Shown: positions 1-64,000 of the stretch, in pieces
How positions within the stretch are numbered: position 1 is the first letter of the stretch
Layout: every line of letters begins with the position of its first letter
NCBI GenBank assembly: GCA_028285755.1
Contig: JANQOQ010000008.1
Coordinates: 505,399 to 569,398, forward strand
Reading direction: 5' to 3'
DNA length: 64,000 bases
Source: Puniceicoccaceae bacterium
GTDB lineage: Bacteria; Verrucomicrobiota; Verrucomicrobiia; Opitutales; JAFGAQ01
Notes under the pieces: model-generated
What the model was told of the DNA's origin: nothing
Seen by the model: only the letters and a program-made list of their open reading frames with translations
The model's database searches: none
Position numbers and translations under genes: made by a program

Positions 1-2274
1 AAAGATCAGGGCTGCAGCGATGATGATTGCCGTAAGCTGCCCCATCCACGAGTTAAGCTGGAAAGTGGAAGTGCCTAAAAGCAGGAAGCCGACCGTCAAC
101 ACCAGAGTGGTAACCACGAGCGCACGTCCCACCGTCGCAAATGCATAACGGATGGCATCCTCAGCATTATAGCCCTTCTCACGGCGTGCCCTTAGGTATT
201 TGGATAGGAAGTGCACGGTATCATCCACCACTATCCCGAGTGTCATCCCCAGTACGGGAGCAATGGACATACCGATCTGCCCCCGGAAGAGTGCCCAGAT
301 TCCGAGCCCGATGGCCATCGGTGCCAGGTTCGGTATGAGGCTGAATGCGCCCATGCGAACGCTGCGCAATACCAGCGCGAGCACAAATGAGATGATGAAA
401 ATCGCAATGGTGGTGCCGATGACCATGCTCTCCACGTTGCGCTTGGAGATGTATACAAACATCGTGATGGGGCTCGAAGGCAGCGAATGAAACGTTTCGG
501 GAGTATTTTGAATCAACCAGGCGTCCGCGCGATCGATGAGACTGCGGATTTCCTGGGTAGTTTGGTCCTTAAGCGTAACCGTCATGCGGGTGGCCGATTT
601 ATCCACATTGATCTGGTTATTGAGATCCAGGCCATAGGGCAGAGACATTTCAAACAGCAGCAGGTATTGGGCGGCAAGGTCACGCTCATCGGGTATGCGG
701 AAGTAGCTTTCGTCATCCCCGTGCATGTTTTTGTTCAATCGCTTCATCGTGTCTGCGAGTGAATTTACCTGCACCACTTCCGGCTGACCACGCATCCAGA
801 CTGCAAAGTTTTCCAGATGAGTCAGATAATCCGGATTGCTGATCCCTCCCGATTCTCCGGAGCTCAGGTTGTAATCCAGATTATAGAATCCGGTGAGGTG
901 TTCAGTGATAAAATCGGTATCCTGACGGAATTCGGTAGCCTCGCTGAAATACTGAACAAATTGGTCATTGAGCTTATTCATGGGTAGGAATAGCGCCAGC
1001 CCAACAGTTACGATCGTCGTCATTATCAACACGGGGGTCTTCCAGCGAATGACCCATTCCGCGAAACCTGTGGTCTCCTTAACTTCGCCTTCCCGGATGC
1101 GGCTTCTTGCCTTAATCGGAAATAGCGAAAGCAGAACTGGCAAGAGCACGATTGAGAAGAACCAGGCGGCCGTCACTCCTACGGCTACGATATTTCCCAG
1201 GTCACGGTAGGGAGGTGAATCGCTGAAATTAAGGCTCAGAAAACCGATGACCGTGGTTAAGCTGGTGATGGTGATCGGCTGGAAGTTGATGCGCATACTT
1301 TCCTTGATCGCTTCGTTGCGTGTCTTGCCTGTTCTGAGATTTTGAATAAAGGTAATCAGGAAATGAACGCTATCGGCGACCGCCAGAGTCATCACCATGA
1401 TGGGAATTGAACTCGTAACGCCATTCATCGACATACCCAGCCAGCCCAGGGTGCCCATGGCGATCATCGTGGATGTAATGATAATGATCACTGTTGCCAC
1501 AGTGCTTAGCATAGACCGCAGCAGGATCAGCAGCATAATAATGATAGCCAGATACATGAGGGGTATGAGCGTGCTCATATCCCGCATAGCGGATTGGCTG
1601 AAGGCGCTGTTTAGCATGGCAGTACCTGTGAGCTTCACCTGCATCCCCAGGTGCTGCGTTTCGATGCGGTCTCCCAGCTCACGAGCTGCAGCCGCGACGA
1701 TATCTGCTTCGTTCATATCCTTACCCGGAAACAGAAGCGTGACTGCCACCGCTGCTGTATTCGGGTCTTCACTGATGGCCCGGTTCCAGATGATGGGTTC
1801 ATTGCGCGCGACGTTCTCGATTTTATCGAGATCCGCTTGCGTCAGATTTTCCGGATTTGGGACGAGATCCTCAACAATCAGATCATCCTCAAAGGCTTCG
1901 GTATTTTGAAAATTGGTGAGCGAGTCCACCCGGGTGGAAAAGGGGAGCTTCCAGGCCTCATCGGTTGTGTATGCGATGGTTGCAATAAAAGACTGGCTGT
2001 AGACTTCCTCCTCCGGGTGATGCAGCACTATCAGCACACTATCATCCTTGGTGTAGATCGCCTGCAACGCCTCATACGACTGAAGTTGGGGATTATCTTT
2101 GCTGAAGAAGACACGATAATCATTTTGGAAAACGATTCTCGAGCCACCGAAACCCACAATCATTGTGAGTAATAAGGTAGCGCTAAGGGCAAACCATCGG
2201 TATTTCAGGAGTTTGCCGGTCCATCTTACGATGGTATTTTCCTCGTTTGAGGCTGCGGATGTAGGATTTTTCAT
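1..2274 (-). CDS. MMPL/RND-family exporter, 3' end outside the window
   Basis: The gene reads leftwards from an ATG at 2274 and is still open at base 1, giving 758 visible residues. It is an RND-superfamily (MMPL/HpnN-like) inner-membrane protein that would move lipids or hydrophobic compounds by proton-motive force. Visible features are an N-terminal membrane helix, a large periplasmic loop, a block of helices from about residue 220, a second large loop and a second block of helices. Each helix block carries the acidic pattern of the family: MTLAVADSVHF in the first and GIVVDDTVHF in the second. A stop codon closes the frame just upstream of 2274, so this start is the only ATG choice; no good Shine-Dalgarno is seen. 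It lies directly downstream of a tetR gene with an operator-like palindrome in between, so it is probably repressed by that regulator. The substrate cannot be told from sequence. Confidence 0.9.
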   Translation of the reverse strand, partial: MKNPTSAASNEENTIVRWTGKLLKYRWFALSATLLLTMIVGFGGSRIVFQNDYRVFFSKDNPQLQSYEALQAIYTKDDSVLIVLHHPEEEVYSQSFIATIAYTTDEAWKLPFSTRVDSLTNFQNTEAFEDDLIVEDLVPNPENLTQADLDKIENVARNEPIIWNRAISEDPNTAAVAVTLLFPGKDMNEADIVAAAARELGDRIETQHLGMQVKLTGTAMLNSAFSQSAMRDMSTLIPLMYLAIIIMLLILLRSMLSTVATVIIIITSTMIAMGTLGWLGMSMNGVTSSIPIMVMTLAVADSVHFLITFIQNLRTGKTRNEAIKESMRINFQPITITSLTTVIGFLSLNFSDSPPYRDLGNIVAVGVTAAWFFSIVLLPVLLSLFPIKARSRIREGEVKETTGFAEWVIRWKTPVLIMTTIVTVGLALFLPMNKLNDQFVQYFSEATEFRQDTDFITEHLTGFYNLDYNLSSGESGGISNPDYLTHLENFAVWMRGQPEVVQVNSLADTMKRLNKNMHGDDESYFRIPDERDLAAQYLLLFEMSLPYGLDLNNQINVDKSATRMTVTLKDQTTQEIRSLIDRADAWLIQNTPETFHSLPSSPITMFVYISKRNVESMVIGTTIAIFIISFVLALVLRSVRMGAFSLIPNLAPMAIGLGIWALFRGQIGMSIAPVLGMTLGIVVDDTVHFLSKYLRARREKGYNAEDAIRYAFATVGRALVVTTLVLTVGFLLLGTSTFQLNSWMGQLTAIIIAAALIF

Positions 2275-2302
2275 ATCTGCGGTGTGGTTAAATAAATAGT
2301 AT

Positions 2303-2318
2303 GTAAGTGTTTACTTAT
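2303..2318. promoter_or_regulatory. Candidate TetR operator upstream of the MMPL exporter
   Basis: The sequence GTAAGTGTTTACTTAT is an inverted repeat (GTAAGT, 4-bp spacer, ACTTAT; one end base off). It sits 29 bp upstream of the exporter ATG and 19 bp after the tetR stop. The same sequence in opposite orientation lies at the tetR start (3063-3078). Two copies at these two places point to the binding site of the TetR protein encoded between them. Confidence 0.65.
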
Positions 2319-2336
2319 AAAAAAGAGCAAAATTTT

Positions 2337-3050
2337 TTAGTGATTAGCGCAGAGATAGTTGAACTGATTCTCGAGCTCGTCCCAATTGAGATACTTCTCG
2401 ATAGCGCTTTCCTTGAGGCCCAGCCCACGCAATATATAGGGCATTATGTGGAGGGTCTCATCTTCGCCTTCCAGGCCGTAGTCCAGCAACGATCCGGGCA
2501 GCGAGTAGATGCGCATACACATATATACGTGATGGATAAACCAAAGAGAAGATTTGCTCTTAATAGGCTGAATATTCAGTTCACCGCTTTCAAAAGCAGC
2601 TTCTAAGCTGGCTTCTACCAGAGGGTACAGCGGAGTCATGCGCCCTGCATAAAAGGTTTTTACAAAATCGCCATCTTCGAGTAAACTCATCAGAAAAAGC
2701 CTTGGTATTGAACGACTTACGGGATCTCCGGATCGGTCAATGATCATGCGCATCATAAAGTAGACAACCAGAACCAAGGTCTGAGCTGAAGGTTTGAAGG
2801 TTCCAAAACGCTCCACGATCATGTCCTTGCTGTCACAGATCATGTCTTGGATTGCAGTGTAGAGCTCATCCTTACTTTTGAAATGCCGATACAACAATGC
2901 TTCGGAAACGTTCGATGCTTCTGCGATTTCTTTGGTAGTCGTTCCTTCAAAGCCTTTTTTTGCAAATACGGGAATGGATGCCTGGAGGATGGAAAGTCTT
3001 CTTTCCTCACCCGACATTCTCGCAGTGACAATCTGTTCCGCTGGTGACAT
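2337..3050 (-). CDS. TetR/AcrR-family transcriptional regulator
   Basis: About 237 residues. The N-terminal helix-turn-helix is typical of TetR: a helix around RLSILQASIPVFAKKGF, then TTTKEIAEASNVSEALLYRHF and a following KDEL. The C-terminal ligand domain is divergent, as usual in this family. The ATG at 3050 is chosen. A GTG at 3074 in the same frame would place the start codon inside the operator palindrome, and the ATG at 3017 is a shorter alternative with a weak GCGAGA before it. The downstream gene is an MMPL/RND exporter, so this protein is best read as a local repressor of efflux or lipid export. Its own start overlaps a copy of the same palindrome found before the exporter, so autorepression is likely. 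The inducer is unknown. Confidence 0.9.
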   Translation of the reverse strand: MSPAEQIVTARMSGEERRLSILQASIPVFAKKGFEGTTTKEIAEASNVSEALLYRHFKSKDELYTAIQDMICDSKDMIVERFGTFKPSAQTLVLVVYFMMRMIIDRSGDPVSRSIPRLFLMSLLEDGDFVKTFYAGRMTPLYPLVEASLEAAFESGELNIQPIKSKSSLWFIHHVYMCMRIYSLPGSLLDYGLEGEDETLHIMPYILRGLGLKESAIEKYLNWDELENQFNYLCANH

Positions 3051-3062
3051 GTTCTGGTATGA

Positions 3063-3078
3063 GTAAGTAAACACTTAC
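3063..3078. promoter_or_regulatory. Candidate TetR operator at the tetR start
   Basis: GTAAGTAAACACTTAC is a perfect 6-bp inverted repeat with a 4-bp spacer. It is the reverse complement of the site at 2303-2318 except for one terminal base. It lies 12 bp upstream of the preferred tetR ATG, where bound repressor would block transcription. Confidence 0.7.
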
Positions 3079-3289
3079 ATATGTCAATCGAAATTATGAA
3101 AAAGCGTATTTTTAGCAAAAACGAATATTTTCATCCCATAACTTTTTATTAGGGTAACAGGCAATGAGCCTTCCTGAATAGACTAAAAATTATCCTCACA
3201 ATGCTGAGTTACAGAATTTCCACAAAACGAAATGCGCTTGACCCTTCAGGCCAGTTCCCAAATGTTAACCATTCACCCTTTATTAATTA

Positions 3290-3733
3290 ATGCCACCTGA
3301 AATCTGGATCATTTTAGGATTTGCACTCATTCTCCTCGAGTTTGTTGTTCCGGGCGTATTGCTCGTATTTCTAGGAGCTTCTGCGATCATTGTTGGGGTT
3401 GCGATTTTTCTCGGTTATCCCGAGGCCCATGGGATTCCCTTTTTTACTTTCGCGATTCTCTCGGTCGCCATGATCGCGCTGCTGCGCAAACGGATCAAAA
3501 CTTGGTTTCTGGGCAATACAGTCAGTGAAGAGAATCCCGAAGATCTGGATGATATTGTCGGTCGGGAAGCCTTAGTTACCTCAGGTTTCGGTGAAGGTTC
3601 GGACTCCGGCAATGTTGAATTCAAGGGAGCCAATTGGCAGGCCAAAGCCATGGGTGGATCCTCACCGAAAATCGGTGATCGTGTTAAGATCATTGGGCAG
3701 GAAGGCATTACCCTGAAGATCAGCAAGCCCTGA
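3290..3733 (+). CDS. NfeD-family membrane protein
   Basis: A short NfeD-type protein of 147 residues. Two or three membrane helices fill roughly residues 4-70, with the usual proline-rich LEFVVPG turn after the first helix. The C-terminal part (about 85-145) is the soluble OB-fold domain, with GREALVTSGF and GDRVKIIGQEG. Short NfeD proteins of this type work with a stomatin/SPFH partner in the cytoplasmic membrane, and the next gene, 39 bp downstream on the same strand, is exactly that partner. The exact role of the pair (membrane microdomain organisation or protease regulation) is not settled by sequence. Confidence 0.9.
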   Translation: MPPEIWIILGFALILLEFVVPGVLLVFLGASAIIVGVAIFLGYPEAHGIPFFTFAILSVAMIALLRKRIKTWFLGNTVSEENPEDLDDIVGREALVTSGFGEGSDSGNVEFKGANWQAKAMGGSSPKIGDRVKIIGQEGITLKISKP

Positions 3734-3772
3734 TTTTTAAACCCGTTCATACATTAATCCTCTTAAACAACT

Positions 3773-4711
3773 ATGGATACTATCATAACAATACTCACCG
3801 TAGGCGGAACACTTGTAATTGTGATCGCCCTATTCAAAACCGCTCGGGTCGTTCCTCAGAAACAACAATATGTCATCGAGCGTCTCGGTAAATATTCTCG
3901 CACTCTGGATGCAGGTTTCCACCTGTTGATGCCTTTCCTGGATAAAGTTGCTTACAAGCATTCGCTCAAAGAACGTGCGATCGACATCCCCTCACAATCT
4001 TGTATCACCAAAGATAATATTGCCGTAGAAATTGATGGGATTCTTTATCTGCAGATCATTGATGCCCGTGCGGCCAGTTATGGGATTGAAAACTACCAGT
4101 TTGCTTCTTCGCAACTGGCGCAAACTACCCTGCGCTCCGAAATCGGTAAAATCGAACTCGATAGAACCTTCGAGGAGCGTGAAACGATCAATGCTGAGGT
4201 CGTCAATGCCGTTGATAAGGCTTCGGACCCCTGGGGAGTGAAAATACTTAGGTATGAGATAAAGGACATCATCCCACCCGTTTCCGTCCGGGATGCGCTG
4301 GAAAAACAAATGCGTGCTGAGCGGGAACGTCGCGCGACCGTTGCAGAATCAGAAGGGGAGCGAGAAGCCAAGATTAACGTTTCCGAAGGTTTGAAGCAGG
4401 AGACCATCAATATCTCTGAAGCGGAGAAACAACGTCAGATCAATGAGGCAGAAGGTAAGGCTCGCGAAATAGAGCTCATCGCCACAGCGACGGCTGAAGG
4501 TTTGCGCAAAGTGGCGGAAGCGATTATTGCCCCGGGCGGGAATGATGCTGTAAACCTCCGGGTTGCCGAGCAATATGTGCGTGAATTCGGGAATCTCGCC
4601 AAGGAGACCAATACACTCATTCTGCCTCAGAATATGAGTGATGTGGGCGCTTTTGTCGGAACGATTACGAAGACACTGGAATCGATTAAAAAGCCGAATC
4701 CACCGCTCTAA
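3773..4711 (+). CDS. SPFH/band 7 (stomatin-like) membrane protein
   Basis: A 312-residue QmcA/stomatin-type protein. One N-terminal membrane helix (about 3-22) is followed by the SPFH domain, recognisable by [19 protein letters not shown] and by [20 protein letters not shown]. An Ala/Glu-rich coiled-coil region (about 185-250) follows and probably mediates oligomer formation. Length and architecture match the family. The NfeD gene just upstream forms the standard NfeD-stomatin pair, so the two probably share a transcript. The last bases overlap the end of the aldo/keto reductase gene on the opposite strand (convergent). Confidence 0.93.
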
Positions 4712-5727
4712 CCCATTGGGTATTTGATACGGTTGGTGATTGCATCAATCGCATCGAGTGTATCCTGGTCGAGCACTTTGTCTTGAGCCAGCAGTAGTTC
4801 ATCGAGCTGCTCGATACTGTTGACGCCCGTTATGGTCGAGGGTACAAAGTCATGTTGCTTGGACCAGGTAAGCGCAAGCACGGTAACGCTCATACCGGCC
4901 TCTTGAGCGACGGGTATAAGCGCTTCGGTGGTTTCTATCGTACCCGGGTTCAGGAAGCGACCTGCCATCATCTTCTGTCTTTCACCGCCACTTTTCATAT
5001 ATGCGCTGAAGCGGGCGCCATCCGGCAGTGCGCCCCCATTGTACTTACCCGTAAGCACACCGCCGCCTAGGGGTGAGTAGGGCAGGCAACTAATGTCCTC
5101 CTTGCGGCAAATATCCCCAAGGGCATCTTCAAAACGGCGGTTATTGATACTGAAATTATTTTGCACGGTTTCATATCGCCGGGTGCCGAGTTTTTCCGCA
5201 GTGGCCTGGGCTTTCATCACTCCCCACTCGGTTTCGTTGCTTGAACCGAAGATACGGATTTTGCCCTCCTGCACGAGTTCGTCCATGGCGAGCATGATTT
5301 CCTCGTAGCAGCCGATTGGGTCGGGCCAATGGGTTTGATAGAGATCCACATAATCCGTTTGCAGGCGCTTAAGACTTCCTTCCAGGGCGGTGCGGATGCT
5401 ATGGCGATCAAATACGGTTTTTCCATTGCGAACAGGCGGCTTAAACCAGCCGTGCCCGGGCCCCGCTATTTTCGTTGCCATGTAGAAGGTATGCCGGGGT
5501 TTGGTCTTCATCCACTTGCCGACTATTTCCTCCGTGCGGTTAGCCCATTCTGCTTTGGGGGGGACGGGGTAGAGCTCGGCATTGTCAAAAAAATCGATCC
5601 CATTCTCATAGGCATGATCCAAAATGCGAAACGACTCCTGCTCATCACAGCTTGAGCCAAAATTCATGGTTCCCAGACATATTTCTGAAACCACAAGGCC
5701 TGATTTCCCCAATCGATTGTATTGCAT
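4708..5727 (-). CDS. Aldo/keto reductase
   Basis: A 339-residue NADPH-dependent aldo/keto reductase. The TIM-barrel start [19 protein letters not shown] is clear. The catalytic tetrad can be placed: Asp in FDNAELYP, with the Tyr of that segment; Lys in ATKIAGPG; and His in YQTHWPD. The C-terminal cofactor-binding region contains [15 protein letters not shown]. The subgroup resembles the Tas/YajO/YghZ type, whose natural substrate is usually unknown. It faces the SPFH gene tail to tail and is divergent from the AhpD-like gene, with 119 bp between starts. Confidence 0.92.
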
Positions 5728-5846
5728 AGTAAATTAGTGAGGCTTATTGTTTTAACAATAGGATGTTTCCACTCGGTGTTGTGCAATCATTTGCCTATAT
5801 TCCCAACGGTCAATGAAAATACCCAAAGAATGAGAAAGGCAAATGA

Positions 5847-6218
5847 ATGAATGATTTAGTGACTCAAAAAATTGAACAGAGCATACGCGACCGAAAGGGA
5901 CTGCATATGCAGTTTGAGCAAAATGTAAAAACTTACAAACCCTTCCTGGAGCTAGAGAAAAGGGCATTTGAAGAGGGTTCGCTGGATAAGAAGACCAAAG
6001 AGCTGATGGCGCTTTCGATTGCAATTGTAGATAAATGCGAGCCCTGCATGGAGTGGCATCTGGAACAGGCGATATTAGTGGGAGCCAGTGATGCCAATAT
6101 CTACGAGACCATCGATGTTGCAATCGAGATGGGCGGAGGGCAGGCAGGCGCGTATGCGCGGTTTGTGCTCAAAGCGCTTGAGTATTTCCGTAAGAAACAC
6201 CCAGTCTCGAAATCCTAA
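5847..6218 (+). CDS. AhpD-like carboxymuconolactone decarboxylase-family protein
   Basis: A 123-residue all-helical protein of the CMD/AhpD fold. It has the redox-type motif Cys64-x-x-Cys67 followed by His71 (KCEPCMEWHLEQA), as in AhpD peroxidase-reducing proteins. Small stand-alone members form oligomers and often act in peroxide or thiol redox reactions. No ahpC is visible nearby, so the partner is unknown. The preferred start is the ATG at 5847, preceded by GAAAGGC. It is divergently placed from the aldo/keto reductase gene. Confidence 0.85.
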   Translation: MNDLVTQKIEQSIRDRKGLHMQFEQNVKTYKPFLELEKRAFEEGSLDKKTKELMALSIAIVDKCEPCMEWHLEQAILVGASDANIYETIDVAIEMGGGQAGAYARFVLKALEYFRKKHPVSKS

Positions 6219-6339
6219 ATATTTTCTAATATATGCGTTATTGCCCTTATGATTTGAACATGGAATACAATTATAGTATCAAATATTATTGATTTCTTAA
6301 TCAATTACAATATAGCTACTCAAACGATTAAGTAATATT

Positions 6340-7731
6340 ATGAAGCGTTTATCCCTACTTAGCAGCAGCGCACTTGCGTTGTTGATGTCTACAATCTCTC
6401 TATCCGCCGCTGAATGGAAAGATCTTTTCGACGGAAAGACACTGGACGGTTGGACCCGCCTGGGAGGTGAGGCCCATGGTAAAGCCCACTATACGGTGCA
6501 AAATGGAGCGATCGTTGGAACAACAGTTTCCAATACGCCTAACTCATTTCTGGCTACGAACGAAATGTATGGTGACTTCATCCTTGAGTTTGAAGTGAAG
6601 CAGATCGGAAAGACCAATTCAGGCGTTCAGTTCCGCAGTAACGTGGATCCTGATTACCGCAATGGACGCCTGCATGGCTATCAATGTGAAATCGATCCTT
6701 CTGATCGCGCTTGGACTGCAGGAATATTTGATGAAGCCCGCCGCGGATGGTTGGCCCGCCCCCAGCATAATCCCTGGGTGCGCGCAGCCTATCAATACGG
6801 GCATTGGAACCACTTCCGCATCGAAGCGATTGGCAATACCATACAAACCTTCGTGAATGGTATCCAGATAAGTCACCTTGTGGACGATATGGATGCCAAG
6901 GGTATGATTGGCCTGCAGGTCCACTCAATTCGTAAAGGTGTAGAACCGGGTGCTCAGATAAAGTGGCGTAACATCCGCATCCTTACCGGTGATATTGAAC
7001 TGTCTGAGCCCGATCCACGTGTTTTCGTTCGCAACCACATCCCCAATAACCTGAGCAAAGGGGAAAAGAAACAGGGTTGGAAGTTGTTGTTTGATGGTAA
7101 GACTACCGATCAATGGCGCGGCGTTCATAAGGACTATTTTCCTGACTTTGGCTGGTCTGTTGAAGAGAATGGTGAGCTGATGATCGCTGCATCCGGTGGG
7201 GGAGAATCCACCAATGCCGGTGATATCGTTACTAAAAAGGAATATTCGGCGTTTGAGCTGCAGCTGGAGTTTTACATGACTCCCGGCGCGAACAGTGGTA
7301 TCAAATACTTCGTGACCGAAGGGTATTTAACCGAAGGAGAGAAACGTTCTGCAATCGGCCTGGAATACCAGATTCTCGATGATGAACTTCATAAAGACGC
7401 CAAGCTGGGGGCAGCCGGAAATCGCACTGCCGCATCCTTGTATGATATGATCCCGTCTAAGCCGGTTGTGATTGGCCGTACGGTTCCCCGTAAGGCTGAG
7501 CAATGGCACCATGCGCGTTTGATCGTGTATCCGGATAACAAAGTGGAGCACTGGTTGAACGGTTACAAGGTAGTTGAGTATGAGCGTGGGTCACCTGCTT
7601 ATTGGGCGATCGTTGAGCGCAGCAAGTATGTGGACTGGGAAGGCTTCGGTGTCGCGAAATCCGGCCACATTCTACTCCAGGACCACGGTGATGAGGTGCG
7701 CTTCCGCAGCATCAAGATCCGCGAGCTCTAG
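6340..7731 (+). CDS. Secreted protein with two DUF1080 (3-keto-disaccharide hydrolase-type) domains
   Basis: The 463-residue product starts with a signal peptide (about 1-23, ending SLSAAEW). Two tandem DUF1080/PF06439 domains follow. The first (about 25-215) opens with WKDLFDGKTLDGWTRLGG. The second (about 245-460) opens with GWKLLFDGKTTDQWRG. Both show the family pattern of a concanavalin-like sandwich, with GKTNSGVQFRSN in copy one and GANSGIKYFV in copy two. DUF1080 proteins are abundant in Verrucomicrobiota and Planctomycetota; characterised members act on 3-keto sugars or glycosides. The substrate here is not predictable. A strong terminator follows directly, so the gene is the end of its transcript. 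Confidence 0.9.
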   Translation: MKRLSLLSSSALALLMSTISLSAAEWKDLFDGKTLDGWTRLGGEAHGKAHYTVQNGAIVGTTVSNTPNSFLATNEMYGDFILEFEVKQIGKTNSGVQFRSNVDPDYRNGRLHGYQCEIDPSDRAWTAGIFDEARRGWLARPQHNPWVRAAYQYGHWNHFRIEAIGNTIQTFVNGIQISHLVDDMDAKGMIGLQVHSIRKGVEPGAQIKWRNIRILTGDIELSEPDPRVFVRNHIPNNLSKGEKKQGWKLLFDGKTTDQWRGVHKDYFPDFGWSVEENGELMIAASGGGESTNAGDIVTKKEYSAFELQLEFYMTPGANSGIKYFVTEGYLTEGEKRSAIGLEYQILDDELHKDAKLGAAGNRTAASLYDMIPSKPVVIGRTVPRKAEQWHHARLIVYPDNKVEHWLNGYKVVEYERGSPAYWAIVERSKYVDWEGFGVAKSGHILLQDHGDEVRFRSIKIREL

Positions 7732-7760
7732 TTAGCTTTCTGCACATCAAGTGTTTTAAA

Positions 7761-7796
7761 AGCAAAGACCATTAGGGTCTTTGCTTTTTTTGTTTT
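7761..7796 (+). terminator. Rho-independent terminator after the DUF1080 gene
   Basis: A GC-containing stem of about 11 bp (AGCAAAGACC, loop ATTA, GGGTCTTTGCT) is followed by a run of T residues. It lies 30 bp after the stop of the tandem-DUF1080 gene and is the clearest intrinsic terminator in the window. Confidence 0.9.
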
Positions 7797-7881
7797 AACC
7801 GCTGTATCTGTAAATGGCGTTTCTTTGCTATAAATGAGAATGGCTCTTGCCAGCGGAGTAAATTCCCGATTTCAAACCTAA

Positions 7882-8565
7882 ATGCGATTGGAAGATCTAA
7901 CATTGGTGTTTGATGTCGACGGGACGCTCATTGGCGGGGAATCTGCAGACTGGAACAGCTTTAATGAGGCCATAGAGCGTGTAGCCGGATTTTATCCCCA
8001 ACCTGAGTTCTACGAATCCTTGATCGAGGTTAACGCCCGTGCGATTGTCCAAAAGGCACTCGCCGAACATTCCGAGTCTGAGCGGTCCGCTAAAGAAGAT
8101 GAAATTGCCGCGCAATATGCGAGCAACCTTGCAGCAGTGGGGCAAGAACATCCCGAAGCATTTATGGCATCCCCGGGGGTTATCGAATTATTGGCAGATT
8201 TAGGATCCCGGCAAATAACCCATGCAATCGCTACCGGCGATTTCTATGATTCCATCATCACTAAGCTAAGGCTGGCTCAGGTGCCCTATGAAGGCATTCC
8301 TTTGGTGACTTCCAGTGATTATGGTATCCGTGCAGAAATCATAAAAGCGGCGATTGGCAAAGCAAATGGCGAACTACCCAAAAGCCTCTATATCGGCGAT
8401 GGCACGTGGGACTTGAGAGCAACGCAGGCTTTGGGAATCCCTTTCATCGGTTTTGGCAGAAATCGGGAAAAGCTTAAGCTGAATGGTGCTCTTTACTTGC
8501 TCGATAGTTTTCACCCGGAGCACTTCTGGGAGGTTATTGAGAGCGTGGTTGAGAACGAGTTTTGA
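7882..8565 (+). CDS. HAD-superfamily hydrolase (phosphatase-like)
   Basis: A 227-residue HAD-like phosphatase. Motif I is VFDVDGTLIGG (nucleophile Asp). A helical cap (about 22-95) follows, then a motif II-like ATGDFYDS, a Lys in the middle part, and motif IV YIGDGTWDLRATQALG. These residues support phosphomonoesterase or phosphonatase-like activity, with no indication of substrate. The 3' end overlaps the EamA transporter gene on the other strand by about 32 bp (convergent). Confidence 0.85.
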   Translation: MRLEDLTLVFDVDGTLIGGESADWNSFNEAIERVAGFYPQPEFYESLIEVNARAIVQKALAEHSESERSAKEDEIAAQYASNLAAVGQEHPEAFMASPGVIELLADLGSRQITHAIATGDFYDSIITKLRLAQVPYEGIPLVTSSDYGIRAEIIKAAIGKANGELPKSLYIGDGTWDLRATQALGIPFIGFGRNREKLKLNGALYLLDSFHPEHFWEVIESVVENEF

Positions 8566-9403
8566 TAAATCGTTCGTTGAAGATAAGCGATCCCACAATG
8601 ACAAGGCCGCCTAGTGTGAGTCGTGTTAAGTCAGTCTCGCGATTCCAGATCAGTAAATTGACCAGCAGACCACAGGGGATCAGCATGTTGTTCATGACCG
8701 CCAGGGCCCCGATATTCACCCGGCTGGTGCCTTTGTTCCACAGATAATAACCCAGGCCTGATGCGACTATCCCCAGCCAAAGCAATATGCCCCATTGAAT
8801 GAGGGTAGTCGGATAATTCGGTTGTCCAAAAAATAACCAGACAGGTACAACGATGATAGCTGCACCTACATAGAAGTATCCGAATGTCGAATATTCGGGG
8901 CTATTTTGCTTCGATTTCAGTATAGTCCTGCGATAGAGGATCTGGCCCGTGGCAAAACATATATTTGTGCCCTGAACCATCAAAAAGCCCTGCCAGAAGC
9001 TCGATTCCAGCTCTCCGAAACGAATGATTCCTGCACCGACTACTGAGAGCGCCGCGCTCAATAGAAACCAGGCTGAGAAACGGCGATTGAGTCCATTTTC
9101 AATCAATGTAACATAAATCGGCGTCAGGATCGTGAAGAGTAATACCTCGGGAACGGTGAGCAGTAAAAAAGACTGGTAGTAGAAAAGATACATCAGCCCC
9201 AGCTGTATGGCTCCTATACCCAACAAGCTTAAGCGAATGTTCCACGCGCTCCGATCTCGGAGCATAAAGGGAACAAAAAGTAAGCATGCGAGCACAATAC
9301 GTATCATCACCGAAAAATAAGTATCCACCTGCCCGGCCAGGTAGACTCCGATCAGGCTGAATGAAAATGCCCAGATAGCGGTTGCTGCAATTAAGTATCC
9401 CAC
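8534..9403 (-). CDS. EamA/DMT-family transporter
   Basis: A 289-residue inner-membrane protein with about ten hydrophobic helices in two EamA repeats, as in drug/metabolite transporters (RhaT/YdcZ-like). The start is GTG at 9403. A stop codon lies three codons upstream in frame and no ATG occurs near the N-terminal helix, so the GTG is forced. The substrate cannot be predicted. It is convergent with and overlaps the HAD gene, and is divergent from the DUF6314 gene 54 bp away. Confidence 0.85.
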   Translation of the reverse strand: MGYLIAATAIWAFSFSLIGVYLAGQVDTYFSVMIRIVLACLLFVPFMLRDRSAWNIRLSLLGIGAIQLGLMYLFYYQSFLLLTVPEVLLFTILTPIYVTLIENGLNRRFSAWFLLSAALSVVGAGIIRFGELESSFWQGFLMVQGTNICFATGQILYRRTILKSKQNSPEYSTFGYFYVGAAIIVVPVWLFFGQPNYPTTLIQWGILLWLGIVASGLGYYLWNKGTSRVNIGALAVMNNMLIPCGLLVNLLIWNRETDLTRLTLGGLVIVGSLIFNERFIKTRSQPRSQ

Positions 9404-9457
9404 GCTTGCCTACACTTCGCTGCATCTGCTAAGAGGTAAAGCGGATTTTTTTGTTGA

Positions 9458-9907
9458 ATGGAAAATGAGCGTATAGCGAATCTCTGGCAAAGATTACAAA
9501 CTGTGAGTCAATACACATTTGTAGCGAATAATGCAGCGGGTTCGCAGACTGACTGGAGTGGGCAGGGTTCCGGAAGTGTTGCGATTGAGACTGGAGATTC
9601 AGAAATCACATTTATTGAAACAGGCATTTATGAGACCCCTGAGGGGAAAATCCTGAACACCCGGAACCGGTATCGATGGGTATCTGAAAAATCTGAAATT
9701 CAGATCTGGCAACTGCAGCGAGGGGAATGGGTCTATTTGCTCTCCTTGGAGTATGTATCTGAATTCGAGTGGAAGACCCGGGAGCCTCACCTGTGTGTTG
9801 CCGATGAATATGTAATGGATCTGAAAGTCGAATCGGATGCCCTTTTAGTGACCTGGCAGATAAAGGGCCCTCGCAAGAATGAGCGTATCGAGTATCGATA
9901 CTGCTAG
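9458..9907 (+). CDS. DUF6314-like protein
   Basis: A 149-residue cytoplasmic protein without signal or membrane segments. The C-terminal block HLCVADEYVMDL...WQIKGPRKNERIEYRY fits the DUF6314 pattern (His-x-Cys-x-x-Asp-x-Tyr followed by a G-P-x-K and R/Y-rich end). Internal conserved spacing (SGQGSGSVAIE, NTRNRYRW) also fits. The fold is probably a lipocalin- or FABP-like barrel. No function is established for the family. Its last bases overlap the end of the convergent methyltransferase gene. Confidence 0.7.
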   Translation: MENERIANLWQRLQTVSQYTFVANNAAGSQTDWSGQGSGSVAIETGDSEITFIETGIYETPEGKILNTRNRYRWVSEKSEIQIWQLQRGEWVYLLSLEYVSEFEWKTREPHLCVADEYVMDLKVESDALLVTWQIKGPRKNERIEYRYC

Positions 9908-10488
9908 GCCATACGCTGTCGAACGGCCTCATAGAGGCAAACGCCCGTCGATACCGAAACATTCAGGCACTCCACCTCTCCAAGCATAGGCAGCTTCACT
10001 AGGTCATCGCACTGTTTCATGGTCAGGTGTCGCATGCCTTTCCCTTCAGCCCCCATGACAAGCGCGAGAGAGCCTTTGAGATCCACTTCGTAGATTAGTT
10101 TGGTAGCGGCATCGGAAGTGCCGATGGTCCAATAGCCTATTTCCTTGAGACGCTCCATGCATCGGGAGAGATTGGTCACCTGGGCAAAAAAGCACCGCTC
10201 AGCAGCTCCGGAAGCCACGGTGACAACCGTCTCCGTGATCTTTACTGAGTTATCCTTGGGCACAATGATTGCAGCGACGCCAGCGCCATCAGCAGTGCGC
10301 ATGATTGCCCCTAGATTCTGGGGATCCTGCACACCATCGAGTATTAAAACGATCGAATCCCCCAGTGCTTCGAGGTGCTCAATGAGCGCATCTTCATTGT
10401 GGATTTGAATATCCGCGTTGAGATCGACGTGCTTGCGAAACCGATCCTGCCGGGGTCCCCCCATTTTGCCTTTGCGCGGTCCTCTCAT
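9904..10488 (-). CDS. TrmH/SpoU-family RNA 2'-O-methyltransferase, short form
   Basis: A 194-residue SPOUT methyltransferase. It transfers methyl from S-adenosylmethionine to a ribose 2'-OH in rRNA or tRNA. All three SpoU motifs are present: motif 1 LDGVQDPQNLGAIMRTA, motif 2 LALVMGAEGKGM and motif 3 CLNVSVSTGVCLYEA, the last two forming the trefoil knot. It lacks the N-terminal L30e-like substrate domain of RlmB and instead begins with about 45 basic residues (RGPRKGKMGGPRQDRFRKH) that may help bind RNA. The start overlaps the stop of the upstream gene (ATGA), so the two are translationally coupled. The exact target nucleotide is unknown. Confidence 0.88.
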   Translation of the reverse strand: MRGPRKGKMGGPRQDRFRKHVDLNADIQIHNEDALIEHLEALGDSIVLILDGVQDPQNLGAIMRTADGAGVAAIIVPKDNSVKITETVVTVASGAAERCFFAQVTNLSRCMERLKEIGYWTIGTSDAATKLIYEVDLKGSLALVMGAEGKGMRHLTMKQCDDLVKLPMLGEVECLNVSVSTGVCLYEAVRQRMA

Positions 10489-11372
10489 GGTAATACTCCT
10501 TCTGTAATCTTGCTTTTGATTTTAATAATCAGTTTGCACTCTGCAATGAGTCGTTCTGCGAGTTCTCTGCCCTGAGTGCTTATTTGCTTTTGAGCGGCCT
10601 GATATTCCCTTTTACCAGCTGGGGTTTCTATTTTGATGGGCTCAAATCCATGCTCACTCACATCATAGGGACTGGCGCGCATATCGAACTCGCGGGCTTT
10701 TATTGCGAGCAAAAAGCAATCCGCAGTAAGTTCACTGGATACCCACGGGTGCAATTTATAGCACCACTTGTAGAGATCCATATTGTAATGGATACAGCCG
10801 TGTTGTTCGAGCATTGCGCGATCCTCGTGCCTGGGTTGCAGCGTGTTGAGGGGTCTTGCTTTTGGGGTGAAAAACCGAAAGGCATCATAGTGAGAGCAGC
10901 GGATGGGGTGGGATTCCACGACCCTTGCGAGTTCCGCATCCGAAACCCGAAGTGGGGTCGTGTGCCTGGGGCTCTCGGTTTTATAGAGCATCGCCCATTC
11001 ATGAAGGCCAAAACACGCTGTGTTTTCGGGTCGGCTTTTTGCTGATTCCAGTAAATTCAACACCCACTGAAGTGTCTCGGCTAAGCGCTCCGTTATTGCC
11101 TCCGGATTCAGATAAACTCCCAATGAATCTTTCGAATATTCCGGGTATTTCAAAAACTTCTCGGCCTCAACACCTTGTAAACACTCTTCAAGTGTTGGAC
11201 GCCATTCAGTGAGTTTGCGTCGGTTAGTCTGGTAATACTCAAAAAGAAAATCGTAGACGGGATGTTTCTCTCCACGTTGGCTGCGCGCCTGAAAATCCTG
11301 CACCCACGGCAACACTTTATTCGAATGCTCCTTTTCACGTGTTTGCCACTGGTCTGTTGTCAGGATATTCAC
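10485..11372 (-). CDS. Conserved hypothetical protein (family often labelled 3-methyladenine DNA glycosylase)
   Basis: A 295-residue cytoplasmic protein. The motif HPVYDFLFEYYQTNRRKLTEW near residue 37, several conserved His/Trp positions and the RCSHYDAFRFF block match, from memory, a family common in actinobacteria. That family carries the database label '3-methyladenine DNA glycosylase' without obvious helix-hairpin-helix or AAG motifs. I see no classical glycosylase motif, so the label should be treated with caution. The start is GTG at 11372, with a stop codon directly upstream in frame. It overlaps the SpoU methyltransferase downstream by four bases, which suggests a joint role in nucleic-acid metabolism. 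Confidence 0.65.
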   Translation of the reverse strand: MNILTTDQWQTREKEHSNKVLPWVQDFQARSQRGEKHPVYDFLFEYYQTNRRKLTEWRPTLEECLQGVEAEKFLKYPEYSKDSLGVYLNPEAITERLAETLQWVLNLLESAKSRPENTACFGLHEWAMLYKTESPRHTTPLRVSDAELARVVESHPIRCSHYDAFRFFTPKARPLNTLQPRHEDRAMLEQHGCIHYNMDLYKWCYKLHPWVSSELTADCFLLAIKAREFDMRASPYDVSEHGFEPIKIETPAGKREYQAAQKQISTQGRELAERLIAECKLIIKIKSKITEGVLP

Positions 11373-11486
11373 TTATGATCTACGATTTAGGCACATTTAT
11401 TTCACTGCGCAAGCCACGCTTTTCTAAATTTTTCGATATTGCATTTGGAATGATTCGTAAAAGCAGTTTACTTAAGGATTCTTTAA

Positions 11487-14400
11487 ATGATCGAAGCTGC
11501 CAAACTACCTACGGATACGAACCATATCCACCTCAAGGGGGTTAAACAAAACAACCTCAAAAACATCGATGTAAGTTTTCCGCTGGGGAATTTTACGGTA
11601 GTGACCGGATTAAGCGGTACGGGTAAATCTTCCCTGGTGTTTGAGACCCTGCATGCTGAGGGTCAGCGTCGGTATGTGGAGACCTTCAGTGCCTACACCC
11701 GGCAGTTTCTCGACCTGCTGGATAAACCGGATGTCGATTCGGTGGAGAATATACGCCCGTCCATCGCCATTGAGCAGAGCAATACGGTGAAGACCTCCCG
11801 CTCCACAGTGGGCACCATGACCGAGCTCTGTGATTACTTTAAGGTATGGTTTAACCACCAGTGTAAGTGCTACGATCCGGAAACCGGTGAGCTGATTGAG
11901 GATGAGCACCCGCAGATTATCTGGGGACGTCTCTTTAGTGAATTCGCGTCTCAAACGGCTCTTGTTTGCTTCGATATACCGAAGCCCGAGAATATCAGTT
12001 GGGAGGAGATTCTGCAGAACCTCCAGGCTCAGGGTTACGCACGAACACGCAGTCAGGCGGGTGAGATCCTGCGGTTGGAATCCCTTAAACCTGAAGCATT
12101 GAACGACGATGAGCCGCTTACCATTATTCAGGATCGCATTAAGATAGTGGCTGAGAATCGGCCTCGTTTTCTGGAATCGCTTGAGACTGCGCAGCATTTT
12201 GGGAGTGGCAAGGTAACGGTCTATGACGATAAAGGTCTGCTCGGTTCGTTTTCCAGAGGGTTACATTCGAGCAAAACGGGCAAAACGTTTCAGGATAAAA
12301 GCGCCGCCCTCTTTTCGTTTAACTCGCCATTGGGCGCGTGTCCTAAATGTCGGGGATTTGGCCGCGTGATCGAGATTGATTATCGCCTGGTTATCCCGGA
12401 TGAAAATCTCTCTATTAAGGGCGGCGCGATTAAGGCTTTCACCGGTGACGTTTATCGGGAGAGCCTGCATGATTTGCTCGATGCCTGTCAACAGAAGGGA
12501 ATCGATCCTTCGGTGCCTTGGCGGGAGATGAGCAAAAAAGACCGGACGTTTGTGATGGATGGCGAGCCGGGTTATAAGATGGGCGACTTTGATCGCAAGG
12601 GCTCCTGGTACGGGGTAAAACGTTTCTTTGGCTTCCTGGAGTCGACCACCTACAAGATGCACGTCAGGGTATTTCTCTCGAAGTATCGTTCGTATGTGGA
12701 ATGTCCCGCTTGCGGGGGCACTCGATTTCAGCCGGAGAGCCTCTATTGGAAGTGGGAAGACTATCGCTTGCCGGATCTTTATCGTCTTCCAGTGGAAGAG
12801 CTGGAGGCGCTCGTGCGTGAAAAGTCAGAGCCGGTCGGCAATCCCCAGGTGGATACCGCACGCGAAGCGATTCTCAATCGCTTGCACTATTTAAATGAGG
12901 TGGGACTTGGCTACCTGAGCCTGGATCGTAGCTCTCGTTCATTGAGTGGTGGGGAGGTTGAACGTGTGAACTTGACTGCCTGCCTGGGTACACAACTTAC
13001 CGATACGCTCTTTGTGCTCGATGAGCCCTCAGTAGGGCTGCATTCGCGGGATATTGATCGCCTGGTGAATATTTTGCGCAAGCTGACTGACCTGGGTAAC
13101 ACGGTTGTCGTTGTAGAGCATGATGAGGCTGTCATGGCTGCGGCCGATCATATCATTGAGATGGGCCCCAAACCGGGAAATGCCGGCGGGCAGGTGATTT
13201 TTGAAGGTCCTGTTAACGAGTTACTGATACACCCAAACTCGTTGACCGGTAGGTATCTATCCGGTCGCATGGAGCTGGAGATTGAAACGCACAAGCGAAG
13301 ATCCGTAGGATTGCAAAACTTTCCGCTGGATGGCACCCGTAAGCGCAAATCTTCAAAGCAGGCTTACATCGAGGTTAAATCGGCGACCATCCACAATATC
13401 GAGGACCTCTCGTGTACCATCCCGTTGAATCGTCTGGTGTGCATGACCGGAGTCTCCGGTTCGGGGAAGTCGACCCTGCTCAATCAGGTGATCTACCAGG
13501 GGCTGATGCAGGCTTCAGGCCGTGCGGTGGAGCATGTTGCCCAGATGAAATCCATTTCCATCGATGGGGACTGGGAGGTATTGTTTGTTGATCAATCGGC
13601 CGTTAGCCGCACCCCCCGATCGAATCCGGCTCTATTTGTTGATGCCTGGGAGCACGTGCGCAAGCTGTTTGCCGCGACCGAGCAGGCAATATCCATGGGC
13701 TTCACGCACTCTGATTTTTCGTTCAACAGTGGGCAGGGTCGCTGTGAGCATTGTTCGGGTCTGGGTTACGAGAAGGTAGAGATGCAGTTCCTCTCGGATG
13801 TTTTTGTGAAATGCCCGGTTTGCGACGGTAAGCGTTTCAAGCCTGAGATTTTAGAGGTGAAGCTCCAGGAGCTTTCCATATCCGATATACTCGAAATGGA
13901 TATCGAGGCTGCAGTCGCATTCTTTGCGGACTACCCTAAAGTCATCGAGCGTCTCACTCCCCTGATCGATGTAGGCCTCGGTTATTTGACCATGGGGCAA
14001 CCACTCAATACGCTGTCAGGTGGAGAATCGCAACGTCTGAAGCTGGTGCGTTATTTCCACCAAATTGGGGATGGGGATCGTAAGGCACTGCTACTGCTTG
14101 ATGAACCGACCACCGGATTGCACCGGCATGATGTGAAGGTGCTGCTGGATGTTTTCCAGAAGTTGATTGGGCTGGGGCATTCGCTCGTCGTGATTGAGCA
14201 CCACATGGATGTCATCCAATCAGCAGACTGGGTGATTGAGCTGGGGCCGGAGGCTGGTAAGGCAGGCGGGCGATTAGTCGCTGCCGGTGCTCCCGAATAT
14301 GTGGCAAGCCTCGATACCGTGACAGCGCCGTTTCTTCGGCAGGCTCTTGAAGGGAATCGTATGGAGCCGCTTGAAGTGGCTGAAGAGCAGTCTGACTATC

Positions 14401-17129
14401 AGCGAAGCCCTATGATGCCTACGCTGAGCGATCAGGGTCTCGAGATCCGTGGAGCGCGCGAGCATAACCTGAAAAACTTTGATATTCGCATCCCCTCGCG
14501 CGCGATTTCGGTGGTGACGGGGGTTTCCGGTTCAGGCAAGAGCTCGCTGGCCTTTGATATTATCTTTGCGGAGGGCCAGCGGCGTTTCATGGAGTCGATG
14601 TCTTCTTATGCGCGCCAATTTGTAGAGCAACTGCCAAAGCCGAATATCGATGATCTGAGAGGCATTGCGCCTACGGTTGCTATTGAGCAGCGGGTAACCC
14701 GGGGCAGCCGCAAGTCGACGGTAGCAACGATTACGGAAGTAGCCCAATACCTGCGCCTCCTTTATGCGCGGCTGGGGGTGCAGCACAGCCCCAAGACCGG
14801 CAAGCCTGTGGTTGCAGAGCCGAAGTCAGTAGTTTACGCGCGCGCTAAACAGTCGATCAAGGATTGGCTAAAATCCCCCGGAAAGTCGAATCGATTGTAT
14901 TTGTGTGCATCCGTAATCCGCGGGCGTAAGGGGCACCATCAGCCGCTGGCAGACTGGGCGCTCAGCAAGGGCTACCCCTACATGCGTTGTGATGGCAAGC
15001 TAGTGAAAACCGAGGCATTTGAGAAGCTCGATCGTTACCGTGAGCATGATGTCGAAATCATTATCCGGGAATTGCCTTTAAAGTCAGAACCCCAACCGCA
15101 AAAAGCATTTCAGGAGAGTATACAGGAAGCGGACAAGCTGGGTAAAGGAAGTTTCTTTCTTATGGATAACCGGGATCGCATCCTGGCCACATTTTCAACG
15201 AGCCGCATTGACCCGGATACCGGGTTTGCTTACCCGGAGCTCGATCCCAAACACTTCTCGATAAACTCACCCAAGGGCTGGTGTCCCTCCTGCCGCGGCT
15301 ATGGGCGCATCTATCACTGGATTTTTGAGGATGGCCCGCCTTCCTGGGCGAAGAATATTAAGGACGGCAGCGTGTGTCCGCATTGCAATGGCGATCGCCT
15401 CAATGAAATCAGCCGCGCAGTAAAATTGATCTTTAAGGATGGCAGCCGCTTATCACTGCCGGAGTTACTCTCACTAACGCCGGAGGAGCTCCTTGAAAAG
15501 CTGTCCATGCTCGAGCTGGATGCTCGTGGTGAGGCGATCATGACGGACATTCTACCGCAGATCGTAGAGCGGCTCGATTATATGGGTGAGGTAGGCATCG
15601 AATATCTGTCGCTTAATCGCGAAACGCAATCCCTCTCGGGTGGGGAAGCTCAACGCATACGCCTGGCTTCGCAGCTCGGTACCAATTTAACCGGGGTGCT
15701 TTACGTGCTCGATGAGCCGTCAATCGGCTTACACCCGGCAGACAACGAACGATTGATTGACTCGCTGAAACATCTACGGGAAAAGGGAAATACACTCGTG
15801 GTTGTAGAGCATGATGACGAAACCATGCGCAATGCGGACCACATTATCGATCTGGGACCAGGCGCCGGAAAGTTTGGCGGTGAAATCACAGCGCAGGGAC
15901 CTGTGCATGAAGTGCTCGATAATGAGAATTCACTCACGGGTAAGTATTTAAAAGAGGGCATCGCGCATCCACTACAGGGTAAATACCGGGAATTACCCAA
16001 ACCTTACAATCCCCGCAGTAAGAAGCAGCATCCGGACTGGCTCGTGCTTAAATCCGCAAACCTGCGCAATCTTAAAGGCGATGATTTACATCTTCCCTTG
16101 GGCAAGCTCGTGATGGTGTGCGGGGTTTCCGGGGCAGGGAAATCGACCCTCGTCCGGGATTTATTGATCCCATCGCTCGATCTGGCAATCAAGGATAATG
16201 CTCCCAAGATCTCACGCAAGGAATGTGAGGCTGCGGGGCTTTTTGTTGAGGATTATGATGCTGAGCGGAAAAAAGCCTACCCTCTCAAGGAATTGGTTAA
16301 CGGTCATGCCTTTAACAAGGTGATCGAGGTGGATCAGAGTCCGATCGGGAAAACTCCCCGCTCGAATCCCTGTACTTACATCGGTATATTCGATACCATT
16401 CGCCAGCTGTTTGCGTCGACACCCGAGGCTAAAATGAAGGGCTACAATGCGAGCACGTTTTCATTTAACACAGCGAAAGGCCGCTGTGAAAACTGCAAGG
16501 GGGCCGGTCGCATAAAGCTCGAAATGAGCTTCATGCCGGATACCTATGTGGACTGTGATGTGTGCAAAGGCACCCGTTATCAGCCGGAGATCCAGCAGAT
16601 CGAGTGGAATGGTAAGTCAATCGTCGATGTGCTCAATATGTCCTTTGAGGAGGCCATAGAATATTTTGATTTCCACAGCTCGCTTAAGGATGTCATGCAA
16701 CTCATGGTGGATACCGGCCTGGGGTATTTGACACTTGGGCAAAGTTCACCTTCGCTCTCTGGTGGCGAGGCCCAGCGGGTGAAACTCGTGAGCGAGCTCA
16801 CTAAGGGTCTGCAAAGCTATAAGGACAAAAGCCGGGGCATCCAGAACCGTAATCTTTATGTGCTTGAAGAGCCTACGATCGGCCTGCACCTGAGCGATTG
16901 TGAAAAGCTGATCGTGCTTCTGCATAAGCTGGTTAACCAGGGGCACACGGTGGTGGTGATTGAGCATCATCTCGATTTGATCGCAGAGGCGGACTACCTG
17001 GTGGAGGTGGGCCCAGGCTCGGGAAATGAAGGCGGGCAAATCCTTTATCAGGGCGATCTAGAGGGTATCCTTGAAGTCGAGGGTAGCCCGACCGCTCCGT
17101 TCCTGAAAACGCTACTCAAACTGAAATAA
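11487..17129 (+). CDS. uvrA: Double-length UvrA (excinuclease ABC subunit A, two fused copies)
   Basis: The 1880-residue protein holds two complete UvrA units, joined near residue 980, giving four ABC ATPase sites. UvrA finds bulky DNA lesions and loads UvrB in nucleotide excision repair. Copy 1 has Walker A GLSGTGKSS (about 41) and GVSGSGKST (about 655), Cys pairs CPKC/CPAC and CEHC/CPVC, and signatures LSGGEVER and LSGGESQR. Copy 2 has GVSGSGKSS (about 1012) and GVSGAGKST (about 1546), CPSC/CPHC and CENC/CDVC, and two LSGGEAQR signatures. Ordinary UvrA is about 940 residues; fused forms are known in Chlamydia and relatives. The first signature has Glu instead of Gln (GGEVER), so that site may be degenerate. 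An AAGGAT sequence precedes the ATG at good spacing. Confidence 0.95.
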   Translation: MIEAAKLPTDTNHIHLKGVKQNNLKNIDVSFPLGNFTVVTGLSGTGKSSLVFETLHAEGQRRYVETFSAYTRQFLDLLDKPDVDSVENIRPSIAIEQSNTVKTSRSTVGTMTELCDYFKVWFNHQCKCYDPETGELIEDEHPQIIWGRLFSEFASQTALVCFDIPKPENISWEEILQNLQAQGYARTRSQAGEILRLESLKPEALNDDEPLTIIQDRIKIVAENRPRFLESLETAQHFGSGKVTVYDDKGLLGSFSRGLHSSKTGKTFQDKSAALFSFNSPLGACPKCRGFGRVIEIDYRLVIPDENLSIKGGAIKAFTGDVYRESLHDLLDACQQKGIDPSVPWREMSKKDRTFVMDGEPGYKMGDFDRKGSWYGVKRFFGFLESTTYKMHVRVFLSKYRSYVECPACGGTRFQPESLYWKWEDYRLPDLYRLPVEELEALVREKSEPVGNPQVDTAREAILNRLHYLNEVGLGYLSLDRSSRSLSGGEVERVNLTACLGTQLTDTLFVLDEPSVGLHSRDIDRLVNILRKLTDLGNTVVVVEHDEAVMAAADHIIEMGPKPGNAGGQVIFEGPVNELLIHPNSLTGRYLSGRMELEIETHKRRSVGLQNFPLDGTRKRKSSKQAYIEVKSATIHNIEDLSCTIPLNRLVCMTGVSGSGKSTLLNQVIYQGLMQASGRAVEHVAQMKSISIDGDWEVLFVDQSAVSRTPRSNPALFVDAWEHVRKLFAATEQAISMGFTHSDFSFNSGQGRCEHCSGLGYEKVEMQFLSDVFVKCPVCDGKRFKPEILEVKLQELSISDILEMDIEAAVAFFADYPKVIERLTPLIDVGLGYLTMGQPLNTLSGGESQRLKLVRYFHQIGDGDRKALLLLDEPTTGLHRHDVKVLLDVFQKLIGLGHSLVVIEHHMDVIQSADWVIELGPEAGKAGGRLVAAGAPEYVASLDTVTAPFLRQALEGNRMEPLEVAEEQSDYQRSPMMPTLSDQGLEIRGAREHNLKNFDIRIPSRAISVVTGVSGSGKSSLAFDIIFAEGQRRFMESMSSYARQFVEQLPKPNIDDLRGIAPTVAIEQRVTRGSRKSTVATITEVAQYLRLLYARLGVQHSPKTGKPVVAEPKSVVYARAKQSIKDWLKSPGKSNRLYLCASVIRGRKGHHQPLADWALSKGYPYMRCDGKLVKTEAFEKLDRYREHDVEIIIRELPLKSEPQPQKAFQESIQEADKLGKGSFFLMDNRDRILATFSTSRIDPDTGFAYPELDPKHFSINSPKGWCPSCRGYGRIYHWIFEDGPPSWAKNIKDGSVCPHCNGDRLNEISRAVKLIFKDGSRLSLPELLSLTPEELLEKLSMLELDARGEAIMTDILPQIVERLDYMGEVGIEYLSLNRETQSLSGGEAQRIRLASQLGTNLTGVLYVLDEPSIGLHPADNERLIDSLKHLREKGNTLVVVEHDDETMRNADHIIDLGPGAGKFGGEITAQGPVHEVLDNENSLTGKYLKEGIAHPLQGKYRELPKPYNPRSKKQHPDWLVLKSANLRNLKGDDLHLPLGKLVMVCGVSGAGKSTLVRDLLIPSLDLAIKDNAPKISRKECEAAGLFVEDYDAERKKAYPLKELVNGHAFNKVIEVDQSPIGKTPRSNPCTYIGIFDTIRQLFASTPEAKMKGYNASTFSFNTAKGRCENCKGAGRIKLEMSFMPDTYVDCDVCKGTRYQPEIQQIEWNGKSIVDVLNMSFEEAIEYFDFHSSLKDVMQLMVDTGLGYLTLGQSSPSLSGGEAQRVKLVSELTKGLQSYKDKSRGIQNRNLYVLEEPTIGLHLSDCEKLIVLLHKLVNQGHTVVVIEHHLDLIAEADYLVEVGPGSGNEGGQILYQGDLEGILEVEGSPTAPFLKTLLKLK

Positions 17130-17202
17130 GCAAATTTCGCTTCTCTATGTAACAAAGCGTGATAAACTCTCGTCTTAACTACATAACCCAAGCGAAATCT
17201 CG

Positions 17203-17724
17203 ATGTTCAGAAAAACGACATATCAAACTCTGGTCTTTGCCCATAAGGATAAGGTCTACCGCTACGCCTACTACATGCTGCGGGATGAGATGGATGCCGA
17301 AGATGCGACCCAGGATATTTTTGTGAAGCTCTGGCAGAAGTTTGAAGAGATCAATATCACCAAAGCCAAAAGCTGGCTCATGCGTACTACCCATAACTAT
17401 TGCATCGATATTATTCGCAAACGCCAACGCACGACGGATAAACACGTGGTGCTTGAAGATTTTAACCAGAATTCCGCTCAGGAAGCAGAAGGTCTGTCCA
17501 ATGACCCTGTGCGCAACGCGCAGAACTCTCACCTGAAGGAAGTCATTGATAACGCAGTTGGCAAACTGCCCGAGAAGATCAAATCTGTATTCCTCATGTA
17601 TGAGGTGCAGGGTATGAAATACCGGGAGATAGCCGATGTGCTAGATATGCCCATTAACAGTGTGAAAGTCACGATGTTGAGGGCACGCAAACAATTACAG
17701 GAGGAGCTTCGCTATGAAAGATAA
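17203..17724 (+). CDS. ECF-type RNA polymerase sigma factor
   Basis: A 173-residue sigma-70 family protein of extracytoplasmic-function type with only regions 2 and 4. Region 2 includes DAEDATQDIFVKLWQ and the following AKSWLMRTTHNYCID. Region 4 has LPEKIKSVFLMYEVQGMKY and the helix-turn-helix PINSVKVTMLRARKQL. The next gene overlaps its end by 11 bp and looks like an anti-sigma factor with one membrane helix, followed by two exported DUF4252-type proteins. This is the common layout of an envelope-signal-responsive ECF operon, probably autoregulated. Confidence 0.92.
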   Translation: MFRKTTYQTLVFAHKDKVYRYAYYMLRDEMDAEDATQDIFVKLWQKFEEINITKAKSWLMRTTHNYCIDIIRKRQRTTDKHVVLEDFNQNSAQEAEGLSNDPVRNAQNSHLKEVIDNAVGKLPEKIKSVFLMYEVQGMKYREIADVLDMPINSVKVTMLRARKQLQEELRYER

Positions 17725-18241
17725 GCCGAAAAGACGCCCCGATATTTTAAGCCCGGTCATGGAAGAACGAATCCTCGCAGTCGCTTATGGAGATGCGAGT
17801 CTGTGGGATAAGCTCATCGTTTTCCAGGTCTCCCGTAGAAGTGTAAAAGTTCAAAAAGCGCTTGATCAAGCCCGGGAGACCGCCCGGCTTACGCGGACAC
17901 GCATCGCTGAAGTGCGTTGCCCGGATACAGTAAGCACCTACCTGGAACGTTATCGTGAGCCCGAGGCCCCGCTTATGTTTCCGGGGAACTGGATACGCGT
18001 ATTCACCGGGACTGTGGGCGTTATGGCTGCGGCAACCATTGCGGTGATGTTCAACGTATTCGTGGAACCCGCAGATGACAATTTAACTCAGGAGCAGATC
18101 GAGCTTGCAACGCTGGAGGCCAAGCAATCGCTCGCGCTCATACAACAACTCATGCAGGACGTTGCCGGCGATGCCAGCAAACAAGCGATCGTCGACTACA
18201 CTGCCAAACCACTCAACGAAACCTTAGATGAATATTTTTAA
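17714..18241 (+). CDS. Probable anti-sigma factor, single-pass membrane protein
   Basis: A 175-residue protein with a basic N-terminal cytoplasmic part (about 1-92), one hydrophobic segment near 95-117 (VFTGTVGVMAAATIAVMF) and a short periplasmic tail rich in Glu/Gln. There is no clear zinc-binding HxxxCxxC motif, so assignment rests on topology and position. It overlaps the ECF sigma gene by 11 bp and has GAGGAGC before its ATG. It would hold the sigma factor at the membrane until a signal arrives. Sequence family not recognised. Confidence 0.65.
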   Translation: MKDKPKRRPDILSPVMEERILAVAYGDASLWDKLIVFQVSRRSVKVQKALDQARETARLTRTRIAEVRCPDTVSTYLERYREPEAPLMFPGNWIRVFTGTVGVMAAATIAVMFNVFVEPADDNLTQEQIELATLEAKQSLALIQQLMQDVAGDASKQAIVDYTAKPLNETLDEYF

Positions 18242-18242
18242 T

Positions 18243-18830
18243 ATGAAACCATACCCGTTATTAAAATCATGCCTGCTTGCCCTGGGCATATTCGGAAGTG
18301 CAGCAGCCAGTCTGCACGCACAGCCCGCCTCTTTGCTTGAAAACCCCGGCTACCTCCACCTGGACGAGGTGCTCGAGAATAATCAGCAATATTTAAAAAC
18401 AGAGGTTTATCTTAAACAGTATATCCTGCGCATGGTAGCACGTGTTGCCGCAGCAGAAGAGCCGGAGTTTGCACAAATGTTGAACTCTATCCAGCTCATC
18501 CGCGTGATGACCTTTGAGTATGACCAAAGCGGAGCGGACAATGCCGAAGACAGTGCCAATAAGCTCCTAAGCCACATGAATACCGGTATGTGGGACACGC
18601 TCGTCCGCAGCCGGGATGAAGGCAATACGGTGAATATCTCAATGCAGTCCAACCAGGAGGATATTATCAATGCACTGGCGGTTGTCACCTGGAATGAGGA
18701 GTCGATGACGGTTGTTAACCTGGTGGGAGAGATCGATCTGGATATGCTCGCACGTCTGGGTGAGCAATTTGATATCGGCCCTTTGCAGGAGTATCCTGCG
18801 GGAGAACAAAATCCGACCACTGAAGGATAA
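18243..18830 (+). CDS. Exported DUF4252-like protein
   Basis: About 195 residues with a signal peptide (KPYPLLKSCLLALGIFGSAA, cleavage near SLHAQ). The mature part resembles DUF4252, with a helix near the start, a strand ending in IRVMTFEY, a MWDTLVRSRDEGNTVNI block and a late strand-rich part TVVNLVGEIDLDML. The ATG at 18243, two bases after the anti-sigma stop, is preferred. Another ATG at 18228 would overlap the anti-sigma gene and put five extra residues before the signal peptide. Its position in an ECF sigma operon is typical for the family. Function unknown. Confidence 0.65.
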   Translation: MKPYPLLKSCLLALGIFGSAAASLHAQPASLLENPGYLHLDEVLENNQQYLKTEVYLKQYILRMVARVAAAEEPEFAQMLNSIQLIRVMTFEYDQSGADNAEDSANKLLSHMNTGMWDTLVRSRDEGNTVNISMQSNQEDIINALAVVTWNEESMTVVNLVGEIDLDMLARLGEQFDIGPLQEYPAGEQNPTTEG

Positions 18831-19408
18831 TGAAATTCAGTAAAGCAATGAAGCAGGGGACAGCACCCCTGCTTTTGCTGTTTCTTATGCTGTCACAGAC
18901 AGGTTGCTTTCAGGCAGACCGGGAATTGACGACCCTGCGAAATCAGGTCTTCGATGATATCGAATTTACTTACGAGGTGGAAACAGAGTTTGGGATCGGA
19001 TCCTTCTGGTTTGCGATTGCCAATAATATTCTGCAACGGGTGGATGATCCCGAAGTAGCTGAAATTTCGACTTTTCTGAAGGATGTAGATGGATTTCAAC
19101 TGGGCGTCTATAAACTCGATAGTAACTCAACCTACTCTCAGGATATTTCGCAGAACATGCGGGAACTGGTAGTCGATCTGCAGGATGCCGGCTATGAGTC
19201 CATCGTTCGCAATTATGATAGCAATGAATCTGCACTCATTATGATTCGGGAAGACGAAGTGCGCAAGGAACAGATCAACTCGGTCATTTTCCTGGTGATG
19301 GATACGCAGGAGCTTGTATTGACTCAGCTCAAGGGGGATGTAAACTCCATCATTGAGACCGCAATCCGCCATCGGGAAGTACCTGAATTCCAGGAAGTCA
19401 TTAACTGA
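18830..19408 (+). CDS. Lipoprotein, DUF4252-like, second copy in the ECF operon
   Basis: A 192-residue lipoprotein. The signal peptide ends in a lipobox (LSQTGC), so it should be lipid-anchored. The mature part shares spacing with the previous product (a strand like VDGFQLGVYKL, a middle NMRELVVDLQDAGYESIVRN block, a late VFLV strand and LKGDVNSII), pointing to a diverged duplicate. The start codon overlaps the preceding stop (TAATG) and GAAGGAT precedes it, so translation is coupled. Function unknown; envelope location is well supported. Confidence 0.7.
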   Translation: MKFSKAMKQGTAPLLLLFLMLSQTGCFQADRELTTLRNQVFDDIEFTYEVETEFGIGSFWFAIANNILQRVDDPEVAEISTFLKDVDGFQLGVYKLDSNSTYSQDISQNMRELVVDLQDAGYESIVRNYDSNESALIMIREDEVRKEQINSVIFLVMDTQELVLTQLKGDVNSIIETAIRHREVPEFQEVIN

Positions 19409-19410
19409 TC

Positions 19411-20748
19411 TTAAAACTCGGCGTTACCGGGGGTGCGGGCAAAGGGGATGACATCCCGTATGTTGGACACCCCGGTGATCAGCATGAGCAGGCGCTCAAA
19501 TCCCAGCCCAAATCCGCTGTGGGGCACGCTGCCAAATTTGCGCAGCTCCAGATACCAGCGGTATGTCTCCATATCCAACTCATGGGCGTTCATGTTGGCC
19601 TCGAGGATGTCGAGGCGTTCTTCGCGTTGGCTGCCGCCGATGATCTCGCCGATCCCGGATACCAGCAGATCCATAGCGGCAACGGTTTTGCCATCATCAT
19701 TACTGCGCATGTAGAACGGTTTGATCGACTTTGGGTAGTCAAACACGGTTACCGGTGTCTTAAAGTGTTCTTCCGTTAAGTAGCGCTCGTGTTCCGATTG
19801 CAGGTTTTGCCCGAACTCTACAGGATATTGAAAATTTTGTTTCGACTTTTTGAGTATTTCAACCGCCTCGCGATAAGGCAGGCGCACAAAGGGGGTTTCG
19901 AGCAGATGGTCCAACCGGGCTTTAAGTCCCTTGTCTACAAACTTATTAAAGAAGGTAAGCTCATCCGGGCAGTGCTCCATGACATCAGCTACCACGGCTT
20001 TGATAAATTCTTCCGCAAGTGCCATATCTGCTTCCAGGTCGTAGAAAGCCATTTCCGGCTCAATCATCCAGAACTCGTTGGCATGGCGGGAGGTATTGGA
20101 ATTTTCAGCACGAAAAGTCGGCCCAAACGTATATATACGCCCGAGTGCTGTGGCAAACGCTTCGCCCTCAAGCTGACCGCTGACAGTCAGGTATGTTGGT
20201 TTGCCAAAGAAGGGCTCTTTCTCGTTCGTAGCGGTGACTTGGAACATTTCACCCGCCCCCTCGCAATCACTTGCGGTAATAATCGGCGTATGAATGTATT
20301 GAAAGTGGCGCTCCTGAAAGAACTGGTGGATTGCAAAAGCTGCACGGCTACGTACACGAAAGACGCTGCCAAAGAGGTTGGTTCGGGGTCTCAGGTGTGC
20401 GATCTCCCGCAGGAATTCTACGGAATGGCCCTTCTTTTGAAGCGGGTAGCTCGGATCACTGTTGCCGAGAAGCGTGACTTCGGAGGCCTGGATTTCCCAC
20501 TTTTGGCCGGACCCCTGCGACTCGACTAAACTGCCCTTAATCTGCACGGCAGCTCCGACCTGCAGCTCTTCAACAATCTGATAGCTGGCGATGCTCTCGT
20601 CCGCTATAACCTGTAGATTATGAAAACTGGAGCCGTCGTTGATTTCGATGAAAGAGAATGATTTACCGGTGCGACGGGTTCTTACCCAGCCTTGGGCAAT
20701 AACCTCCTGAATTGCTTTTTTGCTACTGAGTAATTCCTTGACGAGCAT
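19411..20748 (-). CDS. asnS: Asparaginyl-tRNA synthetase
   Basis: A 445-residue class IIb aminoacyl-tRNA synthetase charging tRNA-Asn. An N-terminal OB-fold anticodon-binding domain ([20 protein letters not shown]) precedes the catalytic domain. Motif 2 appears as [20 protein letters not shown], and motif 3 as [15 protein letters not shown] near the C-terminus. The His in [14 protein letters not shown] is typical for AsnRS rather than AspRS. Length is normal. It follows the PpiD-like chaperone gene by five bases and is probably co-transcribed with it. Confidence 0.96.
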
Positions 20749-20753
20749 TCAAA

Positions 20754-22457
20754 CTAGGGTGTCTGAGCAGCAGGCAATTGTCGCGAAATCATATCCGTCA
20801 TCAGGGTTTGCATGCGGGCAAACGAGGAGTAGTCTTCAATTGCTGACTTATTCTCCGTAAAATCTTCAGAAGTCGCATCAATTTCTGGTGTGGTGCGATC
20901 CTTCATGTAAATCCAGAAGCCTGTATTTCCGGCAGTGAGCATTTCAGAGATTTCACCAGTCTGGAGACTTTCAGCATCACGCATAAGGCTGGGCGTAATG
21001 TTTTCAGGTCTTTCAGCGACCGTGAACGGCTCGTAGCTTTCCCAGCTAATGGTGTAGTCCGTATCAACCTCTTCCAAGGGAGTTCCTGCTTCGATGGCTT
21101 CTCTGAAAGTTTCACTCAGCTGGGTTCCGGTTTCCACAAAGGCATCCCGTCTTTTCTGGAGTCTAAGGTCTGCGGTAACCTCAGCAGTTACTTCGCTGAG
21201 CTCGGGTATACGGGGCTCCGTTTTACTTTCGAGGAAGGCCACGTAATAGGCGCTTTGGTCCTCCTTGGGGACAACATCTGTGTAATATCGGGTTGCGGTT
21301 AAATCCATGACGCGCTGAAAAAGCATAGCCGGTACGACACCGATCAACTGTGTCTCCCGATTGATATTAAACGGCGGCACATATTTGAGGTTTACTCCGA
21401 ATTCGGCCAGCAACTCATTGAATCCATCCCCCTGGTATGCAATTTCACGCTCATAGAGATAAGCCGTAAAGTCATTAGCCTCTACGGCTGCAAAATAGCC
21501 GCGTTGCTCATCCATGTAAGCCTCCAATACATCATCTTTCAGCTCAACAAACATTTGCAGAGGCGTGAGTGTAGGTGCAGGTTCAGGGGCCTCTTCAGTT
21601 TCTCCTTCTTCATTTTCGGTTGTTTCCGGCTCCGGGTAGAGTGCCGCTTCTGCATCTGCAAACAGGCTGCGGTTTGAGAGGTAGAAGGTTTGTAGCGTTT
21701 CCTCATCCGGTTGAGGGATTTCAGTCTGCACGTTTTGAGGCTCAAACTCTACATAGGATATGGTAAACTCTTCCGGGATCTCGTATCGGAAGCTTTGATT
21801 CGCGTAGTATTCCTGCAGTTCCTCATCCGTTATAGAAATTTGCGGATTAAAACTATCAAACTCAAATTCTGCGTATTGGATATCCCAGATGGTTTGCTGC
21901 TGTTTCAATAAGTTCAGTACTTCAGCTTCATTCGCAAATCCGGGACCCTCAAGCAGCTGCACGATTTGATCAATGCGGTAATCGTCCCGAAGTACTTGCA
22001 GGACAAACGCCTGGCTGAAGCTTCCGCCCCCCTCTAAGGTATCTACAAAACTCTGAAGGGCCGACGCGTCAAATTCACCGGTTTGCCCCATAAAGGCAGC
22101 TTTGGTCTTCAGGTATTCCTGTAAACCTTGCTCATTGGGTCCAGGGATTCCGAATTCATTGGCAAGGTAGAGAAAAACCTGCCGCATGAGCATTTCCTGC
22201 TCAAATTGTTGGGGATTTTGGGTTGAGGCTCGGTTGGTATACTGGCTGATAAGGGTTGAATCACGCAGCATTTGCATATCGCTCGAGCTATTCAGATCCA
22301 CTCCGTAGAAATTGCGCTCCAAGTTGCGGCGATCACTTTCAACCAACCCGGGTCCTGCGCCAATAGTAAATACGAATGCGACAATGATAATGGCCAGTAA
22401 GATGGAAAAGATAACTTTTCCACGCTTCTGCATTAAGTTTGAAATCCAGGAAATCAT
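20754..22457 (-). CDS. PpiD/SurA-like membrane-anchored periplasmic chaperone
   Basis: A 567-residue protein with one N-terminal membrane helix (about 15-35) and a long periplasmic part. The N-terminal pattern WISNLMQKRGKVIFSILLAI and the following helices match the SurA_N_3 domain of PpiD-type folding factors, which help outer-membrane proteins leave the translocon. A Glu/Pro-rich low-complexity insert lies near residues 265-300. I cannot identify a well conserved parvulin (PPIC) domain, so it may lack isomerase activity. The gene runs into asnS with a five-base gap. Confidence 0.8.
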   Translation of the reverse strand: MISWISNLMQKRGKVIFSILLAIIIVAFVFTIGAGPGLVESDRRNLERNFYGVDLNSSSDMQMLRDSTLISQYTNRASTQNPQQFEQEMLMRQVFLYLANEFGIPGPNEQGLQEYLKTKAAFMGQTGEFDASALQSFVDTLEGGGSFSQAFVLQVLRDDYRIDQIVQLLEGPGFANEAEVLNLLKQQQTIWDIQYAEFEFDSFNPQISITDEELQEYYANQSFRYEIPEEFTISYVEFEPQNVQTEIPQPDEETLQTFYLSNRSLFADAEAALYPEPETTENEEGETEEAPEPAPTLTPLQMFVELKDDVLEAYMDEQRGYFAAVEANDFTAYLYEREIAYQGDGFNELLAEFGVNLKYVPPFNINRETQLIGVVPAMLFQRVMDLTATRYYTDVVPKEDQSAYYVAFLESKTEPRIPELSEVTAEVTADLRLQKRRDAFVETGTQLSETFREAIEAGTPLEEVDTDYTISWESYEPFTVAERPENITPSLMRDAESLQTGEISEMLTAGNTGFWIYMKDRTTPEIDATSEDFTENKSAIEDYSSFARMQTLMTDMISRQLPAAQTP

Positions 22458-22598
22458 AGTGTTCTGAGGCTCTACTTAAGTAATAAAACCTCAATGCATA
22501 AGTAGACTCTGCATATTAATCAAGTTGTTTGATCAGTATTTGGACAATAAGCTCAGTAGCATTACTAACCGTGTTGGCAACGGTCTTTGTTTTACATT

Positions 22599-24263
22599 TT
22601 AGCTGTAGGTGCCCAGTAAATCGTGTACACAGGTGATAGCCAGAGCCCCATCACCAATTGCAAATGCAACCCGCTTAGTGGTTCCTGAGCGGCAATCCCC
22701 GGATGCAAATAACCCTGGCAATGAAGATTCCAGCGCACATGGACTGCGGTCCAGTTTCCACTTACCGGAGTTGATGAGGTCGCTTCCGGTAACGATAAAC
22801 CCTTTCTCATCCTTAACGATCTGGTCGTCCAAAAAGTCGGTGTTCGGAACCGCCCCTATGAAGATAAACATACCGCTCGTCTCATTTTCATCGGTATTGC
22901 CCGTTTGATTATTCTTCAGGGTAACGGATTCGATGCGGTCCCCTCCTGAAATCGCCTCTAGCTCTGTATGATAGTGCACTGTGATTTTCGGATTGGCGAT
23001 TACCCGGGAGCTTAGGTATGACGACATGCTTTTATTAATGTCACCGCCTCTGAGTACAATATGGACATGGCTCGATGTTTCGGAGAGGAACATGGCCGCC
23101 TGTCCGGCTGAATTACCGCCTCCGATGATGTGAACAGGTTGATTATCGCAGAGAACGGACTCTACTTTGGTCGCTGAATAATAAATCCCGCGATTGCGAA
23201 AGGCTGTAAGACCGGGCACATTTAGCTGCCGGTAACTCACTCCGGTTGCGACAATTACCGTTTTGGTGTGGACGGTTTTTCCTATGCAGGTCTCCACATG
23301 CAAAATACCCTCCGGATCCCTTTGAATGCTCAATGGGGAGCAGGGTGAAGAAATTTCAGCACCAAACTTTAACGCCTGCAACTGAGCGCGGAGTGCCAGT
23401 TCACGACCGGACAGGCCAACCGGGAATCCTGCGTAATTCTCTATTTTCGATGAAGAACCAGCCTGCCCGCCGGGGCCAACACGATCAATAACCAATGTGC
23501 TTAGCCCTTCGGATGCTGCATAGACGGCTGCGCCCAGCCCGGATGGGCCGGAACCGATAATGAGCGTATCATAAAGGTCACTCGAAAAATCCCTTTGGAT
23601 TCCCACATGAGAAGCGACTTGTGTGGGTTGGGGATTTTCGAAGATTCGGTTTTCAGACGAAACCAAGATAGGGAAAGCCTGAGACTCTACACCGAGTGCT
23701 TGCAGACTTTTTACGGTTTGCTGCTCAGCGATATTGAGCCATTCATGCCCGACTCCATTTCGGTATAGAAATTCACGGAGATCCAAGGTGGCGGGATCAT
23801 TCTCCTTACCATAAATGCGTACACCCCGAAAGCTGCCTGCTTCAAGTAGCTGTCGTCTGCGGATCAGGGTTTCGATGACCTTATCTCCAAAAGAGGGTGA
23901 CAATATCAATAGTTCTCTAAGTTGGGTGCTTGTGATTTTGATGATGGTGGTTGGACCAACCGCTTGCGCGGTGGCAATGGCCTGTCGGTCTGCAAAGATT
24001 GAAATATCCCCACTGAATTCGTAAGCACCATGCGTCGTCAATACGGTCGGTTCCTCCTGAGATTCATCGATGATTTTGAGCGCGCCGGATACAACGAAAC
24101 AGAACGGAACTTGAGTCTGGCCTGATTTGAAAACGATTTCACCATCATCAAAGTGGTTCTCGCTTGAAAATCGTTTAAGAAGGGTGAACTCTTCTTCGGT
24201 AAATTGTTGGTTGGATTGGGTGTCGAATTCACCCTTTGAGCCGCTTCTTAAGGTATAGTCCAT
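22599..24263 (-). CDS. Fusion of cyclic-nucleotide-binding domain, thioredoxin-like domain and FAD-dependent oxidoreductase
   Basis: About 554 residues. A cNMP-binding/Crp-type domain occupies roughly 20-140 (EIVFKSGQTQVPFCFVVSGA, GDISIFADRQAIATAQAV). A glutaredoxin/thioredoxin-like part covers about 150-225. The rest resembles low-molecular-weight thioredoxin reductase, with FAD motif IIGSGPSGLGAAVYAASEG and NAD(P) motif IIGGGNSAGQAAMF. The CxxC redox pair of thioredoxin reductase is replaced by YYSATKVES, so classical disulfide reduction is unlikely at that site. This triple fusion is a recurring bacterial architecture of unknown substrate. An in-frame GTG at 24281 exists, but the ATG at 24263 fits better. 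It is divergent from the aquaporin gene, 103 bp away. Confidence 0.85.
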   Translation of the reverse strand: MDYTLRSGSKGEFDTQSNQQFTEEEFTLLKRFSSENHFDDGEIVFKSGQTQVPFCFVVSGALKIIDESQEEPTVLTTHGAYEFSGDISIFADRQAIATAQAVGPTTIIKITSTQLRELLILSPSFGDKVIETLIRRRQLLEAGSFRGVRIYGKENDPATLDLREFLYRNGVGHEWLNIAEQQTVKSLQALGVESQAFPILVSSENRIFENPQPTQVASHVGIQRDFSSDLYDTLIIGSGPSGLGAAVYAASEGLSTLVIDRVGPGGQAGSSSKIENYAGFPVGLSGRELALRAQLQALKFGAEISSPCSPLSIQRDPEGILHVETCIGKTVHTKTVIVATGVSYRQLNVPGLTAFRNRGIYYSATKVESVLCDNQPVHIIGGGNSAGQAAMFLSETSSHVHIVLRGGDINKSMSSYLSSRVIANPKITVHYHTELEAISGGDRIESVTLKNNQTGNTDENETSGMFIFIGAVPNTDFLDDQIVKDEKGFIVTGSDLINSGKWKLDRSPCALESSLPGLFASGDCRSGTTKRVAFAIGDGALAITCVHDLLGTYS

Positions 24264-24366
24264 GGTGCATAGAAAAAGCACTTTCTATATTTTTTGCAAC
24301 TGAAGCGACGCATGTGCAGACAAAATATTGTTTTTTCAGAGAAAAATGTCCATTGTCCGGAGAGTT

Positions 24367-25023
24367 ATGAAAAAATACTTTGCAGAACTTATTGCTACTT
24401 TCCTTTTAGTCTTTGTGGGAGCTGCGTCGATTGTCGCGGATGCCGCAGGAGGCGGTGCCGGGCTAATCGGTATCGCGGTTGCCCATGGGCTTATCCTCTC
24501 GATCGCCGTTACTGCCACCATGAATATTTCAGGTGCGCATATTAATCCGGCGGTAACGCTGGGGGCTTTGACCATTGGCAAAATATCAGCCAAGGATGCG
24601 ATTGCCTATGTGGTGTTTCAACTGCTCGGAGCTATATTGGCGGGGTTTCTCGTGTATACGTTGTTTCCAAGTGCAGCCGTTGAAGCTGCAGGAGTTGGCA
24701 CTCCACGCTTAGGGGAGGGTATTTCCCCCATGAATGCTCTGGCACTCGAGGTGTTTGCCACCATTATCTTGGGGCTCGCCATATATGGAACCGCAGTTAG
24801 TCCCAAGGCGCCTTCTGGAATCGGAGGTTTCGGAATCGGTCTAACCGTGGCTGCTTTAATCCTTGCTATTGGGCCCTTTACGGGTGCTGCCATGAACCCA
24901 GCACGCCATATCGGCACGGCCATCTTCGCGGGTGATTTTCTAAATATTTGGATTTATACGACTGGGCCTGCTATTGGTGGTGTGATTGCATTTCGATTAG
25001 GCAAATACATCTTCGAAGATTAG
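24367..25023 (+). CDS. MIP-family channel (aquaporin)
   Basis: A 218-residue membrane channel with six helices and the two half-helix motifs SGAHINPAVT and GAAMNPARHIG that form the pore. These place it in the aquaporin/aquaglyceroporin family; it could pass water, glycerol or hydrogen peroxide. The ATG at 24367 is preferred (GGAGAG just before it, and the product then starts MKKYFAELIATF); longer forms from 24328 or 24346 are less likely. The sulfatase ATG follows 17 bp after the stop codon, so a shared transcript is likely. Confidence 0.9.
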   Translation: MKKYFAELIATFLLVFVGAASIVADAAGGGAGLIGIAVAHGLILSIAVTATMNISGAHINPAVTLGALTIGKISAKDAIAYVVFQLLGAILAGFLVYTLFPSAAVEAAGVGTPRLGEGISPMNALALEVFATIILGLAIYGTAVSPKAPSGIGGFGIGLTVAALILAIGPFTGAAMNPARHIGTAIFAGDFLNIWIYTTGPAIGGVIAFRLGKYIFED

Positions 25024-25040
25024 TAGATACCCATTTTTCT

Positions 25041-26564
25041 ATGAAAACCGTTACCCTGCTCACCTTTGGGTTTTGCCTGACTTGCGGCTTGATAGCCGGT
25101 TTGAAAGACAGTCGTCCGAACATCATCCTGATGATGGCGGACGATGTCGGCTTTTCGGATATCGGATGTTACGGTGCGGAGATACAAACACCCAACCTGG
25201 ATAAGCTCGGCTACAATGGATTGAGGTTTCGTCAGTTCTACAACATGTCAAAGTGTGAGACGACGCGTTCGGCCATGATGTCAGGCTGGTATCTGCCACA
25301 TGGGACGGGAGAGCAGGCGGTTTTATTTCCTAAACTTTTGCAAGATGCCGGCTATTATACGGCGATGACTGGCAAGCAACACTTCAAGGATTGGGTGCCC
25401 GAGGATCAATACGCACAATATGTTTTTGATGATTCTTTCGTTTTTTGGGCAATCAACAACTTTTTCATCCCGACCAACTGGGACATGGATTTTTTTGGTT
25501 TCCCCTTTGAGCTGAATGGTAAGGAGATTCCGCTGAAAGACATCCCTGTAAAGAACCCTCCTTTTCACAAGACGGATGTGCTGACGGACTATGCCCTTGA
25601 GTTTTTGGATAAATCTCAGGAAGCGGATAAACCATTCTTTCTGTACATTCCCTACCATGCCGCACATTACCCCCTGCAGGCCAGTCCTGAGGATATTGCC
25701 AAGTATCGCGGTAAATATAAGCAGGGTTGGGATGTTACCCGGCAAAAGCGCTTTGAGCAGCAAAAGGAGCTGGGTATCATCGATGAGGATGTCGTTCTCA
25801 GTCCGCCGGAAGGCAATATCAATAAATTCCGAGGACCATTCCGAGGGGAGATTTATAACTATCGCCCCTGGGATTCACTGGAGGCAGATGAGCAGGATGA
25901 GCTCGATCTGGAGATGGCGGTGTTTGCAGCGATGATTGATCGTATGGACCAGAATATCGGCAGGATTCTCAACCGGCTCGAAGAGTTGAAACTGATGGAG
26001 AATACACTGATCATTTTTCTTTCGGATAATGGTTCCTGCCCCTACGACAGTAATCGCGATTTTAGCATCCCTCCCGGGGGTCCTGACTCCTACCGCACAC
26101 TGTCGGCCGCCTGGTCGAATGTAGGGAACACCCCTTTCCGTTATTACAAGCAGTTTGGTCATGAGGGGGGTGCACGCACTCATTTTATAGCCTACTGGAA
26201 AGGAAAGATTCAGCCCGGTTTTGCGGATTCGGTGGCACACCTCGTGGATCTTTACCCTACTTTTTTGGAGCTGACCGGAGTTTCTCTGAATAAAGCGACG
26301 CCCAAGTTGGATGGTCGCAGCATGCTGCCAATACTTGAAGGCAACAAGCGCTCAGATCCAGAGTATGTGATATCCGGTTTCGGGGATCGCTTTCGCAAGG
26401 TGCGATTTGGAGATATGAAGATCGTGCGTGCCAACGAGGGCCCTTGGGAAATGTATAACCTCGTAAAAGACCCCACTGAACTTAACAATCTTGCAGAAAA
26501 GCATCCTGAGAAACTCGCCAAGTATATTCAAAAATACGAGGAGCTCCTGAAAGAAAGACAGTAA
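25041..26564 (+). CDS. Secreted sulfatase (arylsulfatase type)
   Basis: A 507-residue formylglycine sulfatase with a signal peptide (TVTLLTFGFCLTCGLIAG). The N-terminal metal site RPNIILMMADDVGFSDIGCY is present. The residue to be converted to formylglycine is Cys72 in KCETTRSAMMSG. The motif is C-x-T-x-R instead of the usual C-x-P/A-x-R, a variant seen in some sulfatase groups. A second metal-site part, IIFLSDNGSCPYDSN, is present. It would remove sulfate esters from polysaccharides in the periplasm and needs an anaerobic-type or FGE maturase, not encoded here. The start is the ATG after the aquaporin stop; the frame remains open further upstream inside the aquaporin gene. Confidence 0.92.
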   Translation: MKTVTLLTFGFCLTCGLIAGLKDSRPNIILMMADDVGFSDIGCYGAEIQTPNLDKLGYNGLRFRQFYNMSKCETTRSAMMSGWYLPHGTGEQAVLFPKLLQDAGYYTAMTGKQHFKDWVPEDQYAQYVFDDSFVFWAINNFFIPTNWDMDFFGFPFELNGKEIPLKDIPVKNPPFHKTDVLTDYALEFLDKSQEADKPFFLYIPYHAAHYPLQASPEDIAKYRGKYKQGWDVTRQKRFEQQKELGIIDEDVVLSPPEGNINKFRGPFRGEIYNYRPWDSLEADEQDELDLEMAVFAAMIDRMDQNIGRILNRLEELKLMENTLIIFLSDNGSCPYDSNRDFSIPPGGPDSYRTLSAAWSNVGNTPFRYYKQFGHEGGARTHFIAYWKGKIQPGFADSVAHLVDLYPTFLELTGVSLNKATPKLDGRSMLPILEGNKRSDPEYVISGFGDRFRKVRFGDMKIVRANEGPWEMYNLVKDPTELNNLAEKHPEKLAKYIQKYEELLKERQ

Positions 26565-26577
26565 GTAAACCGTTATT

Positions 26578-27900
26578 ATGTATGCGAAGACAAAAAAGTT
26601 CCTGGAAGATGATATCTGGCGCCTGAAGGCCAGTGAGTTGCCTAAACGTGAGTTTATACTCATTCGCGTACTGCGGGTTTTCTTGTTGGCGATAAAGGGC
26701 TTCAATAAGGATAAGTGCGCACTCTATGCATCCTCGCTTACTTATTTTGCGTTGATCTCAATCGTGCCTATATTTGCGTTGGTATTTGGGATCGCGAAGG
26801 GTTTTGAGCTTGAGAAACTGTTAATTGAGTCGCTTCAGGAACAGGCTGCCGGTCAGGAAGAGGTAATCAATTACGTAATCGAATTTTCGCAACGGGCCTT
26901 GGATAATACTAAGGGAGGCTTGATTGCCGGTGTGGGTATATTGGTGCTCTTTTACTCAGTCACAAACCTGCTCACAAAAATGGAGAATGCCTTCAACCAT
27001 ATTTGGGGTGTGCAGGAATCTCGCACGCTGGTACGAAAGCTCACGGACTACCTGGCTATCGTTGTGCTGTTCCCCATTTTTCTGGTCAGTGCGAGTAGTT
27101 TAAACGTCTTCATTAATAGCCAAACTGAGCTGATACTCGAACGCATGGAAGTGATTGGTTTTTTAAGCCCCATCATTTTTACGCTTCTTAAAGGCCTTCC
27201 TATCATAATGTTCTCCGTGCTGTTTTCTTTTCTATATGTTGTATTGCCCAACACGAATATTAAGCTGGTTTCCGGGATCATCGGAGGACTTGTCGGAGGT
27301 CTGCTGTTTGTGATTTGGCAAACAGGCTTTATCTATGTCCAGGGTTTGGTGTCCAGCTACGGTGCCATTTATGGTAGTTTTGCTGCACTGCCCTTTTTTC
27401 TGATCTGGCTGCAGATCAGTTGGTTTATCATCCTGTTTGGAGGTGAGGTGTCCTTTGCGCAGCAAAATGTGGACACCTATGAGTTTGAACCGGATGCCAT
27501 CCAGGCGAGCGAATCCCTCAAGCGTTTGTTGGCACTGCGTATATCCAACCTGGTTATCAAGCAGTTTATCGAGGGCAAAATCGCCCCCCTCACAGCGGCG
27601 GATATCGGACATGAGCTTGAGATCCCAATCCGCCTGACTAAGGAACTACTGTTCCGATTGGTTAAGGCAAACGTCTTACTCGAGCTGGAGCATAGTGACT
27701 GGAAGGACGCCGCATATCACCCCGCACGCGATCCCCAGCAGCTTACGATTGCAGAGGTTCTGATTTCGCTGGAGACCTATGGAGTCAGCAACATACCGGT
27801 AAAGGATACTGCTGAAATCGAGGCTCTGCGAGAAGCGACGGAGGAGTTTGGGAAGGCGCTTGAAAAACATCCTAAAAATGTCAGCCTCGCTGCCGTTTAA
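26578..27900 (+). CDS. YihY/BrkB-family membrane protein with C-terminal winged-helix-like domain
   Basis: A 440-residue inner-membrane protein. The YihY/BrkB region (about 30-300) contains KDKCALYASSLTYFALISIVP, a hallmark of the family, and about six helices. The family was once misnamed ribonuclease BN; it is an envelope protein of uncertain transport role. After the membrane part, residues of about 310-400 look like a winged-helix domain (LTAADIGHELEIPIRLTKEL), found in many bacterial members. It starts 13 bp after the sulfatase and is followed by the next gene after nine bases. Confidence 0.9.
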   Translation: MYAKTKKFLEDDIWRLKASELPKREFILIRVLRVFLLAIKGFNKDKCALYASSLTYFALISIVPIFALVFGIAKGFELEKLLIESLQEQAAGQEEVINYVIEFSQRALDNTKGGLIAGVGILVLFYSVTNLLTKMENAFNHIWGVQESRTLVRKLTDYLAIVVLFPIFLVSASSLNVFINSQTELILERMEVIGFLSPIIFTLLKGLPIIMFSVLFSFLYVVLPNTNIKLVSGIIGGLVGGLLFVIWQTGFIYVQGLVSSYGAIYGSFAALPFFLIWLQISWFIILFGGEVSFAQQNVDTYEFEPDAIQASESLKRLLALRISNLVIKQFIEGKIAPLTAADIGHELEIPIRLTKELLFRLVKANVLLELEHSDWKDAAYHPARDPQQLTIAEVLISLETYGVSNIPVKDTAEIEALREATEEFGKALEKHPKNVSLAAV

Positions 27901-27909
27901 TTAAGCCCA

Positions 27910-28932
27910 ATGAATAAAGAAATACCCCTTTTGTTATTGTTGCCTTTTGCAGCGTTATTCGTGCTGGCAAATGATTCGGAAGAGATTGATCTGGATCAAT
28001 TCCCGACTACCCCGCATGGCACCAGTATCATCGACAATTCCGATGTTGCGCTCGAAGGAACCTGGATACTCGTGGAGGCTTACGCGCATACTGTCCAAGG
28101 CAAGCGGCCGCACCCATTTGCCGGGCACATGCTGACGATTAATCCAGACGGCACTTTTTTGGAGGATTATTCCACTGCATATAGCCGCAACCAATCGCTA
28201 CGCAGTCAGTATGAAGTGAGCGGCAAAAGCGGAGGGAAACTAATGATCGAGCTGGAGGCTGATTTGGATGTCTGGGATGATCCGGATGTGCTGGAGGGTG
28301 ATAAATATATCCCACATCTGGTGATGCAACGTGATATGAGCATCGGTCCCAAACCTGAAATAAAATCCCGGGGCATGCCGGTAGGCAATATGGTGCCGCA
28401 ACCACTCGGAGCTGGGCGCGCTTATAATATAGGTGATGGGGAGATTTGGGTGCATTATGATTACGAGATGGAATACGATCCGAATTTGGATACTTGGCCA
28501 AAGCTGAAACTGAGCACGATGCTGGCAAGAAAAGTGACCTGGGTTTTTCGTCGCCAGGGAACCCCGGAGTTTGCGGCGGAAGTTCCGCTGCCTGCATCCC
28601 AGACAGCTAATTTGTGGGGTATGGCCCAGCTCACAGGTCTGCCCGAGCAGAAAGCTCCACAGCCAAACCTCGCTGCAGGTGAATTTACGATTATGGTGAC
28701 CCGTTCTGGATCCGCCCCAGCGATGATCCCGGTAACCGAGGCAACTACTATAGCAGAGGTTAGGACACTCGTGACGGCCCAACTCGGGCTGACGGGCTAT
28801 GAATTTGATTTCCGCATTGCCGGCAAAGTGCTGGATGAATCTTCGACGATGGAGGCCCTAGGGTTTCGTGATCCCGGTTCCAATTTTCCCGGCCCTGTGG
28901 GGAATATCATCGTCCGTGTAAAAAATCCCTAG
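27910..28932 (+). CDS. Exported protein with lipocalin-like start and C-terminal ubiquitin-like domain
   Basis: A 340-residue protein with a hydrophobic N-terminal signal segment (KEIPLLLLLPFAALFVLAN). Residues of about 45-230 include VALEGTWILVEAY and HMLTINPDGTFLEDY, typical of lipocalin-like barrels. The last 80 residues (258-338) follow the order of ubiquitin's beta-grasp fold: a strand like EFTIMVTRSG, then TTIAEVRTLVTAQLG (compare the ubiquitin helix TIENVKAKI), then FRIAGKVLDESSTMEALGF (compare IFAGKQLEDGRTLSDYNI), then a final strand IIVRVKNP. There is no terminal di-glycine, so conjugation is not indicated. The gene lies in a sulfatase operon. Function unknown. Confidence 0.75.
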   Translation: MNKEIPLLLLLPFAALFVLANDSEEIDLDQFPTTPHGTSIIDNSDVALEGTWILVEAYAHTVQGKRPHPFAGHMLTINPDGTFLEDYSTAYSRNQSLRSQYEVSGKSGGKLMIELEADLDVWDDPDVLEGDKYIPHLVMQRDMSIGPKPEIKSRGMPVGNMVPQPLGAGRAYNIGDGEIWVHYDYEMEYDPNLDTWPKLKLSTMLARKVTWVFRRQGTPEFAAEVPLPASQTANLWGMAQLTGLPEQKAPQPNLAAGEFTIMVTRSGSAPAMIPVTEATTIAEVRTLVTAQLGLTGYEFDFRIAGKVLDESSTMEALGFRDPGSNFPGPVGNIIVRVKNP

Positions 28933-29026
28933 TTTGTAAGAGCATGCTCACGATGACAGTTAAGTGAGATTAGCTTGATACGGATTTTCTATAATCTAGT
29001 TTTGGGTGTTTTAACCCGTATAGCTC

Positions 29027-30382
29027 ATGCGTATTGTTAGCTACTGGCTGTCTTCCATATTCATTGCCTTTATCACCCATTTGAGCATCGCGCGTGCTCC
29101 CAATATCATTTTAATTTACACCGATGATATGGGCATTGGAGACGTGTCCTACACCCAGGGCAAGGTGCGCTCGACTCCGAATATCGATCGTATGGCAAGA
29201 GAGGGTAAGGTATTTGAGCAGTATTACACCAACGCCCCGGTTTGCTCGCCCTCCCGCGCAGCTGCAACGACGGGTATGTATCCGCAGCGTTGGGCCATGA
29301 ATACTTTTTTAAGCAGCATGCGGCATAATGACCTTTGCGATCAGGCACATTTTCTCGATCCAGAGGCGCCCTCGCTAGCGCGCTCTTTGAAAAAGGCAGG
29401 CTACAAGACGGCGCATATCGGTAAGTGGCACATGGGGGGAGGCCGGGATGTTATTGCACCATCGATTGCCGAGTACGGTTTTGATTTTATAGTATCCACT
29501 TGGGAAAGCCCGGAGCCTGATCCTGCCTTGACATCGAGTAACTGGATCTGGGCACCAACCGATGAAGTGAAACGATGGGAACGAACGGGGTATTTTGTAG
29601 ATAAAACCCTGGAGTTTCTTTCGGAGCATCAAGATCAGCCCTGTTACATTAATCTTTGGCCAGACGATCCTCATACCCCTTGGGTGGGTAATGAGGAATC
29701 CCAGCGGGAAGATCGAAAAGGCTACTTTGAGCTTCCGAATCTGCTGCCTGTCTTGGGTGATATCGATGTGCAAATGGAGCGATTGTTGTCGGGGATCAGA
29801 GCGCTAGGTCTTGAAGAGGATACATTGGTTATCTTTACAAGCGATAATGGACCCGCACCGACTTTTGAGCGGGTTCGCACCAATCAGCTGCGTGGTGCAA
29901 AAAACAGTCTGTATGAAGGGGGGATTAATATGCCTTTTATCATGCACTGGCCGGGCACCATTGAGCCCGGGCAGGTGGATACGGTTTCTCAAATTGCGGC
30001 GTTTGATTTGTTTCCGACATTATGTGCGATTGCCGGTGCAGCACTCCCGGAGGAATACACTCTGGATGGTCAGGACTTCAGTGCTTCCGTTTTGGGCAGA
30101 AAGCCGTTTAAGCGTGAAGGACCATTGTATTGGGAATACGCGCGCTTTAATCCACGTATGAGTATTCCTAAAATTGAGGATGAAGTGAGCCCGGTGCTCG
30201 CGATTCGCAAGGACAAATGGAAGTGCTTTACTTCATTGGAAGGGCAAGGCACGGAGCTTTATGATCTCGAGAAGGATCCTTATGAAGCGAATAATCTGGC
30301 AGATCAATATCCCGAATTAGCCCAAAAGCTTACTGCACAAATGTTGGAATGGTTTGGGAATACGGATCAATCTGAAATTTGA
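29027..30382 (+). CDS. Secreted sulfatase (CSPSR type)
   Basis: A 451-residue formylglycine-dependent sulfatase with a signal peptide (about 1-23). The N-terminal Asp-Asp metal motif is PNIILIYTDDMGIGDVSY. Cys73 in PVCSPSRAAATTG fits the C-x-P-x-R modification motif exactly. The motifs HIGKWHMGG and FTSDNGPAP complete the active site. It differs clearly from the sulfatase at 25041 and probably acts on another sulfated sugar linkage. The gene follows the ubiquitin-like protein gene by 94 bp on the same strand and may have its own promoter. Confidence 0.94.
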   Translation: MRIVSYWLSSIFIAFITHLSIARAPNIILIYTDDMGIGDVSYTQGKVRSTPNIDRMAREGKVFEQYYTNAPVCSPSRAAATTGMYPQRWAMNTFLSSMRHNDLCDQAHFLDPEAPSLARSLKKAGYKTAHIGKWHMGGGRDVIAPSIAEYGFDFIVSTWESPEPDPALTSSNWIWAPTDEVKRWERTGYFVDKTLEFLSEHQDQPCYINLWPDDPHTPWVGNEESQREDRKGYFELPNLLPVLGDIDVQMERLLSGIRALGLEEDTLVIFTSDNGPAPTFERVRTNQLRGAKNSLYEGGINMPFIMHWPGTIEPGQVDTVSQIAAFDLFPTLCAIAGAALPEEYTLDGQDFSASVLGRKPFKREGPLYWEYARFNPRMSIPKIEDEVSPVLAIRKDKWKCFTSLEGQGTELYDLEKDPYEANNLADQYPELAQKLTAQMLEWFGNTDQSEI

Positions 30383-30394
30383 CCATATTCTTTA

Positions 30395-30471
30395 TGGTGT
30401 CAGGGGGGGGGATCGAACCCCCGACCTCGGGCTTATGAGTCCCACGCTCTAACCAACTGAGCTACCCTGAC
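30395..30471 (-). tRNA. tRNA-Met (anticodon CAT)
   Basis: On the minus strand the cloverleaf is complete: acceptor GTCAGGG/CCCTGAC, D-arm GCTC-GAGC, anticodon loop CTCATAA (anticodon CAT), T-arm GGGGG/CCCCC with TTCGATC loop, discriminator A and an encoded CCA. The D-arm and acceptor fit elongator tRNA-Met; an Ile2 tRNA with lysidine cannot be fully excluded. The anticodon stem has an unusual A-G opposition at positions 31/39 and a T-G pair at 27/43. Confidence 0.93.
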
Positions 30472-30537
30472 AAATCGTGTAAAGGTGTTAGCAAAAGGAT
30501 TGGCACATAATTGTCAATCTCTGCCTTGGATAATTGC

Positions 30538-31008
30538 TTATAAGAATCCGTAACGCTGTGCAATCGTGCGACAGCCCTTTTCGAGGTGGTCAATCACACG
30601 CTCGAAACCCTGCTCTCCTCCGTAATATGGGTCGGGGATATCCCGAATGTCATCCAGTTCACCAATTTCACTGAAAAGATGTATTTTCGACAGATATTCC
30701 GGGATAAGCCGGTTTAAGTAATCAATGTGCGTTTGGTCCATGCCAATTAATAGATCGAACTTTTCACCGTCCGCCTTAGTCACCTGGCGCGCCGAGGTTT
30801 GCCCGGTATATCGTCGTCTTTGCAATGCTTTTTGCATGCGGTAATCTGCGGGTTCTCCGGTGTGATAAGCAATGGTGCCCGCACTGTCTGCGTAGTTTTT
30901 GGGGTCGATCGTCTGCTCTTTTAATGAGTGATTCCAGATAATTTCTGCTGCAGGCGAGCGGCAGATATTCCCGGTGCAAACAAAGAGTATTCGCGGTAGT
31001 TGATCCAT
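30538..31008 (-). CDS. Low-molecular-weight protein-tyrosine phosphatase
   Basis: A 156-residue phosphatase with the signature Cys11-x4-Cys16-Arg17-Ser (FVCTGNICRSP) at the N-terminus and the general-acid Asp in IPDPYYGG near the C-terminus. Such enzymes dephosphorylate tyrosine residues, often of tyrosine autokinases controlling polysaccharide export; no kinase lies beside it here. Length is normal. It is transcribed towards the tRNA gene and divergent from the coiled-coil gene. Confidence 0.93.
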   Translation of the reverse strand: MDQLPRILFVCTGNICRSPAAEIIWNHSLKEQTIDPKNYADSAGTIAYHTGEPADYRMQKALQRRRYTGQTSARQVTKADGEKFDLLIGMDQTHIDYLNRLIPEYLSKIHLFSEIGELDDIRDIPDPYYGGEQGFERVIDHLEKGCRTIAQRYGFL

Positions 31009-31170
31009 TTTGTCTAATTTTACTGAATTTTAGGCCATTCCCAAAAGAATTCAGGTTGATTTTCAAAGAAAAAATCCTTTATGTTTGATATTGACAGACT
31101 AGGTGCTGTCTCATTCTAACATTATCTTTCTCTGCAATTTACAGAATTTAATTCCAGAATTTCGAACATC

Positions 31171-31893
31171 ATGACAAACAAGCAAGGTATCGCCATTATC
31201 CCCCTTATCATCATCCTTTTGTTGGTGGGCGTCGCAGGATTTTCAATTTATAGCTGGCTGGATACGGCCAATGAGGCAAAAGCAGCCCAGGAAGTGGCTG
31301 AGCAACGTGAGCAGGAGATCAAGACTCAACTGGATGAAGCCCTCCAGGAATCAGAAGAAAATGCAGCAAAAGCGGCTGAGCTTGATGAAGAGCTAACGAA
31401 AACTCAGGAAGCAATGCAACTCGCTGAAGAAAAAGCGCAGGCAGATGCTGAGGAGAAGGCAGCCATGATCGCTGAGCTTGAAGAAAAATTTGCAGAGGAA
31501 GAAGCTGCTAAACTCGAAATGGAAGCCAAGGCCGAGGAGCTGAGTTCTGAAATCGAAGAGCTTGAGGTAGCGATTGAGGAAGCGAAAGAGCGTGAAGTTG
31601 CGATTCGCCAATCCTTAGGTGCGACTGCCGGTTCATCTACGGAGGACGGTGATGGCGGTCTTGCGCAAATTCAGGCAGAACTCAATCGCCAGCAGGCAGA
31701 GGTCACCCGTATGCGCCGTGAGCTGAGTGCGACCATCGCTGAAAAGGATGCTGCGATTGCACGTCAGCAAGAGCTTGAGAAGCTTAGTATTGAGATTCGC
31801 TATGATATTGATTACGAAGCACGCTCAATTACCTATAAGCGCCGCTTCCACTCCATGTACAATCGTTTGGCAAATCCTAAGGAAGAGCGCTAG
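31171..31893 (+). CDS. Membrane-anchored coiled-coil protein, unknown
   Basis: A 240-residue protein. One N-terminal membrane helix (about 6-25: IAIIPLIIILLLVGVAGFSI) is followed by a long Ala/Glu/Lys-rich coiled coil (about 30-210), interrupted by a short Gly/Ser/Asp stretch near 150-162, and a small C-terminal part with RYDIDYEARSITYKRRF. No enzymatic motif is present. It may be a periplasmic or cytoplasmic scaffold. A good intrinsic terminator follows the gene. Confidence 0.75.
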   Translation: MTNKQGIAIIPLIIILLLVGVAGFSIYSWLDTANEAKAAQEVAEQREQEIKTQLDEALQESEENAAKAAELDEELTKTQEAMQLAEEKAQADAEEKAAMIAELEEKFAEEEAAKLEMEAKAEELSSEIEELEVAIEEAKEREVAIRQSLGATAGSSTEDGDGGLAQIQAELNRQQAEVTRMRRELSATIAEKDAAIARQQELEKLSIEIRYDIDYEARSITYKRRFHSMYNRLANPKEER

Positions 31894-31922
31894 TTCCTCT
31901 TATATACAAAATTTTCCTATAC

Positions 31923-31954
31923 AGCCATACTCTTAATCAGGGTATGGCTTTTTT
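31923..31954 (+). terminator. Rho-independent terminator after the coiled-coil gene
   Basis: AGCCATAC and GTATGGCT form an 8-bp stem with a 10-base loop, followed directly by a T-run. It lies 30 bp after the stop codon. Confidence 0.85.
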
Positions 31955-31992
31955 GTATCGTGACTTATAAACCAAGCCGGTCATTCTACAGA

Positions 31993-32346
31993 TGTGCACA
32001 AGCGGGGATTTTAAGGAGTAATTGAGTGATAAAATAATACCGGCTTGGCTCACTATTCACAGCTTACTCACAGTCCGAAATGGCTTGATAACTGCCCTTT
32101 ACTGTCAAGATGCGCATTACACGCTTAGTCAGTTTTGTCACCCGTCTGTAACAAAAACTGTAAAATAAATGTGAATTATGGCTTATTTTGTTAATAACTG
32201 GTCAAATAAAGCCTCAAAAGCTACATTTTTAAAAATCTCTATTTACAGGAGCATTAATAGCTTTGCTAATAGGCTTTATAATGAAATGACGAAGTGCCTT
32301 GAGTTGTTCACATGCCATGTGGACAAAAAAAATACGATGTGAATAA
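31993..32346. other. Cluster of DnaA-box-like 9-mers in a non-coding region (candidate origin or DnaA-binding site)
   Basis: The 411 bp between the terminator at 31954 and the gpmI stop hold no ORF. They lie between convergent genes, where no promoter is expected. I count seven 9-mers within one base of TTATNCACA: 31993-32001 (minus), 32053-32061, 32064-32072, 32170-32178 (minus), 32304-32312, 32318-32326 (minus) and 32338-32346 (minus, exact match TTATTCACA). Two of them form an inverted pair at 32304-32326. AT-rich tracts lie between (about 32150-32290), as in a DNA-unwinding element. No dnaA or dnaN gene is in this window, so the assignment as replication origin is only a hypothesis. Confidence 0.45.
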
Positions 32347-32365
32347 CTTTATCTGGCAAGCTGTA

Positions 32366-33937
32366 TTATGAGGTAATAAGGGAACTCCCCGTCATTTCCT
32401 CGGGTTGTTCTAACCCCATCATTTTTAGTAGCGTGGGTGCAATGTCTGCCAGGCGACCCTCCGCTTTCATTTGAGCTCCTTTATGAGTATCGGATACAAT
32501 GACAACCTCAACCGGATTTAAAGTGTGCGAGGTGTGGGGGCCATCTGTATTAAAGTCATACATTTGATCGGAGTTGCCATGATCTGCTGTTACGAGTGCA
32601 CTGCCACCCACACTCAGTGTTGCCTCGAGAAGTTTGCCAACATAGTCATCCACCGTTTCGCACGCTTTCATCACTGCTTCCAGCGATCCGGTGTGACCGA
32701 CCATATCAGGGTTTGCAAAGTTGATAACCACCAGACCATATTTTTTTGAAAGGATAGCCTCTTTGGAAGCTTCGAAAACCCCTTCTGCCGACATTTCGGG
32801 TTTTTGATCGTAAGTGGAAACTTCCTTCGGGCTCGGGATGATTTTACGGTCTTCCAGTAGAAACGGCTCTTCACGGTAGTCGTTAAAGAAAAAAGTAACA
32901 TGCGGAAATTTTTCGGTCTCCGCACAGCGGAACTGAGGGATGCTTGCACTACTTACAACCTCACCTAATATATTAATCATCTTGGGAGGCTTGCGGAAGA
33001 GTATGTTCGGGCATAGGCCTTTTTCATATTCCGTCATGGTTGCATAAAAGATATCGAGCTTTGAACCGCGATCAAATCCATCAAATCCGTCTTCGATGAA
33101 AGCGCGGGTTAATTCACGGGGGCGATCCCCCCGGTAATTGTAGAAGACAACTGCATCTCCATCTTCCACGGTTGCGACCGGGTTACCTGAATCATCCACG
33201 ATTTGCGTGGCGGTTACAAACTCGTCTCCCTTCATCGACGGCTCTATCGGATTTGCGTAATAGTCCTGAATGCCTTCAAGTGCAGACTTTGCTGTTCGCT
33301 GAGCTTTGCGTCCGGTGATGCAATCATAAGCCAGCTGCACACGATCCCAGCGCAGGTCCCGGTCCATCGCCCAATAACGTCCGGTGATAGAAGCAATCTT
33401 ACCCACTCCCATTTCTGCGAACTTCGCCTCAACTTGTTCAATGTAGCCCTTGCCGCTCTCGGGGGGGGTATCCCGGCCATCCGTAAAGGCATGCAGGAAA
33501 ACATCATTCACGCCATTGTTCTTTGCCAACTGGACCAAACCATAGAGGTGCTCGAGCATACCATGCACCCCTGCATCTGAAACAATGCCCATCAGGTGAA
33601 GTTTGTCCCCGTTTTTGGCAGTTTCGATAACCTTCAGAAAGGTCTCATTGCTTTGCAAGGTGTTTTCGCTGAGGCCCTTGTTGATGCGGACGATCTCCTG
33701 ATCTACAATACGCCCGGCTCCGATATTCTGGTGGCCTACCTCACTGTTACCCATAATACCTGCGGGCAGCCCCACATCCAGCCCGGAGGCTTCAATTTCC
33801 GTTCTGGGGTATTCGGTGCGAATACGGTCAGCGACGGGTGTATTGGCGAGCTTCACCGCATTATATTGATCGTGCTTTGAGTTGTGGTTTTCACCCCAAC
33901 CATCACGAATGATGAGGACGGTAGGCTTATATTCCAT
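32366..33937 (-). CDS. gpmI: 2,3-bisphosphoglycerate-independent phosphoglycerate mutase
   Basis: About 523 residues. It interconverts 3- and 2-phosphoglycerate in glycolysis using two metal ions. Motifs: N-terminal [12 protein letters not shown], the catalytic Ser in [16 protein letters not shown], the insert domain with [11 protein letters not shown], and C-terminal [13 protein letters not shown]. The usual family start is a few residues before the DGWG motif, so the ATG at 33937 is preferred to a TTG two codons upstream. Length is normal. It follows topB on the same strand with a hairpin between them. Confidence 0.95.
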
Positions 33938-34009
33938 AGCCAATAGGATTAGAGAGAATATCCGTGGTTGTGAAGCGGTAAATTTGGATTTTTTATCCGT
34001 TTTAAACTT

Positions 34010-34043
34010 AACGGTTATCGATCAATCTTTTGCGATAACCGTT
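34010..34043 (-). terminator. Hairpin after topB, probable terminator
   Basis: An 11-bp perfect inverted repeat (AACGGTTATCG / CGATAACCGTT) with a 12-base loop starts three bases after the topB stop codon on the minus strand. The following bases are only moderately T-rich (AAGTTTAAAA), so termination may be partial and gpmI downstream could receive some read-through. Confidence 0.5.
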
Positions 34044-34046
34044 TCT

Positions 34047-36530
34047 CTATTTATCGTTTTTTGTGGTCGTTTTTTTCTTTTTGGGCTCTCGGGGCGGAAA
34101 TTTAAATGAGATCTTGCCTTTATTATCCACCGTGAGCTGTGCGGAAAACAGTTTCTTGGTTCGATTGGATCGAAAGTTCTCAATCAAGTCCGTCTCCCCT
34201 TTATCCAGTAGCTTAACCACCTGATCCTTGGGGATGGTTTTCCCCAGTAATGCCCGGCTAAGGCGGAAGCCCTTGCCCTCCTGATTATAAGTGGCGCATA
34301 AGTATGCGCTTGGTGTTTCGTAAACCGGTGCACCGTCTATCGGGGATTTGCCTACTTCTGGATAATCCTTGAGATCCAGCTTCTTGTTTCCGTTTTCAGA
34401 GTCCTCCCCATTTCCGTTATCGAATACAAACTTTACCTTATTTTCGTCGTCCAGCTGGATCATCGCGGAGAATGCTTTGCCTGCTTTTGAGCGAAAGCCA
34501 TCCAGAGGGCCAATCTTACGGTCTTTGACAAGATCGATGAGCTCCTTCTCAGAAAACTTCCGGTTGCCTACGGACTTATAAAGCGTGAAGGTTTCATCCT
34601 GTGACTGATAGGAGCGCAGACCCTCGAGCATAGGTTTACCGTCACTGGGAGAGATGATCCGGGATTCCTTTTTTGACTCCTTCTGCTCTTCGAAATTCTT
34701 GGCACTGTCTACAATCTTCTCAGTAAGCCCGACAATACCTTTCATGAATTCTTCGCGGCTCATCTTGCCGAGTTCCACCTGCCTGAGGCGATATTCCCAT
34801 TCCCCGGTGAGTGTGGGGCTGGTCAGTTCGTCCACCCCGAGAGCAAATAGGAAATTCAATAATTCTTCTGCTTTTGCCGTGGGCGATAGCTCGCGGGCTT
34901 CGCGGACGAGGTAGTTCTCTTTGATGAGGTGATCGATAATGGCTGCACGAGTCGCGGGCGTTCCCAGGCCTTTCTCCTTCATTGCGTCTGCGAGCTCCTC
35001 GTCCTCCACTAATTTCCCGGCACCTTCCATTGCGGATAGCAAAGTCGCTTCCGAGTAACGGGGAGGGGGTTTTGTGGTATCCTCTTCGAGCTCGGGCTCG
35101 ATGAGTTTAGCCTGATAGTTACCGGACGGTGCTTTATCCGCGTCTACTAAAGCCGGGATATCCTTGTCCGAGTTGTTATTGCGTTCATAGACGGCAAGCC
35201 ATCCGGGTTTCACCAGTACTTTTCCCTCAGTCTTAAAAGTATGCTCAGCTATTTTCGATAAGCGGGTCGTTACATCATACTCCGCAGCCGGATGAAAGAC
35301 TGCGAGAAAACGTCTAACGACCATGTCGTAAATCTTTTGCTCTTCCTCCTTTAGCTTTTTAGGGTTTTGGTTTGTCGGTATGATTGCAAAGTGATCTGAT
35401 ACCTGAGCGTTGTTGAAGACGCGTTTGTCTTTCGGGTTTATACGGTCATTTGCAACGATATACTCCGTGTGTTTGCCGTATTCGGCAGGGAGTGAGTTGA
35501 TTACGTTACGGCAAACACCGGGGTAATCATTGGGCAGTGCGCGCGAATCCGTACGTGGATAGGTGAGCACCTTGTGATTTTCGTAAAGGGACTGAGCAAT
35601 CTTGAGCGTCATTCCCGCAGGGAAGCCATACCGCCCATTCGCTTCACGCTGAAGGGTGGTCAAATCATATAGGCGCGGAGAGCTTTGTCGGCTTCTTTTG
35701 AGCGTTTCGGTGACGTCCGCAAGGGGCTGCGCCTCAATCTCCGCCAGGATTTTCTCTGCATCTTCTTTTTCCCAGATACGATCTGCACGATCATGCTCAC
35801 CCTGGCCTTTTTCTTCTTTCTGGTAAATTCCTTCGTATTGCCCTTGGGTGACTTCAAAGTTGCCCAGTATACGCCAATAGGTCTGCGGTTTGAAGTCCCT
35901 GATTTCGATTTCGCGCTTAACGACAAGTGCGAGTGTGGGTGTCTGCACGCGCCCTACGGTGGCCGCTTGTCTGCCGCGTGCGCCATACAGGCGGATGGTT
36001 ACTGCCCGTGTGCCATTGATTCCGATCAGCCAGTCAGACTCTGAACGAGAGCGTGCTGCTTCTTCGAGTGACTTCATGGATTGGGAGTCACGCAGGTTTT
36101 CAAAGGCGCTTTGAATGGCCTGAGGGGTCATGGATGACATCCAGAGGCGATCCACAGGCTTTTTGCATTTAGCCAGATCGTAAGTGTAGGCAAAGATCAG
36201 CTCCCCCTCGCGCCCGGCGTCGCAGGCATTGATGACACGTTCCACATCCTTGCGAGCCATGAGTTTTTTGAGCTCAGTAAACTTGGATTTAGTGCGCTCG
36301 ATGGGTTTGAGGTCGAATTTCTCGGGTACAATTGGCAGGCTACCCATACGCCAGCCCTTTAGCTTTTTGTCCATGTCCTCAGGCATATAGAGCTCAACCA
36401 GGTGGCCCACTGCTGAGCTTATTACCCACTCATCGTTTTCAAAGAATTCACCGTTTTTAGGAACCTTTCCGAGTACGCGCGCCAAGTCACGGGCTACACT
36501 GGGTTTCTCGGCTATAATCAGGCTCTTCAT
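34047..36530 (-). CDS. topB: DNA topoisomerase III
   Basis: An 827-residue type IA topoisomerase. The TOPRIM domain begins KSLIIAEKPSVARDLARVLG. Acidic DxD-type residues appear in NACDAGREGELIF. The active-site Tyr lies in LTYPRTDSRALP. The core ends near residue 600 and is followed by Topo_C repeat-like segments (IISPSDGKPML, LKDYPEVGKSPIDG) rather than classical Cys4 zinc fingers, and then a Lys-rich tail. It decatenates DNA and resolves recombination intermediates. It lies three bases after the aminotransferase start on the same strand but is read in the same leftward direction from its own ATG. Confidence 0.94.
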   Translation of the reverse strand: MKSLIIAEKPSVARDLARVLGKVPKNGEFFENDEWVISSAVGHLVELYMPEDMDKKLKGWRMGSLPIVPEKFDLKPIERTKSKFTELKKLMARKDVERVINACDAGREGELIFAYTYDLAKCKKPVDRLWMSSMTPQAIQSAFENLRDSQSMKSLEEAARSRSESDWLIGINGTRAVTIRLYGARGRQAATVGRVQTPTLALVVKREIEIRDFKPQTYWRILGNFEVTQGQYEGIYQKEEKGQGEHDRADRIWEKEDAEKILAEIEAQPLADVTETLKRSRQSSPRLYDLTTLQREANGRYGFPAGMTLKIAQSLYENHKVLTYPRTDSRALPNDYPGVCRNVINSLPAEYGKHTEYIVANDRINPKDKRVFNNAQVSDHFAIIPTNQNPKKLKEEEQKIYDMVVRRFLAVFHPAAEYDVTTRLSKIAEHTFKTEGKVLVKPGWLAVYERNNNSDKDIPALVDADKAPSGNYQAKLIEPELEEDTTKPPPRYSEATLLSAMEGAGKLVEDEELADAMKEKGLGTPATRAAIIDHLIKENYLVREARELSPTAKAEELLNFLFALGVDELTSPTLTGEWEYRLRQVELGKMSREEFMKGIVGLTEKIVDSAKNFEEQKESKKESRIISPSDGKPMLEGLRSYQSQDETFTLYKSVGNRKFSEKELIDLVKDRKIGPLDGFRSKAGKAFSAMIQLDDENKVKFVFDNGNGEDSENGNKKLDLKDYPEVGKSPIDGAPVYETPSAYLCATYNQEGKGFRLSRALLGKTIPKDQVVKLLDKGETDLIENFRSNRTKKLFSAQLTVDNKGKISFKFPPREPKKKKTTTKNDK

Positions 36531-36533
36531 GAA

Positions 36534-37610
36534 TTAGGCAATCTTTGCGAGTGCATCGTTGAGTGCATTCAATAGGTCGCGGATGGTTTCCTCCGTTTCA
36601 TCACCCATGTTGGATATACGGAAAGTCTTTCCCTTGACCTTGCCATAGCCTCCATCGATGACGACTCCATAATGCTCTCTCAAATATTTATTCAATGCAG
36701 GTAAATCGATTTCGCGTGTATTGCGAGCACACGTGAGTGATTTCGAAGCAAATTCTTTCTGCGGGAATAATTCAAAGCCGTTATCGGTGACCCAGGTATG
36801 CACCATGTCATTGAGTTGAGCATGGCGTTGATAGCGATTATCGAGGCCTTCGCTTTCGATATCTTCCAGCTTGGAATCCAACGCATAAATCAACGGGATA
36901 TTGGGGGTGCTGGGGGTCATGCCCTTGTCATGGTTTTTCTTAAATTCATGAAGATCAAAGTAATAACCACGGGAGTTATTGTGGGCAGCTCGTTCCAGTG
37001 CGCGGTCCGAAACAGAGCACAACGCGAGCCCGGGTGGCATCGCCAGTGCTTTTTGAGATCCCGTGATCATGATATCGATTCCCCAATCGTCCTTAGGGAT
37101 GGGAACTGCAGAAAAGGAGCTCACCGTATCAATGATGGAGATAACCTCAGGAAAATCCCTAAGCACCTCCATGATGTCTGCAAGCGGGTTCATCATGCCG
37201 CAGGAAGTTTCATTATGTACTAGAGTAACTGCATCGTATTCACCCGTCTCAAGGGCTTCGCGCAGTTTTGCAGGATCGATGTGCTCACCCCATTCCACGC
37301 GGAGTGGATCGGCCTCGAGCCCATTCCGTAGTGCGACGTCATTCCACTTATCGGAGAATGCACCGCACATACAATTGAGCACTTTCTTTTGGCAGACGTT
37401 ATTGAGCGCACCTTCCATAATGCCCCAGGCTGAGCTGGTGGAGAGGAAAACAGGATCCTTTGTGCCAAATACCATTTGCAGCCGGGGCTGCACTTTCTGG
37501 TAGAGTGCGACAAAGTCTGCGCTGCGATGCCCGATCATGGGCTGCGTCATAGCCTGATAGGTTTTTTCAGATACGGCGATAGGGCCGGGTATAAATAGTT
37601 TAACACTCAC
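36534..37610 (-). CDS. Class V aminotransferase (alanine-glyoxylate / serine-pyruvate type)
   Basis: A 358-residue PLP enzyme of the AGXT/PucG/phosphoserine-aminotransferase-like group. The PLP Lys is Lys187 in ITGSQKALAMPPG. The N-terminal substrate region is LFIPGPIAVSEKTYQAM with the family's GHRS motif, and IDTVSSFSAVPI contains the PLP-binding Asp. The likely reaction is transfer of the amino group from alanine or serine to glyoxylate, but the substrate is not certain. The start is GTG at 37610. It follows panD by four bases and precedes topB by three bases, so panD, aminotransferase and topB appear to form one transcript. Confidence 0.9.
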   Translation of the reverse strand: MSVKLFIPGPIAVSEKTYQAMTQPMIGHRSADFVALYQKVQPRLQMVFGTKDPVFLSTSSAWGIMEGALNNVCQKKVLNCMCGAFSDKWNDVALRNGLEADPLRVEWGEHIDPAKLREALETGEYDAVTLVHNETSCGMMNPLADIMEVLRDFPEVISIIDTVSSFSAVPIPKDDWGIDIMITGSQKALAMPPGLALCSVSDRALERAAHNNSRGYYFDLHEFKKNHDKGMTPSTPNIPLIYALDSKLEDIESEGLDNRYQRHAQLNDMVHTWVTDNGFELFPQKEFASKSLTCARNTREIDLPALNKYLREHYGVVIDGGYGKVKGKTFRISNMGDETEETIRDLLNALNDALAKIA

Positions 37611-37614
37611 GTTT

Positions 37615-37971
37615 CTAGGAATTGAGGATGGTTTGGTTTTTATCTTCTAAAGTGATCACCGTAGGTTTCCAGGTTTTGGCTTCTTCGGGCGTAAAGCTGC
37701 CAAAAGTCAATATGACAATACGGTCACCCAGCATACCTTTTCGTGCGGCAGCTCCGTTTAGTGAAATGGTCTTCGAGCCGGGTTCAGCAGGAATTGCGTA
37801 AGTTTCCAGGCGTTCGCCATTACTGAAATTACCCACCAGAATTTTTTCGTAGGGTAAAATACCCGCTACTTCCATGAGCTCGGAATCGATCGCCAGGCTG
37901 CCTGAGTAGTCTATATGCACTGCTGTGATCTCCGCGCGGAGTATCTTTGATTTTAACAGTTGAACTTGCAT
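37615..37971 (-). CDS. panD: Aspartate 1-decarboxylase
   Basis: A 118-residue pyruvoyl enzyme that makes beta-alanine for pantothenate. The self-cleavage site Gly24-Ser25 is at the canonical place (HIDYSGSLAID). Lys9 is in KSKILRAEITAV, and the ISLNGAAARKGMLGDRIVI block is typical. Length matches the family. It is the first gene of a leftward transcript with the aminotransferase. Confidence 0.96.
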   Translation of the reverse strand: MQVQLLKSKILRAEITAVHIDYSGSLAIDSELMEVAGILPYEKILVGNFSNGERLETYAIPAEPGSKTISLNGAAARKGMLGDRIVILTFGSFTPEEAKTWKPTVITLEDKNQTILNS

Positions 37972-38079
37972 GGCATGTATTATTCTATCTGACTTTTTGT
38001 GAAAGGATCTTGAAATTGGAGATTAGATATAAGTATCGGCTGCACGTTTTCGACTTAATCTAATCAACCTAAAAACGAG

Positions 38080-39288
38080 ATGAAGAGCGGATTTAAAGAT
38101 CGAATCAATCAAAATCTTAGAGAGTTTGAGCAATTTGCAGTCGATGTAATATATGATAAGCGTCAAGGCCGAAAAGAAAAGTGGTTTGCCGGGTTTTTAA
38201 AAAGTTTGTCTTATTTATATAGTGGGATCGTGGCGATTCGGTATTATCTGTATGATCAAAAAGTGTTTCGCAGCCAGCCACTCGGTTGTCTCGTAGTGGT
38301 AGTGGGTAATCTAACGGTCGGCGGCACCGGAAAAACCCCGATTGTGGAGCGAATCGCAAAAACGTTGCGGGATCGGGGTCGCACGGTGGGGATCTTAAGC
38401 CGGGGCTACAAAAGTAAGAAGGAACCCGCCTGGAGGAAAGCGATCCGGTCGATCACCCATGGCGAGGAAGCGCCACCGAAGGTGGTGAGTGATGGCAAGG
38501 AGGTGCTGTTGGACTCACGCCTTGCGGGAGATGAGCCTTACATGTTGGCACGTAATTTACCGGGCGTCGTTGTGGTAGTGGATAAGAACCGGGTGAAGGC
38601 GGGAGCTTATGCGATCAAGAAATTCAAGGTGGATACACTGATTCTGGATGATGGTTTCCAATATCTGCCACTCAAGGGTCGGTTGAATCTGGTCCTCGTC
38701 GATAAGAACAACCCTTTTGGCAATAAGCAGATGTTGCCCCGTGGGATACTTCGGGAACCGATCAATAACCTGAGTCGTGCTTCGTATGTGTTTATTACCA
38801 AATCTGACGGGAAGGATAGCACTGAGCTGAAAAACACCATCCATCATTATCATCCGGATACCGATATTATTGAATGTACCCACAAACCTACATTCCTTCG
38901 GCAAGTGGCCGGTGACGATGAGCAATCGTTGGAAACCCTCAAAGGGGCACGTGTAGCATGCTACAGTGGTATCGCCGTACCAGAAAGTTTTGAGAAGTTC
39001 CTGACTGAGCTCGGAGCTGAGGTCGCATATAAGGAGCGATTTCTCGACCACCACCGCTTCACGAAATATGAACTGGCGCGCATGTATCAAAATATGGAGG
39101 ATCTGGGAATTGATCGGGTAATTACCACAGAAAAAGATGCTGCGCGGCTGGACCGGGACTATATCCCACCCATTTCAACCTACTATTTAAGGCTTGAAAT
39201 TGAAATATTGGATGGTGCAGATGACTTTGAGGAAGCCATAAATCGTATTTGCTTTCCAAAGAAGGAGTGGATTTCAAACAAAAGTTAG
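38080..39288 (+). CDS. lpxK: Tetraacyldisaccharide 4'-kinase
   Basis: A 402-residue inner-membrane-associated kinase that phosphorylates the lipid A precursor. It shows the Walker A site [37 protein letters not shown] and the Asp-rich [12 protein letters not shown], all diagnostic. The N-terminus is about 60 residues longer than the shortest family members and includes a hydrophobic helix ([18 protein letters not shown]). Its presence implies a Gram-negative lipopolysaccharide envelope. It is divergent from panD and followed after 12 bases by the adenylate-kinase-like gene. Confidence 0.94.
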
Positions 39289-39300
39289 TGTAAGGAGATT

Positions 39301-40509
39301 TTGGATTTAATAAGAATGGATAAAAAACCTGAAACGGACACACTCGATACTGAGATTAAAGATGCTGCCATTATCTTTAATACGGTTTGGAATTCACTGG
39401 TAACAAAATATGAAGAGGAAAAGCTGCGCTTTCCGAATGAAATCTTTTGGTTAAACGGGGCACCAGGCTCGGGTAAGGGAACTAACACCCGCTTTATCAT
39501 GAAATTTCGTGATTTGACGGCTGAGCCTGTAGTTGTCAGCAGCATGCTCAAGAGTCCCCAGGCGCAGAAGCTCATCAATGCGGGTAAGCTGGTTGGAGAC
39601 CGTGAAGTAACCGAGCTTGTTTTTGAGGCCTTATTAAAGCCGGAGAATGAAAAGGGTGTGATCGTAGATGGGTATCCGCGTTCCAAAACCCAGGTAGAGT
39701 GCCTGAAGTTGCTCTACAACAAGCTGAAGTCTCTGCGCACGAAATACCTGAATACCGAGCTGAGTAATCACTTCAGCAAACCGGTATTTCACATCGTGGT
39801 GCTGTTTATCGATGAAAAAGAGAGTGTGCGCCGTCAGTTGAAACGGGGTAAACAAATGATCGAGCATAACCGTAAGGTGGAGGCATCCGGTGTGGGCAAG
39901 GTCTATGAAATCCGAGCGACCGACTTAACTGAAGAAAAAGCAATCGGTCGTTACAATACTTTTAAGAGTATCACTTACGATGCGCTCAAATCTCTCCGCG
40001 AACAATTCTATTATCATTTTATCGATGCACTGGGAACGATCGAGGAAGTTCAGGCGCGGATTGTCCAGGAGCTCAAATATCAAAGTTCGCTGGAGCTGGA
40101 TGAAGGGACTAATGACCGCCTATCGGTGATTCCGGTAGCCAGTGAGCTTGTCGAGCATGCGCGGCAGAATCTCGTGAGTCGATTGGATAGTTATGAGCAA
40201 TACAATACAGTGATGTTTGCAGAGATCGTGAAGCTCATTGATGAGAAGTTCATGCCGATCATTATGCGGCATTCGATTTCAGGGCGTGCAGTTATTAATT
40301 CTGAGGACCGTATCTTTGCAGACCCCAATGCGCTCTCCATGCTCATTGATATCTTCTCGGAGCGTGGATATCATGCAATCGTCGATGTACGTAAGTTGCA
40401 AATCCCCGTACGTTTTGATCCTCAGACTTACCGCATAGAGCTACTCGAGAAGCGTGTTTATACATTCACGATTAACTTTCAGGTTACCCAAATTCGCAGG
40501 ACCCGTTAG
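39301..40509 (+). CDS. Adenylate-kinase-like nucleoside monophosphate kinase with long C-terminal extension
   Basis: About 400 residues. The first half is adenylate-kinase-like: P-loop [17 protein letters not shown], an NMP-binding part with [16 protein letters not shown], and [16 protein letters not shown]. The central region carries a lid-like [13 protein letters not shown] and [17 protein letters not shown]. Residues of about 245-400 form an extra domain not present in normal 190-220-residue adenylate kinases and not recognised. Two starts compete: TTG at 39301, three bases after AAGGAG (39292-39297), and ATG at 39316, 18 bases after it; the TTG is taken, with low certainty. Probably co-transcribed with lpxK. 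Confidence 0.8.
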
Positions 40510-40530
40510 TCACCTGCGTCCTACTTTGAT

Positions 40531-42847
<2,317 letters not shown>

Positions 42848-42851
42848 TGTG

Positions 42852-44171
42852 CTAGATCAGGGATTTATGTAAAAGACTGCTACTGCGCTCCGCCAAGTAA
42901 TTCTGGGTAAAAGGATCGTTGCTTAAATCAGTAATTTTTCCGCCGAGCCGCCGTGAGTAGCCATTTAGGTAGCTTTGAGACTGATACTTAAGAACTTCAG
43001 GTATAAACTCTGAGAGATTCTGGCTGAATTGCTCGGTAGTATGAGTTTTTTGCAAATGTTGGCGGCCTTTCTCTGCAATTTCAGTGTATGGGTTTTGATC
43101 CGATTCGAAAAAGTGATTGAAGTGCCTGTGGATGCTCGCTACCTCGTCGTCCGGATCGACAAAAAGTACGCAGTCTTCGGGTTGATTCGCAAACCAGCCT
43201 GCACACGTTACCATAGCTGCAGTTTGGTTTGCCCAGATGCGTAGCAGCGAGCCCGACGCTTCGCCATTGGTCGGATAGCGCAAACTGACAGCAATATCTG
43301 CTGCATTCAGTAGGTGGTCCAGTTTATCGAAGGATACAAAGCCATGATATTTGACCTGCTGATTCAGTTCATATTGCTTGGCAACCTGTTTGACGTCGAA
43401 ATCATAGTCGATTTTGCCGCAGATATCGAGCTGGATTTGGTGTTTAAGCGGGTGGGTGCCTATTGCCTGGATGACAGATTCCAGGCGGCGATTCGGTCCA
43501 CCGATATAGCCGAAAATAATGAGTCTGAGCACTTTATCCGCACCTTGAGATGCAGCTTGGGTAGGCTCCTTCAGTTCGGTTACTTGCGATAAGTAGGGTA
43601 ATGGAGTATATAGGACGGGTGCATGTGTGCGCTCTGCCAGATATTCAACAATTGCTTCATTGTGAGTAATGATGCCGCTGGCATTCTCAAGTGCGAGCCT
43701 GCTGAAAGGAATCTTCTGCGCAATCTCGTCGATAGTGATTTCCTGGCGAATCAGCTGCCTGCCCATGCTCTCACCTTCCTCGCCGTAATAATACTTCAGG
43801 TGCTTGAGGTAGAGGTAGTCCCCTTCCGGTTGTTGGCGAAAGTAGCTTTCGAAAAAGTGGTGCAGATTGTAATCATGGAGGATCACGATGCCACTGTGCA
43901 TCTGGCTAAGCTGGTAAATCTGCTTATGGAATGCACCGTTGTTCCCAAAATTATAGAGAGTAACGGCTGATCGATTTAAGGTCTGCCAATTAAGCTTTTC
44001 GGGATGAAAATGCTGAATCTTTGCCGAATCATCCAGCGATTTATCATGCTGATTTTGGTCTGTCAGCAATGTAACTTCAAATTGCTTCTTCAGAGCAGGA
44101 ATGAGCCGTACAGTGTAATTGGCAATATCCGTTTTGGCAGGGGGAAGTGGGGATACCCAGTTTATCTTCAT
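42852..44171 (-). CDS. Glycosyltransferase, GT4-like (GT-B fold)
   Basis: A 439-residue GT-B glycosyltransferase. The N-terminal half begins KINWVSPLPPAKTDIANYT, as in GT4 enzymes. The C-terminal half has LRLIIFGYIGGPNRRLESV, IQLDICGKIDYDF and the donor-binding region PTNGEASGSLLRIWANQT. It is the last gene of a five-gene leftward operon and overlaps the preceding transferase by four bases (ATGA). The likely role is building a surface glycan; donor and acceptor are unknown. Confidence 0.87.
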   Translation of the reverse strand: MKINWVSPLPPAKTDIANYTVRLIPALKKQFEVTLLTDQNQHDKSLDDSAKIQHFHPEKLNWQTLNRSAVTLYNFGNNGAFHKQIYQLSQMHSGIVILHDYNLHHFFESYFRQQPEGDYLYLKHLKYYYGEEGESMGRQLIRQEITIDEIAQKIPFSRLALENASGIITHNEAIVEYLAERTHAPVLYTPLPYLSQVTELKEPTQAASQGADKVLRLIIFGYIGGPNRRLESVIQAIGTHPLKHQIQLDICGKIDYDFDVKQVAKQYELNQQVKYHGFVSFDKLDHLLNAADIAVSLRYPTNGEASGSLLRIWANQTAAMVTCAGWFANQPEDCVLFVDPDDEVASIHRHFNHFFESDQNPYTEIAEKGRQHLQKTHTTEQFSQNLSEFIPEVLKYQSQSYLNGYSRRLGGKITDLSNDPFTQNYLAERSSSLLHKSLI

Positions 44172-45214
44172 TTCAATAGTTGGGTAACTACGTGCTGCCA
44201 GTTGATGTTGAGGTCTTTATATTTTTGGTGACCTCGCTCACCGAAAGCCTGGCAGTGGCTTTTATCTTTCCAGGCCTCGTCCATCGCCTGAGCAATCTGT
44301 TCAGGATCACCTTCTACGGCCCAGCCATCCTTATGGTCGTCTACGAATTCCAGAGGTCCTCCGGAATCCATGCAGGTAATGGTTGGTTTTTGGCTCAACA
44401 TGGCCTCAAGGGTTACATAACCGTAGTCTTCATCCAATGGAGGGTAAATCACCGCACGACAATTGGCGTAGAGGCGAAATTTCTCTTCGTCGCTGATAAA
44501 GCCCTTCCACTCAATACGGTCACTCACCTTCAGTGCCTTGGCAAGTTCCTGAAGCTCGTTAAAATACCCAATATCCTGGGGTTTTCCCGAAAAAATGACC
44601 TTCACCGGTTCTTGGGTTAATCCCAGAGCTTCAATAACCAAATGTTGGCGCTTCATGCGTTCAATCCGGCTTGGGTAATAGAGATAATCTCCGTAGCTCT
44701 CGAAGTAGAACTGATCTGCCTGAGGGGGAGGGTGGTAGAGCGCTTCCGAATCAATATTCAGAAAGGTTTTCATGCGCTTAGCCACGTTCTGCGAATTCGC
44801 AAATATCCGCTCCTGTGAGGCCAGCATCTTTTCCTCGATTTTAAATATCGCCTCCTTGATCTGTTGTCCGCGGGGTGAATTGGCAAGGTCGCAGATTGGG
44901 CTATCCCAGAGATCAAACGCCGAGCGATGCTGGTGCAGTATCCACAAAGTTTTGTTAGTATGCTCGATGTGATAAGCCGGGAATTTGAGGCCAATAATTT
45001 TGTCCAGCTGATTGCCGTTGTTCCAATTGTAATCCATCAGTCGACATGCCATCAAGCTGTCCAGAATACGCTCAGGGGGATCCCAGAAAAAAGGAATCGC
45101 CGCTATTTCAGCCTGATGCCCTTGCTTGACCAATGCGGTTTTCAGAGACTCTGCATGTAGCTCGGCTCCCCCGCTGTAAAAGGGGGATTGGGTAGTGACG
45201 ATAAGCACTTTCAT
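44168..45214 (-). CDS. Glycosyltransferase family 4
   Basis: A 348-residue GT4 enzyme. The N-terminus is KVLIVTTQSPFYSGGAELHA (donor/acceptor loop GGAE), with an inter-domain YYPSRIERMKRQHLVIEAL. The C-terminal domain has AVIYPPLDEDYGYVTLEAML, corresponding to the E-x7-E retaining-transferase motif. It overlaps its neighbours at both ends by four bases, so all are translated together. Sugar specificity unknown. Confidence 0.92.
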   Translation of the reverse strand: MKVLIVTTQSPFYSGGAELHAESLKTALVKQGHQAEIAAIPFFWDPPERILDSLMACRLMDYNWNNGNQLDKIIGLKFPAYHIEHTNKTLWILHQHRSAFDLWDSPICDLANSPRGQQIKEAIFKIEEKMLASQERIFANSQNVAKRMKTFLNIDSEALYHPPPQADQFYFESYGDYLYYPSRIERMKRQHLVIEALGLTQEPVKVIFSGKPQDIGYFNELQELAKALKVSDRIEWKGFISDEEKFRLYANCRAVIYPPLDEDYGYVTLEAMLSQKPTITCMDSGGPLEFVDDHKDGWAVEGDPEQIAQAMDEAWKDKSHCQAFGERGHQKYKDLNINWQHVVTQLLK

Positions 45215-46029
45215 CGGTTAAATTGATCCAAAATCGATTGATGACTCTCGATTAACAAACGGTTGGCCTCGAGTGTATTCTGATTGATTTGATACTGGTT
45301 ACGATTGAATTTTTCGATAAATGGCAAAGTATTTTGGGTTTTCAGGTAGTTTTCGTTTTCCTTAAGTTGATACTGCTGAGTATCAGTGGTGCTCTCTTCA
45401 GGCAATTGGTGCAGATTTACTTTTTCGCTAATCGGAATTGTGCCTTCAACTTCGTTGAGCTTTACCATGAGCTGTTTGACTATGCCGGCAAGAGCGCTCA
45501 TGGCATCCAGATTCTTACGGTTGAGCTTGATCTGCTTGCGATTGATTTTCCGTTCAACAACTGAGTCGCCGTGAGGATTTAATGCATTTAACTCGTCAAC
45601 AGAGTTGTGCAAACCTTGTAGCCGTATGTTCTGGTCTTTAATCAGTTTTTGGATAGCGGCCTGCTCCAGATATTGAGGAAGATTAATGAGCAAATGTGCT
45701 TTTTTTTCAGTGAGCTGAATACTGTCGGCTAAATGCTTTTGAATCTTAAGGACATTTTGATTGATGAGCATCTGATTTTTCAGAAAACGCCGAAAGATGT
45801 AGGGCAGTCGGGGATAGCGGTGATTTTCATGCCGTGCCTGAGCGGATAGTTTTTCGATTTCGTTCCAGTGCGTGCCCTGTCTTCGGTTATCGACATCGTT
45901 CGCCTGATAGTCACGAGGGTAGTAGCGGGAAAATAGGGATTCCTCTTGTTCGTTGGCCCAGTTGATCTCCTCAAGCATAGTCTCCTGAATTTGCTTCAGG
46001 GGGATAGCCTGCGCGCTAACGATCCTCAT
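45211..46029 (-). CDS. Coiled-coil protein of unknown function in a glycosyltransferase operon
   Basis: A 272-residue soluble, basic, mostly helical protein without signal peptide. Three spaced segments share a pattern N-x-x-x-x-N-Q/R-x-x-L: FLKNQMLINQNVLKIQKHL (about 82-100), KINRKQIKLNRKNLDAM (about 160-180) and FNRNQYQINQNTLEANRLL (near the C-terminus). Between them are heptad-like stretches. I recognise no family. The gene overlaps the GT4 gene downstream by four bases and the coiled-coil gene upstream by one base. A structural partner, scaffold or length-controlling role for the transferases is possible but unproven. Confidence 0.7.
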   Translation of the reverse strand: MRIVSAQAIPLKQIQETMLEEINWANEQEESLFSRYYPRDYQANDVDNRRQGTHWNEIEKLSAQARHENHRYPRLPYIFRRFLKNQMLINQNVLKIQKHLADSIQLTEKKAHLLINLPQYLEQAAIQKLIKDQNIRLQGLHNSVDELNALNPHGDSVVERKINRKQIKLNRKNLDAMSALAGIVKQLMVKLNEVEGTIPISEKVNLHQLPEESTTDTQQYQLKENENYLKTQNTLPFIEKFNRNQYQINQNTLEANRLLIESHQSILDQFNR

Positions 46030-46469
46030 TATTTTCCGCCGGTGAGTATGTGTTTCTCTGCAATGCCCTTCAGGTATGCAATTTCCGCCTGCATTACCTT
46101 CATCTGCTGCAGCTGGGTATCTGCGATTTGATGAATTTTCTCAGTAGAGGCTGCCTGTAGTTCAGAGAGTCGACGAAAGTCTTCGATGGTTTCAAGCAGA
46201 GTCTGCATGGCGGTCATCAAATCTTTGTTACAGTCCATCTGTGCCTGAATATGTTCGGTGAGAACAGGGTCCGGGTTTTCATACTCTTCATGCCATTGAT
46301 ACTGCCGGGCAATCAGCTCGCCGGCATCGTGGGTTTTCTGCCAGATGGATTTGAGACTGGCCTGAAGCTCTTCTGAGATTTTTTCATAGCGGGATTGGTA
46401 GATCAGGCTATCCGAATCCATGCTCTCTATACTTTTTAGACTGCTGTCGTTGGGCTTGGGTTCAGTCAT
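46029..46469 (-). CDS. Small coiled-coil protein of unknown function in a glycosyltransferase operon
   Basis: A 146-residue acidic, all-helical protein. Long heptad-like regions cover about 15-130 (for example ADTQLQQMKVMQAEIAYLKG near the end). No signal peptide, membrane segment or catalytic motif. Its single-base overlap with the next coiled-coil gene (TAATG type) and 22-bp distance to the GT2 gene upstream make it a member of the operon. Together with its neighbour it may form a hetero-oligomeric coil. Confidence 0.7.
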   Translation of the reverse strand: MTEPKPNDSSLKSIESMDSDSLIYQSRYEKISEELQASLKSIWQKTHDAGELIARQYQWHEEYENPDPVLTEHIQAQMDCNKDLMTAMQTLLETIEDFRRLSELQAASTEKIHQIADTQLQQMKVMQAEIAYLKGIAEKHILTGGK

Positions 46470-46491
46470 AATTCGCCTTTCATTGCATGGA

Positions 46492-47346
46492 TCATACGTG
46501 TTTATAAACTTCTTTAAATCTCAATTCTTCCTTCTCCAGGTGATCGTTTTCCAACAACCATTCAAAATAGCCGGAGTAATTGTCAAAGTTTTCCGAATGC
46601 CACTTCAGGCAATGTTTATGCCAACGATGTTTAAAAATCTTTTCGTTCTCATTCTCCTTGATCTTACGAGTGTCGCTCGAGCTTACATAGTGGAAAATGC
46701 GGCTTTGCAACGCGACATAGTGCTTAAATCCTTTTTCTGATGTACGCATACAGAAGTCATCATCTTCATAACCATTTAGATAGCTTTCATCAAAACCATC
46801 GTTTTCAAGAAAAAACCCCCGCTTAACCAACCAGCAGGCAGCGGTGATTATGGGAAACTCTATATAATCCTGGGGTGGAAATTGGTGTAAATGTGGCAAA
46901 AGATGTTGTCCGTAATGATGCGCGAGCCCATTGGCATCCCAGAATTTACCTACATGATCGAGCCCTCCGGTTATAGCACTATATTGCACATTACCGATGA
47001 CCCCTACATCCGGCAGGATATTAAATGCGCGTAGCATCGGCTCTAGCCAATGGGAGGTGAGGATCAGATCATTGTTGATGAGCGCGAGATATTCACCATG
47101 GGCATACTCTGCGGCTATGTTGTTATTAAATGCGAAGCCCTTTGTGTTGGAGTTGCTGATTATCTTGAAATGCGGGTGCTGGATAGACTGCAGAAAATCA
47201 CGGGTTTCCTGGCCGCTCGCATCATTAACGAGGATCACCTCGTAGGGGATTTCGGGCAGGGTTCCCAGCAGACTCAGCAGGCAGTCGCGCGTTTTCTCCA
47301 TTTGATCGCGCACAGGGATAATGAAGCTCACTAAAGGCCGTTCCAT
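46492..47346 (-). CDS. Glycosyltransferase family 2
   Basis: A 284-residue GT-A inverting transferase. It starts PLVSFIIPVRDQMEKTRDCL. The nucleotide-binding Asp lies in EVILVNDASGQETRD, the metal-binding DxD-like motif in YLALINNDLILTSHW, and the catalytic base region in LNGYEDDDFCMRTSEKGF. This resembles rhamnosyl- and related transferases of O-antigen or S-layer glycan synthesis. It is the first gene of the five-gene operon. No membrane helix is present, so it acts at the cytoplasmic face. Confidence 0.92.
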   Translation of the reverse strand: MERPLVSFIIPVRDQMEKTRDCLLSLLGTLPEIPYEVILVNDASGQETRDFLQSIQHPHFKIISNSNTKGFAFNNNIAAEYAHGEYLALINNDLILTSHWLEPMLRAFNILPDVGVIGNVQYSAITGGLDHVGKFWDANGLAHHYGQHLLPHLHQFPPQDYIEFPIITAACWLVKRGFFLENDGFDESYLNGYEDDDFCMRTSEKGFKHYVALQSRIFHYVSSSDTRKIKENENEKIFKHRWHKHCLKWHSENFDNYSGYFEWLLENDHLEKEELRFKEVYKHV

Positions 47347-47426
47347 TATTTACTAGATTGGTCAGCCAACTACTCGAGTGCAACTGCAATCGAATGCTTA
47401 ATTTAGATGAGTATATAATCTTTAGC

Positions 47427-48908
47427 TTAGCGCAAGTCATCCCACGGGATGTATTTGCTGGTGTTTTCGTGGGTGTAGGGTTCTGTGAGTGCGATCGGAT
47501 GGTCTTCTATCGTTTTGTTGCCATCCGCATCTTTACTTAGAGTGAAGCCATCATATTCATCTCCCAGAGGGTCGAACGCGGTGTAAGTCATCGTATCTTG
47601 GGTCACCTCAAACACTCCGAATATCGGCACGTTGTCTCCATGGCGATCGAGTTTGAAGTCACCGTCCTGCTCTTTTGAAAAGCGCTCCCAACCGTCCACC
47701 TTCGAGGCTCCACGTTTGGTAGAGGATGCGGTAATGAGAAATACGGTATCGACGGCATGTTTTTCTCCGACCGTATAGCGTGCGACACCATCACCATAAA
47801 CTCCGCGCTGGTAAGAATGCCGGTGGCCGGTTAGTACCAGGTCGATATCATTGCGCGCCATCACCTCCAGCAAAGTCATCCGCAGCTTCTTGTGGGCGGG
47901 GTGCTCGGTTCCCCCTATAAATGAAAACAGCGGGTGATGCATGGTTACGACCTTCCAGCGGGCATCGGTCTTGCTTAATTCTGATTCGAGCCACATCATC
48001 TGCTGATCAAAAGCCGTCGCATTCGAATCGATCACAAAGATATGTAGATCCTGATTATAGCGAATGTCATACACGGTTTCATGAAGCTCTTCTGGAAGCT
48101 CCTCAACAACAGGTAATGTGAATTGCGGCCGCCAGATGGGTGTCACGATTTTAGTGGCCGCAAAGAGTTTGGATTCCTGGCGGTTTAACGAAGGGTTGTC
48201 CGCTTTAGTCAAATTTACGTAATCATGGTTCCCGGCGACGGGTATGGAGGGAATGACTAAATGCATACGCCCCAGGGCTGCAAACCACTCGGCCCATTCC
48301 TTGTCATAGGTGGCAGTATTGACTAAATCACCTCCATGAATTGCGAAATCCGCATCAGCTGCAACCCTTGCGGCTGCATCGAAGGTGCGGGTCACATGAG
48401 AGCGGATACCCGTTTGTGCGTCCCCAAAGAATATGAACTTAGCTGGGCTTTCTTTGGAGGCGGTCTTAAGCTGTCGCCAGGGGCTCCATTTTCCCTGAGT
48501 ACCGCGCACACGATAGGCATATTGAGTATCAGGCTCGAGACCGCTAAAAGTCACTGAGTGGTAATGTACCGGAGGCAGGCCTTGATTTTCAATAATCTGG
48601 ATATCTTCATTGAGTCCAGGCATATGGTCGAGCTTAAGGTGGGTAGTCTCTCCACGCCGGGTAATTGCATTGATATCAAAACGGGCGGAGGGATCCGCCT
48701 TGACGATCTCAGCAATGGCAACACCTACACTGATATCCGTTCGCCAATTGACAGAGAATTCGGTAGCAGGGTCTCCCGAAAGGGTGGTGATGATGCGGTC
48801 TGGCCACTGGCTGGGTGCCTGCCAGGGCGGTTGCTCATGGTCACCGATATCATGGGCGAATAGTGCAGCGGTTAAGAAGCTAAAGAAAGATAGAAGGAGT
48901 AATTTCAT
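47427..48908 (-). CDS. Secreted purple-acid-phosphatase-like metallophosphoesterase, copy 2
   Basis: About 493 residues with a signal peptide (KLLLLSFFSFLTAALFA). An N-terminal fibronectin-III-like domain (TTLSGDPATEFSVNWRTD, VTFSGLEPDTQYAYRVRG) precedes the calcineurin-type domain. Metal ligands appear in FIFFGDAQTG, IHGGDLVN, PVAGNHDYVN, MHHPLFS and LTGHRHSYQRG. It should hydrolyse phosphate esters in the periplasm or outside the cell. The ATG at 48908, not the upstream in-frame start at 48944, begins the signal peptide. It follows a paralogue after 17 bases. Confidence 0.92.
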   Translation of the reverse strand: MKLLLLSFFSFLTAALFAHDIGDHEQPPWQAPSQWPDRIITTLSGDPATEFSVNWRTDISVGVAIAEIVKADPSARFDINAITRRGETTHLKLDHMPGLNEDIQIIENQGLPPVHYHSVTFSGLEPDTQYAYRVRGTQGKWSPWRQLKTASKESPAKFIFFGDAQTGIRSHVTRTFDAAARVAADADFAIHGGDLVNTATYDKEWAEWFAALGRMHLVIPSIPVAGNHDYVNLTKADNPSLNRQESKLFAATKIVTPIWRPQFTLPVVEELPEELHETVYDIRYNQDLHIFVIDSNATAFDQQMMWLESELSKTDARWKVVTMHHPLFSFIGGTEHPAHKKLRMTLLEVMARNDIDLVLTGHRHSYQRGVYGDGVARYTVGEKHAVDTVFLITASSTKRGASKVDGWERFSKEQDGDFKLDRHGDNVPIFGVFEVTQDTMTYTAFDPLGDEYDGFTLSKDADGNKTIEDHPIALTEPYTHENTSKYIPWDDLR

Positions 48909-48925
48909 TTTTTGAAAAAGGGTGA

Positions 48926-50404
48926 TTAGCGCATGTCCCACCATTCACGATACTTACCCGTATTTGAAAACAGACGGGTATCACCAAAGGCTGCCGCCCC
49001 GTTGGTAAGCTGCTTATTACCGGTTTCATCCTGGACTATCGTGAATTCATCGTAGAGCGTCCCCGTGGCATCCCGCGCTTCGTATTTCAGGATATCGCCA
49101 TCGATCTTAATCACTTGGAACATGGGCGTATTCAACCCGATACGCTCAAGTGCGATTTCCTTCATATCCGGCTTACGGTCTCCGGCAACCGCCGCGAGCT
49201 GTTCCTCGTTTGACAGTAGAGTGCTCTTGGCTCCCGATGCGGAGATTACGTATACTGTTTTTACATCGTAGGCTTCGCCTTCTGCGAGGCGCGAAGTCTG
49301 TTCAGTATCTACGTGTGCTGATGACCGGCCATAGGTGTGAATGTGTCCAGTTAATACCAAGTCAACTTCATGCTTGCTGACGATTGGTGCAATGGCCTTA
49401 CGGCGCACATCATCAATATCGCGGGTATCCCAGGCCTTGGGAGTGAAGAATGGGTGGTGCATGGTGACTACGGTCCACTTGGCATCCGTTTCACTGAGGC
49501 CTTTGTCCAGCCACTTGGCCTGATCCTCAAATTCAAAGCGCGCGGAATCGACTACGAACACATGCAAGTCTTCATTGTAACGAATATCGTAGGCATTTTC
49601 ATGGAGCGTTTTCGGCAAATCCTCTTCAACGGGTAACGTAAACTGCGGTTCCCACATAGTCGTTCGGCTGCGCACCGTGGGGCCATCGGGACCGTCTGTC
49701 CAAACACGCATGTTTTCGTGGTTGCCGGGAACGGGTATGACCGGAGTTTGCACATGGATGAAGCCACCTGCGTCAAACCACTCGGCCCAGTTGTAGTCAC
49801 TGTCCGCTTTCGCCACCAGATCACCCGCATGCAGGAAAAAATTAGCAGTGGGCACCTTTTGGTTGGCCATACGGATCACGCGCGACCAATTGGGCCGCAC
49901 CCCGTTTTGCGAATCGCCAAAATACACGAACTGCACCGGTCCATTTTTTGCGGCCGTTTGGACTTGGAACCATTCACTCCATTTACCGCGGGCACCTTGT
50001 ACGCGAAAGGCATAAAGTGTATCCGGCTCCAGATCTTCAAATACGATGGAATGGTAATGCACAGGACCAATTCCAATATTATAAAGGGAGTGCCGTTCAC
50101 CGTCTTCAGTCACCATGTGTTCGAGATCTACGTGCTCGGTTTTTGCCCGGTAGACTTGCCCCTGAATGTCGAAGCGCGCATCAGCGGTTGCCAAGGCAAT
50201 TTCGGCAATTGTGCGCCCCACGGAGGAGTCCGTCCGCCAGGTTACTGAAATGGTCGTTGCGGGATCGTCGGAAAAAGTGGTGATGATGCGGTCTGGCCAG
50301 CCGGTTGCTTTTTGCCAATGGGGTATCTGATCGGTATGATCTGGGTGCGAAAAGAGGCTAAGAACCAGAAGAAAGGATACGAGGAAAAAGGTTAATGGTT
50401 TCAT
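48926..50404 (-). CDS. Secreted purple-acid-phosphatase-like metallophosphoesterase, copy 1
   Basis: About 492 residues, a paralogue of the next gene with the same plan: signal peptide (KPLTFFLVSFLLVLSLFS), fibronectin-III-like domain (TTFSDDPATTISVTWRTD) and metallophosphoesterase domain with VYFGDSQNG, LHAGDLVAKA, PVPGNHENMR, MHHPFFT and LTGHIHTYGRS. The ATG at 50404 is chosen because it opens the signal peptide. A terminator-type hairpin ends 17 bases before this ATG, leaving little space for a promoter between, so expression may depend on read-through from the TonB receptor transcript. Confidence 0.92.
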   Translation of the reverse strand: MKPLTFFLVSFLLVLSLFSHPDHTDQIPHWQKATGWPDRIITTFSDDPATTISVTWRTDSSVGRTIAEIALATADARFDIQGQVYRAKTEHVDLEHMVTEDGERHSLYNIGIGPVHYHSIVFEDLEPDTLYAFRVQGARGKWSEWFQVQTAAKNGPVQFVYFGDSQNGVRPNWSRVIRMANQKVPTANFFLHAGDLVAKADSDYNWAEWFDAGGFIHVQTPVIPVPGNHENMRVWTDGPDGPTVRSRTTMWEPQFTLPVEEDLPKTLHENAYDIRYNEDLHVFVVDSARFEFEDQAKWLDKGLSETDAKWTVVTMHHPFFTPKAWDTRDIDDVRRKAIAPIVSKHEVDLVLTGHIHTYGRSSAHVDTEQTSRLAEGEAYDVKTVYVISASGAKSTLLSNEEQLAAVAGDRKPDMKEIALERIGLNTPMFQVIKIDGDILKYEARDATGTLYDEFTIVQDETGNKQLTNGAAAFGDTRLFSNTGKYREWWDMR

Positions 50405-50421
50405 AATTTTAGGTTTATAGA

Positions 50422-50452
50422 AAAAGAAAGCCGCTTCCCGAAGGAAGCGGCT
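50422..50452 (-). terminator. Strong hairpin with T-run between TonB receptor and phosphatases
   Basis: On the minus strand a 10-bp stem AGCCGCTTCC/GGAAGCGGCT with a TTCG tetraloop is followed by TTCTTTTTC. This has the form of an intrinsic terminator. It lies downstream of the TonB receptor and its MITE-like element, and just 17 bp upstream of the first phosphatase ATG. It can act as a terminator or attenuator for the phosphatase genes. Confidence 0.8.
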
Positions 50453-50459
50453 CAAATAC

Positions 50460-50728
50460 TAGGGAGTGTTAATGATTTATTAGAGAGAATGATCGAGAAA
50501 GGCAAAAAAGCAGTGCATGGCGCTTGCAGACTCATGGACAAGCGTCCTTGTGCCTGCAAGAAACGCGGCAACCTTTTTTGCCAGCTCGACCTCCTGAAGG
50601 CGGGATAATGCGCTTCAATAGTAGCGTTAGAGCCAAATAGCAGGGTTTTAACCCAATTATTTGACTCCGCCTTGCTCTTGAAACGCATTATGTCCGTCAT
50701 TCCACTAAGAAATCATTAACACTCCCTA
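50460..50728. mobile_element. MITE-like element (269 bp) with terminal inverted repeats
   Basis: Both ends begin with TAGGGAGTGTTAATGATTT when read inwards, and the match continues one base off for four more (23 of 24 positions). The outer TA on both sides could be a TA target duplication, as in Tc1/mariner-IS630 type elements. No transposase is encoded; an 82-residue ORF on the minus strand inside it (to 50700) has no recognisable similarity and overlaps the hairpin. The element is inserted 9 bp after the TonB receptor stop codon. Confidence 0.7.
50501..50582. repeat. Long imperfect palindrome inside the MITE-like element
   Basis: Three inverted pairs share one centre at 50541/50542: GGCAAAAAAG/CTTTTTTGCC, CTTGCAG/CTGCAAG and GGAC/GTCC. 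Together they form an 82-bp imperfect palindrome that could fold into a long hairpin in RNA or single-stranded DNA. Confidence 0.7.
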
Positions 50729-50736
50729 ACTCTATC

Positions 50737-53388
50737 TTAGAAAATCCAGGCTACGCTGAGTGAGTAGATAATGCCCTCAAACTCGAGGTCCTCGAGGCGT
50801 TGGGTAGTATCATAATAAAGGTAACGCTGCTCTTCAGTGATGTTCAGCACATCCAGAGAAAGACGCAGGCCAGACTCAAAACGATAGCGTAGAGCCCAGT
50901 CGAGACGTCCCTGTGCTTCACCAAAGACGAGATTATTCTCATCACTTGTACGAGAAGGCTCTATGAGGTAATCGTCACGATAGTTATAGGCCAGACGGGT
51001 TGAAAATCCTCCATCTTCATAATAAAGAATGATATTGTAAGTATTCTCAGACGCTCCGGGGAATGGAATGGTCACCCCATTCAAATCAGTGGTTTCACTA
51101 TCGGTGTAAGTGTAGTTTACCAAGCCACCAAAGTTAGCAAGTCGTCCGGGCAGGAACGTGAATGGAGACTGTAAGCTCAATTCAAATCCGGATATCTCCG
51201 CATTACCTCCGTTTGCAAATGACTCGGTTACTAACTCTGAGGGATCAACTCCGGGAACATCAAAAGGGAGTGGTTCATTAATCAATGATGGGAAGACGAA
51301 GGATTCTACATCCTTGTAGAAGAAGGTTGTAGAGAATAGGCCTTCCTGATTTTCACCGAAGTAATACTCAATACCCAAGTCATATTGCCATGCCAGGTAT
51401 GGGTCTAAATTCGGGTTGCCTCGTTCAACATCCGTATCGTCTACGCTGATTGCTGGGTTGAGCTCCTCTGGCTCTGGGCGTGACAATGCACGGGTAATTG
51501 CACCCCGGATTTGAAAATTGGAGTCGTTGGGTGCTACCACTAGATTGAATGCCGGTAACACTTCAGTGTAATCCTGCTCAAGATCTACAAAACCATCACC
51601 TCCTACAGGATCACCATTGATGGTTGAAAAGCCTGAACCTTCGAGCTGCGTATTTACGACACGGACTCCAAAGTTGCCTCGTGCACTCGCCTCTCCAATG
51701 TCGGTTTCGAAGTTCCCCATAATGTATGCAGCAAGGGTATCTTCGGTGATGTCATACAGATTACCATCGTTGAACGTGAAAGGAGTTGAAGATGGGTATT
51801 GTCCATAAAGGATAACAGGATTCGATTCCGGGAAAACATTAGGGAACCCTTCGCCGCCTTGTCCATGACCAAAGTCACCATTTAATACATATGGTGGATT
51901 ACCATCCGCAAACGTCACAGGATCACCATTGGCCTTTTCAGGATCTCCGTTGTTCACGTTGCCCTGTCTGCGGGTGATTTCGTAACTCGAGAAACGCAAA
52001 CCGGTTTGAAAGGATGTAAAGAAATCCATCTCAACAATGCGCTCTAGATCGAATTCAAGATCTGAATCTTCTGTGCTTATAATACGGCGCTGAAAGCGTA
52101 GATTATCGGAATTGATTTCTGAGGGTTGCAGGCTCATGGAATCCGCAACAATGATTGGGTGACGCGCACTGTTGCGAATGTCATAGCTTACGTTTTCGCG
52201 ATTGAACCTACGGTCTACCCGGGTTTCCTCGAAGTCTTCTTCGCTGGAAGCAAAACTGGCTTCCAAACGGGCATTCCAGTAATCACCTTCCCACTTCAAG
52301 CCACCGGTGATACCTTCGGTTGAAATATCAGCAATACGGTTAAAGGAGCGGTAGTCGGTCCTTACACGGGAGAATTCACCCGATGTTAATGTGCCGGTCG
52401 ACGCGTCCACAGTACCTGTTATGAGTCTGCCACGGCTGAATTGCGATTGGATGCGTGAGCGGTCTTCATTACGCTCTTCAATGGTATAGAGACCATTCAA
52501 ATAGAGCTCCAGATTATCGTTTACTTGAAACTGTAATTTTGCGTTCAAGTTCAAGCGAGGAGCTTCACCTGCACGGGACTCGTAGCGCAAACGTCCCGGA
52601 TAACGTGCTCCATCCAAAGCCGGATCATTGGAGCTTACTTCTATCCATGATTGATTACTTTGGATTTTGTCGATCCGACGATCACGATCTTCCCAGGTAC
52701 CTGAAACCAAAATACCCAAGCGGTTTTCCATAAAAGTATTGGTCCAGAATGCACTGTAACCGATTTCTGCATCATCCCGTAGATCCGCATCAGTGTAAGA
52801 AGCATCCATACCCCAGCTGAGCTCACCAATATCAAGGGGATCTGGAGTTTTTAAACGTACGATACCCCCGATGCCTCCTTCTATATCTGCGGCAGTGGGC
52901 GATTTGATAACCTCTATTGAGCTATAAAGATCGGATGAAAAAGTGGATAGCACGCTCGAACGACCCGGGTTTGCCTGGTCGGATGTTACGGTAGTCGTGC
53001 GACCGTCAATTTCCACACGGGTAAAATTCGGAGAAAGTCCACGAACAGTTATACTCTCACCTTCACCATTTACACGGGTGAGAGACACACCGGAAAGGCG
53101 TTGAATCGCTTCAGCAATATTTTGGTCTGGGAATTGACCCACCTCTTCGGAGTTAATCGAGTCAACCACCTGGTTCGCACGGCGCTTTTGCTCAAGCGAG
53201 TCTGCCAGAGAGCTACGGAAGCCTTTGACTTCAAAAGCATCGAGCACGATTACGTCTTCATCGTCCAGGGCGCTTTGTGCGGTTGCTGAATTAACAGCGA
53301 GTGATAGACCTAGAATGGATAAGCCGGTGCAATACCGGAAGTTGTGTACAACTGAAGAAAGCTGTCGCAGTACGTTTACAGGTTTCAT
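50737..53388 (-). CDS. TonB-dependent outer-membrane receptor
   Basis: An 883-residue receptor with signal peptide (about 1-37, ending NSATAQ). A plug domain (about 60-180) contains QFPDQNIAEAIQRLSGVSL and VRGLSPNFTRVEIDGRT. The barrel has many amphipathic strands and ends in SLSVAWIF with a C-terminal Phe. The plug resembles the Caulobacter-type group (TIGR01782), linked to uptake of oligosaccharides or other organic substrates. Its neighbours downstream are two secreted phosphatases, and a divergent two-component system lies upstream. The substrate may be a phosphorylated or phosphate-linked nutrient, but this is inference. Confidence 0.94.
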   Translation of the reverse strand: MKPVNVLRQLSSVVHNFRYCTGLSILGLSLAVNSATAQSALDDEDVIVLDAFEVKGFRSSLADSLEQKRRANQVVDSINSEEVGQFPDQNIAEAIQRLSGVSLTRVNGEGESITVRGLSPNFTRVEIDGRTTTVTSDQANPGRSSVLSTFSSDLYSSIEVIKSPTAADIEGGIGGIVRLKTPDPLDIGELSWGMDASYTDADLRDDAEIGYSAFWTNTFMENRLGILVSGTWEDRDRRIDKIQSNQSWIEVSSNDPALDGARYPGRLRYESRAGEAPRLNLNAKLQFQVNDNLELYLNGLYTIEERNEDRSRIQSQFSRGRLITGTVDASTGTLTSGEFSRVRTDYRSFNRIADISTEGITGGLKWEGDYWNARLEASFASSEEDFEETRVDRRFNRENVSYDIRNSARHPIIVADSMSLQPSEINSDNLRFQRRIISTEDSDLEFDLERIVEMDFFTSFQTGLRFSSYEITRRQGNVNNGDPEKANGDPVTFADGNPPYVLNGDFGHGQGGEGFPNVFPESNPVILYGQYPSSTPFTFNDGNLYDITEDTLAAYIMGNFETDIGEASARGNFGVRVVNTQLEGSGFSTINGDPVGGDGFVDLEQDYTEVLPAFNLVVAPNDSNFQIRGAITRALSRPEPEELNPAISVDDTDVERGNPNLDPYLAWQYDLGIEYYFGENQEGLFSTTFFYKDVESFVFPSLINEPLPFDVPGVDPSELVTESFANGGNAEISGFELSLQSPFTFLPGRLANFGGLVNYTYTDSETTDLNGVTIPFPGASENTYNIILYYEDGGFSTRLAYNYRDDYLIEPSRTSDENNLVFGEAQGRLDWALRYRFESGLRLSLDVLNITEEQRYLYYDTTQRLEDLEFEGIIYSLSVAWIF

Positions 53389-53558
53389 AGTAGTTAGATT
53401 ATGGTGTTAGTAAAGCAGTTAGGGAGTTAGTATTAGTGATAAGTCTGTCTTTTTGCTAATTTAGCGTAGGATTCCGATCAACGGGAATACAATTAATTTT
53501 CTTTAATGTTACAGCATTTTAATGAAGCTTTTCGGGGTTGTCTTGGCAGCGTATTTCA

Positions 53559-53578
53559 GTATTAAATGTTTTTAATAC
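53559..53578. promoter_or_regulatory. Inverted repeat upstream of the two-component system
   Basis: GTATTAAA and TTTAATAC form a perfect 8-bp inverted repeat with a TGTT spacer. It lies 38 bp upstream of the response-regulator ATG and about 170 bp from the divergent TonB receptor start. It could be an operator for the intergenic region; OmpR-type regulators more often use direct repeats, so the binder is uncertain. Confidence 0.35.
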
Positions 53579-53616
53579 TCGTAGGCTAGTAATCCCCGCA
53601 GAACCATGGTTAGCAG

Positions 53617-54300
53617 ATGAATATGAAAATCCTTATCATTGAGGATGAGTATAAACTCCGCAACCTCATCAATTCTACCCTTACGCGTGAAGGCCATGAT
53701 GTCGACACAGCGGCAGGGGGTGAAGAGGGCTTCGAGCTGGCGCTAAACAATGCCTACGACTTAATCATGCTCGACTGGATGTTGCCGAAAAAAGACGGGC
53801 TCTCTATATTGGAGGATTTACGGGACCGGGGTATCTCTACTTTAGTCATGATGATAACGGCCAAGTCGGATTTAGATGACAAGCTCGCAGGGCTGGATAT
53901 GGGTGCGGATGATTATCTTATAAAGCCCTTTCATGTGGACGAGCTCGTCGCGCGGGTGAAAGCGATGGCCCGCAGATTGAATCTGGAGGCCACCCACCTG
54001 CGACATGTGGGTAATTTGGAGATCAACCTGATAAAACACCATGTGCAGGCAAATGGTAATCCATTGGAAGTAACCGGGCGGGATTTTCATCTGCTTGAGC
54101 TGCTAAGCCGCGCCCCCGGGCAAATCTTTACGCGCACTCAGATCTTAAGCCACGTATGGCAGATAAGCTATGATCCGCAAACGAATGTTGTGGACGTGTA
54201 CGTAAATCGCCTGCGCAAAAAGTTGGCAGAGTTTGAGGGATCACCCCTTATTGAAAATGTACGTGGCGTTGGGTATCGCCTGAAACCGATGGAGCCATGA
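53617..54300 (+). CDS. OmpR-family response regulator
   Basis: A 227-residue two-component regulator. The receiver domain has KILIIEDEYKLRNL, the phospho-acceptor Asp53 in LIMLDWMLPKKDG, a Thr/Ala in MMITAKS and the Lys in DYLIKPFHVDELVARVKAM. The winged-helix DNA-binding domain ends VDVYVNRLRKKLAEFEG and VRGVGYRLK. The subtype resembles CusR/QseB/TctD. It overlaps the sensor kinase by four bases (ATGA) and is divergent from the TonB receptor, which it probably controls. A second in-frame ATG lies two codons later. Confidence 0.95.
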   Translation: MNMKILIIEDEYKLRNLINSTLTREGHDVDTAAGGEEGFELALNNAYDLIMLDWMLPKKDGLSILEDLRDRGISTLVMMITAKSDLDDKLAGLDMGADDYLIKPFHVDELVARVKAMARRLNLEATHLRHVGNLEINLIKHHVQANGNPLEVTGRDFHLLELLSRAPGQIFTRTQILSHVWQISYDPQTNVVDVYVNRLRKKLAEFEGSPLIENVRGVGYRLKPMEP

Positions 54301-55808
54301 GATGGTTCCAATGGTATCGTTCGTTACGGCTCCGGGTAGCGCTCATATTGGGTTTGGGCCTGGCATACGTGCCGTATTTGGCGAATCAGCGGACTATTGA
54401 CCAATTTAGCACAATCAAGGCGCGGCAGTTTCATGCGGATTGTATGCTCGCCGCATACGAAGTGCTCTATTTTTTGAGGGATATTGGCTATGTTAGTTTT
54501 GATAACGAGCCTGTAGACCTCAACGAAAAGCCTATTTGGGAAAGTCTTTATGGGCCGGATGAAATGGATATGATTACTGACTTATTAGCGCGTGATCGAT
54601 TCCAGAGCCATATCGGTTGGGCACTCTTCAATAAGGATCAACAGTTCAGGGTGGGGAGTGAGCAATTGCCTTTGGCGATAAAGGAACGGAGTGAGATCTG
54701 GAACGATCTTGATAGCCAAATTGGAGTATTTACTCCCTCTGATGAGATTCCCCTTCCGGATAGTGGCTATTTCCTGATAGACGTTATTTTAAAGGATAAC
54801 GGATTAGCCGAGTTACCATTGGTTTACCTTTCAATACCTGAGGGCTATATCGTGGTATGGTATCGCATGGATACAATTGAGACTCGTATTCAGCGTAAAT
54901 GGTCATTGGCTGTTCGTGAAATTACCCAATATGGATTGCTCACTGCTGTGATTACTTGGTTGGTAATCACGCTTGCATTGTCACCGATACGACGCATTGC
55001 ACGACTCTCACGTGAGCTTTCAGCATCCAAGCTCGATACCCGCATACCGCTTAAGCATGAACCTGCCGAGTTTGATGAGCTGATTATTGTATTAAATGAG
55101 ATGTTGGACCGTTTAAGGGAAAACTTCACCCGAGTCTCCCAATTCAGTGAAAATGCATCGCATGAACTGAAAACTCCGCTGACGGTCCTGCAGGCACAGC
55201 TGGAAGTCTATTTGAATCAGGCAGAAGATGGCTCGGATGAGCAGGTCCGGATAATCGAACTGCTGGAGGAAGTGCAAAAACTGATCCAGATCACAGAAAC
55301 ACTGTTGCTATTATCCAAGTCGGACCGGAAGGCGTTATTAACCACGCGTGAAAGATTTAACCTCAGCGATACCGCACACTCAGTTTATGATCTCATCACG
55401 CATCTCGATCAGAGTCTAACGTACGAAGAGTCAATCGATCCGGAAGTGATTATTGAGGGAGATCCCCAACTGATTCATCAGTTGGTAATGAATCTCGCGA
55501 CGAATGCCGTACGCTACAATCGCAAAGGCGGGCGTGTAGTGATCTCTCTCAAGAAGCAGGATGCAGGTGCATTAATTGAAGTCACCAATTCAGGGAAAGC
55601 GATTCCTGCAGATAAAGTGAAACGCATTTTTGATCGATTTTACCGGGTAGACTCAGGTCGTAGCCGTGAGGCAGGAGGCCATGGCCTCGGGCTCAATTTG
55701 GCGATGGAGATTGCCCGCGCTCACGGGGGTAAATTGAGTTTGAGTAATAACCAAAAAGATGATATTCGATTTTCAGTTGTTTTGCCTGAACAGGTAGCTC
55801 GCACATGA
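54297..55808 (+). CDS. Sensor histidine kinase
   Basis: A 503-residue membrane kinase. A first hydrophobic segment (about 12-30) and a second (about 208-232) enclose a periplasmic sensor domain of about 175 residues with no recognised fold. A HAMP linker (RRIARLSRELSASKLDTRI) follows. The dimerisation domain has the phospho-acceptor His289 in ENASHELKTPLTVLQAQLE. The ATPase domain shows the N box NLATNAVRYNRKGG and the G box GGHGLGLNLAMEIARAHGG. It works with the response regulator encoded just upstream. The signal is unknown. Confidence 0.95.
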   Translation: MRWFQWYRSLRLRVALILGLGLAYVPYLANQRTIDQFSTIKARQFHADCMLAAYEVLYFLRDIGYVSFDNEPVDLNEKPIWESLYGPDEMDMITDLLARDRFQSHIGWALFNKDQQFRVGSEQLPLAIKERSEIWNDLDSQIGVFTPSDEIPLPDSGYFLIDVILKDNGLAELPLVYLSIPEGYIVVWYRMDTIETRIQRKWSLAVREITQYGLLTAVITWLVITLALSPIRRIARLSRELSASKLDTRIPLKHEPAEFDELIIVLNEMLDRLRENFTRVSQFSENASHELKTPLTVLQAQLEVYLNQAEDGSDEQVRIIELLEEVQKLIQITETLLLLSKSDRKALLTTRERFNLSDTAHSVYDLITHLDQSLTYEESIDPEVIIEGDPQLIHQLVMNLATNAVRYNRKGGRVVISLKKQDAGALIEVTNSGKAIPADKVKRIFDRFYRVDSGRSREAGGHGLGLNLAMEIARAHGGKLSLSNNQKDDIRFSVVLPEQVART

Positions 55809-55905
55809 TTTAAAGCGATTGCTCTCGAGTCGGTTTAACTGTAAATCTGAAACGTTACTTGTTTTTCCAGAATCACTGAATAATTTAGCCGCGTTTATAA
55901 AAATT

Positions 55906-57789
55906 ATGAAGTTACCCAATGTTATCCCCTTTTTGTTGATCTTAATCCCATTATCGGCAGTAACACTGCTTGCCTGGCAACCGGCTGAAAATACAATGTT
56001 GAGTCGCTGGGCCAAGGAAGTTACCCCGGAGAATGCATGGCAGGAATATCCAAGGCCGCAGATGGTCCGTGAAAGCTGGACAAACCTGAATGGCCTTTGG
56101 GATTATGCCATTACTCCTGCAGAAGCTAGCGAGCCCGAAGAGTGGACAGAACAGATATTGGTGCCGTATGTGCTGGAGTCACCCTTGTCCGGAATAGGTA
56201 AGCGCTTGGAAGAGGGTGAAGTCATCTGGTATCGTAAGACCTTTGATGCGACAGCCTTGGATGAGCGCATGTTGCTTAATTTTGAGGGGGTCGATTATGA
56301 ATGTCGGGTTTGGCTTAATGGAAAATATGTAGGTTCTCACCGCGGAGGGAATTTGCCCTTTAGTTTTGAAGTTACCGATCAGCTGCAAGAAGGTTTAAAC
56401 GAACTTATTTTGCGTATCATTGACTATACAGATAATGTGGATAAGTATCAGCTGCGCGGTAAGCAACGCCGGGATAATACAGGCATTTGGTATACGCCTT
56501 CCACCGGCATCTGGCAGACCGTGTGGCTTGAGCCGGTACCGAATACTTACATTGAGCGCATCAAGCTGACTGCCGATATGCATGGCAAGCTTAGAGTGGA
56601 GGTGGAGCCAGAGGGTTATATGACGGGCCGGGAAAAGCTGCATGTGAGCGTTCTCAACGATGGCAAAGTTATTACTGAAAAAACAGTAAAGTCGGATGTC
56701 GCTCAGCTTTGGATTGCAGAGCCCAAGCTTTGGTCTCCGAAAGAGCCTAATCTGTATGATTTGAAGATTACGTTACTCGACCCCCGGGGGAACACCCTGG
56801 ATGCAGTCGAATCCTACACAGGGTTTCGCACAGTCGGGCGAAAAGTGGATGATGCAGGTAACTGGCGCTTCACCATTAATGGGGAATACAGCTTTCAGCA
56901 CGGTCCGCTTGACCAGGGTTGGTGGCCGGGAAGCTTCCTGAACCCTCCTTCGGACGAGGCGATCGTGTTTGAAATGCAGTTTTTAAAGGATGCTGGGTTT
57001 AACCTCATCCGGAAGCATAAAAAGGTAGACCCCCGGCGTTATTATTACCATGCGGATCGTATCGGTCTCCTGATTTGGCAGGATCATGTTTCAGGGGGAG
57101 CAGGCCCGAATGAGTGGCCCAAATGGAAGCGATTTCGGGCAGAATTGCCGGGCTACGAGCCGCGTAATGAAAGGCACTGGGCTCCGGGCGATCCTTTGGA
57201 AGCTGACTGGCCTGATTGGGCGCACGAACAGTTTATGACAGAGCTCAAGACTATGATCGACATGCTCTACAATAATCCAAGTGTTATAGTATGGACCACC
57301 TTCAATGAGCGATGGGGGCAGCACCGGTCCCTGGAAATCGGAGCATGGGTTGAGGCTTACGACCCGACCCGACTATTGAATATTGCCAGTGGGGGTAATT
57401 TCTTTCCCATCGGGGATATTGCGGATGAACATCGTTACCCCAGGCCGGTTTTCCCGTTGGAAGTCGAGAAGTTTGATCCTTACGTCAAGGTGATGGGTGA
57501 ATTCGGTGGGCATGGTTTCCCGATCGAAGGGCATTTATGGGATCCTAATATGCGCAACTGGGGCTACGGGGGACTGCCCGAGTCGCTCGAAGAATATCAG
57601 GCACGCTATGTGGAAACGGCCCAAATGTTGGGTGAGCTGCGCAAACAGGGTATTTCTGCAGGCGTCTACACACAAACGACTGACGTTGAAGGTGAGCTCA
57701 ATGGGATCATGACTTATGATCGCGAAGTGTTCAAGATGAGTGCCGAAACGCTCTACCAGATTCACAAGGAAGCGGGGCTATTGGAATAA
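55906..57789 (+). CDS. Secreted glycoside hydrolase family 2 enzyme
   Basis: About 627 residues. A signal peptide (KLPNVIPFLLILIPLSAVTL) is followed by the GH2 sandwich domain (SWTNLNGLWDYAI), an Ig-like domain and the TIM barrel. The catalytic acid/base is Glu468 in TTFNERWGQH and the nucleophile is Glu532 in VMGEFGGHGF. The protein is shorter than LacZ (about 1000 residues) and lies in the beta-galactosidase/glucuronidase/mannosidase superfamily with unknown sugar specificity. The ATG at 55906 is chosen because it starts the signal peptide; the frame is open further upstream. It follows the kinase by 97 bp. Confidence 0.92.
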   Translation: MKLPNVIPFLLILIPLSAVTLLAWQPAENTMLSRWAKEVTPENAWQEYPRPQMVRESWTNLNGLWDYAITPAEASEPEEWTEQILVPYVLESPLSGIGKRLEEGEVIWYRKTFDATALDERMLLNFEGVDYECRVWLNGKYVGSHRGGNLPFSFEVTDQLQEGLNELILRIIDYTDNVDKYQLRGKQRRDNTGIWYTPSTGIWQTVWLEPVPNTYIERIKLTADMHGKLRVEVEPEGYMTGREKLHVSVLNDGKVITEKTVKSDVAQLWIAEPKLWSPKEPNLYDLKITLLDPRGNTLDAVESYTGFRTVGRKVDDAGNWRFTINGEYSFQHGPLDQGWWPGSFLNPPSDEAIVFEMQFLKDAGFNLIRKHKKVDPRRYYYHADRIGLLIWQDHVSGGAGPNEWPKWKRFRAELPGYEPRNERHWAPGDPLEADWPDWAHEQFMTELKTMIDMLYNNPSVIVWTTFNERWGQHRSLEIGAWVEAYDPTRLLNIASGGNFFPIGDIADEHRYPRPVFPLEVEKFDPYVKVMGEFGGHGFPIEGHLWDPNMRNWGYGGLPESLEEYQARYVETAQMLGELRKQGISAGVYTQTTDVEGELNGIMTYDREVFKMSAETLYQIHKEAGLLE

Positions 57790-57829
57790 TTTTAAATATA
57801 GAGGGGTAGTGGGTTTTATTTCCGAGGAC

Positions 57830-58513
57830 TTACTTCTCAAGTATCTTGATATTACGATACTCGACATCGGAGCCTTCCGCCTGAAAACAGATTGACCCTT
57901 TAGATGCGCTCATATCCCACCCCTTATTGACGAGATCACCGTTGATGTAAACGGTCACCTCACCATTTTGTGCAATGATATGCCCTTGATTCCATTCGCC
58001 GATTGGATTCTCCGAGTCATCCGTCAAATTGATGCGGAGTCGGTGTCTCCAGGAGTCGGGGGGTAAATCTTTCAGCCTTTGAGCTTCGGTCACCTGGATC
58101 GTCTCTCCAATGTATATGAAATCACCCGCATTTTGTCGATGCATCTGCACCTCCAGACTCTTGGGCCAGACGTTCAGAAAACGTGGGGTGGAGGCAAATA
58201 TAAGGCAACCACTGTTGCCGCCCTCTTCCTCCAGCCATCGCCACTCAAACTTTAATTCATAGTTGGAATACTCCTTAACTGTCTGAATAACTGCAGGTGA
58301 ATTATCCTTACCGTTAATGATAAGTTTTCCGTCCTTATTTTTATAAATCAGATAAGGATCACTCCCATCCAGCACATCAAATTTCCACCCCTCAAATCCT
58401 TCTCCGGGTAGCAACGGCTTCCAGACATTGGCGGTTTTTTGATTGCTGGCAAATAGCAGGGTGGGAGCGATTATAATTACAATCCAATAAATTAGAGCTT
58501 TAATGTGTTTCAT
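57830..58513 (-). CDS. Secreted DUF1080-domain protein
   Basis: A 227-residue single-domain DUF1080 protein with a hydrophobic signal segment (LIYWIVIIIAPTLLFAS). The domain begins WKPLLPGEGFEGWKFD and contains YSNYELKFEWRWLEEEGGNSGCL, the typical NSG block. The end, GSICFQAEGSDVEYRNIKI, also matches. It is convergent with the GH2 gene, so both may act on the same secreted glycan but from different promoters. Confidence 0.88.
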   Translation of the reverse strand: MKHIKALIYWIVIIIAPTLLFASNQKTANVWKPLLPGEGFEGWKFDVLDGSDPYLIYKNKDGKLIINGKDNSPAVIQTVKEYSNYELKFEWRWLEEEGGNSGCLIFASTPRFLNVWPKSLEVQMHRQNAGDFIYIGETIQVTEAQRLKDLPPDSWRHRLRINLTDDSENPIGEWNQGHIIAQNGEVTVYINGDLVNKGWDMSASKGSICFQAEGSDVEYRNIKILEK

Positions 58514-58610
58514 TGGAGTAAATATAATCGGAAATTACTCTATTAGCAGAAAATGATGCCTTAGTATCTTTGCGGGGGGCAGGTTTGTAAACTACCCCCA
58601 TTTACGGCAA

Positions 58611-58638
58611 ATTAAAAGGCCAGATAATGTGTCTGGCT
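58611..58638 (-). terminator. Probable intrinsic terminator after the Gfo/Idh gene
   Basis: On the minus strand GCCAGA/TCTGGC form a 6-bp stem with a 7-base loop, followed by CTTTTAATTT. It lies 11 bp after the stop codon of the oxidoreductase gene. Confidence 0.6.
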
Positions 58639-58648
58639 GATCAAAGTA

Positions 58649-59731
58649 TTATAGCGCTACTGGAGCCTGCGTGCGTGCAGACTCATAGATACCGTCCACG
58701 ATCTTCATTAGCTTAAGCGCTTGATCCATGGTGTTGAGCGGTTCTTCCTTACCCTCAATGACGGCAACAAAGTTCGCCATGGAACGAATGCGGCCCATAT
58801 CTTCGCATGCTTCCGTGATTATATCGCGGTTTACCGAATTGCCGTTTTCCTGAACGTAGAGCTCACAGCTATCAATTGCCGTTTCGTCAAGACCATCGAT
58901 GCCAAAGAGGCGCTCCATCTTACCACCGGCCTTGGTGCCCTGGAAAACCACCGAAACTTCTTCGCGCTTTACCATTTCTGCCCAAGAGATCTGGACGGTA
59001 AGCACTTGGCCGCTTTTGAAAGTGACCACCCCATGGGCAGCACATTCTACATCTGTTACGCCATCAGCCCGGTCCGGTATGCCCCAGGGGCCTTTAAACC
59101 TCTTATCACTGATGAATGTATCGAAGGTATTCGCCAGGACGTAGGCAGGCTCCGGATAACCCATAAAATGAAGGGCAAGGTCCATCATGTGAGGCAGGTC
59201 GATGACTGCGCCGCCGCCCGACATAGCCTTCGTAGTGAACCATCCGCCAAAACCGGGAATTCCTGTGCGTCGGGCCCACTTGGCCTGGGCCGTTTGAATC
59301 TCACCCACATCCCCGTTTTTAATATACTCCATCATCGCATAAGCTTCCGGACGTGCACGGTTGTTAAAATTAAACATGAGGTGCTTCCCAGCCTGCGTTG
59401 CGGCATCTACCATTTCCTGAGTCTGTGCTGCATTCAGTGCAGGGGGTTTTTCACAAAATACGTGTTTACCGGCATTCAGGCATTGGATCGCCAAAGGAGC
59501 ATGAAACTTGTTGGGGACAATGATACTGACCGCATCGATTTCAGGGACCGCTGCCAGCATCTCATCGGCACTTGCGAACACCTGCCCGATACCGTAGGTT
59601 TCTGCCGCAGATTGGGCTGCTGCCAGATTCATGTCGGCAATTGCGATAATTTCTCCTCCGGATTCTTTGACTCCTGCGGCATGATATTGCAGCATCCCGC
59701 CCGCTCCGATGATTCCTAATTTTGTAGACAT
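58649..59731 (-). CDS. Gfo/Idh/MocA-family NAD(P)-dependent oxidoreductase
   Basis: A 360-residue dehydrogenase of the Gfo/Idh/MocA family. The Rossmann start is KLGIIGAGGMLQYHAAG. The EKP motif is in HVFCEKPPALNAAQT. A conserved active-site His appears in VIDLPHMMDLALHF. Such enzymes oxidise or reduce sugars, often via 3-keto intermediates. In this context it could provide keto-sugars to DUF1080 proteins. It has no signal peptide and a terminator follows it. Confidence 0.92.
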   Translation of the reverse strand: MSTKLGIIGAGGMLQYHAAGVKESGGEIIAIADMNLAAAQSAAETYGIGQVFASADEMLAAVPEIDAVSIIVPNKFHAPLAIQCLNAGKHVFCEKPPALNAAQTQEMVDAATQAGKHLMFNFNNRARPEAYAMMEYIKNGDVGEIQTAQAKWARRTGIPGFGGWFTTKAMSGGGAVIDLPHMMDLALHFMGYPEPAYVLANTFDTFISDKRFKGPWGIPDRADGVTDVECAAHGVVTFKSGQVLTVQISWAEMVKREEVSVVFQGTKAGGKMERLFGIDGLDETAIDSCELYVQENGNSVNRDIITEACEDMGRIRSMANFVAVIEGKEEPLNTMDQALKLMKIVDGIYESARTQAPVAL

Positions 59732-59961
59732 AGCTGAATGAGTGATTAGTGATTAATATTGCTCTGAGGAATCTGCTTACGAGACCTCAGACTTAGGGGT
59801 TAGGGTACACGTGTCGTTTACCCATTGAGTATGCCAAAAGGACTCCCATTGCATAATGACACGAACCAAAGGGAATCATTCAGAACCCCTTCCAAAAAAT
59901 CAAATACAAAAAGGTAGGAGAAAGAGGGTTCTATTCGACGAGTATTTGAAATTTATCTCTT

Positions 59962-60294
59962 TCAGTCGGTTGAATTTCTCATTCTATCTAGGATTGCCAC
60001 TCCATAATACACGCCAATACCGGGTATATTAAAAACAAATCCAAATATTGCCCAAATATAACGATTGCGATTTTCCTTTTTTGATTCAACCCAAAGCCAT
60101 ACTGATGATACTATATTTAATGGTAGTATAGAGAAGGCTCTGCTTAGCATAGTATAAAAGCTATATTGTGACATAGAGATACCTGCTTCATCTAATAAAT
60201 AGGTCGTATAGTCTTGTAGAAAATAGGATGCGAGGCTTCCGCTAATTATAGCGATGCAGGCTATCAATACAAATATCTCAATTTTTTTATTCAT
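59962..60294 (-). CDS. Small membrane protein, unknown
   Basis: About 110 residues with three predicted helices (near IEIFVLIACIAIISGSLASY, AFSILPLNIVSSVWLWV and YIWAIFGFVFNIPGIGVYYG). The ATG at 60294 is preferred to a TTG two codons upstream. Local base composition is more AT-rich than in neighbouring genes, which could indicate recent acquisition or relaxed selection. No family recognised. Confidence 0.6.
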   Translation of the reverse strand: MNKKIEIFVLIACIAIISGSLASYFLQDYTTYLLDEAGISMSQYSFYTMLSRAFSILPLNIVSSVWLWVESKKENRNRYIWAIFGFVFNIPGIGVYYGVAILDRMRNSTD

Positions 60295-60416
60295 TTTCAA
60301 TTAGCTAAAGTGTTTTTGCTAAGCAGGTTGGAGTCGAGTCTAAATGCCTGTAACTCGCTTAAAATAAGGAACTTGTGAAATAGCGTTTTTTTAATATGTG
60401 TAGCAGTTAGAGCCGC

Positions 60417-61430
60417 CTAAGCGGATGCAATGCGCAGCTTTAATTCTTTGTGCGAGATCAAACAGCGTTTCTTTTCATCCCAATATTTCAGGTTAATCGA
60501 CTTGAGGCTCGAAAGTAAGTTGATGATATTCACTTCCTCAAATATCGGATCGGCCTTATGACATGCTTCTAAGTTGTAGTTAGGTATTTTCGAATTCAAA
60601 TGATGTATATGGTGGAATCCAATGTTGCCCGTAAACCACTGCAATATTTTGGGGAGGTGATAATAAGAACTACCCTGTAAGGCTGCCAGTGTATAGTTCC
60701 ACGATTCATCCGTTTCCCAATAAGCATCTTCAAATTGATGTTGAATATAAAACATCCATATCCCTGCTGCGCCGCCTACCCATACCGTAACTCCCTGAAT
60801 GATCAACCAATTCCAGAATCCAAATAGCTGGATGAGCCCGAATGCCATGGCTGCAATACCCAAATTGGTAAGCCACACGGAAAGTTGTTCTCTGAGTTTT
60901 GCTTTATGAGATGGAAAACGGTGGATAAGTAAAAACAGAATTATGGGGGCAACGAAAAATAGTATAATTGGATTACGCCCTAGTCGGTATTTGAATTTTT
61001 CCCAGTTACTAGCGTTTAGATATTCATCTATGGTCATGGTGTGAATATCGCCCACACCTCGTTTATCGAGGTTACCTGAGCTGCTGTGGTGGATTGAATG
61101 TTCCCATGTCCAATGATGATACGGAGTGAAAGTGAGCATTCCTAAGAAATTACCCCAAACATCGTTGAGCTTCTTATTCTTAAAGAATGAACCATGCCCA
61201 CAATCGTGAAAGATGATAAATAGGCGAACAAGCAAGAGGCCCCCTAACAATGCAAATGGTAAAGTGAGCCATATAGATACAAGACTGGTGTAATACATAA
61301 TTACCCAAACTCCCAGAAAAGGAAGCAGGGTATTGGCCAATTGCAGCCATGCCTTTGAATCTACGGGCTTTGCGAATTGGGATACGAGTTTTCGGATTTT
61401 GCTTTTTTGCTTCTGCTCAACAGTTATCAT
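60417..61430 (-). CDS. Fatty acid desaturase
   Basis: A 337-residue membrane-bound di-iron desaturase. The three His boxes are HDCGHGSFF, TWEHSIHHSSSG and GFHHIHHLNSKIPNY, with at least four membrane helices between them. It introduces double bonds into acyl chains and so raises membrane fluidity. The gene starts eight bases after the stop codon of the RhlE-like helicase on the same strand, suggesting a shared transcript with cold-related function. Confidence 0.92.
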   Translation of the reverse strand: MITVEQKQKSKIRKLVSQFAKPVDSKAWLQLANTLLPFLGVWVIMYYTSLVSIWLTLPFALLGGLLLVRLFIIFHDCGHGSFFKNKKLNDVWGNFLGMLTFTPYHHWTWEHSIHHSSSGNLDKRGVGDIHTMTIDEYLNASNWEKFKYRLGRNPIILFFVAPIILFLLIHRFPSHKAKLREQLSVWLTNLGIAAMAFGLIQLFGFWNWLIIQGVTVWVGGAAGIWMFYIQHQFEDAYWETDESWNYTLAALQGSSYYHLPKILQWFTGNIGFHHIHHLNSKIPNYNLEACHKADPIFEEVNIINLLSSLKSINLKYWDEKKRCLISHKELKLRIASA

Positions 61431-61438
61431 TATGCTTA

Positions 61439-62734
61439 CTAACGATTCTTGGACGCTTTTGAATGAAACCGATCGGCACGCCTGAACTTGCGGGGCTTGG
61501 AGTTTTGGCTTTGTTTTTTGGACGTTGGCCTTCCTTTAGAGCGTTTGCGAGGTTCGGCATGCTTCTGTTGTAATCGGTTGTCGTGGTAAGCGTGCTCAGT
61601 ATCCACAGCGATAGGCTGCTTCAGTAATCGCTCTATGGAGTTAAGTTCCTTTAAATCCTCATGCGTGCAAAAGGAGTATGCGCGGCCTGATTGACCTGCT
61701 CTCGCTGTCCTGCCGATACGGTGCACGTATGCTTCGGCTTCATTGGGCAAGTCGTAATTGACCACCAGTGATACCTCCTTCACATCAATGCCCCTTGCAG
61801 CCACATCGGTTGCAACAAGAATTTGAAACTTACCATTTTTAAAGTTATTCAATGCACGCTGCCGGGCATTTTGGCTCTTGTTGCCGTGGATGGCATCGGA
61901 ACGTAGGCCAATGGAATTCAGGCGCTTCGAAAGCCTATCAGCTCCATGCTTGGTCTTGCTGAAAACAATGGTTCTTTCACTCTGAGAACTGGATTGCTGC
62001 TTCTCCAAAAGCTCAGACATCAACTTAATTTTATGATCCCTCTGTATGAAGCACACTCGGTGATCGACCTTCTCTGCCGTTTTTACCTGAGGGTCCACTT
62101 TCACGATCGTGGGGTGTCGCAGTATCTCCTGGGCCAGTTGGGTAATCTTCTCGGGCAGGGTGGCCGAGAAAAAGATAGACTGCCTTTCCTCTGGCAGCGC
62201 TTTTACTACTTTTCGGATATCGTGGATAAAGCCCATATCCAGCATACGGTCTGCTTCATCCAAAACAAAGTATTCGATTTGGCTAAAGTGGACTTTACCC
62301 TGGTTGTGTAAATCCAGCAATCTCCCAGGGGTGGCAATTAAGACATCCGCACCCGTTTTTAGAGCTCTGATCTGTTTACCTATTGGAACCCCCCCGTATG
62401 CCAGTATATGGTTGAGGTTCAGATACTTTCCGTATGTTTCAAAGCTTTTGGCCACCTGGATTGCCAGTTCGCGCGTCGGTGTCAAAATAAGCGCGCTTAC
62501 ATGTCCACTGCTTCGTTCTCTTGAATTCTCAGAAAGCCCCTGCAGGATAGGGATTGCAAACGCAGCCGTTTTGCCCGTGCCTGTCTGTGCAGAACCCAGA
62601 AGGTCTCTACCTTCCAAAAGAATGGGGATCGCCTGTTGCTGGATTGGAGAAGGCGTTGTGTATTGCTTCTCTTCCAAAGCATGCTGAATGGGAGTAAGCA
62701 AAGGCATATCCCTAAAGGAATTAAATGATCTCAT
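61439..62734 (-). CDS. rhlE: DEAD-box RNA helicase, RhlE type
   Basis: A 431-residue ATP-dependent RNA helicase. It has the Q motif YTTPSPIQQQAIP, motif I GSAQTGTGKTAAF, motif Ia PTRELAIQV, motif II VLDEADRMLDMGF, motif III FFSATLP and motif VI HRIGRTARAGQSG. A Lys/Arg/Ser-rich tail (about 375-431) probably binds RNA. The group resembles RhlE, which acts in ribosome assembly and RNA turnover and is often cold-induced. A 240-bp non-coding leader precedes it. Confidence 0.93.
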   Translation of the reverse strand: MRSFNSFRDMPLLTPIQHALEEKQYTTPSPIQQQAIPILLEGRDLLGSAQTGTGKTAAFAIPILQGLSENSRERSSGHVSALILTPTRELAIQVAKSFETYGKYLNLNHILAYGGVPIGKQIRALKTGADVLIATPGRLLDLHNQGKVHFSQIEYFVLDEADRMLDMGFIHDIRKVVKALPEERQSIFFSATLPEKITQLAQEILRHPTIVKVDPQVKTAEKVDHRVCFIQRDHKIKLMSELLEKQQSSSQSERTIVFSKTKHGADRLSKRLNSIGLRSDAIHGNKSQNARQRALNNFKNGKFQILVATDVAARGIDVKEVSLVVNYDLPNEAEAYVHRIGRTARAGQSGRAYSFCTHEDLKELNSIERLLKQPIAVDTEHAYHDNRLQQKHAEPRKRSKGRPTSKKQSQNSKPRKFRRADRFHSKASKNR

Positions 62735-63329
<595 letters not shown>

Positions 63330-63555
63330 TGTAAATTTGTGAAAACGATAGATTGAAAAGAATCTCAGAATTTGGGATTTCTTCCAATTCAGTTTTCTCA
63401 TTTGCATTATGCATAAATCCATTCGCAACGATAATTCGAAGCAAATGAATCACTAATAATGCCGATGATTGTTGGCATGTATCGCCTGTGAAAGATCAAT
63501 GTAAATGAGAACGGTAGCAGATGCTCCGTGATTGCGCAATACCGGAGTGTGAGCC

Positions 63556-63762
63556 TTAAGCGTAGGTATTGAGCTGAGTGCCGACTCGCTTGGGTAGCTC
63601 TTCGGGAGTGGTGGTTGTTGTATTAAACAGTTGCTCAACCCGATTTTGTGCCCGCTTGGCCGGAACTTCCTGTTTGGCAGCCGCAATCCCCTTGATCTCC
63701 TCAAGATTCTTTTCAATCTGGGAGGGTCGGAAGTCCGGTGTAATCTGTCCAACAGTGTTCAT
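63556..63762 (-). CDS. Small hypothetical protein
   Basis: A 68-residue soluble protein beginning NTVGQITPDFRPSQIEKNLE, rich in Lys, Glu and Thr, with no membrane segment. An overlapping 99-residue frame (63453-63752) is rich in Pro, Arg and His and looks like a shadow. This one has more even amino-acid composition. No Shine-Dalgarno is clear and the family is not recognised, so it could be spurious. Confidence 0.45.
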   Translation of the reverse strand: MNTVGQITPDFRPSQIEKNLEEIKGIAAAKQEVPAKRAQNRVEQLFNTTTTTPEELPKRVGTQLNTYA

Positions 63763-63858
63763 GATTAGTATGATTTATTATAATAAGCACTTTAAGTGGC
63801 TTCCGGTCAATCGGGAAGTGAAAATTTAGTGAAAAATCAGAAACCTTAAAGTTAATGA

Positions 63859-64000
63859 TTAGGTTATTAGCCCTGAGTAAATCTTCAGATTGGCATCTAC
63901 CATGTTCTCTACGGAGAACTCGCTTGTTGCAATTTCGTGGCCACGCTCACCCATGGCAGTGCGTTTTTTGGGATCTTTTATCAAAGTTTTAAGTGCGTTC
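63859..64000 (-). CDS. Glycosyltransferase (GT4-like), C-terminal end only
   Basis: The frame enters from the right edge and stops at 63859-63861. The visible 46 residues include LIKDPKKRTAMGERGHEI and FSVENMVDANLKIYSGLIT, the typical C-terminal helix of GT4 glycosyltransferases (a D-P...R..MG..G pattern). The rest is outside the window. Confidence 0.7.
   Translation of the reverse strand, partial: NALKTLIKDPKKRTAMGERGHEIATSEFSVENMVDANLKIYSGLIT

Follow-up and report, generated by a model that had tools for sequence, protein, structure and literature searches.

A DnaA-box cluster far from the probable replication origin of a Puniceicoccaceae genome: a candidate off-origin DnaA-binding locus, possibly derived from the control region of a lost gene

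Introduction

To our knowledge, off-origin sites that control DnaA are known mainly from Escherichia coli and Bacillus subtilis. In E. coli, datA lies ∼460 kb from oriC (PMC6727663), requires an IHF site at a set spacing, and promotes ATP hydrolysis (PMC10380432), and the DARS cores consist of three DnaA boxes of which boxes I and II are opposed (PMC8682772). In B. subtilis, joint deletion of six off-origin DnaA-box clusters leads to early initiation (PMC5295017), and titration of DnaA on the E. coli chromosome has recently been argued for (PMC12371093). In a literature search on Verrucomicrobia origins, none of the titles and abstracts described such an off-origin site.

Here, we describe an intergenic locus near C2:537.5k of a Puniceicoccaceae genome (4.25 Mb in 15 contigs), within a stretch of 64,000 nucleotides that was analyzed as a whole (C2:505399–569398; hereafter the window, whose coordinates are used where no contig is named). 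Its likeness to the B. subtilis clusters is a grouping of DnaA boxes outside the origin; B. subtilis has six of these whereas we found one outstanding cluster in the 61% of the genome sampled, and the two, from different phyla, are likened by box clustering and not by sequence kinship. With datA, it shares being a non-coding DnaA-box locus in the oriC-near part of one arm (∼460 kb for datA and ∼514 kb here, a closeness that may be chance). The IHF site is a feature of datA, however, and no convincing one was found at the locus: the region holds two one-mismatch matches to WATCAANNNNTTR versus 1.2 expected, in a genome with two HU/IHF-family genes. Because no IHF site exceeded chance, we did not file the locus as datA. 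The likeness to E. coli DARS1 and DARS2 is a three-box core with two boxes opposed, compared by arrangement with core spacing set aside; Fis and IHF sites are features of DARS2, and because two opposed boxes with a third beside them amount to no more than a likeness, we did not file the locus as a DARS either.

Our best reading, to which we assign a probability of about 0.5, is that the locus is an off-origin DnaA-box cluster that acts like E. coli datA or the Bacillus clusters and that began as the regulatory region of a gene since lost. If true, this would add an off-origin DnaA site from a distant phylum, provide a concrete route by which such sites originate (a DnaA-controlled promoter whose gene is lost), and help to test DnaA titration as a general means of replication timing.

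Results

A dense cluster of DnaA boxes between convergent genes

The genes around the locus are gpmI, topA, and a coiled-coil gene. The features of the locus are as follows, with G002, G003, and G004 denoting relatives described below.

31171 to 31893, plus strand: upstream convergent neighbor, predicted coiled-coil protein of 240 aa
31894 to 32365, no strand: DnaA-box cluster locus, intergenic between convergent genes, 472 bp, 36% GC
31923 to 31955, plus strand: intrinsic terminator of the upstream coiled-coil gene, an 11-bp stem and then a T run
31993 to 32001, minus strand: DnaA box TTGTGCACA, a variant also found upstream of dnaA in G002
32053 to 32061, plus strand: weaker DnaA box CTATTCACA, at an in-phase distance of 11 bp from 32064, aligned with TTATTCGCA in G004
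32064 to 32072, plus strand: weaker DnaA box TTACTCACA, aligned in G002, G003, and G004
32170 to 32178, minus strand: weaker DnaA box TAATTCACA, a variant also in the probable oriC of this genome
32189 to 32197, minus strand: weaker DnaA box TTATTAACA, a variant also upstream of dnaA in G004
32304 to 32312, plus strand: DnaA box TTGTTCACA, first arm of an inverted pair; the same 9-mer occurs at the probable oriC of G002
32318 to 32326, minus strand: DnaA box TTGTCCACA, second arm of the inverted pair
32338 to 32346, minus strand: exact DnaA box TTATTCACA; the same 9-mer is kept upstream of dnaA in four genomes
32366 to 33943, minus strand: downstream convergent neighbor gpmI, 2,3-bisphosphoglycerate-independent phosphoglycerate mutase (PF06415 and PF01676)

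The original prediction described this region as AT-rich, non-coding, and flanked by convergent genes, which agrees with its low GC content relative to the surroundings (∼48%) and with the open reading frames on either side; because these genes converge, neither requires a promoter in the intergenic region. It had also counted seven 9-mers close to TTATNCACA in ∼350 bp, with one of them exact and fewer than one expected. The density stands and the count does not, as we found eight 9-mers with at most one mismatch from TTATNCACA in 354 bp (31993–32346) and a ninth at 31900. The box at 32338 is the sole exact match among them. In 3000 dinucleotide-preserving shuffles of the 472-bp region, near-boxes averaged 0.84 with a maximum of 4, and none of the 3000 reached the observed nine. 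The inverted pair at 32304–32326 also proved to be real, with the form TTGTTCACATG-C-CATGTGGACAA, a 23-bp near-palindrome whose 11-nt arms are 91% complementary.

In the sampled part of the genome (2.60 Mb, 61%), the locus was the densest 400-bp cluster (eight boxes), followed by the region upstream of dnaA (six boxes), and the probable oriC likewise fell below it. Using the strict motif TTRTNCACA, the locus alone in this sample had four sites per 400 bp (mean 0.024), and only four close same-strand TTRTTCACA pairs turned up when the whole genome was searched. The window as a whole was not enriched (56 near-box matches versus 50 expected). When family boxes at dnaA and dnaN, and none from the locus, were used to train a weight matrix, the matrix placed the locus at the top in 1.40 Mb, above the dnaA region (itself partly in the training set) and the probable oriC.

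Other identities for the region were tried and rejected: a repeat or mobile-element end, as no second copy of the region was found in the genome; a structured RNA, as the only Rfam match was non-significant; a hidden gene, as there were only short open reading frames (54 aa for the longest fully inside the region); and a sigma-70 promoter, as the two matches in 31700–32600 were not above shuffles.

The same place in relatives and a lost metallophosphoesterase gene

In three relatives picked by synteny alone (G002, G003, and G004), gpmI is followed by a metallophosphoesterase gene (PF00149, with weak similarity to UDP-2,3-diacylglucosamine diphosphatase), and in G002 and G004 the coiled-coil gene comes next; the contig of G003 ends before that point. 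The metallophosphoesterase gene is present in 120 of the 273 genomes of the order and absent from the window's genome (97% complete) and from G001 (86% complete). Because it is widespread in the order, we infer a loss here rather than a gain elsewhere.

Between gpmI and the metallophosphoesterase start, the relatives carry three, two, and one near-boxes, a total of six versus 0.70 expected that was reached in none of 2000 shuffles. One box is aligned in all four genomes and lies 33 to 38 bp upstream of the metallophosphoesterase start in the relatives; it reads TTACTCACA here and in G004, TTATCCACA in G002, and TTATTCACA in G003 (the same site is also written CTGTGAGTAAG, CTGTGGATAAG, and TTGTGAATAAC, respectively). 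A second box, just after gpmI (32304 here), has the counterparts TTGTTCACA in G002 and TTATTCACA in G004. At 47% mean column identity, the alignment of the intergenic regions is loose and rests on short anchored blocks, and the genus is represented by one genome only, the window's own. Conservation in relatives, which the original prediction had named as a check, extends to part of the arrangement in three relatives. Because boxes are aligned or matched in the relatives, part of the cluster is older than the split of the genera, and the sequences suggest that in this genome the gene disappeared while the sites persisted and further ones were added. We found no comparable box clusters near gpmI in more distant Opitutales outside the family, which counts against our best reading, and tandem boxes upstream of metallophosphoesterase genes were not general across the order, occurring in these three relatives of the family and, as a similar pair, in one further genome (L207).

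The placement of the relatives' boxes so close to the start codon resembles the dnaA autoregulation type, where a box stands at about −27 from dnaA; the difference is that no gene follows here, as it has been lost and both neighbors point toward the region. The main rival to our best reading is a non-functional relic, in which the boxes would be left over from a control region through which DnaA once acted on the lost metallophosphoesterase gene and may bind DnaA without any present role. The relatives that keep the gene with a box directly upstream, a position that fits promoter control and not titration, speak for the relic and against our best reading, as does the weakness of the aligned pair in this genome (TTACTCACA and CTATTCACA), as in a decaying relic. 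The distribution of the gene in the order together with its absence here also speaks for the relic. However, decay alone would cut the number of boxes, so the nine found here versus three, two, and one in the gene-keeping relatives count against it, and the strongest boxes are at the gpmI end, away from the start of the lost gene. We consider the relic somewhat unlikely.

Two further observations concern this region. The coiled-coil protein has 240 aa here versus 385 to 388 aa in G002 and G004, whose proteins match it in two overlapping pieces, which suggests a missing or repeated inner segment. In addition, the block 32133–32200 aligns with repeated GTTAC motifs upstream of the relatives' metallophosphoesterase and may be a regulator site or a promoter remnant.

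Identity of the boxes

The typical DnaA box of E. coli is TT[A/T]TNCACA or one mismatch from it (PMC8682772). Five of the 9-mers at the locus (TTATTCACA, TTGTTCACA, TTGTGCACA, TTATTAACA, and TAATTCACA) also occur in the regions upstream of dnaA or dnaN in this genome or its relatives. That the family uses the same variants at its probable oriC and in front of dnaA supports reading those at the locus as DnaA boxes. The DnaA protein of the genome is complete (full-length TIGR00362 match).

The 9-mers could instead be sites of another DNA-binding regulator whose motif resembles a DnaA box. The 23-bp near-palindrome does look like the site of a dimeric repressor, and several unrelated genes have tandem TTATTCACA pairs nearby, but three to four genomes of the family share the same 9-mers in front of dnaA (where the box at about −27 is kept in four genomes) and in front of dnaN at the skew minimum. 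This is as expected of DnaA itself and makes another regulator quite improbable.

We regard as very unlikely a DARS-like action, in which the opposed boxes and a third would hold ADP-DnaA head to head, aid the release of ADP, and raise active DnaA; the three boxes at 32304–32346 do include an opposed pair, but such a pair alone is a weak likeness.

Position relative to the origin

The original prediction had also proposed that the locus might be oriC in a genome with dnaA elsewhere, and it had set GC skew beforehand as the test that would count against this. It was right that no dnaA or dnaN is near: dnaA is on another contig (C15, at 734 kb, in a stretch of mostly negative skew), and dnaN is ∼514 kb away on the same contig as the locus. 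Within the first 60 kb of C2, the cumulative GC-skew minimum is at C2:24129, inside the gene scoring as dnaN. Between 40 kb and the contig end at 1.307 Mb, almost all of the 20-kb stretches sampled on C2 have positive GC skew, the one at 380 kb being slightly negative, and the locus is mid-arm in this contig with no switch of skew. Directly upstream of dnaN is a 261-bp AT-rich region (C2:23436–23696) with TTATTCACG, TAATTCACA, and TTATTCACA; in G002 and G004, which belong to the same family, TTGTTCACA or TTATTCACA lies upstream of dnaN at nearly equal distances (about −100, and in G002 also −250). Because it is AT-rich and its boxes are conserved in sister genera, this region is the probable oriC, and the terminus side is probably near C15:180–200 kb, where skew turns from positive to negative. 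Although the locus has dense boxes in AT-rich, non-coding DNA, it adjoins neither dnaA, dnaN, nor another usual origin gene, and with the skew minimum and conserved boxes at dnaN, an origin at the locus is exceedingly improbable.

The same survey yielded several minor observations. About 620 bp of very AT-rich DNA lies upstream of dnaA (C15; L001 467–1089) and carries, besides the box at about −27, a group of boxes near −300. A search for parS returned one palindrome within mnmG and no cluster; this perfect palindrome, TGTTCCACGTGGAACA (C2:49997; L106 9997–10012), is two bases off the usual parS and 26 kb from dnaN. In positions 1 to 120,000 of contig C11, two sampled 20-kb stretches had GC skews of +0.19 and +0.27, far above the rest of the genome.

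Discussion

The boxes at the locus are clustered beyond chance, lie outside the probable oriC, and match the organism's own DnaA boxes. Since roughly half a million bases separate the locus from the probable oriC, it is more likely to sequester or reset DnaA than to initiate replication itself. The datA-like locus that the original prediction offered as its alternative fares well as a candidate DnaA-binding site, given the density, the variants shared with the probable oriC and dnaA, and the partial conservation; titration is proposed by analogy with the known systems.

In the mechanism we propose, DnaA would bind the strong boxes (32304, 32318, 32338, and 31993) and from there extend by cooperative binding to the weaker ones. 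Lying ∼12% of the genome length from the probable oriC, the locus would be copied early in each round and so be doubled early, and the doubled locus would lower the amount of free, initiation-competent DnaA and help to block re-initiation, whether through titration by itself or by gathering DnaA molecules so that their bound nucleotide is changed. The cluster would have grown from the region upstream of the metallophosphoesterase gene that is kept in sister genera and lost here. Against this reading, only one box is an exact TTATNCACA, and no IHF site was found beyond chance. A stronger version, which we think unlikely, is that an Opitutales-like bacterium acquired a replication-control locus, either a DnaA sink or a nucleotide switch, through loss of the gene that this locus once controlled, with the DnaA-bound promoter region freed from its gene, boxes gained, and a datA-like role taken on at a distance from the origin similar to that of E. 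coli datA.

Finally, tandem or facing TTATTCACA sites stand by other genes of this genome (L103 221–239, L102 341–361, L100 153–182, L101 268–287, and L147 7423–7450). These genes are possibly controlled by DnaA, and the sites in L101 stand in front of a type IV pilin-like gene.
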